From: a virus
Strand: one strand, 5' to 3'
IMG/VR virus record: IMGVR_UViG_3300017917_000670
Coordinates: 1-30,158 of that record
DNA length: 30,158 nt
The position numbers and the translations under genes were made by a program. Below, piece after piece: positions 1 to 30,158 of the stretch (position 1 is the first letter of the stretch; every line of letters starts with the position of its first letter). The notes under the pieces were generated by a model. That model made no database searches. It was given only the letters and a program-made list of their open reading frames with translations, and was not told the origin of the DNA.

Positions 1-779
1 CTTGCTTTCTTGACACTGATATATGCGTTAAGGTCTGTCAGTACTTGGTCGATGAATTTGAGAATGTTTCTGACTTGAATTTTCGTGAGGTGATTGTATC
101 CCTCGTTTAATTGCTTGTCAAGACCTTCTTGTAGTTCAGTGAATTCTGTCTGCTTCTTTTTCCAGATATCAGTAATCAAATTGATATGTTGCGGCATGAC
201 GTTGAATCGTGCAACAATATCCATGGTCTTTGCACTTGCTTTACCACTCAGAATAAAGTCATCAAACACACCTTCAAGTTCACCTGCGGCATCTTTTGCT
301 TTTTCACGCAAAATGTCCTGAATGTTTTGTCTGGTAACTTCTACCGCAGCCTTATTTTCTTTAGAAACGGAAGTTCTACTTTCTTTTACTTCCGGTTTAT
401 GCACAGCACGGATAAGTCGGGCAATCTCATTTTCAAGGCTAGAATGTTCATGCTCAGTGAGCTCCAGACCGCGTAGCTTCATTCTAGCGAGCCAGCAGTA
501 TGTATTAATGACCTCATTATCAGCAACTCGGCGTACAATCTTAGCTTCTGATTGACGATTGCTGAAATCTAGGAACTGGCACAATAGTTCCTTTGCGTCT
601 TTTTTAGTATAAAACCAGTTATACCAGCTAAATGAATTACTTAGCGCAGAGGTTCTACGGTCAGAGTCAGGTTGAATAACAAACAGTGGTTCGTCACCCA
701 TATACTTAGTATCAGGGTTTTTTGGATTCAATGCTTTAACTTGACTATGATCCTCAGAATTGCGCTTACGTGTTGCCAT
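1..779 (-). CDS. Unrecognised phage protein, C-terminus beyond the window
   Basis: An open frame reads leftward from an ATG at 779 to the window edge without a stop, about 259 residues, so the protein is truncated here by the window and not by mutation. The start is backed by AAAGGAG seven bases upstream. The protein begins MATRKRNSEDHSQ and is rich in charged helical segments; a central part contains FSWYNWFYTKKDAKELL and a Trp/Arg-rich stretch (YCWLARMKLRGLEL), followed by a long probable helix. I see no catalytic motif, signal peptide or membrane segment. It is divergently arranged from the gp14-like gene. A well-formed sigma70 promoter (807-835) lies upstream and a late-type motif lies in that promoter's spacer, so it could be made both early and late. 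Function unknown; DNA or nucleoprotein binding would be a guess. Confidence 0.8.
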   Translation of the reverse strand, partial: MATRKRNSEDHSQVKALNPKNPDTKYMGDEPLFVIQPDSDRRTSALSNSFSWYNWFYTKKDAKELLCQFLDFSNRQSEAKIVRRVADNEVINTYCWLARMKLRGLELTEHEHSSLENEIARLIRAVHKPEVKESRTSVSKENKAAVEVTRQNIQDILREKAKDAAGELEGVFDDFILSGKASAKTMDIVARFNVMPQHINLITDIWKKKQTEFTELQEGLDKQLNEGYNHLTKIQVRNILKFIDQVLTDLNAYISVKKA

Positions 780-806
780 GTGGCACTCCTTTACGATGAT
801 TTATGT

Positions 807-835
807 ATTGTAGCACAGCCCATATTTATTGTCAA
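807..835 (-). promoter_or_regulatory. Sigma70-type promoter with an embedded late motif, for the gene at 779
   Basis: On the minus strand TTGACA (830-835) is followed by a 17-base spacer and TACAAT (807-812), predicting a start near 800 and a 21-base leader containing AAAGGAG. Minus-strand AATAAATA (823-830) sits in the spacer, against the -35 box; it matches the T4-like late motif but may be chance. Confidence 0.65.
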
Positions 836-843
836 CCTTCCTC

Positions 844-851
844 GATAAATA
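844..851 (+). promoter_or_regulatory. Late-type promoter GATAAATA for gp14-like gene
   Basis: GATAAATA ends five bases before the ATG at 857. The motif matches the T4-like late consensus NATAAATA, for which the start point lies roughly six bases downstream. The mRNA would therefore begin at or beside the start codon. No Shine-Dalgarno precedes this ATG. Confidence 0.55.
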
Positions 852-856
852 CATGT

Positions 857-2587
857 ATGCCAAAATTGTCATTATACCGCCCAAATAAACAGAATGATTA
901 TCGTTTCTTTGATAGAACAATATCCGAAGAATTGCGTGTGGGCGGCACGGATTTATATATTCACAAATATTTAGGGCCAACAAATCAGGGTGCCAGTATA
1001 GATTATACACAACCTGAATATGCTAATTTAAGCCCTACAAATATACAGGATTTACTATTTTTAGAGAATAGAGATAGGACATATGATCCAAACGTATATA
1101 GATTACGTGGACATTATAATGTACAAAACTTAGATTTTGATTTAAGTCAATTTGGATTATTTTTAAATAACGACATTATCTTTATAGTTGTACATTATAA
1201 TGATATGATTGATATTGTTGGTAGAAAGTTAATGGTTGGAGATGTATTAGAATTACCACATTTACTTGATTATAATCCATTAAAAGAAACTATTCCAGTA
1301 GCATTAAAAAGATTCTACCAGATTACTGATGCTAATTTTGCGTCAGAAGGTTTTAGTCAAACATGGTTCCCGCATTTATGGCGTATTAAATGTGAGCCAT
1401 TAGTTGATAGTGAAGAATTTAGTCAGATATTACAAGAGCCTATTAACCAAGATAATTATCTAGGATTATGGGACAACGATAAAACATATCCACCGGGATA
1501 TATTATAAGTTACGGTGATAAAAATTATGAATCAATTATTGAAGTGCCTGCTGGAATTAATCCACCAAATGAAACATATTGGAAATTGAGTGACGAACAA
1601 AATCTAAAAGATATTCTTTCTGTGTACAATAAAAATCTTGAAATTAACGATGCCGCACTTCAAGAGGCAAAACGACTGTTACCCAAATCAGGTTATGACA
1701 CAAGTAATCTATACATTGTTCCTACATATGGTGAATATCAATCCAATGATAAATTATCTAACAAGTTAAATCAGCCCGCGCCGCCGGTTAACGTTGTAAC
1801 TAGTGCCGCAACTACCGGTGCTCCTGCTCCAGTCGTTGAAATTTATACTAACACTGAATATGTGAATGACAGTCCATATTTAAGAATTCCTGCTGCAACC
1901 GTAGCAACAATATGGAATCAAATACTAGATGCGTCATTCCCAGGAATACCTTCTACTCAATTGAACATTACAACTTCAATGCAAGTGCAAGAAGTTGCAC
2001 CAATGATGACAGACAGTGGATCTGGTCCTGTAACAACTGATTTTATATTGACCATAGACAGTATGACGACCATTACAGGTCCATACGGTACTGCTGATAA
2101 CACATACGCAACTGCTGACCAAGATCCAGTAGCGCCCGGATTTACAGGAACTGAGCCATACGGTCCAAATACTATGGACTACCGTGCAGATTGCGATCCT
2201 AGATTCCAATTCATTGCACGTAGTAGTCCAAGAAGTTTCGGTTATACTGCAGGTTACTTAACAGGTACAAGTGAAGCTCCAAATGGGTTCGCAAGTGGCG
2301 CAGGTATTGCGTTCCCACAGAACCCACAAGTTGGAGATTATTTCTTACGCATCGACTATCTACCACAATTATTATATCGTTGGGACGGTAAAATATGGGT
2401 AAGAATCAGTGAGAATGTCAGAACAGATACGGGATTGATGGAAGCAGGTAATCAGACACAAACTGCTAGCTTTATAAATAACAGTAATGTTACTGTATTG
2501 ACAGATGGAGCCACAACGACACAGAAACAAGCGTTGTCCACAATATTAACTATTGCTCCAGATCCAATACCACCAATAGAATTATAA
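857..2587 (+). CDS. gp14-like neck / virion structural protein with CBM-like insert
   Basis: 576 residues from the ATG at 857; an in-frame ATG at 803 would add 18 residues that do not look like protein. The N-terminal half resembles T4 gp14 neck protein in order of motifs: GGTDLYIHKYLGP, then DLLFLENRDR, LSQFGLFLNND, GRKLMVGDVLELPH, and a FYQITDAN segment. T4 gp14 is about 256 residues, so this protein is more than twice as long. Residues about 202-245 form an aromatic insert, W205...YxxGYxxSYGDKxYES...PPNETYW242, recalling the CBM5/12 carbohydrate-binding fold. The C-terminus (QVGDYFLRIDYLPQLLYRWDG) is of a type I associate with marine T4-like structural proteins. The gene sits one base before the gp15-like gene, as 14 and 15 do in T4. 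The gp14 relation is inferred from motif order; the virion role is more secure. Confidence 0.65.
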   Translation: MPKLSLYRPNKQNDYRFFDRTISEELRVGGTDLYIHKYLGPTNQGASIDYTQPEYANLSPTNIQDLLFLENRDRTYDPNVYRLRGHYNVQNLDFDLSQFGLFLNNDIIFIVVHYNDMIDIVGRKLMVGDVLELPHLLDYNPLKETIPVALKRFYQITDANFASEGFSQTWFPHLWRIKCEPLVDSEEFSQILQEPINQDNYLGLWDNDKTYPPGYIISYGDKNYESIIEVPAGINPPNETYWKLSDEQNLKDILSVYNKNLEINDAALQEAKRLLPKSGYDTSNLYIVPTYGEYQSNDKLSNKLNQPAPPVNVVTSAATTGAPAPVVEIYTNTEYVNDSPYLRIPAATVATIWNQILDASFPGIPSTQLNITTSMQVQEVAPMMTDSGSGPVTTDFILTIDSMTTITGPYGTADNTYATADQDPVAPGFTGTEPYGPNTMDYRADCDPRFQFIARSSPRSFGYTAGYLTGTSEAPNGFASGAGIAFPQNPQVGDYFLRIDYLPQLLYRWDGKIWVRISENVRTDTGLMEAGNQTQTASFINNSNVTVLTDGATTTQKQALSTILTIAPDPIPPIEL

Positions 2588-2588
2588 C

Positions 2589-3962
2589 ATGGCACAATTT
2601 TTTTACGACAATCAGATACGCAGGTTCTTAATTCAATTTGCGAAAATCTTTAGTAACTGGTATGTTACTAAGGGAAAAGATCCTGCAGGTAATGATATTT
2701 TAGTTCGTGTTCCTATTATGTATGGTGACCAAAGTCGCCAGGCAAGTACTATTATTGCTAACAATAGTGCAAGTAATCTTCCAGCAGCTCCTTTAATTAC
2801 TTACTATATCAGTGGACTAGAATACGACCAGCGTAGAACACAAGACCCAACTTATGTTGATAGAATTAATGTACGCCAACGTACATATAATCAAGAAACA
2901 GGTCAGTATGAAAGTGTACAAGGGCAAGCATTTACTGTTGAACGATTGATGCCTGTACCATATACATTACGTATTACCGTTGACTTCTGGACCACAAACT
3001 ATCAACAAAAGCTAGAATTAATTGAACAGTTAGGTACACTTTTCAATCCTAGTATGGAAATTCAAAGCACTGATAACTTTATTGATTGGACTTCGTTAAG
3101 TGTTGTATATCAAGATGGATTAACATTTAGTAGCAGAACAATACCACAAGGTACTGCGAACCCCATCGATGTAATGTCTTGGAAGTTCTACATGCCTATC
3201 TGGATTAGCAATGCCGCTAAACTCAAGAAGATGGGCGTTATTGAAAAAATTATTGCAAGTATTTTCAAAGGTACAGCACTACAAGATATTCAAAATGATG
3301 ACTTGTTGTTGGGTACTAGACAAAAAATTACACCATATGGATATAAAGTATTACTAATGGGTAATCGCCTTCAATTGTTACCAGGTGATAATGCCCCGTT
3401 CGTAAGTAACGTTGACTTAAACTATCCTGAACCACCTAATACAAGTTTATATTGGACATCCTTATTAAATGTCTATGGCACTATTCGACCAGGTATAAGT
3501 CAAATTTGGTTACAAAATCCATACATGGATACTGATATTGTAGGTACAATAGTACCAGATCCAACAGACGATAGATTATTAATTTATGACATTGACCCCG
3601 ATACACTTCCGCAAAATACACTTAGCCCAGTGAATAGTGTAGTTAATCCTTTAATTTCAGGACCCAATGCAGGATTACCAGGACCTGTAAATGGTATAAG
3701 ATACTTATTGGTAGAATCCATAGGTAGCCAAGGTGATTCTACAATTTCATGGGGAGATTTGGTAGCAAACGCTAATGATATTGTTGAGTATGATGCTACA
3801 TCGGGACAATGGTTTGTTAGCTTTGACAGTCAAGCCTGTGAAACAGTAGAATACGTGACCAACCTTACTACAAGTATTCAGTATCGTTACACTCCAGACG
3901 GTGTTTGGATGAAGTCATATGAGGGTTGGTATGACCAAGGAGATTATTCTATTGTGATTTAA
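2589..3962 (+). CDS. 15: gp15-like tail sheath stabilizer / tail completion protein
   Basis: 457 residues. The N-terminus, FFYDNQIRRFLIQFAKIFSN then ILVRVPIMYGDQSRQ, parallels T4 gp15 (FYNSSFRRYATLMGDLFSN ... FIRVPITYASKEH), the protein that caps the contractile tail and joins it to the neck. Further shared features are the YELS/YTLRITVDFWT-like strand region, a LGTLFNPSMEI segment and a MSWKFYMPIWI segment. T4 gp15 is 272 residues; the extra C-terminal 180 or so residues are unrecognised and probably beta-rich. The gene follows the gp14-like gene with one base between and is probably co-transcribed from the promoter at 844-851. No strong Shine-Dalgarno is visible, so translation may be coupled to the gene upstream. 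Confidence 0.75.
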   Translation: MAQFFYDNQIRRFLIQFAKIFSNWYVTKGKDPAGNDILVRVPIMYGDQSRQASTIIANNSASNLPAAPLITYYISGLEYDQRRTQDPTYVDRINVRQRTYNQETGQYESVQGQAFTVERLMPVPYTLRITVDFWTTNYQQKLELIEQLGTLFNPSMEIQSTDNFIDWTSLSVVYQDGLTFSSRTIPQGTANPIDVMSWKFYMPIWISNAAKLKKMGVIEKIIASIFKGTALQDIQNDDLLLGTRQKITPYGYKVLLMGNRLQLLPGDNAPFVSNVDLNYPEPPNTSLYWTSLLNVYGTIRPGISQIWLQNPYMDTDIVGTIVPDPTDDRLLIYDIDPDTLPQNTLSPVNSVVNPLISGPNAGLPGPVNGIRYLLVESIGSQGDSTISWGDLVANANDIVEYDATSGQWFVSFDSQACETVEYVTNLTTSIQYRYTPDGVWMKSYEGWYDQGDYSIVI

Positions 3963-3964
3963 AC

Positions 3965-4396
3965 GTGATAAATCATAATATGAGTAATACTTCTGCGGGT
4001 GTTTTCTTTTATTCTAAAAAGACAGATAGATATCTATATCTATTAAGAACTGACCACAAGAACCCAGGCAATTGGGGAATACCCGGTGGAAAGATTGAAG
4101 ACGGTGAAACATTAATTGAAGGTGTTGAACGTGAATGCATGGAAGAAATTGGTTACTTTCCAAAGAAAGCTAAACTAATACCCATTCAAAAGTTTGTGAA
4201 TCATTCATTCACATATCATACATTCTTTTGTGAAGTTGAAAAAGAGTTTACTCCTATGTTAAATGACGAACACTGTGGGTATGCTTGGGTAGGAGATAAT
4301 CAATATCCAAAACCATTACATCCTGGACTGTTCAACACAGTAAACTTTGATGTTGTACAAGAAAAACTTAAAGCGTTAACAAAAAAGGACTCGTAA
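3965..4396 (+). CDS. Nudix hydrolase
   Basis: 143 residues from GTG 3965, or 138 from ATG 3980; neither has a clear Shine-Dalgarno. The Nudix box GX5EX7REUXEEXGU is complete: G42, E48, R56, E57, E60, E61, G63 (numbered from GTG), in GKIEDGETLIEGVERE and CMEEIGY. This binds Mg2+ and cleaves a nucleoside diphosphate linked to another group. The preceding NWGIPGGK is also typical. The substrate cannot be told from the sequence: oxidised nucleotides, sugar nucleotides, NAD derivatives and capped RNA are all possible. Nudix enzymes occur in many large phages. It is the last gene of the plus-strand run, two bases after the gp15-like gene, and its TAA lies in the loop of the terminator hairpin at 4381-4408, so it is probably expressed late with the tail genes. 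Confidence 0.9.
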   Translation: MINHNMSNTSAGVFFYSKKTDRYLYLLRTDHKNPGNWGIPGGKIEDGETLIEGVERECMEEIGYFPKKAKLIPIQKFVNHSFTYHTFFCEVEKEFTPMLNDEHCGYAWVGDNQYPKPLHPGLFNTVNFDVVQEKLKALTKKDS

Positions 4397-4408
4397 GAGT
4401 CCTTTTTT
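4381..4408. terminator. Bidirectional Rho-independent terminator between convergent genes
   Basis: Stem GGACTC (4387-4392), loop GTAA, stem GAGTCC (4397-4402), flanked by six A on the left and six T on the right, so both strands give a GC-rich hairpin followed by a U-run. The loop holds the Nudix gene's TAA, and the right flank reaches the stop codon of the convergent minus-strand gene. Confidence 0.9.
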
Positions 4409-4718
4409 ATTTGAGCAACTTACCCAGTGTGTCGAATCCTAATGACCCGATAACTATACCCGCTCCCATCATCATCCAACGCCACTTCTCTAGTGCGGAA
4501 ACTTTTTGACTAAGAGCAACATGTGCTTGTGAATCAGCATCCTGCATTTCTTTAATCAATTCTTTCATTTCAGCACTATTTCTATCCAAACATTCGTGAA
4601 CAGATTTCAAGTCCTCTTTAATCTCACCGACTTTATCTTCGATGTTCTTAACTTGGACTTGAAGAACTGCTATTTCAGTTTTAGTTTGCGTTGGCATTCT
4701 GACTGTTTTCGCTGGCAT
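4407..4718 (-). CDS. Holin-like coiled-coil protein with C-terminal membrane segment
   Basis: 103 residues. Positions about 15-75 form a long amphipathic, probably coiled-coil helix (VQVKNIEDKVGEIKEDL and onward), followed by KVSALEKWRWMMMGAGIVIG, a Trp-rich boundary and one hydrophobic segment of about 20 residues, then a short basic tail. This layout is that of XhlA/haemolysin-type phage proteins, small membrane proteins tied to holin function. I see no enzyme motif. It lies two bases after the stop of the structural gene upstream and ends in the bidirectional terminator, so it is the last gene of the minus-strand tail-fibre run. A lysis role is inferred from architecture only; a membrane-anchored virion or spacer protein would look similar. 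No endolysin gene is in the window. Confidence 0.65.
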   Translation of the reverse strand: MPAKTVRMPTQTKTEIAVLQVQVKNIEDKVGEIKEDLKSVHECLDRNSAEMKELIKEMQDADSQAHVALSQKVSALEKWRWMMMGAGIVIGSLGFDTLGKLLK

Positions 4719-4720
4719 AA

Positions 4721-5722
4721 TTAAGCGTTATTGATAGTAACGATTGGGTAAGGCTGACCACCGTATGTATCAGCATCGTAGGCAGTATTAAATGTTGCAA
4801 ATACTGGACTAGAATTGTTGATATTGTCACCGGCTAGAGGTGCTGTAACACCTGATGTTGCAGTGAACAATTCACCATTATGGTCACTCAATGACTGTAC
4901 AAGAGTTGTGTCAGTATTAGCATATGTAGCTTGAATAGCCATAGTACCTGGATATAAATCTGCGGCTGCTATGTTTGCTGTATAGCAAGCACCCACTAAA
5001 CCTGATGTCAAACCTTGTACTAGATACTTCTGCTTACCCTTTTGACGAACAATGAATCCATCTTCACTGTTAGCAAATACATAACCTGTATTCTTTGCGT
5101 TAGCTGCACTGTTTGCTGCAAACGTAGCAAATGTAGCGTTAGCATTAGCGATATCATCAATATAACCTAAGAAAGTACCATCTGCTGTTGAAACTGCTGT
5201 ACCATCTGTCAGTGTGTTAGCAAAGTCTGTACCAACACCAGTGATGTTAGGGCTGTCATCAGTAACTGTAATAGTACCTACACCATTTTGTGCGATAGCA
5301 ACGCTTGCTAATACTTGAGGACCAATGATGGCTGTGTTACCACCAACTACGCTATATGTGTTAGCGTTTGTTGCCGGGAAGCCTGTGCCACCATTAGGAT
5401 TGTTAAAGTATGCGTCAACTACACCTACTGAAGCAGCTACTGAACCACCAGTAGTATCACTTAAAGTTACTGCTGTTCTTGTTGTGTTTGCACTTAAATC
5501 AGTTGCAGAAACTGTGAAGTTATTTGCATCGATTACTGTTAATATCCAGTATGTTGTGTTAGCTGTTAGTCCACCAACACTTGATGCTACTACGAAGGGC
5601 ATACCTGCGATAACACCTGTTGTTGTTAAACTTTGTGATACTGTAACTGCACCAGTTGCTGCTGTTGTATCTGTGATTGTTAAGACTGCTTGAGCCTTAG
5701 CGATTTTTAAAGGACGTCCCAT
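4721..5722 (-). CDS. Virion structural protein, beta-rich, MGRPLK family
   Basis: 333 residues beginning MGRPLKIAKAQAVLTITDTT, Ala/Thr/Asn-rich with almost no Cys, as in phage surface proteins. Residues about 30-75 (GMPFVVASSVGGLTANTTYW and following strand) resemble the small beta module repeated in phage tail proteins that handles value-like phrases GxPxxxxxxxGGLxxxTxYxV. Later, DGFIVRQKGKQKYLVQG and YPGTMAI recall a conserved segment of virion proteins in T4-like cyanophages. Start is firm: AGGAG lies eight bases before ATG. It has its own late motif (5807-5814) and a leader of about 80 bases that can fold. Probably a head decoration, fibre or tail-surface protein; the exact position in the virion is not deducible. 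Confidence 0.7.
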   Translation of the reverse strand: MGRPLKIAKAQAVLTITDTTAATGAVTVSQSLTTTGVIAGMPFVVASSVGGLTANTTYWILTVIDANNFTVSATDLSANTTRTAVTLSDTTGGSVAASVGVVDAYFNNPNGGTGFPATNANTYSVVGGNTAIIGPQVLASVAIAQNGVGTITVTDDSPNITGVGTDFANTLTDGTAVSTADGTFLGYIDDIANANATFATFAANSAANAKNTGYVFANSEDGFIVRQKGKQKYLVQGLTSGLVGACYTANIAAADLYPGTMAIQATYANTDTTLVQSLSDHNGELFTATSGVTAPLAGDNINNSSPVFATFNTAYDADTYGGQPYPIVTINNA

Positions 5723-5814
5723 TTGTTTTCTCCTAGTTGATATGTGGGTTCTATTCCACTACGCGGCGGGGACCGCATAAACTCTCAGAATTAAGAGCGT
5801 ACTATATATTTATC
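5723..5814 (-). promoter_or_regulatory. Late promoter and structured leader of the 4721-5722 gene
   Basis: Minus-strand GATAAATA (5807-5814) predicts transcription from about 5801 and a leader of about 78 bases. Within it CTCT/AGAG (around 5780-5797) and GCGG-TCC-CCGC (5767-5777) can pair, and the AGGAG ribosome site stays unpaired near the ATG. A GC-rich element is unusual in this AT-rich sequence. Confidence 0.55.
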
Positions 5815-5826
5815 AAATTTGGTAAA

Positions 5827-6114
5827 TTATTCGGTGCCAGTTTCAGGATGATTCATACCTAATTCAGTGATACTGAACGCACCTGCGGTTCCTGCTACGT
5901 TGATGAATGCTACATAATTGTTTTGTCCAACAATTACACTATTAAGAACTGTATTAGCAGGAACAATCTCACATGCTGTTAAATTAGCAGTAACATTGGC
6001 ATCACCTATAGCAATTGCTATTGCTGAGGTTGATGTTGAAATTCTAACTTTATCGGTTTGTATAGCTGCTGATTTTTGACTAGAACCAGTTGCTGTATAT
6101 ATGTATGACGCCAT
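5827..6114 (-). CDS. Small beta-rich virion-type protein
   Basis: 95 residues: MASYIYTATGSSQKSAAIQT, then alternating hydrophobic strands (VRISTSTSAIAIAIGD, CEIVPANTVLNSVIVG, NNYVAFINVAG, AFSITELG). No charged catalytic pattern, signal peptide or membrane helix. Composition and context, directly after the protease gene and before a structural gene, point to a small virion surface or fibre-associated protein; similar short beta proteins with NTVLNSVIVGQ-like segments occur in marine phages. It has its own late motif 19 bases upstream (6133-6140), which suggests separately set, high-level expression. No enzymatic role is suggested. Function otherwise unknown. Confidence 0.65.
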   Translation of the reverse strand: MASYIYTATGSSQKSAAIQTDKVRISTSTSAIAIAIGDANVTANLTACEIVPANTVLNSVIVGQNNYVAFINVAGTAGAFSITELGMNHPETGTE

Positions 6115-6132
6115 TGTTGTATTCCTGTATTA

Positions 6133-6140
6133 TATTTATT
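6133..6140 (-). promoter_or_regulatory. Late-type promoter AATAAATA for the 5827-6114 gene
   Basis: Minus-strand AATAAATA overlaps the last codons of the protease gene and predicts a start near 6127, giving a leader of about 13 bases with only a weak AGGA before the ATG at 6114. Confidence 0.55.
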
Positions 6141-8130
6141 GAAAGTTGATGCTTAGTCCATTACCACCAAGTCGAAGGTTTGATCCAGTAATAGATAAAT
6201 TAGATGATGTGGGAGGAGCAACAATATTATTGTATAATACCTTTCTAGTTCCACCCATTAAACTATTTAACACACCCCAGTCAGTACTAGTTGCGGTAGT
6301 TGGATCAGGACCCTGATAAAATGTTGAAGCACTTTGTTCTGTAAGTGACTGTAACCATGTTCTAATATCTGACCAAGTCCAAGAACGATTTGTTTCTAGT
6401 GCTGTAGCAATCAGACCTGTAGCAGTCGGGCAAGCAGAACTTGTACCACTGAATCTACAATCTGTTGATGTTTGTGTTGATCCGGCATATGTATAATCAT
6501 ACCTAGGATATGAACTGTAACTTAAATTAGAAGTTAGTGTACCATCACCAGGAGCATAACAATCAATTTGTTCACCCATATCACTGTAACTAACTTTTCT
6601 TTCTAGATTACCAGCATTATAATCGTCATCTAACGCACCTATATTTATAGCAGGGTATACAACTTGACCGCCTGATGTATATTTTCCCAAGTGTTGTGGA
6701 AATCCTCTTCTACTTGTAGTGTTATAACAAGTTGAGCCAAATTCATCATGTGTTGCGCTAGACAGAGGGGTGCTAGCACTTGTTGACCAATAGTTGTTAT
6801 AATCAACATGTGATGATCCTACTTGTTTTTGATTACTGTTTCCTGCAGCCACAACAAATATTACACCACTTGCTATTAATTCATCTCCGGCGGTTGTAAG
6901 AGAATTATCTAACATTTCTCCCTTGCATCTTCCAGCGTCACCTGCTGTTCCTATGTAATACATAAATTGAGGTTTAGTTCCCGAGTAAGCGACTCCTCCT
7001 GCTCCTGAAGTACCTTGTCTAAAATAATAATATCCTGTAGTAGGTGTGGTTGCTCTAAATCCCCAACTGTTACTTGAAATAGTAGGGTCTTTGGTTCCGT
7101 ATAAAGGATTGATTGGTTTGTTTTGATGAAATATTTTCATCACATCAAAGTAGTTATCCACAGGCCACAAACCATTATTGCCATAAGCATTAATAAACCA
7201 TTTATTAGCATTATACGCCCAACCATATGTTCTACCATATGCTTGACCACAGCAAGCTGTACCGTGTTGACCATCACCGTATTGTGGCGTAGCAGTGTTT
7301 GAACCATTACATGCCGCCCTTGTATAGTAAGAAGGAATTGTCACTGTACCAGCAGAACTAAATTGACTAGACCTTGCTGATGAGTTACCCCACCACTCTC
7401 TTGCGGCTGTCTCTGTCGGGACAATTGTTCCGTCCCAACGTGTCATTAATCTAGTGCCGGGGCTTGCATTGAACCATGCGCTATCAATATAATAAGGACC
7501 ATCTAATACCATATCTAAAAGGTCACAGGTTCCATTTCCCGGTAATTTATTTCCACCTACATAATTTGTTGGTCCATTGCCTGTGTTATTTTGAAATTCG
7601 ACATGACCAAACCAACAGCCATCATCACCTACTACTACGTCAATATTTTTACCTGTATTTGTATTTGTAATTGCATTGTTTAATACAGTACTTGTGCTTT
7701 GTCCTTGCCAAGGATTAGAATATTGTGATGTTCTTAATAATTGATATCCTGCTCTGTTAAGTTCTGTGGCAGACACTGGTTGAGATAAAGGTATTCCACT
7801 TCCTGATAAGTTATAATAATTTTTTACGGCACTACTATAACGTGTAGCAGTATGAAAATCATCTGGACTAGGTTTTGGAAATACATCAGGATTGTCCGCA
7901 TGATTTAAATGAATAAATTTAATATCTTCATGTCCACTTAGCTGTTGTGCTTCTTCATCAGTCATTAAATAAACTGCCCTAGTTGGACTATGTTCCTTTA
8001 AGTCAGTGCATTCTACTGCTCTTGCAGGAATGTTATCATCCAATGACCCATCTTGTGTAAGTATTTCGTGGACTTTATCCCACGCTTCTGGCGTTGTAGT
8101 GCCAATTACATAATATTTTTTTTCACTCAT
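6136..8130 (-). CDS. Subtilisin-family (S8) serine protease, virion-associated
   Basis: 664 residues. The S8 triad is intact: Asp169 in VVVGDDG, His289 in GDGQHGTACCG, Ser564 in SGTSSACP, with the oxyanion Asn431 in VVAAGNSN, and SYSDMGEQIDCYAPG matching the conserved block before the Ser. Residues 1-90 (YYVIGTTTPEAWDKV ... RAVYLMTDEEAQQL ... IKFIHLNH) resemble an I9-type inhibitor prodomain that folds and then blocks subtilases. About 195 residues separate Asp... to His... and His to Asn with many Cys and Trp, longer than in bacterial subtilisins. There is no signal peptide. The last 40 residues (SNLSITGSNLRLGGNGLSIN) look like a beta-rich fibre-type tail. The gene lies four bases after the tail-fibre gene and among virion genes, so the enzyme probably rides on the particle or processes fibre proteins. 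Catalytic assignment is strong; target is inferred. Confidence 0.9.
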   Translation of the reverse strand: MSEKKYYVIGTTTPEAWDKVHEILTQDGSLDDNIPARAVECTDLKEHSPTRAVYLMTDEEAQQLSGHEDIKFIHLNHADNPDVFPKPSPDDFHTATRYSSAVKNYYNLSGSGIPLSQPVSATELNRAGYQLLRTSQYSNPWQGQSTSTVLNNAITNTNTGKNIDVVVGDDGCWFGHVEFQNNTGNGPTNYVGGNKLPGNGTCDLLDMVLDGPYYIDSAWFNASPGTRLMTRWDGTIVPTETAAREWWGNSSARSSQFSSAGTVTIPSYYTRAACNGSNTATPQYGDGQHGTACCGQAYGRTYGWAYNANKWFINAYGNNGLWPVDNYFDVMKIFHQNKPINPLYGTKDPTISSNSWGFRATTPTTGYYYFRQGTSGAGGVAYSGTKPQFMYYIGTAGDAGRCKGEMLDNSLTTAGDELIASGVIFVVAAGNSNQKQVGSSHVDYNNYWSTSASTPLSSATHDEFGSTCYNTTSRRGFPQHLGKYTSGGQVVYPAINIGALDDDYNAGNLERKVSYSDMGEQIDCYAPGDGTLTSNLSYSSYPRYDYTYAGSTQTSTDCRFSGTSSACPTATGLIATALETNRSWTWSDIRTWLQSLTEQSASTFYQGPDPTTATSTDWGVLNSLMGGTRKVLYNNIVAPPTSSNLSITGSNLRLGGNGLSINFQ

Positions 8131-8134
8131 AATA

Positions 8135-10477
8135 TTATAATCTACCTACAGCTATTTCTATAATTCCTTCAACACCGTCAAAGTTTTCAATTGCTTTACC
8201 AATTACCATACCTATTTGAGCGTTATTCCATGGTCTAGCATATCCATTTCCTGCACTTACCATGATATCACCTTTACGAACTTTGCCTCTGACTTTACAT
8301 GGTACACGTCCTTGCAAAGCAATGGCTACAGCAATACCAGGGCATTTTGCATTCATTGCGTAAGCTGGGTTAGTTGATACTACACCAGCAACTCTAGTAG
8401 TTCCATCTTCTGCTACTGTGACTTCTTTCTCGCCACCAAACTCTAATACTGTTCCGGGTTCGTAATAATCATCAGCTTCGTAATATTCTGCTAAGTCAGC
8501 ATATGTTGCTATTAGTTTTGATCCTGATGACAATGACCAGTTACCCGTGATTGTCCCTGCAGTAGTATTGGACCCAGTTGATAAAACTGTAACATTGCTA
8601 AGTGTAACACCTGACGTTGCTGATATAGTTAATGTACCTGAACTAGTAATAACAGGAGATCCTGCTCCCGTACCTACAAAGTTTGCTGCTTGTATATTTC
8701 CAGTTGCAGAAATGTTTCCTGCGGTTATGTTACCCGTATATGTTGGTAAGTACGCCGCTACATTTGAGTTAGAATATGTGCCGGCAAAGCTCACAGCAAC
8801 ACCGTTAGCATAATAGTAGTTATCGGTTTTGATTCCAAGAACACTAGCATTGCCGGAAGCACTTACTTGACCACCAGTTACTAAATTACCACCTGTGATG
8901 TTGCCAGTAGCTGTAATTAGTCCTGCTGTTCCTAAATTACCAACATTCGCATTACCCGATACACTAACACTAGTCAACGTGCCTGTGCTTGTAATATTAG
9001 GCTGTGCTGCTGTTGTTACTGTACCTGCTGTTGTAGCACTAGTTGCTGTTCCACTTAGTGCTCCTGTAAATGTTGTGGCTGTTACATTGCCAAACGTACC
9101 ATTACCTGTGGCACTAACAACACCTGTAGTGATTAAATTTCCGCCTCGAATGTTACCAGTGGCAGTAATCAGCCCTGTAGTATTCAAATTACCTACGTTA
9201 GCGTTAGCTGTAGCACTGATGATACCACTTGTTACTAAGTTACCACCAGTGATGTTTCCTGTTGCTGTAATCAAGCCGGCTGTACCAATATTACCAATAT
9301 TAGCGTTACCACTTGCACTTATTGTTGTAGTAAATACCGCATTAGATAATGTTACTCCTGATGCATTAGAAGTAACTGTTTGACTACCTAATTTAATACT
9401 TGTACCTGATAGATACAAGTCTCTAAAAGAGTTAGTTGAATTTCCTAAATCGTATGTTACATTGGATGTTGGTATAATATTACCGGTTACATTGATGTTT
9501 CCTATGTTAGCATTACCGCTTACACTTAAACTTGCTAGTGTACCAGTACTAGTTATATTAGGCTGTGCTGCTGTTATTAGTGTGGCTGATACAAAGTTTG
9601 CTGTTACTAAATTGCCACCGTTGACATTACTTGCAACTAAATTGCCATTTAATGTAACTAAGTTTCCACCTGTTATGGTAAAATTAGCTGAACCATCTAA
9701 TACGCCTGAGTTATTAAACTGAATTGTGTTTATGGAGCCGCCTGCGTTACTTACGCCTGCGCCACTTATCAACGCTGTTGCAATACCAGAATTTGCAGTA
9801 TACACTCCAATATCAGTTCCGTTGACTGCATTTGCGGGATTTAAATCTTGAGTTGTATATAACTCTACATTTCCTGATGTAGGAAAGTCAACTGCTACTT
9901 TTATATAGAACGTTTGTCCATTGATTATTGCATCTACGTTTGCTTGGTCATCTGTTACTGCACCACTTATAGTTACTGCTAATGAATTAGTATAAGGTGT
10001 AGTGTTTGCAACTGTCATTATTACAGGTGTTGCTGTTGATAATCCATATATAGCTGAACGTAAAGTTCCTTTACTTGTCCAAGCTAGATTTCCGGCGCCG
10101 TCAGTTTCTAAAATGTAGCCAGTTGCGCCGCCTTCTATACTGATGTTGGCAACACCTCCTAATTGTAATTTGGCATTGCCTAACTGACTGGCATTTCCAG
10201 TCCAGTTTTCCCATGTATTTGTTAGTGCGACATAAGTTAATGTCTGTCCATTAGTTGCGCCACTAATGTTAAAATTGCCGCCATCAGAACCGTCAATTTG
10301 ACTAAAACTAATATTAGAATAACTAGTTAGTACTTCAATATTTTCATTGGGAGTTGTTTTACCTATAAACAAGCGTTTAGCGTCACTAGCCCAACCAAAC
10401 TGTGCTTCGTCAAGCTGTGGTAGGTCTACTAGATTTCCTGAACGTTGCTGGATTTTCGAAATTTGTATAATGGCCAT
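8135..10477 (-). CDS. Tail fibre protein with Mtd-like N-terminus and repeats
   Basis: 780 residues. The start, IQISKIQQRSGNLVDLPQLD then EAQFGWASDAKRLFIG, matches the N-terminal virion-attachment domain seen in many phage fibres (Mtd_N-like: IQxRRG...LxxGELGxxxDTxRLxIG). Residues about 270-620 are low-charge Gly/Asn/Thr repeats: SVSGNANIGN, GLITATGNITGGNLVT, AAQPNITSTGTL, typical of a fibrous beta-helix shaft. The C-terminal 125 residues (ADLAEYYEADDYYEPGTVLE, then RVAGVVSTNPAYAMN and CKVRGKVRKGDIMVS) form the conserved knob-like end common in cyanophage fibres, related to intramolecular-chaperone/autoprocessing ends (peptidase G2-like); I cannot place a cleavage residue. Likely binds the host surface. 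A late motif and a leader hairpin precede it; the subtilase follows by four bases. Confidence 0.85.
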   Translation of the reverse strand: MAIIQISKIQQRSGNLVDLPQLDEAQFGWASDAKRLFIGKTTPNENIEVLTSYSNISFSQIDGSDGGNFNISGATNGQTLTYVALTNTWENWTGNASQLGNAKLQLGGVANISIEGGATGYILETDGAGNLAWTSKGTLRSAIYGLSTATPVIMTVANTTPYTNSLAVTISGAVTDDQANVDAIINGQTFYIKVAVDFPTSGNVELYTTQDLNPANAVNGTDIGVYTANSGIATALISGAGVSNAGGSINTIQFNNSGVLDGSANFTITGGNLVTLNGNLVASNVNGGNLVTANFVSATLITAAQPNITSTGTLASLSVSGNANIGNINVTGNIIPTSNVTYDLGNSTNSFRDLYLSGTSIKLGSQTVTSNASGVTLSNAVFTTTISASGNANIGNIGTAGLITATGNITGGNLVTSGIISATANANVGNLNTTGLITATGNIRGGNLITTGVVSATGNGTFGNVTATTFTGALSGTATSATTAGTVTTAAQPNITSTGTLTSVSVSGNANVGNLGTAGLITATGNITGGNLVTGGQVSASGNASVLGIKTDNYYYANGVAVSFAGTYSNSNVAAYLPTYTGNITAGNISATGNIQAANFVGTGAGSPVITSSGTLTISATSGVTLSNVTVLSTGSNTTAGTITGNWSLSSGSKLIATYADLAEYYEADDYYEPGTVLEFGGEKEVTVAEDGTTRVAGVVSTNPAYAMNAKCPGIAVAIALQGRVPCKVRGKVRKGDIMVSAGNGYARPWNNAQIGMVIGKAIENFDGVEGIIEIAVGRL
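8881..9579 (-). repeat. Degenerate tandem repeats coding the fibre shaft
   Basis: A 43-44 base unit coding GLITATGNIxGGNLVT recurs at 8881-8924, 9134-9177 and 9235-9277, and an 80-base unit coding AAQPNITSTGTLxSxSVSGN recurs at 8939-9018 and 9500-9579. The copies differ mostly at third codon positions, so the protein repeat is held more tightly than the DNA. Confidence 0.8.
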
Positions 10478-10512
10478 AAGTGTAATTCTTCACAGATTTA
10501 CACTTATTTATC
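10478..10512 (-). promoter_or_regulatory. Late promoter and leader hairpin of the tail fibre
   Basis: Minus-strand GATAAATA (10505-10512) predicts a start near 10499. A perfect 8-base inverted repeat, AAGTGTAA / TTACACTT (10478-10485 and 10498-10505, loop 12), places the whole leader in a hairpin that ends against the start codon. The 13-mer ATAAATAAGTGTA is shared with the promoter at 16615-16622. Confidence 0.55.
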
Positions 10513-10521
10513 AAAAAACCA

Positions 10522-11205
10522 TTATAGGAACTGTGTGTAATATTGCTCAACCCGCTTGAACCAGCGGTCTGTGTATATATCAAACTCACTACCCTCAAGT
10601 ATGAATTCCTGATATTGATTATCAGCGGAACACATAAAAATAACGCCTTTTCTTATATTTGTTCCGTGTACTTCATTATGTGCGTTAGCATATGCAGCTA
10701 ACTGTATAAAATAATCCTCGATCCACTCACGTTTTTTCGGCTTATTTGTTTGCTTGTGGTCCATGATAGCTTCTGATCCGCTATGTACTCCTACTAAGTC
10801 CGTAGTCCCTGCATAAACTTTAGGAAAATACAAAGGAACTTCTGTACCCCAGAATTCAGTACAGTTAATAAGACCCTTGTTGATAATTGACTGGGCCATC
10901 TGATGGCTTTGCTTGCTATATGGATTGCTTCCGGGCTCATTAATGACTCCTGTTCTAACGTAATCTTCTATGAATTTATGCATTCGTGTACCACGGCCTG
11001 CAGCTTCAGTGGTAATCTCTTTTGCTTTTTCATGTCCCACTCTATTACGCCAATTTTGTAGTGCTTGTTTAGATTCTTGTGATTTTGTAAAGTCTAATAT
11101 AGTAGTAACTGAGGGTAATTTTTCTCCATCGGGAGTTGCATATTTTCGTGCTCCGTCAATCGTTTCACGATATAGAGGCTCATATGTGAATTTTTCTATT
11201 ATCAT
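10522..11205 (-). CDS. PD-(D/E)XK nuclease, RecB/Cas4-like exonuclease family
   Basis: 227 residues with the ordered motifs of the RecB-type nuclease fold: GRGTRMHKFIEDY (His76), the acidic strand AGTTDLVGV (Asp136), AIMDHKQTNKPK (Asp149-x-Lys151), and YFIQLAAYA (Gln168, Tyr172). No Fe-S cysteine cluster is present, so it is not a true Cas4 or AddB type. T4-like marine phages commonly carry such a small exonuclease, thought to act in DNA degradation or recombination and repair. Its ATG overlaps the stop of the SGNH gene upstream (ATGA, 11202-11205), so the two are translationally coupled. It ends 17 bases before the late promoter region of the fibre gene. Biochemical polarity cannot be deduced. 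Confidence 0.85.
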   Translation of the reverse strand: MIIEKFTYEPLYRETIDGARKYATPDGEKLPSVTTILDFTKSQESKQALQNWRNRVGHEKAKEITTEAAGRGTRMHKFIEDYVRTGVINEPGSNPYSKQSHQMAQSIINKGLINCTEFWGTEVPLYFPKVYAGTTDLVGVHSGSEAIMDHKQTNKPKKREWIEDYFIQLAAYANAHNEVHGTNIRKGVIFMCSADNQYQEFILEGSEFDIYTDRWFKRVEQYYTQFL

Positions 11206-11990
11206 AAGTTAAGTAAATTTTTTATTTTATGTGCAAACAGTTCATGGACCTCTTCCTTAAAATGTCCCCCAGGGAGTCTAAATGATTTTTCATCCTCTGG
11301 TTGCATTGAAGTAATATTTTTAAAATCTAGTTCAAGAAAATCTATTAGCCTTTTTATGTCGTTTATCTCTGTTAGTCTATTAATTTTTGCTAAGTCAGGA
11401 TATATAGACATTACAAATTTGACAGTTTTTACACCGAATGATAGCATTATACATTTTATAGCTGCTAATTCTAGTAAAAAGGTAAAGAAAAAACCAAATT
11501 CATCCTGCAACATCATCCTAGCTTTGTAATATTGTTTTTCATATTCATTGCCATACTCTAGTGTATATGGACCCATATTATTATAAATTATAGTTTGGTC
11601 TTCGTCTAACTGACATAAACTTACTCTGCTAAATTCTGTAATTTGTACTATACCTATGTCTATTTTTCTATCATATTTTTGAAATTCTATAAAATCTTTT
11701 AACACCACGCCACGCCACATCATTGGATTAGAACCACCAAATGCTGCATTTACAACTTCTGCGTTGCAAAGTTTTCCTAATTTTGCAGGCCATGCTCTGG
11801 TTTTTTCTCCGTACATTTTATTATAGTTGTTACCGAACGCCTTCATTTCGTTTTTAAATTCTTTACTGTCACACCAGTATAGATATTCATTTAAGTTTTT
11901 GGGATTTAGTTTTTGATATGACACAAAGGTATGGTCAATTAATTCTGCACCTGCTGTGAAACTATCGCCTATGGTGTATATTGAAGTCAT
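11202..11990 (-). CDS. SGNH/GDSL-type hydrolase-like protein (first of two)
   Basis: 262 residues. Block I is TIGDSFTAGAEL with the nucleophile Ser8; block II is NAAFGGSNPMM; the C-terminal block V candidate is LPGGHFKEEVHELFA, where the expected Asp-x-x-His is replaced by Gly-x-x... with His present, so the catalytic acid may be missing or differently placed. The family hydrolyses esters, often O-acetyl groups on sugars or lipids. The middle contains an unusually hydrophobic stretch (FGFFFTFLLELAAIKCIML) that may be core or membrane-associated. Both ends overlap neighbours by ATGA: glycosyltransferase-like gene before, nuclease after. Probable role in modifying a glycan, on the host or virion; substrate unknown. 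Confidence 0.7.
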   Translation of the reverse strand: MTSIYTIGDSFTAGAELIDHTFVSYQKLNPKNLNEYLYWCDSKEFKNEMKAFGNNYNKMYGEKTRAWPAKLGKLCNAEVVNAAFGGSNPMMWRGVVLKDFIEFQKYDRKIDIGIVQITEFSRVSLCQLDEDQTIIYNNMGPYTLEYGNEYEKQYYKARMMLQDEFGFFFTFLLELAAIKCIMLSFGVKTVKFVMSIYPDLAKINRLTEINDIKRLIDFLELDFKNITSMQPEDEKSFRLPGGHFKEEVHELFAHKIKNLLNL

Positions 11991-12898
11991 ATATGTGAAT
12001 CTCTAGGTATTGGATGTATTTTATTTTTAAATTTTAATGACCATGATAGGTCAGAGTTTACCCAAAGGTCTAGTAATTTTATATCTATGTCATCCAGTTT
12101 AGATAAAATTTCTCGGTGTATAGCCATAGTTTTCATTTCTGGGTCTTTATTAACATCTAATAATAATTTAGTTAATTTGTTCTTATCAATGTTTACACCA
12201 TCACCTATGTCGGTTAACCAGATTATTTTGCCCTTCCGAAAAGGATTACCTACTATTTTGTTAATTTCATCGCTGACAAAAAAAGAATAAAAGATACCCT
12301 CGGATGCTGGTGTACGTGAGTGTTCTGGATAAAATAATTTGTATCCTAACTCATGCAACGTACACTTATTCACTAACGGTTCTCTTTTAACTTTAAACGG
12401 TGTAAACGGGCCTGAATAATAATCTATTTGATAACCAAACATCTCTACATACTTTTTGTAAGTTCCCACAAAATTGTGCAGAGCACCAAAACCACAATAA
12501 CTTCCACTTCCTATAATTTGATCCCATTCAGATATATCTGTGGGTTTTATAAAGAAGTTTTTTGAGTCTAGTAGTAAGTAATCATCTTCATATTCGTATG
12601 CCAATAACATTTTTTGTAATTGTTGAGTTCTCCAACCATTACTAAAATAATCAATCTCCCCATAATTATCTCTGGTTCCTATTGAGGTATAGGGATATGA
12701 ATATTCTATTCTTCCCCTAATCAATAGTTCGTGATTAGTATAATACGGTTTAAGCCATCTATACCAAAATTCTAAATCAGGATTGGACTCGTTAATAATT
12801 ATGATATGCTTACAGGGGTTCAAAAAACGTTGGATACTTTCAGCTTGTAACAACATTTGCTGAAAATCTCTATTGCAGGTGACTGTTGCAAGATACAT
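11987..12898 (-). CDS. Glycosyltransferase-like protein (DUF6492 type)
   Basis: 303 residues. The N-terminus MYLATVTCNRDFQQMLLQAE then KHIIIINES fits the beginning of a GT-A nucleotide-sugar fold. The key block is GWRTQQLQKMLLAYEYEDDY followed by LLLDSKNFF: families of this kind have W-x-x-QQ-x-x-K and then a LDxD metal-binding motif; here the second Asp is replaced (DSK), so metal binding may differ. A conserved-looking SEGIFYSFFVSDE follows. No membrane helix. It starts by overlapping the IscA stop by one base (TAATG) and ends by ATGA overlap with the SGNH gene. With two SGNH-like proteins nearby it suggests a glycan-modifying cassette. Activity is inferred; acceptor unknown. Confidence 0.65.
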   Translation of the reverse strand: MYLATVTCNRDFQQMLLQAESIQRFLNPCKHIIIINESNPDLEFWYRWLKPYYTNHELLIRGRIEYSYPYTSIGTRDNYGEIDYFSNGWRTQQLQKMLLAYEYEDDYLLLDSKNFFIKPTDISEWDQIIGSGSYCGFGALHNFVGTYKKYVEMFGYQIDYYSGPFTPFKVKREPLVNKCTLHELGYKLFYPEHSRTPASEGIFYSFFVSDEINKIVGNPFRKGKIIWLTDIGDGVNIDKNKLTKLLLDVNKDPEMKTMAIHREILSKLDDIDIKLLDLWVNSDLSWSLKFKNKIHPIPRDSHI

Positions 12899-13218
12899 TA
12901 AACTCTAAAACTTTCTCCGCAACCACATCGGTCACGTTCATTGGGATTACTAAATTCAAATCCCTCATTTAATCCATTTCTTACAAAATCAATAGTCATT
13001 CCTTGCAAATAAGGACAACTCTTTGGATCAATATATAGTGAGCATCCATTGCACTCAACTACAACATCCGTTTCATTAGGAGTATCAACATACTCCAATA
13101 CGTAAGCTAGTCCAGAACAACCAGTGGTTTTAACACCAATACGTATGCCGAGACCTTTACCGCGTTTGGCTATTGTTTGCTTTACTTTTTTCGCTGCTTT
13201 TTCTGTTAATGATATCAT
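12898..13218 (-). CDS. iscA: IscA/HesB A-type iron-sulfur carrier
   Basis: 106 residues from ATG 13218, which overlaps the upstream stop as ATGA and has GGGGA before it; an ATG nine bases earlier is less likely. The A-type signature is complete: Cys34 in TTGCSGLAYVLEY and Cys98-Gly-Cys100 in DRCGCGESF, the three ligands that carry Fe-S clusters or iron to target proteins. SLTEKAAKKVK and FVRNGLNEGFEFSNPN are also family-typical. Full length for the family (about 107). Additional Cys at 56, 59 and 68 are not general to IscA. Such genes occur in several aquatic phages as auxiliary genes. Here it lies inside a run of SGNH and glycosyltransferase-like genes, with which it is cotranslated; the reason is not clear from the sequence. 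Confidence 0.92.
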   Translation of the reverse strand: MISLTEKAAKKVKQTIAKRGKGLGIRIGVKTTGCSGLAYVLEYVDTPNETDVVVECNGCSLYIDPKSCPYLQGMTIDFVRNGLNEGFEFSNPNERDRCGCGESFRV

Positions 13219-14069
13219 AGTCCCCATCGTTCCTTAATAATATCGTAATAGCAAAATGCTAGAAAACGTTGGCCCTCATAATTTGTATGATAACCAGGAT
13301 CCTCACTACCATATACATTTTCTTGTGTTACTCCTTTGGGTGGATATTTAGCATGTGCAGCAAAAGGATTTTTTTCATCATCATCTAGCATATATTTTTC
13401 TTCCAATAATCCTTCTAATGAAGCATTCATTTCTGTAATATTATTCCAGAGAGAAAATCCGGGATTTACCAAAAAAGCAATATTATGTTTTCTTAGTTGA
13501 ACCAAACCATCACGAATTATCCACTCATCAATTTGTCTTTTCCATCTAGCATCATATAAACAATTTACATATTTCTGCAATGCTTCTACTATATAGTCAG
13601 GAACTGACTGATTTGGCCTATAGTTATGATACCAGTTACCAGCAAGACTGTGTATAGTTTCAACAATTAACCTAGAATGGTTTTTTCCATAATTGATGTT
13701 ATCTAAACCGGCTTCTTTAAAATAAGATTTCCTATCATCCTTATCTTCGTTGTATTCAGTTGGTCTTAATACAAAATCTATTAATTTTTCAAAGGGACTA
13801 AAGTTGGTTATGTTTAATTTTTCTTTTGAAAAATTTGGTATCTCAATTCTATCGTAAGATGTAGGGGTTATAATGGCAAAATCAGGACGCTGCCTGATTA
13901 CTTCATCTATCTGAATTCTTATTCCTCCGTTGCTACAACCTTGTCTAGCAATATTTTTTAATTCCCAACCTAATTTATCAGCTAAGATTTCAGACCACGA
14001 TGTATTTTTATGTTGTTCGATAAGACTGACTGCACTAAAACTGCAGCCACATACCATAAGTTTTTTCAT
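13215..14069 (-). CDS. SGNH-type hydrolase-like protein (second of two)
   Basis: 284 residues. Block I is MVCGCSFSAVS (Ser in GCSFS), block II is ARQGCSNGGIRIQI, a DFAIITPTSYDR strand follows as block III region, and the C-terminus has DPGYHTNYEGQRFLA, a good Asp-x-x-x-His-x-N-x-x-G-Q block V with the catalytic Asp and His. This set is more complete than that of the paralogue-like protein at 11202-11990, and the two differ much in sequence. Probable esterase or acyl-hydrolase acting on a carbohydrate or cell-envelope component, in the cytoplasm or on the virion; no signal peptide. It starts in TAATG overlap with the gene before and ends in ATGA overlap with iscA. Confidence 0.7.
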   Translation of the reverse strand: MKKLMVCGCSFSAVSLIEQHKNTSWSEILADKLGWELKNIARQGCSNGGIRIQIDEVIRQRPDFAIITPTSYDRIEIPNFSKEKLNITNFSPFEKLIDFVLRPTEYNEDKDDRKSYFKEAGLDNINYGKNHSRLIVETIHSLAGNWYHNYRPNQSVPDYIVEALQKYVNCLYDARWKRQIDEWIIRDGLVQLRKHNIAFLVNPGFSLWNNITEMNASLEGLLEEKYMLDDDEKNPFAAHAKYPPKGVTQENVYGSEDPGYHTNYEGQRFLAFCYYDIIKERWGL

Positions 14070-14389
14070 TATTTCATTGCTTTTTTCGCCATTTGCTGAA
14101 CAACCTTTTTGTTATCGTCAGGTTTTTGTTCACCTGCTTCCGCTTGCCCCTTAAAAACTACATCCTCACCTTGTATGTTTGTGATATACTTGTTTAGTGG
14201 AGGTTGTTGTATCATCTTATACAAATCGCTCTTATCAATGATTATATCATTATCTTTATAATATTGCAATAGTTCTGCAACAGTCCAATTTGGTTTGGCT
14301 TTCCCACTATCTATTTCGTGTTTAAGCTGGTTGGTACTTGCTACCAACCCAACCACTAATGGACTGTCACTGAACTCGAATAAACGCAT
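14069..14389 (-). CDS. Conserved small protein MRLFEF, function unknown
   Basis: 106 residues starting MRLFEFSDSPLVVGLVASTN. The middle reads WTVAELLQYYKDNDIIIDKS and then LYKMIQQPPLNKYITNIQGE, a helical pattern of a kind I associate with small proteins of marine T4-like phages; no enzyme motif or membrane segment is visible. The C-terminus is polar and basic (KPDDNKKVVQQMAKKAMK). It begins one base after the acidic-tailed gene's stop and its stop overlaps the SGNH start. It is probably driven by the late promoter at 15127-15134 with the gene before it, so a virion or assembly role is likelier than metabolism. Confidence 0.7.
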   Translation of the reverse strand: MRLFEFSDSPLVVGLVASTNQLKHEIDSGKAKPNWTVAELLQYYKDNDIIIDKSDLYKMIQQPPLNKYITNIQGEDVVFKGQAEAGEQKPDDNKKVVQQMAKKAMK

Positions 14390-14390
14390 A

Positions 14391-15098
14391 TTAACGCTTG
14401 GCGCGGCCTACAGAACCCAAATCTTCAGGTTCTTCATCGCCCATATTTAGGTCAATTTCTTCTTCGCCACCGTCAGGTAGTTCTTCTGTTGCGCTTAGGT
14501 CAGCAAATTCTTCATCACCGCCCATGTCAGCACCCATGTCAGCACCTGCATCAAATGCACCCATGTCGCCCTGACCAGTGATACCATTGACTGCATTTTT
14601 CATTGTAGTCTGGCTTTGTGTTAATGCTGCTTGCAATGAAGTCAATGCTTCGCTAGCTTGTTGTTGGAATTGTTGGCTTTCATTAACACCAATTTCGGAT
14701 TGAACTGAATCAACAAGTGCAGGTAGTTCCTTAACAATCATGTCACTTACTTGTTCAACCATCTTTTGAATAGAATCAACCATATCTTGCGCTGCAAGAA
14801 TAGTCTGAGACTTTTCAACTTCTTCGTTTTCTACAACGATACGAGGACGATTTGCACTTAGTTGTGCAAATTGCTTGCTTAGTGCTTGCTCCATGAAAAC
14901 TAGTTTCATGTATGCTGAATTATCTTTGTAGTAGTCGCTGCTTGCTTTTGATTCACTCATTAATCCACGAACTTTGTTTAGCATTGTTCTTACCTGTGAG
15001 TAAGACATTTTGCTAACATCAATGGATCTTCCATAATGTTCTTTTAATGCTCGTTGTGCAGTTTCTACTGGTTTTTTATCAAAATCTGTTAATTTCAT
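14391..15098 (-). CDS. Virion/assembly protein with acidic C-terminus
   Basis: 235 residues from ATG 15098. A longer frame from 15218 would overlap the upstream gene and the late promoter, so the shorter start is preferred. Residues 1-100 are helical and basic (MKLTDFDKKPVETAQRALKE ... SKASSDYYKDNSAYMKLVFM); 110-180 is a long amphipathic helix with many Gln; the last 45 residues are extremely acidic with repeats ADMGADMGGDEE and EEEIDLNMGDEEPEDLG. Such a helical protein with an acidic tail resembles scaffold or core proteins of T4-like proheads, but I cannot identify it as gp22 or another named one. Its own late promoter in a 46-base gap supports abundant late expression. Confidence 0.65.
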   Translation of the reverse strand: MKLTDFDKKPVETAQRALKEHYGRSIDVSKMSYSQVRTMLNKVRGLMSESKASSDYYKDNSAYMKLVFMEQALSKQFAQLSANRPRIVVENEEVEKSQTILAAQDMVDSIQKMVEQVSDMIVKELPALVDSVQSEIGVNESQQFQQQASEALTSLQAALTQSQTTMKNAVNGITGQGDMGAFDAGADMGADMGGDEEFADLSATEELPDGGEEEIDLNMGDEEPEDLGSVGRAKR

Positions 15099-15126
15099 AG
15101 TTGTGGGTCCCAAGACTAATATAGAG

Positions 15127-15134
15127 TATTTATC
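15127..15134 (-). promoter_or_regulatory. Late-type promoter GATAAATA for the 14391-15098 gene
   Basis: Minus-strand GATAAATACTC lies in the only gap of this region (15099-15144) and predicts a start near 15121 and a 22-base leader. It fixes the ATG at 15098 as the likely start. Confidence 0.65.
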
Positions 15135-15144
15135 ACTTTTGGCT

Positions 15145-15630
15145 TTAATATTCGGATTTTGTTTTGAACTTTTGCTGCTGCCAAAAGTCTGATTCTGATA
15201 TATAGCTTTCCAGTTCATTGACCATTTGGATTCTTTTTAGTTTTTCTTCGTTTAATTTGGCTAAAAAAATCAATTTATCATCTATAGCTTTAGCTTTAGT
15301 AAAAAGTGAATTATGTACTGCTATTTGTGCTTCCTCGTTGCTTATGTTCCTATCTAAAGTAATAACCCTATTTGCAGAAACATATTTACCGCGTATATCG
15401 TATATGCACCAGCAAATAGCGTTACGCATACTAAAAAAGTTATGAACTACTTCACCGTTTATCTGTATAACTTCTACGTTTGATTTAGACTTTTTGTGTA
15501 TAAAATACTTCCCAAACACTGAATAATAATTTTTAGAAATTTCAAATATAGAAATTGATTCTATGTCTTTGCGTTCTTTTTGAGAAATTATCCTAGTCAG
15601 CTTTTTTTCAATCTCTGTTTCAGTTATCAT
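15145..15630 (-). CDS. Conserved phage protein of unknown function
   Basis: 161 residues. The N-terminus is basic and helical (ETEIEKKLTRIISQKERKD), followed by a strand-rich centre (YYSVFGKYFIHKKSKSNVEV) and the segment MRNAICWCIYDIRGKYVSAN, which I associate with a protein conserved in marine T4-like phages. The last 60 residues are helical (DDKLIFLAKLNEEKLKRIQM). No enzymatic, membrane or signal features. Its start overlaps the end of the gene before it by 11 bases, and it stops just ahead of a late promoter. Placement among assembly-type genes suggests a virion or morphogenesis role, which is inference. Confidence 0.7.
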   Translation of the reverse strand: MITETEIEKKLTRIISQKERKDIESISIFEISKNYYSVFGKYFIHKKSKSNVEVIQINGEVVHNFFSMRNAICWCIYDIRGKYVSANRVITLDRNISNEEAQIAVHNSLFTKAKAIDDKLIFLAKLNEEKLKRIQMVNELESYISESDFWQQQKFKTKSEY

Positions 15631-16081
15631 TTTGTAATACCTTAAAATAAATGTTTCTTAACTCATCTGTACAATCCAAAAAAGCAGGAAGCTTGTCCCA
15701 TGAAGTTTTTGTTTTAATCATAGGTACTTGGTCACAGTCTGCATAAAGATAACCCAATTCCGTTATACCATCATAAAAAACGCTAGGATGCTGAACAGTA
15801 AAATTAAAAGTCCAACAGTTAAATTCTTCGTCATCATTTTGGTCAAACAAAAATCCAAAATTTTGAAATTCTGTAAATTTAATTTTTATTAGTTGCGGTT
15901 CTTCTATATCTTCAGGTTGACTACGCAATGAAATAACCTGTAAAATTGTGTCAAAGTTGCATTGTGTATTTCTTTTATATAACCAAACGGTAGGATCATC
16001 CTCAGGCCCGGGCTTACTTCTATGGACTACTCCGGTCTGTGTAATATCAAATAGGGTATAGCAACTTAATTTAAAACTCAT
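15620..16081 (-). CDS. Conserved phage protein MSFKLSCYTLFDI, unknown function
   Basis: 153 residues. The start MSFKLSCYTLFDITQTGV and the segment RNTQCNFDTILQVISLRSQP look like those of a widespread protein of T4-like aquatic phages; further on FNCWTFNFTVQHPSVF and ELGYLYADCDQVPMI are typical. Acidic, soluble, no catalytic pattern I recognise. The ATG at 16081 follows CTAAATACTTT closely; this is one mismatch from the late motif and, if used, would make a nearly leaderless message, but readthrough past the terminator at 16095-16126 is the alternative. Overlaps the next gene by 11 bases. Assembly role inferred from neighbours only. Confidence 0.7.
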   Translation of the reverse strand: MSFKLSCYTLFDITQTGVVHRSKPGPEDDPTVWLYKRNTQCNFDTILQVISLRSQPEDIEEPQLIKIKFTEFQNFGFLFDQNDDEEFNCWTFNFTVQHPSVFYDGITELGYLYADCDQVPMIKTKTSWDKLPAFLDCTDELRNIYFKVLQNDN

Positions 16082-16094
16082 AAAGTATTTAGAG

Positions 16095-16126
16095 GTAAAA
16101 AAAATCCGAGAATAAATCTCGGATTT
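16095..16126 (-). terminator. Rho-independent terminator after the 16147-16569 gene
   Basis: A perfect 10-bp stem, AAATCCGAGA (16102-16111) with TCTCGGATTT (16117-16126) and a 5-base loop, is followed on the minus strand by a run of T. It lies 20 bases after the stop of the upstream minus gene and separates it from the next gene. Confidence 0.85.
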
Positions 16127-16146
16127 CTTTGTTGTGTGACAACTGA

Positions 16147-16569
16147 TTAGCTTGCGCTTGTAGCTGTAGAAGCTAGACGGAAACCAACGTTTGTTACTGT
16201 TGCGCCACTTAAGTCGTAACCGTTAACTGTTCCTAGAGCACGAATTTGTGTCTGTAGAGCAGCCGCTGTGTATGCGCCAACTGGGTATACAGCAACAGAC
16301 ATGTTAGTTACGTTAGATGTTGCGCTTACGCTGTACATCATAACTGTAGCTAATTGCTCAATAGATTGCATAACTTGTGCAACCATTTCGTCAACGCCTA
16401 ATTGGTCTGTTGGGGCAGCACCTAGGTCAAAGCCGAAGAAGTCCATTGCTGGACCGATAAAGTTAGTAGTAGTACCGTTTGCTGCTGCTGAAGAAGCTAC
16501 TGGACCGTTTTGAACGTCCATTGCAAATACTGGTTGTGCATCACCGTGAGTACGTGTAAATCCTGCCAT
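16147..16569 (-). CDS. Small virion-type protein, monocistronic and late
   Basis: 140 residues, Ala/Thr/Val-rich and nearly free of Lys: MAGFTRTHGDAQPVFAMDV, MDFFGFDLGAAPTDQLGVDE, then a helix (VAQVMQSIEQLATVMMYSV) and strands SVAVYPVGAYTAA. The low charge and single-gene unit, with its own late promoter (16615-16622), a 5' hairpin, a good Shine-Dalgarno (AAGGA, 8 bases from ATG) and a strong terminator, all suggest an abundant structural protein. I do not recognise it as a named T4 protein; a small surface or tail protein is likely. No enzyme motif. Confidence 0.7.
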   Translation of the reverse strand: MAGFTRTHGDAQPVFAMDVQNGPVASSAAANGTTTNFIGPAMDFFGFDLGAAPTDQLGVDEMVAQVMQSIEQLATVMMYSVSATSNVTNMSVAVYPVGAYTAAALQTQIRALGTVNGYDLSGATVTNVGFRLASTATSAS

Positions 16570-16591
16570 GATAATTTTCCTTTAAAATGTT

Positions 16592-16622
16592 TGAATCCTA
16601 TAGATTCATACACTTATTTATG
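16592..16622 (-). promoter_or_regulatory. Late promoter plus 5' mRNA hairpin for the 16147-16569 gene
   Basis: Minus-strand CATAAATA (16615-16622) predicts a start near 16609. Immediately downstream TGAATC-tatag-GATTCA (16592-16608) forms a hairpin at the very 5' end of the message, a position where hairpins commonly protect RNA. The leader then carries AAGGA before the ATG at 16569. Confidence 0.6.
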
Positions 16623-16650
16623 CCTGGCACAAAAAAATGTTGGATTTGGG

Positions 16651-17796
16651 TTATCGGCCAGCGAGATTTTGGCGTGAAAAACCCATTCTATCAACGAATT
16701 TTAAGCCGTTGCTGACGAATCCCTCTTGTGTTTGAGTACCGTCTTGTAGATAACCCTTGACTGGGCTTGCTTCGGCAGCTTTGTTTAGTTGGTCAACAAT
16801 AGACATTTTTAACTGATAAAGAGCAACCCAGATAGTGAATGCCCCTACAAGGCCCTCTTTGTTTTGTTGTAAATGCTGTGTTAGTTTTTGACGCATGGCC
16901 TCAGTCATAGGACGACTGTTAAAGTATTGCATAAACCCGTCTACTAAATCATTGAGATTTCCAGCAACAATTTTCTTATTAATATACGTAGTGAACAATC
17001 CACGGAATGTAGCGGCTGCTTGTGGGGCTGTATTTAACAACTGATCCACAGCTTGACCGTACTTAGATACAGCAGATTGTGCTTTTTTAACTAAAGTATT
17101 GTCTAACTTAAGTTTAGGAGTTATCGGCATTTTAGCAGGAACAATCGCTACATTGCTATTGTTCTTTAAGCTGCCTATGGTTCCATCTAACGGCGTAGCT
17201 TCGTCTGTTGTCTGGGCTGTAGCTGGTATAAATTGGTGTACAACTATACCTGCTTGTTTACCTTTAAAGAATTGTCCTACATCGCTATTTGCGTCAACGG
17301 TGTATGTGATACCATTGGGATTGGCTCTAAACTTATACATACCGTTTTGGTCTTGCAGTGGCTGACTGAATAGTAGGTCACCCCAATAGTACCCTTTACT
17401 GCGGTCTGACTTTTCTAAGCCAGGCCAAATCTCTGCGATTAACTGATGTAGTCCCGAACGGTCTACACCCCTTGCTCTATCATATTCTACAAATTGTTCA
17501 GGACTGAAAACTTGTCGGCCAGACATGTCCTTTTTATTGAACATGTGCTTGTCCATAATGCTAAACTTCCCGTTTGTACCACGACCAAATATCAATGCAG
17601 GATATCCATCCCATTTAATAGTCACAGTCTGTGGATTCTTAACAGTATTAACAGAAGCCTGTATAGCACGACTTGCCCCCTGAGAACCATCTAAAAATAC
17701 CAAATCTTCAGGGTGGTCTAAATGTCCTTTTGCTTCAAAAAGACTTAATTGTTCAATCTTAGATTTTAGAAATGATAATTCATCAGTTATGGTCAT
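16651..17796 (-). CDS. KWDG-motif protein, nucleotidyltransferase/ligase-like (DUF6267 type)
   Basis: 381 residues. The segment TVTIKWDGYPALIFGRG (Lys61) matches K-x-D-G, motif I of the covalent nucleotidyltransferase family (DNA and RNA ligases, capping enzymes), where the Lys takes AMP or GMP. Further motif-like pieces appear in the right order: GKFSIMDKHMF, YYWGDLLFSQ (136-145, motif III position), YKFRANPNGITYTV, and AGIVVHQF (182-189, near motif IV). Residues 215-370 are helical and unlike ligase OB domains. Related phage proteins with an EKTDGQ version of the motif are known in marine T4-like phages but uncharacterised. It ends 14 bases into... no neighbour overlap downstream; upstream its ATG overlaps the 84-residue gene by 14 bases. 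Activity is inferred; it could be a ligase-fold protein without catalysis. Confidence 0.6.
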   Translation of the reverse strand: MTITDELSFLKSKIEQLSLFEAKGHLDHPEDLVFLDGSQGASRAIQASVNTVKNPQTVTIKWDGYPALIFGRGTNGKFSIMDKHMFNKKDMSGRQVFSPEQFVEYDRARGVDRSGLHQLIAEIWPGLEKSDRSKGYYWGDLLFSQPLQDQNGMYKFRANPNGITYTVDANSDVGQFFKGKQAGIVVHQFIPATAQTTDEATPLDGTIGSLKNNSNVAIVPAKMPITPKLKLDNTLVKKAQSAVSKYGQAVDQLLNTAPQAAATFRGLFTTYINKKIVAGNLNDLVDGFMQYFNSRPMTEAMRQKLTQHLQQNKEGLVGAFTIWVALYQLKMSIVDQLNKAAEASPVKGYLQDGTQTQEGFVSNGLKFVDRMGFSRQNLAGR

Positions 17797-18037
17797 TTTT
17801 ACTGTTCTTTTTTATAGATTTAGCAAACCTAGATTGATCCTTGCTCTTAATAGCACTTAACAATTTTCTTTCTAAAATCTCAGCCTGTTCAGGAGAATAG
17901 TGTTTATTAATCATTTCAATTAAATTAATGGCACTGGTAATGATATTATGACCCCTACTTTCGATGATATGGGCCGTATCACGGTTGTTACCAATTGCCT
18001 CTAATTCTTCTAAAAGACTGCGAGTTTGTTTTTGCAT
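17783..18037 (-). CDS. Conserved small protein MQKQTRSLLEEL, unknown function
   Basis: 84 residues, almost entirely helical: MQKQTRSLLEELEAIGNN, then HIIESRGHNIITSAINLIEM, EQAEILERKLLSAIK and a basic tail. I associate this sequence type with a small protein found beside helicase or morphogenesis genes in T4-like cyanophages; no function is known to me. Its ATG lies seven bases after the late motif AATAAATA (18045-18052) and no Shine-Dalgarno is present, so the mRNA may have almost no leader. It overlaps the next gene by 14 bases. Confidence 0.75.
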   Translation of the reverse strand: MQKQTRSLLEELEAIGNNRDTAHIIESRGHNIITSAINLIEMINKHYSPEQAEILERKLLSAIKSKDQSRFAKSIKKNSKNDHN

Positions 18038-18044
18038 GATATAG

Positions 18045-18052
18045 TATTTATT
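18045..18052 (-). promoter_or_regulatory. Late-type promoter AATAAATA for the 17783-18037 gene
   Basis: Minus-strand AATAAATACTATATC stands between the gp41 stop (18065) and the ATG at 18037. The predicted start point falls at about 18039, a leader of about two bases. It marks the border between the replication genes and the late block. Confidence 0.55.
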
Positions 18053-18064
18053 CTGAAACCGTTT

Positions 18065-19516
18065 TTATTTCTTTAAACTATTGAGTAATGTCTTTAATTT
18101 TGACCCCTGAACGTCTACTACGACCTTTTTATTCAGAGGTTCTAAAACTTCTCCTGTGTTTTGGTCTATTATAGGGTCAGTAGAAACTAATGTAGATTGG
18201 GGTTTGAGCTTATTCATAATATCATTTGCGCTGGGGGTAGCCTTGTACTTAGCTTGTTGCTCACCATAACCCTCAGGATCAGGATCTGTAATACGCAATG
18301 TTTCTACGTTGAATTCTAGTTCAATCTTTTGCCCTACACCAGAACTACTACGGGTTTTCATCAACTGCAATTGATACTGACCACGTTCACGCATACTGCG
18401 ACTTGTAAAGATACCGAACACGTTATCTGCTGTGTTAATCTTTGAGATACCACCTGAAATGTGACTGTGGTCAAATTCAATCTCCTCAACAGCACTACGA
18501 TTCAACTGCGATGCTGTTACTAATAATACATTCAATTCTTTCGCTAAGTTACGCACTTCTTCCGCAACGTACTTATCTTTAACGAACAAGTCGCTTGGAC
18601 TGACTTTCGCACTGACCGGCATCAACAAATCTAAGTAATCAATACACAAGAAGTCTATGTTCATTCCTGTTTGAATTTGTAGTTCTTTACAATATGCACG
18701 AATGTCATTGACGTTACTCTGTGCTGGCATATACTTGACACGGAACTTACCATACTTCTTACTCATCATCTTAATCTTCATTTCAATATCATCAATTGAT
18801 TTGAAAATTTCACGACTACTTGTTTCAGTGGTCATAGAGTCAATACGCATAGAACACAAGCCTTCGCTAAGTTCTAGTGTGATATAGACACCGTTGAGTC
18901 CCATACTAGTCCAGTTAACTGCTAAGTTCTGCATGAACAAACTCTTACCAGAACCAGAACCACCGGCAAAGATTTGTAATTCACCGCGATTGAAACCGCC
19001 ATAGAGTTTCTTGTCCATACTAGGCCAGCCTGTACTGACTTGCCCGTTGTTAGATTTCAATGCCAACAATCGACCTCTAGGATCAGCAAAGTAATCCATA
19101 CCCATGTCTTTTTGTAGACTGATTTGCACTGCGTCTTTTATTAATTTTTCAACAGGGTCGTACTCACCCTTTTCAAGCAAGTCGGCACTCTTTAAAATCG
19201 CACGTTCTAGTTCTTGTCGTTTAGTAAATTTTTCAAACTGTTCCAAGAACCAATCGTAATGTCCTTGATTCAAGTTTTGAATGTGTTCTAGTTTGATACC
19301 AGTAACTGCTTCTACTTGTTCAAACTCAGGTAGTATCTTGTATTCATCAGCATGGTGTTTGATAAACTCAGCAACAGGTCTGATAGATTTATCAAAATTG
19401 ATTGCGTTATAAATGTTAGTAACACGGGTAAACAACTCCGCGTTAGTTAACATCATTCGTAGAAAATATTTTTGCTTCTCAACTGGGTAACTATTATCTT
19501 CATAGTCCTTTTTCAA
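18065..19516 (-). CDS. 41: Replicative DNA helicase, T4 gp41 / DnaB family
   Basis: 483 residues. The RecA-type core is clear: GGSGSGKS (Lys191, Walker A), FLCIDYLDLL (Asp293, Walker B), VTASQLNRS (sensor), and KTRSSSGVG near the end, the beta-hairpin and arginine-finger region of DnaB-type hexamers. The N-terminal 160 residues are helical, as in gp41. It unwinds DNA ahead of the fork with the gp61 primase. The chosen start is TTG 19516, preceded by AAGGAAG at seven bases; it overlaps the primase stop by 17 bases, so the two are coupled. No in-frame ATG occurs until residue 21. T4 gp41 is 475 residues, so length fits. Expressed from the promoter before the primase. Confidence 0.93.
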   Translation of the reverse strand: MKKDYEDNSYPVEKQKYFLRMMLTNAELFTRVTNIYNAINFDKSIRPVAEFIKHHADEYKILPEFEQVEAVTGIKLEHIQNLNQGHYDWFLEQFEKFTKRQELERAILKSADLLEKGEYDPVEKLIKDAVQISLQKDMGMDYFADPRGRLLALKSNNGQVSTGWPSMDKKLYGGFNRGELQIFAGGSGSGKSLFMQNLAVNWTSMGLNGVYITLELSEGLCSMRIDSMTTETSSREIFKSIDDIEMKIKMMSKKYGKFRVKYMPAQSNVNDIRAYCKELQIQTGMNIDFLCIDYLDLLMPVSAKVSPSDLFVKDKYVAEEVRNLAKELNVLLVTASQLNRSAVEEIEFDHSHISGGISKINTADNVFGIFTSRSMRERGQYQLQLMKTRSSSGVGQKIELEFNVETLRITDPDPEGYGEQQAKYKATPSANDIMNKLKPQSTLVSTDPIIDQNTGEVLEPLNKKVVVDVQGSKLKTLLNSLKK

Positions 19517-20477
19517 TTTGTTTCTTCCTTAATTCTATTTTAATTTTGCTCATTGTAGCAGATTCTAATATACTCAGTAAAGTAGGGAGTCTACCATATC
19601 TCACAACGGCATCATTTACATCTTTTATGTCACTATCCCAATGTGGGATGCTGACACTATAACCTAATTGAATAGCTCTTTCACACGTTTCAAGTCCTGA
19701 TTTGTCTCGGTCTGGAACAAAGATAATCTGTCTATTTAATTGTGCAAGTAATTCTGCTTGATTGTCATTGATTGTATTGTGTGTCAATGCACAACAACCT
19801 AAACTCAATGCGTCAAAGATACCTTCAACCAATATAGTAACACTTTGATCGGGTAGTTGAAAGTCATAACCGAACACATAACCTTCTTGTTGTTCGTTAA
19901 TGTATTTGGGGATTTTATTATCTAAGAATCTACTTGTATGTCCTACAATCTTATTCTTATACGTGTATGGTATGATGATACGGTTTCCCATTCGACCTTT
20001 ATCGTCGGGAGTAACCATGAAAGGATATTCAGTATTACTTATACCCCTCGCCCTGAGATAGTCTATGTATATTTTGTGCGATTCATTATTTTCATCAATT
20101 AACACAGCATTTTCGGGCAACTCATGGTCTTTAAATTTAATCTTCTTTTCTTTTCGTTTAGGTTGTGTAAAATCTAAGAAATCTTTTTGTTGTAAACTCT
20201 CTAAGCTCCACTTGCCGATTTGTGTTTCATCGACGCCGCACCATGTCAATAACTGTCGTGTATTCTTAGATATAGTTCTACCCAAGACAAAGCCAGTTTT
20301 AAAATTACAGTTGAAGCAATGATATGACCAATTAGTTTGTCCGTCAAACTTAATACCACCACGACCTCGTTTGTCAGCAGTATGCCCGCGATGGTGACAG
20401 CAGATGGCATTGAAGCTATGCCAGCCGCCGTGGGTAAGTTTTTTCTTGCCTGGAATTAACGACAGAATATCAAACAT
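19500..20477 (-). CDS. 61: DNA primase, T4 gp61 / DnaG type
   Basis: 325 residues. An N-terminal zinc-binding module is formed by Cys26-Cys27-His28 and Cys54-x-x-Cys57 (AICCHHRGH ... YHCFNCNF). The TOPRIM catalytic core follows: ILVEGIFDALSL with Glu218 and Asp222, and FVPDRDKSGLE with Asp256 and Asp258. It makes RNA primers for lagging-strand synthesis together with gp41, encoded just downstream with a 17-base overlap. Length is near T4 gp61 (342). The ATG at 20477 has no Shine-Dalgarno and lies exactly at the predicted start of transcription from the promoter at 20484-20512. Confidence 0.92.
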   Translation of the reverse strand: MFDILSLIPGKKKLTHGGWHSFNAICCHHRGHTADKRGRGGIKFDGQTNWSYHCFNCNFKTGFVLGRTISKNTRQLLTWCGVDETQIGKWSLESLQQKDFLDFTQPKRKEKKIKFKDHELPENAVLIDENNESHKIYIDYLRARGISNTEYPFMVTPDDKGRMGNRIIIPYTYKNKIVGHTSRFLDNKIPKYINEQQEGYVFGYDFQLPDQSVTILVEGIFDALSLGCCALTHNTINDNQAELLAQLNRQIIFVPDRDKSGLETCERAIQLGYSVSIPHWDSDIKDVNDAVVRYGRLPTLLSILESATMSKIKIELRKKQIEKGL

Positions 20478-20483
20478 TAAGTT

Positions 20484-20512
20484 AGTGTAACATAAAATAG
20501 TTACACAATCAA
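20484..20512 (-). promoter_or_regulatory. Sigma70-type promoter with palindrome for primase-helicase
   Basis: Minus-strand TTGATT (20507-20512), 17-base spacer, TACACT (20484-20489); each box matches four of six consensus bases. The +1 falls on the A of the primase ATG (20477). The spacer and -10 hold a perfect 7-bp inverted repeat, GTGTAAC/GTTACAC (20485-20506), which could be an operator or a weak hairpin after the structural gene. Confidence 0.5.
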
Positions 20513-20515
20513 GTT

Positions 20516-21223
20516 TTATCTAGCCAATATATTGGTAACAACGCCCGCATTACTTACGAAACCAATACGGATATAAGGATGGAATCCTGTGATATTATAA
20601 TGGAACGTGTCTGTAGTGTCTGTGTAATTGTATATTGGACTAACCGGATACCAATCGCTATCAATATCAGTAGAACCTTCAACCATAACATTACCATAGA
20701 AGTCAGTGTATGTGGCTTGCAGTGTTAATGTTGGGTTATCAGAACTTGTATAAACACTTGTATAGTATACGGCTGAGTTTGGATCTGGAACATAGTATGT
20801 GTTTGGGATCCAATTTGTGTTTGCAAACCCTTGACCAGTAGGAATAGTTAATTGTGTGCTTGGGACAAAGCTAGGCAATATGCTATTAACGATGTTCAAG
20901 TCACCGCGGCCACCTGCATTTTGGTCAACAAACACAGGGTAGTCAAATGTTCCAACTGGAATCTCTAATGTATAATAGCATTTCTGTGCGTCTATTTCTT
21001 CTAACTCACCTGGGTCTAAATACAATGCGGCAATGCCTGTTAAACCTAATTGTACAGTTAGTGCTTTTTTGATTAGAACAGTTGTGCCAGTACTATTTAA
21101 AATTCTGCAGGTGATTTCTTTACCTGTGATATCGACGGGTTTTTGTTCTTGGTTTAAGAACTGGAATTGAATCTGATTGTCTACACCTTTGTGTAGTGTT
21201 AATGGTTTGGCATACTGAGGCAT
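20516..21223 (-). CDS. Virion structural protein MPQYAKPLTLHKGVDN family
   Basis: 235 residues from ATG 21223, preceded by AAGGAG at an ideal distance; a longer frame to 21319 would add an unlikely N-terminus. The start PLTLHKGVDNQIQFQFLNQE and KPVDITGKEITCRIL describe a small beta domain (an Ig-like/baseplate protein fold is typical), then VFVDQNAGGRGDLNIVNSIL is a motif I associate with a structural protein of marine T4-like phages. The C-terminal 100 residues are beta-rich with aromatic strands (TLTLQATYTDFYGNVMVEGS, YPVSPIYNYTDTTD) as in domains that assess measured surface binding. Late motif 87 bases upstream. Precise location in the particle unknown. Confidence 0.7.
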   Translation of the reverse strand: MPQYAKPLTLHKGVDNQIQFQFLNQEQKPVDITGKEITCRILNSTGTTVLIKKALTVQLGLTGIAALYLDPGELEEIDAQKCYYTLEIPVGTFDYPVFVDQNAGGRGDLNIVNSILPSFVPSTQLTIPTGQGFANTNWIPNTYYVPDPNSAVYYTSVYTSSDNPTLTLQATYTDFYGNVMVEGSTDIDSDWYPVSPIYNYTDTTDTFHYNITGFHPYIRIGFVSNAGVVTNILAR

Positions 21224-21350
21224 ATAGCTCCTTGGAGAGGTTCCTGATAGTAGGACAACAATTTGTCGCTGGGTATAAACAAATACTTGAGTTGAATACA
21301 TGATAATGATATTTATCAAAATATATTATGTGGTTACCCAATGATAAATA
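21224..21350. promoter_or_regulatory. Divergent late promoters with 80-base leader on the minus side
   Basis: Minus-strand GATAAATA (21310-21317) and plus-strand GATAAATA (21343-21350) stand back to back, serving the structural gene at 21223 and the small gene at 21370. The minus leader is about 80 bases; GACAA-ATTG-TTGTC can form a hairpin in it, upstream of AAGGAG. The plus leader is about 13 bases. Confidence 0.6.
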
Positions 21351-21369
21351 TTTCGGTCTAAAAATAACA

Positions 21370-21750
21370 ATGATACACAACGAATTTTTTAAGAAATTAA
21401 GTGAAAACCACCCGTTTATAACGATATGTTCACACTCAAATCAGGACTACGTCGGAATAGTACAGAACAGGGATGATGTTGTCACTACTATATATGATTA
21501 CGGGGCTATAGTAGACCCTTTAATTAAAGAAAAATTCCTAGAACTAGGAGATATTTGGTGGTGGGAAAGCAATAGGCTTATCCCCATAAACCTATTTTTG
21601 AAAGATGAATGGACTATTTTTAAGCCCTATTTAAGAACTTTCAACAATAAAAGTCTTACTATTATTCACGGTCCTATTTGTAGTATTAGTGAATTAAACA
21701 AACGTAGGACTAAACGCAAGAGTATCACATTAGTTAAGAGGATGCCGTAA
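21370..21750 (+). CDS. Conserved small phage protein, VGIVQNRDD / WWWESNR
   Basis: 126 residues from ATG 21370; a frame extended to 21328 would run through the late motif and is rejected. Characteristic segments are QDYVGIVQNRDDVVTTIYDY, then LGDIWWWESNRLIPINLFLK, ending in a strongly basic NKRRTKRKSITLVKRMP. The basic tail suggests nucleic-acid contact. The triple Trp segment recalls a protein type seen in several T4-like marine phages, function unknown. It is the only plus-strand gene in an otherwise minus-strand half and carries its own late motif (21343-21350). Its end overlaps the DnaE-like gene tail-to-tail by 17 bases. No terminator hairpin is visible there, so antisense transcription into that gene is possible. 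Confidence 0.75.
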   Translation: MIHNEFFKKLSENHPFITICSHSNQDYVGIVQNRDDVVTTIYDYGAIVDPLIKEKFLELGDIWWWESNRLIPINLFLKDEWTIFKPYLRTFNNKSLTIIHGPICSISELNKRRTKRKSITLVKRMP

Positions 21751-22306
21751 GTAGATTCATATGCACAACGACCAATTGTGCATAAGCTATTGCGTGACTT
21801 TTCTTAAAACTATATCCATCGCTGCCCTTATCCCAAATAGTCTTTGTAACTTCGCGCCAGGGCAATCCAATTAAATGCTTTTTAGCTGGGCGAATAGCAG
21901 CTAAGAACATTGCTAGTCTGGGGATACTATCAATGGGTTCAGGCATTTTCTGTATAGAATTGTAATGATTCGCTAAGTGAATCAATTTCTCAACAAATTC
22001 TTTATCATTCAACTTAGACCAGTCAGGTTGTCGCATTAATTCTACTAGATGTTCTTCACTCTTTACTTGCTCATAGACATGAACATTAAGTAAGTCTAGT
22101 TTGAAGTATCCGCGCTTTTCAGCGTCAGTGTAATCAATGCTAGCCATGTCATTGACAGGATCATATGGAATGTCTGTAACGTAAACACCAGTGTTATGTT
22201 TACGCATAGGATTAACATTACGCATAGCCGCGGATGTATGAGTAATAAGTTTCAATAGTTTATCTCTATCACCAAAGTCAATATCAATATCTGAATCAAT
22301 TCTCAT
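21734..22306 (-). CDS. Miniature DNA polymerase III alpha (DnaE)-like protein
   Basis: 190 residues, against roughly 1,100 for DnaE. The start RIDSDIDIDFGDRDKLLKLI (Asp6, Asp8, Asp10) copies the DnaE palm motif PDxDxDF, which holds two catalytic metal ligands, and GYSFKKSHAIAYAQLVVVHM (164-183) copies the DnaE YxFNKSHAxAYA segment. Between them are KHNTGVYVTDIP and AEKRGYFKLDLLNV. Absent are the PHP domain, most of the palm and fingers, and the beta-binding part. Such short forms occur in T4-like aquatic phages; a polymerase cannot be made from it alone. It overlaps the DEDDh exonuclease by ATGA (22303-22306). Role unknown: perhaps a modulator or a DNA-end-binding subunit. Similarity is seen directly; function is open. 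Confidence 0.7.
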   Translation of the reverse strand: MRIDSDIDIDFGDRDKLLKLITHTSAAMRNVNPMRKHNTGVYVTDIPYDPVNDMASIDYTDAEKRGYFKLDLLNVHVYEQVKSEEHLVELMRQPDWSKLNDKEFVEKLIHLANHYNSIQKMPEPIDSIPRLAMFLAAIRPAKKHLIGLPWREVTKTIWDKGSDGYSFKKSHAIAYAQLVVVHMNLLTASS

Positions 22307-22863
22307 CGCGGTTCTGCCAGTCCTGCTTTCATTAATTTTATATACGCTTGTTGCACAACAATTGCTTGTCGTTCGGCATCTTCTACAGCCTTGTGACTTG
22401 TAACGTGTCCACCGTCTTTGAGTTTAACTCCTGCGATTTCCCACAGTGTTCTTGTGTCTCGCATTGTCCAGAAAGGCCAGGGTATAGGGTTAGGCTTGTC
22501 GCTTGTTTGTCGCCATGCATGTTCCATGACGACCAAATCGAAGGGAGCACCATTGCTCCACACAGCACGACGGTTCCAACAAAACTTGTATAGGATCTCC
22601 ATACACTCTGCAAACGGGATACGTCCATCTTCGCTAAATGCTTCTTCAAGTGCTGCAGGATTTTGTTCACTCCACCATCTGAGTGTATCTTCATTAATGC
22701 TCCTATTATATATCTCTGTTTGATCCTCAACAGTAGGTTTAAGTTCTAATCGCTCGACAACGCCGTTGCCGCGAGGATCAAATCTAACCGCCCCAATAGA
22801 TAGAATAACACAATTAGGTGTTGTGTCTAAACTCTCAATATCTATCATTACATCATTTGCCAT
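22303..22863 (-). CDS. DEDDh 3'-5' exonuclease (DexA/Rv2179c/DnaQ-like)
   Basis: 186 residues with all DEDDh ligands: Asp8 and Glu10 in MIDIESLD, Asp109 in SNGAPFDLVVME, His157 and Asp162 in SHKAVEDAERQA. The fold includes TPNCVILSIGAVRFDP, common to phage DexA and the Rv2179c-like RNases. It removes nucleotides from 3' ends of single-stranded DNA or RNA; which of the two cannot be told from the sequence. Size fits (T4 DexA is 227). It begins one base after the LRW-array gene at 22865 and overlaps the miniature DnaE-like gene, recalling the alpha-epsilon pairing of bacterial polymerase III. Confidence 0.88.
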   Translation of the reverse strand: MANDVMIDIESLDTTPNCVILSIGAVRFDPRGNGVVERLELKPTVEDQTEIYNRSINEDTLRWWSEQNPAALEEAFSEDGRIPFAECMEILYKFCWNRRAVWSNGAPFDLVVMEHAWRQTSDKPNPIPWPFWTMRDTRTLWEIAGVKLKDGGHVTSHKAVEDAERQAIVVQQAYIKLMKAGLAEPR

Positions 22864-22864
22864 G

Positions 22865-23152
22865 TTATTCCATTAGTTTATAGTGAATATAGATTTTCTC
22901 GTTCATAATTACTTCACCATGTGTATACCACCATGTATCACTATATCTTCTTTCGCCATAATGTTTTTTACACCAATCAATTGCTTGATTCATGTCACTG
23001 GTTCTTACTTTTGTAATAGCATAGAATACACGATCCTCCCACCCATTGTCAACTGGAACGGTCTTTTTGAATGTCCGAAAGTATATTGGTTCTATAGGGT
23101 CGTATCGCAAATCTTGTGCGAGTGTCCCATTTATACCTGTAGCAATTGCCAT
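22865..23152 (-). CDS. Small array protein 11 (last of the LRW array)
   Basis: 95 residues from ATG 23152, backed by a GAAGGGAA site eight bases upstream; a longer frame from 23173 is less likely. The start codon is formed from A plus the TGG of the Trp codon near the end of the gene before it, 22 bases of overlap. The core DMNQAIDWCKKHYGERRYSD and the WWYTHGEVIMN-YIHYKL ending correspond to the array pattern xxWCxxxxG...W...x-strand-helix, but the final LRW is replaced by KLME. No known domain. Soluble, mixed charge. Function unknown; see the array entry. Confidence 0.7.
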   Translation of the reverse strand: MAIATGINGTLAQDLRYDPIEPIYFRTFKKTVPVDNGWEDRVFYAITKVRTSDMNQAIDWCKKHYGERRYSDTWWYTHGEVIMNEKIYIHYKLME

Positions 23153-23475
23153 ATATACTTCCCTTCTAACCAATTGAAAAACTTATCTGCGTCAATTTTG
23201 TCTCTATATGCAACACCTTTGATTGTATACATGTCTTGTAAGTAATTACCGTATTCATTATCGGTCATCATCATTACAGTAGTGTTGACCCACATTATAT
23301 CATATTCTTTGTTGTTCAGTTCCAACACAAATCCAACTTCAAATGCGTCTGTGTTTTTGAACGCGGCTTCCATAAGTTTGATTTTATAAATCTTTTGCCT
23401 GATATCTTCCATATTAGGCCAAGTTACAGTTACAAACCTGTCGTATTGTGTGATTCTGAATGGATGGTCTATCAT
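23131..23475 (-). CDS. Small array protein 10 (divergent member)
   Basis: 114 residues. Does not show the array pattern clearly: MIDHPFRITQYDRFVTVTWP, helix RQKIYKIKLMEAAFKNTDA, strands VGFVLELNNKEYDIMWVN and an acidic MTDNEYGNYLQD, ending KFFNWLEGKYIWQLLQV. A Trp-rich end remains. It may be unrelated to the others or much diverged. Starts with ATGA overlap with the gene upstream and its Trp codon near the end supplies the start codon of the next gene. No known family. Confidence 0.6.
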   Translation of the reverse strand: MIDHPFRITQYDRFVTVTWPNMEDIRQKIYKIKLMEAAFKNTDAFEVGFVLELNNKEYDIMWVNTTVMMMTDNEYGNYLQDMYTIKGVAYRDKIDADKFFNWLEGKYIWQLLQV

Positions 23476-23750
23476 TGATATTTTAATAAAAATATAAGGT
23501 ACTTCTTTTCGTCCATGACTTTATACCCATCAGTAATATTGCCATCGACTATGTTCATTTTGATTCCGTAATTCGCTTCTATGTAATCTTCAAAATCATA
23601 CGCATCAAATTGACCATTTAAATTAGACACATCTTCCATGTATTCTTTACGAATCTTTTTTAATGCTGCCCAATAGTCCCAGCGTTTCCTTCGCTGTTCT
23701 ATATTAGGATCATCGTCATCGTAATCTTGTATTGGCGGGATAGTTGTCAT
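23472..23750 (-). CDS. Small array protein 9
   Basis: 92 residues, with an acidic N-terminus (IQDYDDDDPNIEQRR), a helix WDYWAALKKIRKEYMEDVSN, FEDYIEANYGIKMNIVDG as the central helix-strand, and the ending DEKKYLIFLLKYQ, which keeps the array's terminal helix (usually D-E-x-D-A-x-x-F-x-L-R-W) in a changed form. Both ends overlap neighbours by ATGA. No known domain. Confidence 0.65.
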   Translation of the reverse strand: MTTIPPIQDYDDDDPNIEQRRKRWDYWAALKKIRKEYMEDVSNLNGQFDAYDFEDYIEANYGIKMNIVDGNITDGYKVMDEKKYLIFLLKYQ

Positions 23751-23968
23751 TGCGGAAACATCAGTGTAAAATATGTAGCGTATCGGTCATCTTCAAACGT
23801 AAGAGTCCAATGTCTGTTAACCATGCCAGCAGACCAATCATACTTAGCTATCCAACCTTGTCCACCTATACTATTATGTAGGTGATGCATCCTAGGCCCT
23901 ATGTTCTTCATAAGCCATTGTTCTTGCTCACCGTTTAATCCGTTCTTAAGGTTTATAGTTATTGTCAT
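23747..23968 (-). CDS. Small array protein 8
   Basis: 73 residues: strand MTITINLKNG, helix GEQEQWLMKNIGPRMHHLHN, strand-rich WIAKYDWSAGMVNRHWTLTF and final helix EDDRYATYFTLMFPQ. The last part keeps the F-x-x-D-x-x-x-x-F-x-L form of the array motif with MF in place of RW. Overlaps the upstream gene by 23 bases and the downstream gene by ATGA. No known family. Confidence 0.7.
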   Translation of the reverse strand: MTITINLKNGLNGEQEQWLMKNIGPRMHHLHNSIGGQGWIAKYDWSAGMVNRHWTLTFEDDRYATYFTLMFPQ

Positions 23969-24272
23969 AAACTAATAAATCAAATACCGTAGCGTATTGA
24001 ACTTCTGGTTCCATGTGAAAGCCTGTACCCCACACAACCCATACTTTACGCTTGTATGCTTTTTCCCACCATATGAGTTTACCTGTCACTGTCTTTCGTG
24101 GAAAGATAGCAAAGAATTCATGCCATGGATAGCAATCCGCTCCGTTTTCAATAATAGTATAATCCAATTTTTTATCCTTGTCACCCCAGCGCAAATAATA
24201 GTGACCGTCTTTGCCACGGAACACATCGTTTTCTAAATTCCAATTTAAACTTCTATTCCAATTTATAGCCAT
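23946..24272 (-). CDS. Small array protein 7
   Basis: 108 residues from ATG 24272, which is formed inside the Arg-Trp codons (CGATGG) of the preceding gene with 10 bases of overlap; an upstream GTG at 24287 is less likely. Aromatic-rich: MAINWNRSLNWNLENDV, GHYYLRWGDKDKKLDY, CYPWHEFFAIFPRK, KLIWWEKAYKRKVWVVWG. It ends EVQYATVFDLLVYDN, which looks like a changed form of the array's terminal helix. Eleven Trp in 108 residues is very high. Function unknown. Confidence 0.65.
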   Translation of the reverse strand: MAINWNRSLNWNLENDVFRGKDGHYYLRWGDKDKKLDYTIIENGADCYPWHEFFAIFPRKTVTGKLIWWEKAYKRKVWVVWGTGFHMEPEVQYATVFDLLVYDNNYKP

Positions 24273-24535
24273 CGCAATATAAACCACTCAGCATCTTTTT
24301 TCTTGCGGAAGACAAAATAACTGTTCAGTCGCATCCATTGATTTTCTTTTACGTTATTTCCGATCCACTCTAAAACATCGACAGCATGTTTAGTTCCTGT
24401 ATAGTAGAATTCAATCTCTGTCCAGCCGCCTTCAACTAAACAGGAACGCAAAACATCGTGGTCAATACTTTTTTCCATTTCTTCAAGTTTTTCTTGGAGT
24501 ATCGTATCTATCAATGGTATATCAGACTGAACCAT
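24263..24535 (-). CDS. Small array protein 6, typical LRW ending
   Basis: 90 residues from ATG 24535; this ATG is formed from the Thr-Trp codons ACATGG of the preceding gene. N-terminus is a long helix (DTILQEKLEEMEKSIDHDVL), then GGWTEIEFYYTG, AVDVLEWIGNNVKENQWMRL and the ending YFVFRKKKDAEWFILRWL, a full array motif: strand, charged turn, D-A, F-x-L-R-W. Overlaps the next gene by 10 bases in the RW codons. No known family. Confidence 0.75.
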   Translation of the reverse strand: MVQSDIPLIDTILQEKLEEMEKSIDHDVLRSCLVEGGWTEIEFYYTGTKHAVDVLEWIGNNVKENQWMRLNSYFVFRKKKDAEWFILRWL

Positions 24536-24735
24536 GTTGCTAATTCTTCTCTGTAAAAGGTAAATGTTACACATCTATTATACACAGCATCACCTGAAAA
24601 ATCATTGTATTTGGGTGGTTGGTAGGCAAAGTCAAAGTCTACACCTTGAACATAACCCTTATTTTTAAGTTCTTTTACAATCTCCAAAAAATCATTGGGC
24701 ATTTTATCGATTAGTTTAACTTCAATCAACTCCAC
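24511..24735 (-). CDS. Small array protein 5
   Basis: 74 residues. Start is GTG 24735, inside the Arg-Trp codons AGGTGG of the gene before, or TTG 24729 giving a TTGA overlap; GAGG in that motif lies five bases before the TTG. Core: helix LEIVKELKNKGYVQGVDFDF, ending CVTFTFYREELATWFSLIYH, which fits the array's last strand and helix with LIY for LRW. No known family. Confidence 0.7.
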   Translation of the reverse strand: MELIEVKLIDKMPNDFLEIVKELKNKGYVQGVDFDFAYQPPKYNDFSGDAVYNRCVTFTFYREELATWFSLIYH

Positions 24736-24953
24736 CTCAACGTAAACAAAACAGCATCAGCTTCATTTCTAAAACTAAATCTATATTTTCCAGCATTGGG
24801 GCCTCTGAAACCTGCCCAAAAGCAACACCATATACCTTTTTTATTATCAATTGCACCCCAACGCTTACCCCAATGTTCTCTACACCATTGTTCTGCGTCA
24901 CGGTGATTTTCTTTACTTATTAAAACATCGTATGGCAATTGAGTCATCTCCAC
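24726..24953 (-). CDS. Small array protein 4, typical LRW ending
   Basis: 75 residues from GTG 24953, or 73 from ATG 24947 (ATGA overlap, with GAGG five bases upstream). It shows the array pattern best: HRDAEQWCREHWGKRWGAID, KGIWCCFWAGF, then YRFSFRNEADAVLFTLRWS. The W-C pair, the Gly after the helix and the terminal D-A-x-x-F-x-L-R-W recur in neighbouring genes. Probably a compact alpha-beta protein. Function unknown. Confidence 0.75.
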   Translation of the reverse strand: MEMTQLPYDVLISKENHRDAEQWCREHWGKRWGAIDNKKGIWCCFWAGFRGPNAGKYRFSFRNEADAVLFTLRWS

Positions 24954-25183
24954 CTCAACATTGCTACAATATAATCTCGTTCGTATCTAAATTTGATTTT
25001 GATTCCGTTTGTTGTTTCAAACCATCTACAATGTCTTTCGCACTTGCCTATAGTATTATATAACCATTCAATAACTTCACGATAACGTTTTACTTGACCG
25101 TTTAGATTCAACTCAAGTTCATGCCACCCAGGCTTTGTGTCATGCCAAGTAGGACCCTCAAAGTGTATTCTTCTCATGCCCAT
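24944..25183 (-). CDS. Small array protein 3, typical LRW ending
   Basis: 79 residues from ATG 25183 (in the CGATGG of the gene before), or 77 from ATG 25177 (ATGA overlap). Strands GWHELELNLNGQVKRY, helix EVIEWLYNTIGKCERHCRWF, then GIKIKFRYERDYIVAMLRWR, a full terminal motif. Overlaps the next gene by 10 bases if its GTG is used. No known domain. Confidence 0.75.
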   Translation of the reverse strand: MGMRRIHFEGPTWHDTKPGWHELELNLNGQVKRYREVIEWLYNTIGKCERHCRWFETTNGIKIKFRYERDYIVAMLRWR

Positions 25184-25602
25184 CGTAGTAAAAAGTGGGT
25201 AAAATCTTGTTCACGCTTAAACGCAAAGTATATTATATCATATCCTCCTATATCGTTAAACTCCATCTTTCCCCATTGATTCTCATAAACTCTATGTATG
25301 TCACAACGGAAGTTCCATTTTATCTTGTCGTGACACCAGTCATTAATTTCATCATACCCATAAACTTGTCCGCCGGGCCCGTAATCCGCTATAAATTGAT
25401 ATGCAAAATGTGTTGGGTATTTACAAGCATAAACATATGGGTAGCCGGTGTAGAAATCTTCCACATATTGGGCATACTTTGCAACATCAGGATCACGGCT
25501 ATGCTTATAGGCTCTCCATGTCAGATATCCGCTTTTTTTGAGTTTACGCTCGGTGCGCCATTTGCGTAGTCTTGCTTTTATCCTAAAAAGATTCATGTCC
25601 AT
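25174..25602 (-). CDS. Array protein 2, longest member with basic N-terminus
   Basis: 142 residues, about twice the usual array length. A basic N-terminal helix (FRIKARLRKWRTERKLKKSG) precedes an extra aromatic segment (VEDFYTGYPYVYACKYPTHF), and the C-terminal 65 residues carry the array pattern: DEINDWCHDKIKWNFRCDIH, then YDIIYFAFKREQDFTHFLLR and Trp-Ala. So it looks like an array domain with a fused N-terminal piece. Start is ATG 25602, inside CGATGG of the gene before, or ATG 25596 (ATGA overlap). Confidence 0.75.
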   Translation of the reverse strand: MDMNLFRIKARLRKWRTERKLKKSGYLTWRAYKHSRDPDVAKYAQYVEDFYTGYPYVYACKYPTHFAYQFIADYGPGGQVYGYDEINDWCHDKIKWNFRCDIHRVYENQWGKMEFNDIGGYDIIYFAFKREQDFTHFLLRWA

Positions 25603-25793
25603 CGTAACATAAAATGTATAGCATCTTTTTCATCATAAAAATCAAACTCCATATATTCGCTCGTAGGATGCCAAATGAATTTATTACCCGGTAATCCAAA
25701 CTGTTCTATAGTCCAAGCACATATTTCATTCCACGATGGAATATCATCACGATCCTCACGCCACTCTAGTATGACTTTAGTAACCGGCTGCAC
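25593..25793 (-). CDS. Small array protein 1 (first of the array), LRW ending
   Basis: 66 residues from GTG 25793, overlapping the Zn-finger gene's end by 17 bases. Strand KVILEWREDRDDIPS, helix WNEICAWTIEQFGLPGNKFI, then YMEFDFYDEKDAIHFMLRWT: helix with W-C-like (CAW) element, Trp, strand, D-E-x-D-A-x-x-F-x-L-R-W. This is the shortest and most typical member. No known domain. Confidence 0.75.
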   Translation of the reverse strand: MQPVTKVILEWREDRDDIPSWNEICAWTIEQFGLPGNKFIWHPTSEYMEFDFYDEKDAIHFMLRWT

Positions 25794-26496
25794 TTAGCAA
25801 CTCCTTGACTTCTTTTACTTTGTCAGGCTCACGATGAAATTTTAGTGCCCACTGTTCTGGGTCAATATAATCAATGACCATTTTAACTTGAGTAGGATCT
25901 AAACTTTCCATAAACTCTACACCACTACGACACTGAAATATCATCCATGGACTAATCTTACCAGTAGTAATTGCATGACAAATCTTATTCTTGTTACCAT
26001 AGCGTAGATAATCTTTGCTCTGTATAGTTTCTCTTTCAGCTAATTCAATGGTCGTTTCAACACTGCGGTGTATTGCATCTAGTGGATCTTCTGTTTTGAG
26101 ATATTCAATCAAATACTTGGTATAATTAGAATCTTGTGTCCATGTATCAATTCTAATTTGATTTTTTACCAACCAATCTGCAAATCTGCTCACGTTCAAT
26201 GCGTTAATATCAACACAATAATTACCAAACTTAACAAACGCTGTATAGTATGCTGACTTGATAAAATCTTCGTAGGTCTTTTTCTTTTTATTAGTAGTAT
26301 TCTTTTTGTAAAATTCATTCCATGCTTGGAACGCTATACGATTGCCCTGAAGGTCTTTGTTCATCCAGCGGCGTTTACTCTCACACATGTGAGTCATCAA
26401 TGTAGATTCACGCACAAACTCACCGTTACAAAATTCGCAACGATGTTTCTGTTTAACTGTTTCCTCTATCTCTTTCGTATTCTTTAATTTCTTCAT
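25777..26496 (-). CDS. C2HC zinc-finger protein of T4-like marine phages
   Basis: 239 residues. A zinc finger near the N-terminus has Cys20, Cys23, His36 and Cys38 (HRCEFCNGEFVRE ... MTHMCESKRRW), a compact C2H2-like finger. The rest is helical (YEDFIKSAYYTAFVKFGNYC, FADWLVKNQIRIDTW, KISPWMIFQCRSG, KVKEVKELLSAAGY), and matches in pattern a conserved protein of T4-like cyanophages for which no function is known to me. The finger and the basic helices suggest DNA or RNA binding. Start ATG 26496 overlaps the gp62-like gene by 44 bases; no later in-frame ATG before Cys20 exists. Possible roles in replication or late transcription are inference. Confidence 0.75.
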   Translation of the reverse strand: MKKLKNTKEIEETVKQKHRCEFCNGEFVRESTLMTHMCESKRRWMNKDLQGNRIAFQAWNEFYKKNTTNKKKKTYEDFIKSAYYTAFVKFGNYCVDINALNVSRFADWLVKNQIRIDTWTQDSNYTKYLIEYLKTEDPLDAIHRSVETTIELAERETIQSKDYLRYGNKNKICHAITTGKISPWMIFQCRSGVEFMESLDPTQVKMVIDYIDPEQWALKFHREPDKVKEVKELLSAAGY

Positions 26497-27049
26497 CTGT
26501 AACCATTTGACTTAATACTTCAATGTCACTCAACTTCATAGTTGGATAGACAGTAGCTAGATAGAACTTTTTTCTTTGTTCAGTAACAAAAGCCTTTGCA
26601 ACTTCTGTTACATCATCTTCATTTGCTTTAGGATATATCTTCTTGTAATATTCTTTTGTGTCTTTCAATTGTGCTTCTTCTTTAAGAAGACTAACCTTTT
26701 CTTTAATCTGTGGTATCCAAGGATGATATTGTTTACCTAAGCCAGGGCTTGCCGCACATAGCATCAACCATTGTAGTTTAGGATGCTTCATCACATATTC
26801 ATTAAAGAGATATTTGTTAGCATGATAGTTAGTACTCATGGCATAATAACCAGCAAGTTCTCCTGAGCCTTTTAAATAACTTAAGTATCTAACTAACATA
26901 AAAGATGTGAACTTCTTTTGCTTTTCAGGACTTAACCCATCAAAGAAGCCATAATCTTTCTTGTCTAAAGCAGTGATTGCTTCAAACAGCGGAAAGTCTT
27001 CTTTTTCTAGTTGTTCGTCTTTAGGAACATCAACTTTTTTCTTTGCCAT
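26453..27049 (-). CDS. 62: Clamp-loader small subunit-like protein (T4 gp62)
   Basis: 198 residues. Motif order fits gp62, the non-ATPase subunit that joins gp44 to load the sliding clamp: FPLFEAITALDKKDYGFF, KKFTSFMLVRYLSYLKGSG, a NYHANKYLFNE segment, HPKLQWLMLCAASPGLGKQY, and the end KLSDIEVLSQMVTDEEIKEY. T4 gp62 is 187 residues, a close length. No Walker motif, as expected for gp62. Sequence match is weak at residue level, so the assignment rests on pattern and context. gp44 and gp45 are not in the window; the gene follows a conserved unknown by TAATG overlap. Confidence 0.55.
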   Translation of the reverse strand: MAKKKVDVPKDEQLEKEDFPLFEAITALDKKDYGFFDGLSPEKQKKFTSFMLVRYLSYLKGSGELAGYYAMSTNYHANKYLFNEYVMKHPKLQWLMLCAASPGLGKQYHPWIPQIKEKVSLLKEEAQLKDTKEYYKKIYPKANEDDVTEVAKAFVTEQRKKFYLATVYPTMKLSDIEVLSQMVTDEEIKEYERDRGNS

Positions 27050-27549
27050 TAGAATGCCTGACTATAATCTACAATCTCACAATTACGACTAATCTCTTTA
27101 ACAAAATATACACATCTTGGTTCTTTACCGTCATCAATGGGAACACACAAGAATTGTCCATTACGCAATCGAGGAGCATACCATGTTACGTCATGGTAAA
27201 TGTCTACAATCTCAATTGGCAGAAAGCTAGGACTGAAACTTGTCAATGGATTAAACTCAAATGCATTGAAGCCTCTGTCATTGATACTTGTGAGTGGTAA
27301 TGTTTCTAAGTCACCATGATCCTGTTCACCAATAAGTATCTGCCAGTCAACTGGCATCTTAATTGTACTGTTGCCGATTCGCAATACAAGCGCGGGACTA
27401 TTGAAACTCTCCAAAAAGATTAGTGGGATATAGTGATAGTCTACATTTTGTGGGTTACTATTGTCAAGTATAGCAAACCGTAGGTCATCAATCTCGTCTG
27501 GTAGTGTTTCTAAGTTATAATATTCGTTATCTAGGGTAAGTATTCGCAT
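27049..27549 (-). CDS. Conserved phage protein, unknown function
   Basis: 166 residues. Start MRILTLDNEYYNLETLPDEI, then YHYIPLIFLESFNSPALVLR, KMPVDWQILIGEQDHGDLET, PLTSINDRGFNAFEFNPLTS and FLPIEIVDIYHDVTWYAPRL. I associate this set with a protein conserved in marine T4-like phages; beta-rich, no catalytic motif. Its ATG coincides with the predicted +1 of the promoter at 27556-27584 and has no Shine-Dalgarno, so it is probably read from a leaderless mRNA. It begins the transcription unit that carries gp62-like, Zn-finger and the LRW array. Confidence 0.75.
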   Translation of the reverse strand: MRILTLDNEYYNLETLPDEIDDLRFAILDNSNPQNVDYHYIPLIFLESFNSPALVLRIGNSTIKMPVDWQILIGEQDHGDLETLPLTSINDRGFNAFEFNPLTSFSPSFLPIEIVDIYHDVTWYAPRLRNGQFLCVPIDDGKEPRCVYFVKEISRNCEIVDYSQAF

Positions 27550-27555
27550 GATTAT

Positions 27556-27584
27556 ATTTTAACACCTTATCACTTGTAAGTCAA
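27556..27584 (-). promoter_or_regulatory. Sigma70-type promoter for the gp62 / LRW-array unit
   Basis: Minus-strand TTGACT (27579-27584), 17-base spacer, TAAAAT (27556-27561). The -35 lies in the last codons of uvsW. The +1 falls on the A of ATG 27549. Five of six bases match in each box. Confidence 0.6.
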
Positions 27585-29057
27585 CTTCTCGAGGTCAAAT
27601 GGGTAATTTGCCTCTTTGTAGAATGCTTTTCTTTGGGTCAAATGTCGTTTAGCAAACTTACAACTACTGGTTATGTCCCAGATTTGGACAAAGTCTTTGT
27701 CCTCTGCTTTTCTAATTCCTCGACCGATTGACTGTATGACTCTAACGAAACTCTTACCAGGCTCAAGGAGTACCAGATTAAAAATCCTGGGAATGTTAAT
27801 GCCCACAGCGGCAACTCCGTATGTTGCGATAATGATTTTGTTACTTGCGGTTGCGACTTCATCATAGTTTTCCTTTCGTTCTGTCAGATTAGTTTCACCC
27901 GACACGAATGCCACTTCAGGTGCATCTTTTAGTAGACTGAATATGTCGCTCAATCTACGTTGCAATTCTTTACCTGCATTGATTCTATCAACAAGGATAA
28001 GTGTATTGCCGCTTTCAGAAATTTTCTTTATGAGATTTGCAATTGCGTCTAATCGTTTACCATCCTCAGTTAGATACTTCAATTCACTTTGATAGTTACT
28101 AAACTCTACGTCATCTTTCAATTGAACAATGTTAACGTGACACTGTGCAAGAACTCCACGCTCTTGTAGTTCACTAGCGGCTAGCTTACCAATGACAGGA
28201 CCTATGCTGACAAACAATGCTTGTGCTTCAAACTTTGCTTTGGGAATAGTACCTGTAAGACCCCAGCGAATTGGAACTTGTGCAAATACACTCGTCATCA
28301 ACGTTTTAAGTGCGTCTGCTTTAGCCATGTGTACTTCATCAACCATTACACATACAACACCTTCGATAAAGTCCATGATAGATATTTCAGCTTCGCCTGA
28401 CTTGGTCTTCTTCATCATGTTGTTTAATGATTGCCATGTACAGATAGTATGTGTTTTTCCTATTTCTTTTCTGTCGCCAAAATAGACACCAACATCAAGA
28501 CCCAAGTTAATATAATCAGCTTCTGTCTGACGAACGAGATCCTTATTAGGGACAATTACGATACTTCTTCCATATGGTTCTACGCTTAAACTTAATGCCG
28601 CTGTTGTAACAGTCTTACCTGCACCGGTTGCAATTTCTTGTATGCACTGCGGATTCTCTAGGAACTTGTTAATGATTTCAATCTGGTAGTCACGCAATAC
28701 AACAGGCTGACCTTCTAATGGATGCTTTACAGGCCACACCTTGTGTTTGAAAGTATCCTCGGACACTTTGTTGAAATTGAAAGTAGTAGTGTAGTCTCTA
28801 AGGTCTTCTAACTGAATGTCATATCCTGCTTGGTCAAGCAAGGGAAGGATCTCAGGAAGTAAGTTGATATATGTACTACCACCTAATGCAAAATAGCTTA
28901 CTTTACCGTTCCAACGCCCTAATCTAACTGCAGGTAGATATCGAGCACCGGGAATTTCATACTCAAACATCTTCATCAATGTTTTACGGTCACCTAGTTC
29001 AAGTCCCTCTAGCTTGCAGTTGACTTCATCTTTAATTATAAGTTTACATTCTTTCAT
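27570..29057 (-). CDS. uvsW: UvsW-type RNA-DNA and branched-DNA helicase
   Basis: 495 residues. N-terminal DNA-binding domain contains RYLPAVRLGRWNGKVSYFAL, typical of UvsW. Superfamily 2 motifs follow: Q-motif-like LRDYQIEIINKF, Walker A ATGAGKT (Lys148), Walker B VDEVH (Asp240, Glu241), motif III GLTGT, then motif VI QSIGRGIRK. UvsW unwinds R-loops and branched DNA, so it stops origin-primed replication and helps recombination-dependent replication and fork repair. T4 UvsW is 503 residues, near identical length. It overlaps the HARP-like gene by ATGA (29054-29057), with a weak TAGGA before it, so the two are coupled and probably early. Confidence 0.95.
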   Translation of the reverse strand: MKECKLIIKDEVNCKLEGLELGDRKTLMKMFEYEIPGARYLPAVRLGRWNGKVSYFALGGSTYINLLPEILPLLDQAGYDIQLEDLRDYTTTFNFNKVSEDTFKHKVWPVKHPLEGQPVVLRDYQIEIINKFLENPQCIQEIATGAGKTVTTAALSLSVEPYGRSIVIVPNKDLVRQTEADYINLGLDVGVYFGDRKEIGKTHTICTWQSLNNMMKKTKSGEAEISIMDFIEGVVCVMVDEVHMAKADALKTLMTSVFAQVPIRWGLTGTIPKAKFEAQALFVSIGPVIGKLAASELQERGVLAQCHVNIVQLKDDVEFSNYQSELKYLTEDGKRLDAIANLIKKISESGNTLILVDRINAGKELQRRLSDIFSLLKDAPEVAFVSGETNLTERKENYDEVATASNKIIIATYGVAAVGINIPRIFNLVLLEPGKSFVRVIQSIGRGIRKAEDKDFVQIWDITSSCKFAKRHLTQRKAFYKEANYPFDLEKLTYK

Positions 29058-30064
29058 TTAGGTCCTAGATTTACAGGATCTGAATTTACGACCCTTATTA
29101 TTTTAAATAACTTTAACGGCTTTGGTTCCGTTAAGAATATGTTTCCTCTCATGTGTAGAAATACAGGATTTTTAAAATCGCTTAGTTGTGATGTTCTCTT
29201 ACACACTGAAATTGATTCGTTTGTTGGAATTGTAATAACTCCAGTAGACAATATAGACTTGGCTTCGTTGACTGCATCACAACCCAATTCACTGAGATAA
29301 TTCAATACAGTTTTCATGTCTCGCATTTCTACTGTTACATGAAATGACGTAGCAATTCTAATCTTTTCTGGTTGTTCTATATCAGCAAAACGATCCTTGA
29401 CAGATTGGTCTATTTCTATACCGTATTTGGCTAACTGTGCGATTGTATTTAGATTATCTGACAACTCAATATCTTTTGTTGCTTCATAAACGTGTTCGTT
29501 GATTGCGGCAATATAGTAGCAGTTGTTGTATACTAACGTGGGTGCCCAATATTTAACATTTTCGTAATCGCTAAGACTATTGATTATTTGTGTAACGGTT
29601 TCACAGTAATTAAGCACGGTGTAATGTTCTGCTGACAAATATATTAGTTGCTTTAAGACTGTGGGGCTGTAGTTAGCTTCGTATTGTTTCTTTTCTTTTA
29701 TCCATACTAGATTGTATGGTTGACTTTTTCTAAGTGCTGTGAGGAAATTCTTGTTGTAGGGGCTACGAAAAATTATTTTACCATTTTCTATCTTTATGTT
29801 CGCCCCCGTGTATTCAGGAAGGCTTTCAACTACTTCAACAGACCAACGCAATAAAAGTTCATTCTCTATGTTAATTTTACTATGAGAGAATTGCCTATGG
29901 TACTTCCTTGCGACCTTACGAAACAATAAGTCCTGATTAGTTGTAATCCTTTTTTGGGTAGTGATATACAGTGTTAAGTTGTTTACAAACTGGTCATCAT
30001 ACCTACTCAATCTAATATTGGTAAGCATCCACGTAGCCAATTCATCAAGTGTCGAAAAAAGCAT
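29054..30064 (-). CDS. HARP-like domain protein upstream of uvsW
   Basis: 336 residues, unrecognised as a whole. Residues about 89-145, NIKIENGKIIFRSPYNKNFL then TALRKSQPYNLVWIKEKKQY, match the form of the HARP domain (x-I-x-F-x-Y-[DN]-x-x-L-I-x-x-L-K ... W-x-x-x-x-K-x-W) that directs the SMARCAL1/HARP helicases to branched DNA, which have annealing activity. No helicase motifs are present; the C-terminal 150 residues have a strand-helix pattern (KIRIATSFHVTVEMRDMKTV) without a known family. ATGA overlap with uvsW supports joint action, perhaps targeting UvsW to forks. Start ATG 30064 has no Shine-Dalgarno and lies at the predicted +1. The HARP relation is a pattern match only. Confidence 0.6.
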   Translation of the reverse strand: MLFSTLDELATWMLTNIRLSRYDDQFVNNLTLYITTQKRITTNQDLLFRKVARKYHRQFSHSKINIENELLLRWSVEVVESLPEYTGANIKIENGKIIFRSPYNKNFLTALRKSQPYNLVWIKEKKQYEANYSPTVLKQLIYLSAEHYTVLNYCETVTQIINSLSDYENVKYWAPTLVYNNCYYIAAINEHVYEATKDIELSDNLNTIAQLAKYGIEIDQSVKDRFADIEQPEKIRIATSFHVTVEMRDMKTVLNYLSELGCDAVNEAKSILSTGVITIPTNESISVCKRTSQLSDFKNPVFLHMRGNIFLTEPKPLKLFKIIRVVNSDPVNLGPK

Positions 30065-30070
30065 TCAGTA

Positions 30071-30099
30071 ATTATATTTACTTGCCTGATGGAAGTCAA
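30071..30099 (-). promoter_or_regulatory. Strong sigma70-type promoter for the HARP-like/uvsW unit
   Basis: Minus-strand TTGACT (30094-30099), 17-base spacer, TATAAT (30071-30076): five and six of six consensus matches. The predicted +1 is 30064, the A of the ATG, giving a leaderless mRNA. Confidence 0.75.
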
Positions 30100-30110
30100 A
30101 CATACAGGCA

Positions 30111-30132
30111 AAAAAAGGGGACCGAAGTCCCC
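30111..30132 (-). terminator. Rho-independent terminator with UUCG loop
   Basis: On the minus strand GGGGAC-TTCG-GTCCCC is followed by seven T. It has the very stable UUCG tetraloop. It closes a minus-strand gene beyond the right edge and separates it from the promoter at 30071-30099. No gene is called in the last 25 bases. Confidence 0.9.
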
Positions 30133-30158
30133 TAAAACTAAAGAAAGGTATTTACCAC

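Follow-up and report, generated by a model that had tools for sequence, protein, structure and literature searches.

The locus considered here raises the question of why a row of tiny phage genes should end in nearly the same few amino acids, and whether this ending belongs to a protein family or to a signal in the DNA. It lies in a 30,158-nucleotide stretch of the IMG/VR virus record IMGVR_UViG_3300017917_000670, called the window below. The preliminary description had reported a tandem array of eleven tiny overlapping genes, and this was confirmed: eleven consecutive ORFs occupy positions 22865-25793 of the minus strand, overlapping end to end by 4 to 25 bases when the starts are placed as in relatives. 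The starts revised in this way are 24947 (gene 4), 24535 (gene 6), 24272 (gene 7) and 23152 (gene 11). The array and its two neighbours are as follows.

25777..26496, minus strand: upstream neighbour and anchor for comparison, phrog_11058 of unknown function (PHROG match 2.2e-58)
25593..25793, minus strand: array gene 1, 66 aa, superfamily member, C-terminus DAIHFMLRWT
25174..25602, minus strand: array gene 2, 142 aa, superfamily domain C-terminal, ending in DFTHFLLRWA
24944..25183, minus strand: array gene 3, 79 aa, superfamily member, C-terminus DYIVAMLRWR
24726..24947, minus strand: array gene 4, 73 aa counted from ATG, superfamily member
24511..24732, minus strand: array gene 5, about 72 aa, probable superfamily member
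24263..24535, minus strand: array gene 6, 90 aa, superfamily member
23946..24272, minus strand: array gene 7, 108 aa, without detectable superfamily relation (probability 0.2%)
23747..23968, minus strand: array gene 8, 73 aa, probable superfamily member
23472..23750, minus strand: array gene 9, 92 aa, weak possible member
23131..23475, minus strand: array gene 10, 114 aa, membership unsupported (profile probability 14.5%)
22865..23152, minus strand: array gene 11, 95 aa from ATG, possible member via its WC helix
22303..22863, minus strand: downstream neighbour, an exonuclease (phrog_255; Pfam Rv2179c-like) forming the right boundary of the array

The LRW residues stand at the C-terminal end of five array proteins, those of genes 1, 2, 3, 4 and 6. 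All five had been described as ending in D-[AFY]-x-x-F-x-L-R-W; four match this exactly, and gene 3 (at 24944) has DYIVAMLRW, with A replacing F. An LRW-type ending was found in 5 of the 151 window ORFs of at least 40 aa, all five inside the array. In 200,000 trials in which the eleven proteins had their residues shuffled internally, no trial yielded more than two such endings (mean 0.004).

From the arrays, an LRW mini-protein superfamily was defined whose profile-detectable features are F-x-F and D-A-x-x-F-x-L close to the C-terminus, preceded by a W-[CLI] helix. HHalign gave pairwise probabilities of 90-96% for the families of genes 1, 2, 3, 4 and 6, versus about 0-1% for control families, which supports assigning these five genes to one superfamily. 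Gene 2 matches profile A3, from which its family is absent, with a probability of 98.3%, and still 95.4% without its last 10 residues. Genes 5 and 8 probably belong to the superfamily: the profile probability of gene 5 is 93.5% at full length and 0.5% after trimming, its similarity being confined to the last 22 residues, and that of gene 8 is 95.8% and 27%, respectively. Genes 9 (61% and 2%) and 11 (81% and 58%) possibly belong to it, and genes 7 and 10 fall outside it by profile comparison. Thus, of four further genes that had been credited with a weaker version of the ending, those at 24511 (WFSLIYH) and 23747 (YFTLMFPQ) are supported as relatives by profile, the one at 23472 only weakly and the one at 23946 is not. 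Direct similarity between families mostly disappears when the last 10 residues are removed; the trimmed family pairs still linked are 3-6 (70%), 4-11 (45%), 2-6 (42%) and 8-11 (34%). Because of this loss, the case for a shared ancestry of the N-terminal halves depends on intermediates, fold order and the phage Phosso.

Profile searches of phage genomes revealed homologues of array genes in Phosso, PA5oct and Atu_ph07. The array-built profile recovers 32 relatives in Phosso, an independent phage in which 43 relatives are dispersed genome-wide. The similar genes expected in marine T4-like phages could not be found by profile search in P-SSM2, S-PM2 or HTVC008M, nor in T4, and no superfamily genes were found in the cultured relatives 121Q and SCTP-2. 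Scans against Pfam, PHROGs, NCBIfam and PADLOC gave no match common to the members, just scattered weak ones to one or two proteins, and the best hit of a PDB sequence search (TPR proteins, E 0.17) is unconvincing. Searches of bacterial and archaeal genomes gave neither a match to a longer junction pattern nor a relative of the anchor, and so pointed to no host.

The gene ends themselves can be divided into two types of seam. In type A (TTG-AGG-TGG-NNA-TGA), GAGGTGG serves the following gene as Shine-Dalgarno (SD) sequence, and the ATG of that gene overlaps the stop codon; in type B (..A-TGG), the start codon of the next gene sits within the R-W codons. The seams that join the LRW genes of the window to their successors are listed below.

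25593..25607, minus strand: seam 1/2, TTA CGA TGG ACA TGA, type B, the A|TG of R|W being the gene 2 ATG
25174..25188, minus strand: seam 2/3, CTA CGA TGG GCA TGA, type B
24944..24958, minus strand: seam 3/4, TTG AGG TGG AGA TGA, type A, with the Shine-Dalgarno GAGGTG 5 nt (aligned spacing) ahead of the ATG at 24947
24726..24740, minus strand: seam 4/5, TTG AGG TGG AGT TGA, type A, with a likely TTG start at 24732
24263..24277, minus strand: seam 6/7, TTG CGA TGG CTA TAA, type B, with the ATG start at 24272

Codon choice follows the same division. AGG encodes the R of LRW in 59.5% of cases (n=205), versus 8.6% of other arginines (n=1920), and in 102 of 112 AGG-type ends the stop is overlapped by the next start by 4 or 1 bases. 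When the last base of the R/K codon is A, the A|TG of R|W usually provides the start of the following gene, with 58 overlaps of 10 bases. Pairing with the anti-SD sequence at type A junctions amounts to -9.4 kcal/mol, versus -3.9 when the last codons are synonymously recoded (n=113, p=1.6e-19); type B junctions show no such excess over synonymous recoding. The Sinorhizobium phage Phosso, with its superfamily genes scattered over the genome, provides a natural control. Its relatives keep F77 (98%) and L79 (90%), whereas R80 (33%) and W81 (51%) drift; the arrays hold R80 at 76% and W81 at 92%. In a blind scan of IMG/VR with the 16-base junction pattern, 152 of the 176 matches terminate a superfamily gene. 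Read at the DNA level, the F-x-L-R-W-x-stop end demonstrably serves also as translation-start region for the gene that follows. To call LRW a common protein motif, as was done initially, is too simple: the F and L are indeed fixed in Phosso, but the R-W part is, by its codons, a translation-start signal. Thus, a frozen part of a protein motif can stem from a translation signal, which is a trap when conserved tails are read as functional. With the DNA signature TTGAGGTGGNNATGA at the ends of small ORFs, small phage proteins that lack annotation are also brought together by the hundred in a single superfamily, which has no match in Pfam or PHROGs.

Structures were modelled for genes 4 and 6, both on mixed-family alignments. 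The gene 4 model is beta-alpha-beta-beta-alpha (pLDDT 92), and that of gene 6 has a beta-alpha-beta-beta-alpha core (pLDDT about 86-91) with a helical N-terminal extension; the two genes are therefore predicted to share this order of elements, which, together with the HHalign values and the Phosso relatives, bears out the suggested paralogy. Foldseek found nothing significant in the PDB (no match with E below 0.7) and only uncharacterised phage proteins in BFVD. A ferredoxin-like or RRM assignment is not supported, as the last strand of beta-alpha-beta-beta-alpha-beta is missing and the PDB matches are insignificant.

When related phages are compared, the same two neighbours enclose 1 to about 22 such genes; the phrog_11058 anchor gene is present in 387 viral contigs. 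Related arrays differ by clean cassette gains and losses with breakpoints within the shared gene end. There are 22 distinct A-B-C versus A-C differences, and the identity switch falls inside the shared end in the in-register events L037/L055, L037/L040, L019/L030, L069/L026 and L012/L019. Unrelated genes (radical SAM, PhyH, methyltransferase, endonuclease VII, ROK) are found in some arrays, and GIY-YIG-like and endonuclease VII genes occur within or beside some of them. Homing endonucleases were set aside as drivers of shuffling because the array passengers are mostly other enzymes.

The preliminary description had interpreted the array as duplicated genes under diversifying pressure, which does not hold as far as recent tandem duplication and positive selection are concerned. 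No own-array paralogue can be detected for 89% of array members, 57% of array genes have a match of at least 70% identity in the array of another phage, and no pair within one array exceeds 50% identity. Recent tandem duplication is thus rejected, the closest relatives being in other phages rather than in the same array. The median dN/dS is about 0.19 over 556 pairs, none above 1, with synonymous sites near saturation (pS about 0.5). On these ratios the array genes are under purifying selection, and no positive selection is seen.

We consider it an evenly balanced proposition that this stretch represents a plug-in array of cassettes from a clade of jumbo phages, carrying accessory host-takeover or counter-defence proteins. 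The anatomy of the array is well supported by the sequences, and the pattern resembles an anti-host toolkit of changing content. Each cassette would be one tiny gene, mostly from a new, fast-diverging superfamily of beta-alpha-beta-beta-alpha mini-proteins. Since the cassettes are alike at their ends, they can be linked, added or removed at these points with reading and expression left intact, and related phages do differ by such events. The string would be translated gene by gene in a coupled manner, so that the full set could be made from a single message, and shuffling may occur by homologous recombination in the 12-30 bp shared end. The products may be accessory intracellular proteins, each directed against a different host factor, likeliest in counter-defence or host takeover; this would explain why each phage retains a different, non-redundant subset.

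The shared end could instead be a translation signal only, on whose last codons unrelated tiny genes converged without common protein ancestry. The start signal does strongly shape the R-W codons, and direct family similarity lies mostly within the last 10-20 residues; however, conservation extends to F68, D73, F77 and L79, positions for which the signal has no requirement, and Phosso holds F68, F77 and L79 at 90-98% while R-W drifts. LKW variants lose the SD yet retain the protein pattern, trimmed profiles join genes 3 and 6 as well as 4, 8 and 11 with 0 matches among 1383 decoys, and genes 4 and 6 are predicted to have the same fold order, all of which speaks against convergence; we regard it as very improbable. 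Alternatively, a mobile strand-helix-LRW module may have been recombined or gene-converted onto different N-terminal domains, so that the tail is shared and not the fold. The position of cassette breakpoints within the shared end, the loss of most pairwise similarity after trimming, and the extra N-terminal parts of the 142-aa gene 2 and of DAWSRW proteins would fit this. Against it, in mixed alignments the helix preceding the middle strand keeps its Trp at 90% or more, and the same five elements are predicted for genes 4 and 6, though from mixed-family alignments. Such a module is unlikely.

Other explanations concern the role of the proteins. They might be truncated ferredoxin-like or RRM-like mini-domains that bind nucleic acids, the ribosome or RNA polymerase and serve the phage's own regulation instead of anti-defence. 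Their fold order is that of a ferredoxin-like domain minus the last strand, weak Foldseek matches include PII, RRM and KH domains, and tryptophan makes up 5% of residues; but the structural matches in the PDB all have E of 0.7 or worse, the mean net charge of -1.2 is atypical of RNA binders, and the high turnover between phages speaks against a core regulatory role, so this reading is distinctly unlikely. A selfish or near-neutral expansion, in which the seam makes insertion harmless and cassettes pile up with few mattering to the phage, agrees with the range of array lengths (1 to 22 genes) and with the lack of such genes in 121Q and SCTP-2. The dN/dS values speak against it, as does the absence of near-duplicates within arrays, some of which simple amplification would leave; it is improbable. 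If, as in the cassette array proposed here, the products are counter-defence factors, each array amounts to a ready-made candidate catalogue with one entry per cassette. The question is testable because cultured phages, namely Phosso (Sinorhizobium) and PA5oct (Pseudomonas), carry such genes.

Several known systems resemble the array in part. In the PeMobs of T4-type phages, reportedly described by Arbiol et al. in 2010, small accessory genes are said to be shuffled modularly via shared early-promoter cassettes. In both systems a short conserved regulatory DNA is repeated among small accessory genes and may permit shuffling by homologous recombination, and the breakpoints of gene exchange in the arrays likewise lie in the shared repeat. 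However, the PeMob repeat is a promoter stem-loop between unrelated genes, whereas that of the array is a translation-start signal within coding sequence, read as LRW and joining overlapping homologues; no early promoter with stem-loop stands between the array genes, whose overlaps of 4-25 bases leave no intergenic space. Integron arrays consist of single-gene promoterless cassettes of variable content read as one message; the array is alike in its cassettes and would likewise be read as one message. They differ in using attC and an integrase: the array joint is coding sequence, its cassettes are mostly of one protein superfamily, attC has no room between abutting or overlapping genes, and no integrase was found among the passengers examined in array loci. 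The ORFanage of S-PM2, a large phage, groups ORFans that are not required under laboratory conditions and can disappear from the genome (PMC4503421), but profile A3 finds no superfamily member in S-PM2. In Bacillus phage G, a lineage-specific expansion of zinc ribbons reaches about 35 copies, for which roles as transcription factors or in structural DNA binding are considered possible (PMC7824862). It resembles the 43 relatives in Phosso in that a jumbo phage carries dozens of small paralogues, and differs in the domain and in that no seam is described (PMC7824862). In early-gene clusters of archaeal viruses, small variable genes also have one common regulatory sequence, which predicts anti-defence genes, with function tested for some; there a promoter precedes each gene, whereas the array has an in-frame ribosome-binding site and a putative role (PMC11065993). 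A bolder and more tentative reading, which we do not yet favour, is that phages have in such arrays their own equivalent of the integron. A whole clade of jumbo phages would use this self-compatible platform for cassettes to gather and exchange non-redundant small counter-defence proteins, with one 15-base in-frame element serving at once as protein tail, as ribosome-binding site and next start, and as recombination joint.

The preliminary description of eleven tiny overlapping genes proved accurate. The window, a viral fragment of 30,158 bases, carries on its minus strand eleven head-to-tail ORFs, 66 to 142 aa long (22865-25793; gene 1, at 25593..25793, is the first in the direction of reading), and all neighbouring pairs overlap by 4 to 25 bases; both the genes and their start codons are as predicted from sequence. 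The array is bordered by two genes:

25777-26496, minus strand: the anchor, a conserved gene without known function (phrog_11058)
22303-22863, minus strand: exonuclease, the other border of the array

A stand-alone short DnaE-like polymerase III alpha fragment adjoins the exonuclease (21734-22306), and Sinorhizobium phage Phosso (PV764938.1) has one in the same place. An Fe-S cluster biosynthesis gene (PF01521) is located at 12898-13227.

Five of the eleven ORFs end in LRW, and residue shuffling gave at most two such ends per eleven in 200,000 trials. The proposed ending D-[AFY]-x-x-F-x-L-R-W was upheld in part; gene 3 has A, not F, before LRW.

Family profiles of genes 1, 2, 3, 4 and 6 matched one another at 90-96% probability (controls, about 0-1%). 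After trimming the last 10 residues, the only direct matches were 3-6 (70%), 4-11 (45%), 2-6 (42%) and 8-11 (34%). Trimmed gene 2 matched A3, a profile of array proteins including no relative of its family, at 95.4%; A3 contains the families of genes 1, 3, 4 and 6, which makes their scores against it partly circular. Iterative searches with trimmed sequences joined 3 to 6 and 4 to 8 and 11, with 0 of 1,383 decoys matched. From these profiles we conclude that genes 1-4 and 6 share common descent; genes 5 and 8 probably belong to the same superfamily, and genes 9 and 11 possibly do. The earlier claim of paralogy does not extend to genes 7 and 10, for which these profile comparisons gave no membership.

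AlphaFold models, built from array alignments with divergent MAFFT input, agree with a common fold. Gene 4 (pLDDT 92, pTM 0.79) and gene 6 (core about 86-91, plus an N-terminal helical extension) were both predicted as beta-alpha-beta-beta-alpha. Comparison with the PDB gave no significant match, and BFVD matches were uncharacterised proteins from uncultured phages.

The codons of the shared end are distinctive: AGG encodes R in 59.5% of LRW ends versus 8.6% of other arginines, and TTG encodes L in 51.5% versus 20.1% elsewhere. In type A junctions (TTG AGG TGG NNA TGA), GAGGTGG pairs with the tail of the 16S rRNA, and the stop and the following ATG overlap by 4 bases (or by 1). Anti-SD pairing at these junctions is predicted at -9.4 kcal/mol, versus -3.9 after synonymous recoding. 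In type B junctions, the R or K codon has a final A, the next start, A|TG(G), spans the R-W codons, and the overlap is 10; predicted pairing there was no different after recoding. In the window, type B follows genes 1, 2 and 6, and type A follows genes 3 and 4.

Phosso serves as a natural control. Profile A2, built from arrays only, matched Phosso at 32 places and PA5oct at 3, with no match in 121Q or SCTP-2. Phosso conserves F (98%), F (98%) and L (90%), while the R position (R33/T23/A21) and the W position (W51/F27) drift; arrays hold R at 76% and W at 92%. Since Phosso keeps F, F and L while R-W vary, D-A-x-x-F-x-L is a feature of the protein itself, whereas it is the junction that accounts for the fixed R-W. 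In all, 43 scattered relatives were noted in Phosso (L108, its segment 1-16000, and other segments), mostly ending F-K-L-[RTA]-[WF]; the lysine preceding L is 88% conserved in them and variable in arrays.

Among 45 complete loci, the anchor-exonuclease interval contains 1 to 22 genes (280 to 6,191 bp), as called by a purpose-written script, some loci being one phage assembled twice. Of 444 distinct small proteins, about 65% have a recognisable form of the motif at their end. With families linked at ≥75% identity, 22 distinct cases of A-B-C in one phage versus A-C in another were found, and relatives carry 1, 2 or 3 additional cassettes (single tiny genes) between window genes 2 and 3. Where flanks could be aligned, the switch in identity falls within the shared end; DNA of loci L037 and L055 agrees as far as GAATGGTTTATGCTTAGATGGCAATGAT and thereafter tracks the other cassette. 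Very probably, the shared end acts as both start signal and joint, and most members form one superfamily.

A recurrent small non-member family (MRVSIWYRTELQQP...; L012:9686-10036, L030:10061-10414) occurs in arrays with the same junctions; thus, the seam can join unrelated genes too. Some arrays also carry larger passengers, namely radical SAM and B12-binding radical SAM enzymes, PhyH-type oxygenases, methyltransferases and a ROK-family protein, in these regions:

L028:6043-10838
L021:8901-9611
L060:2492-3881
L019:14033-14866
L066:11483-12430 (radical SAM look-alike, judged by eye only)

GIY-YIG endonuclease look-alikes, recognised by eye, flank some arrays (L177:3005-3565, L200:7058-7723 and L073:8708-9421, the last without a match in a Pfam search), and an endonuclease VII gene lies within another (L042:9501-9899).

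Strings of fresh duplicates were ruled out: BLAST detected no full-length paralogue in the own array for 89% of members, within-array identity is always ≤50%, and 57% of members have a match at ≥70% identity in another array. The arrays are therefore sets of distinct cassettes common to several phages. Median dN/dS is 0.19, with none above 1 (556 pairs, synonymous sites near saturation); the proteins evolve under constraint. Of the earlier suggestion of duplicated genes under diversifying pressure, shared ancestry stands for most members, but neither fresh duplication nor diversifying pressure does.

The anchor matched 387 IMG/VR contigs, the closest 80 of which, many of them fragments, supplied the loci compared. 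Its cultured carriers are jumbo phages (Sinorhizobium phage Phosso, Salicola phage SCTP-2, Pseudomonas phage PA5oct, Escherichia phage 121Q and kin), and these four keep the same neighbourhood without the long array. A blind IMG/VR scan with TTTNNNTTGAGGTGGNNATGA gave at least 176 matches and at least 117 new loci; 152 of the 176 matches listed terminate ORFs fitting the family profile. Arrays are also found elsewhere, since among the matches listed only 39 of 99 positive loci lie close to the anchor, exonuclease or DnaE-like gene. The anchor gene (38-63% identity) is present in 7 of 12 contigs from the junction-pattern scan, including all four above 200 kb with family members; the arrays are thus largely those of one jumbo-phage clade.

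The cassettes are small and non-redundant, turn over at a high rate and evolve under purifying selection, all of which would fit accessory proteins directed at host factors. A counter-defence or host-takeover role is tentatively proposed, its likelihood falling somewhat short of even; a nucleic-acid-binding role and neutral expansion of the cassettes are also possible. The best explanation overall, the start signal and joint of a superfamily combined with a role against the host, has about an even chance of being right. Published parallels are the early genes of archaeal viruses, which have a regulatory sequence in common and include several anti-defence genes (PMC11065993), and the dispensable ORFan blocks of cyanophages (PMC4503421).
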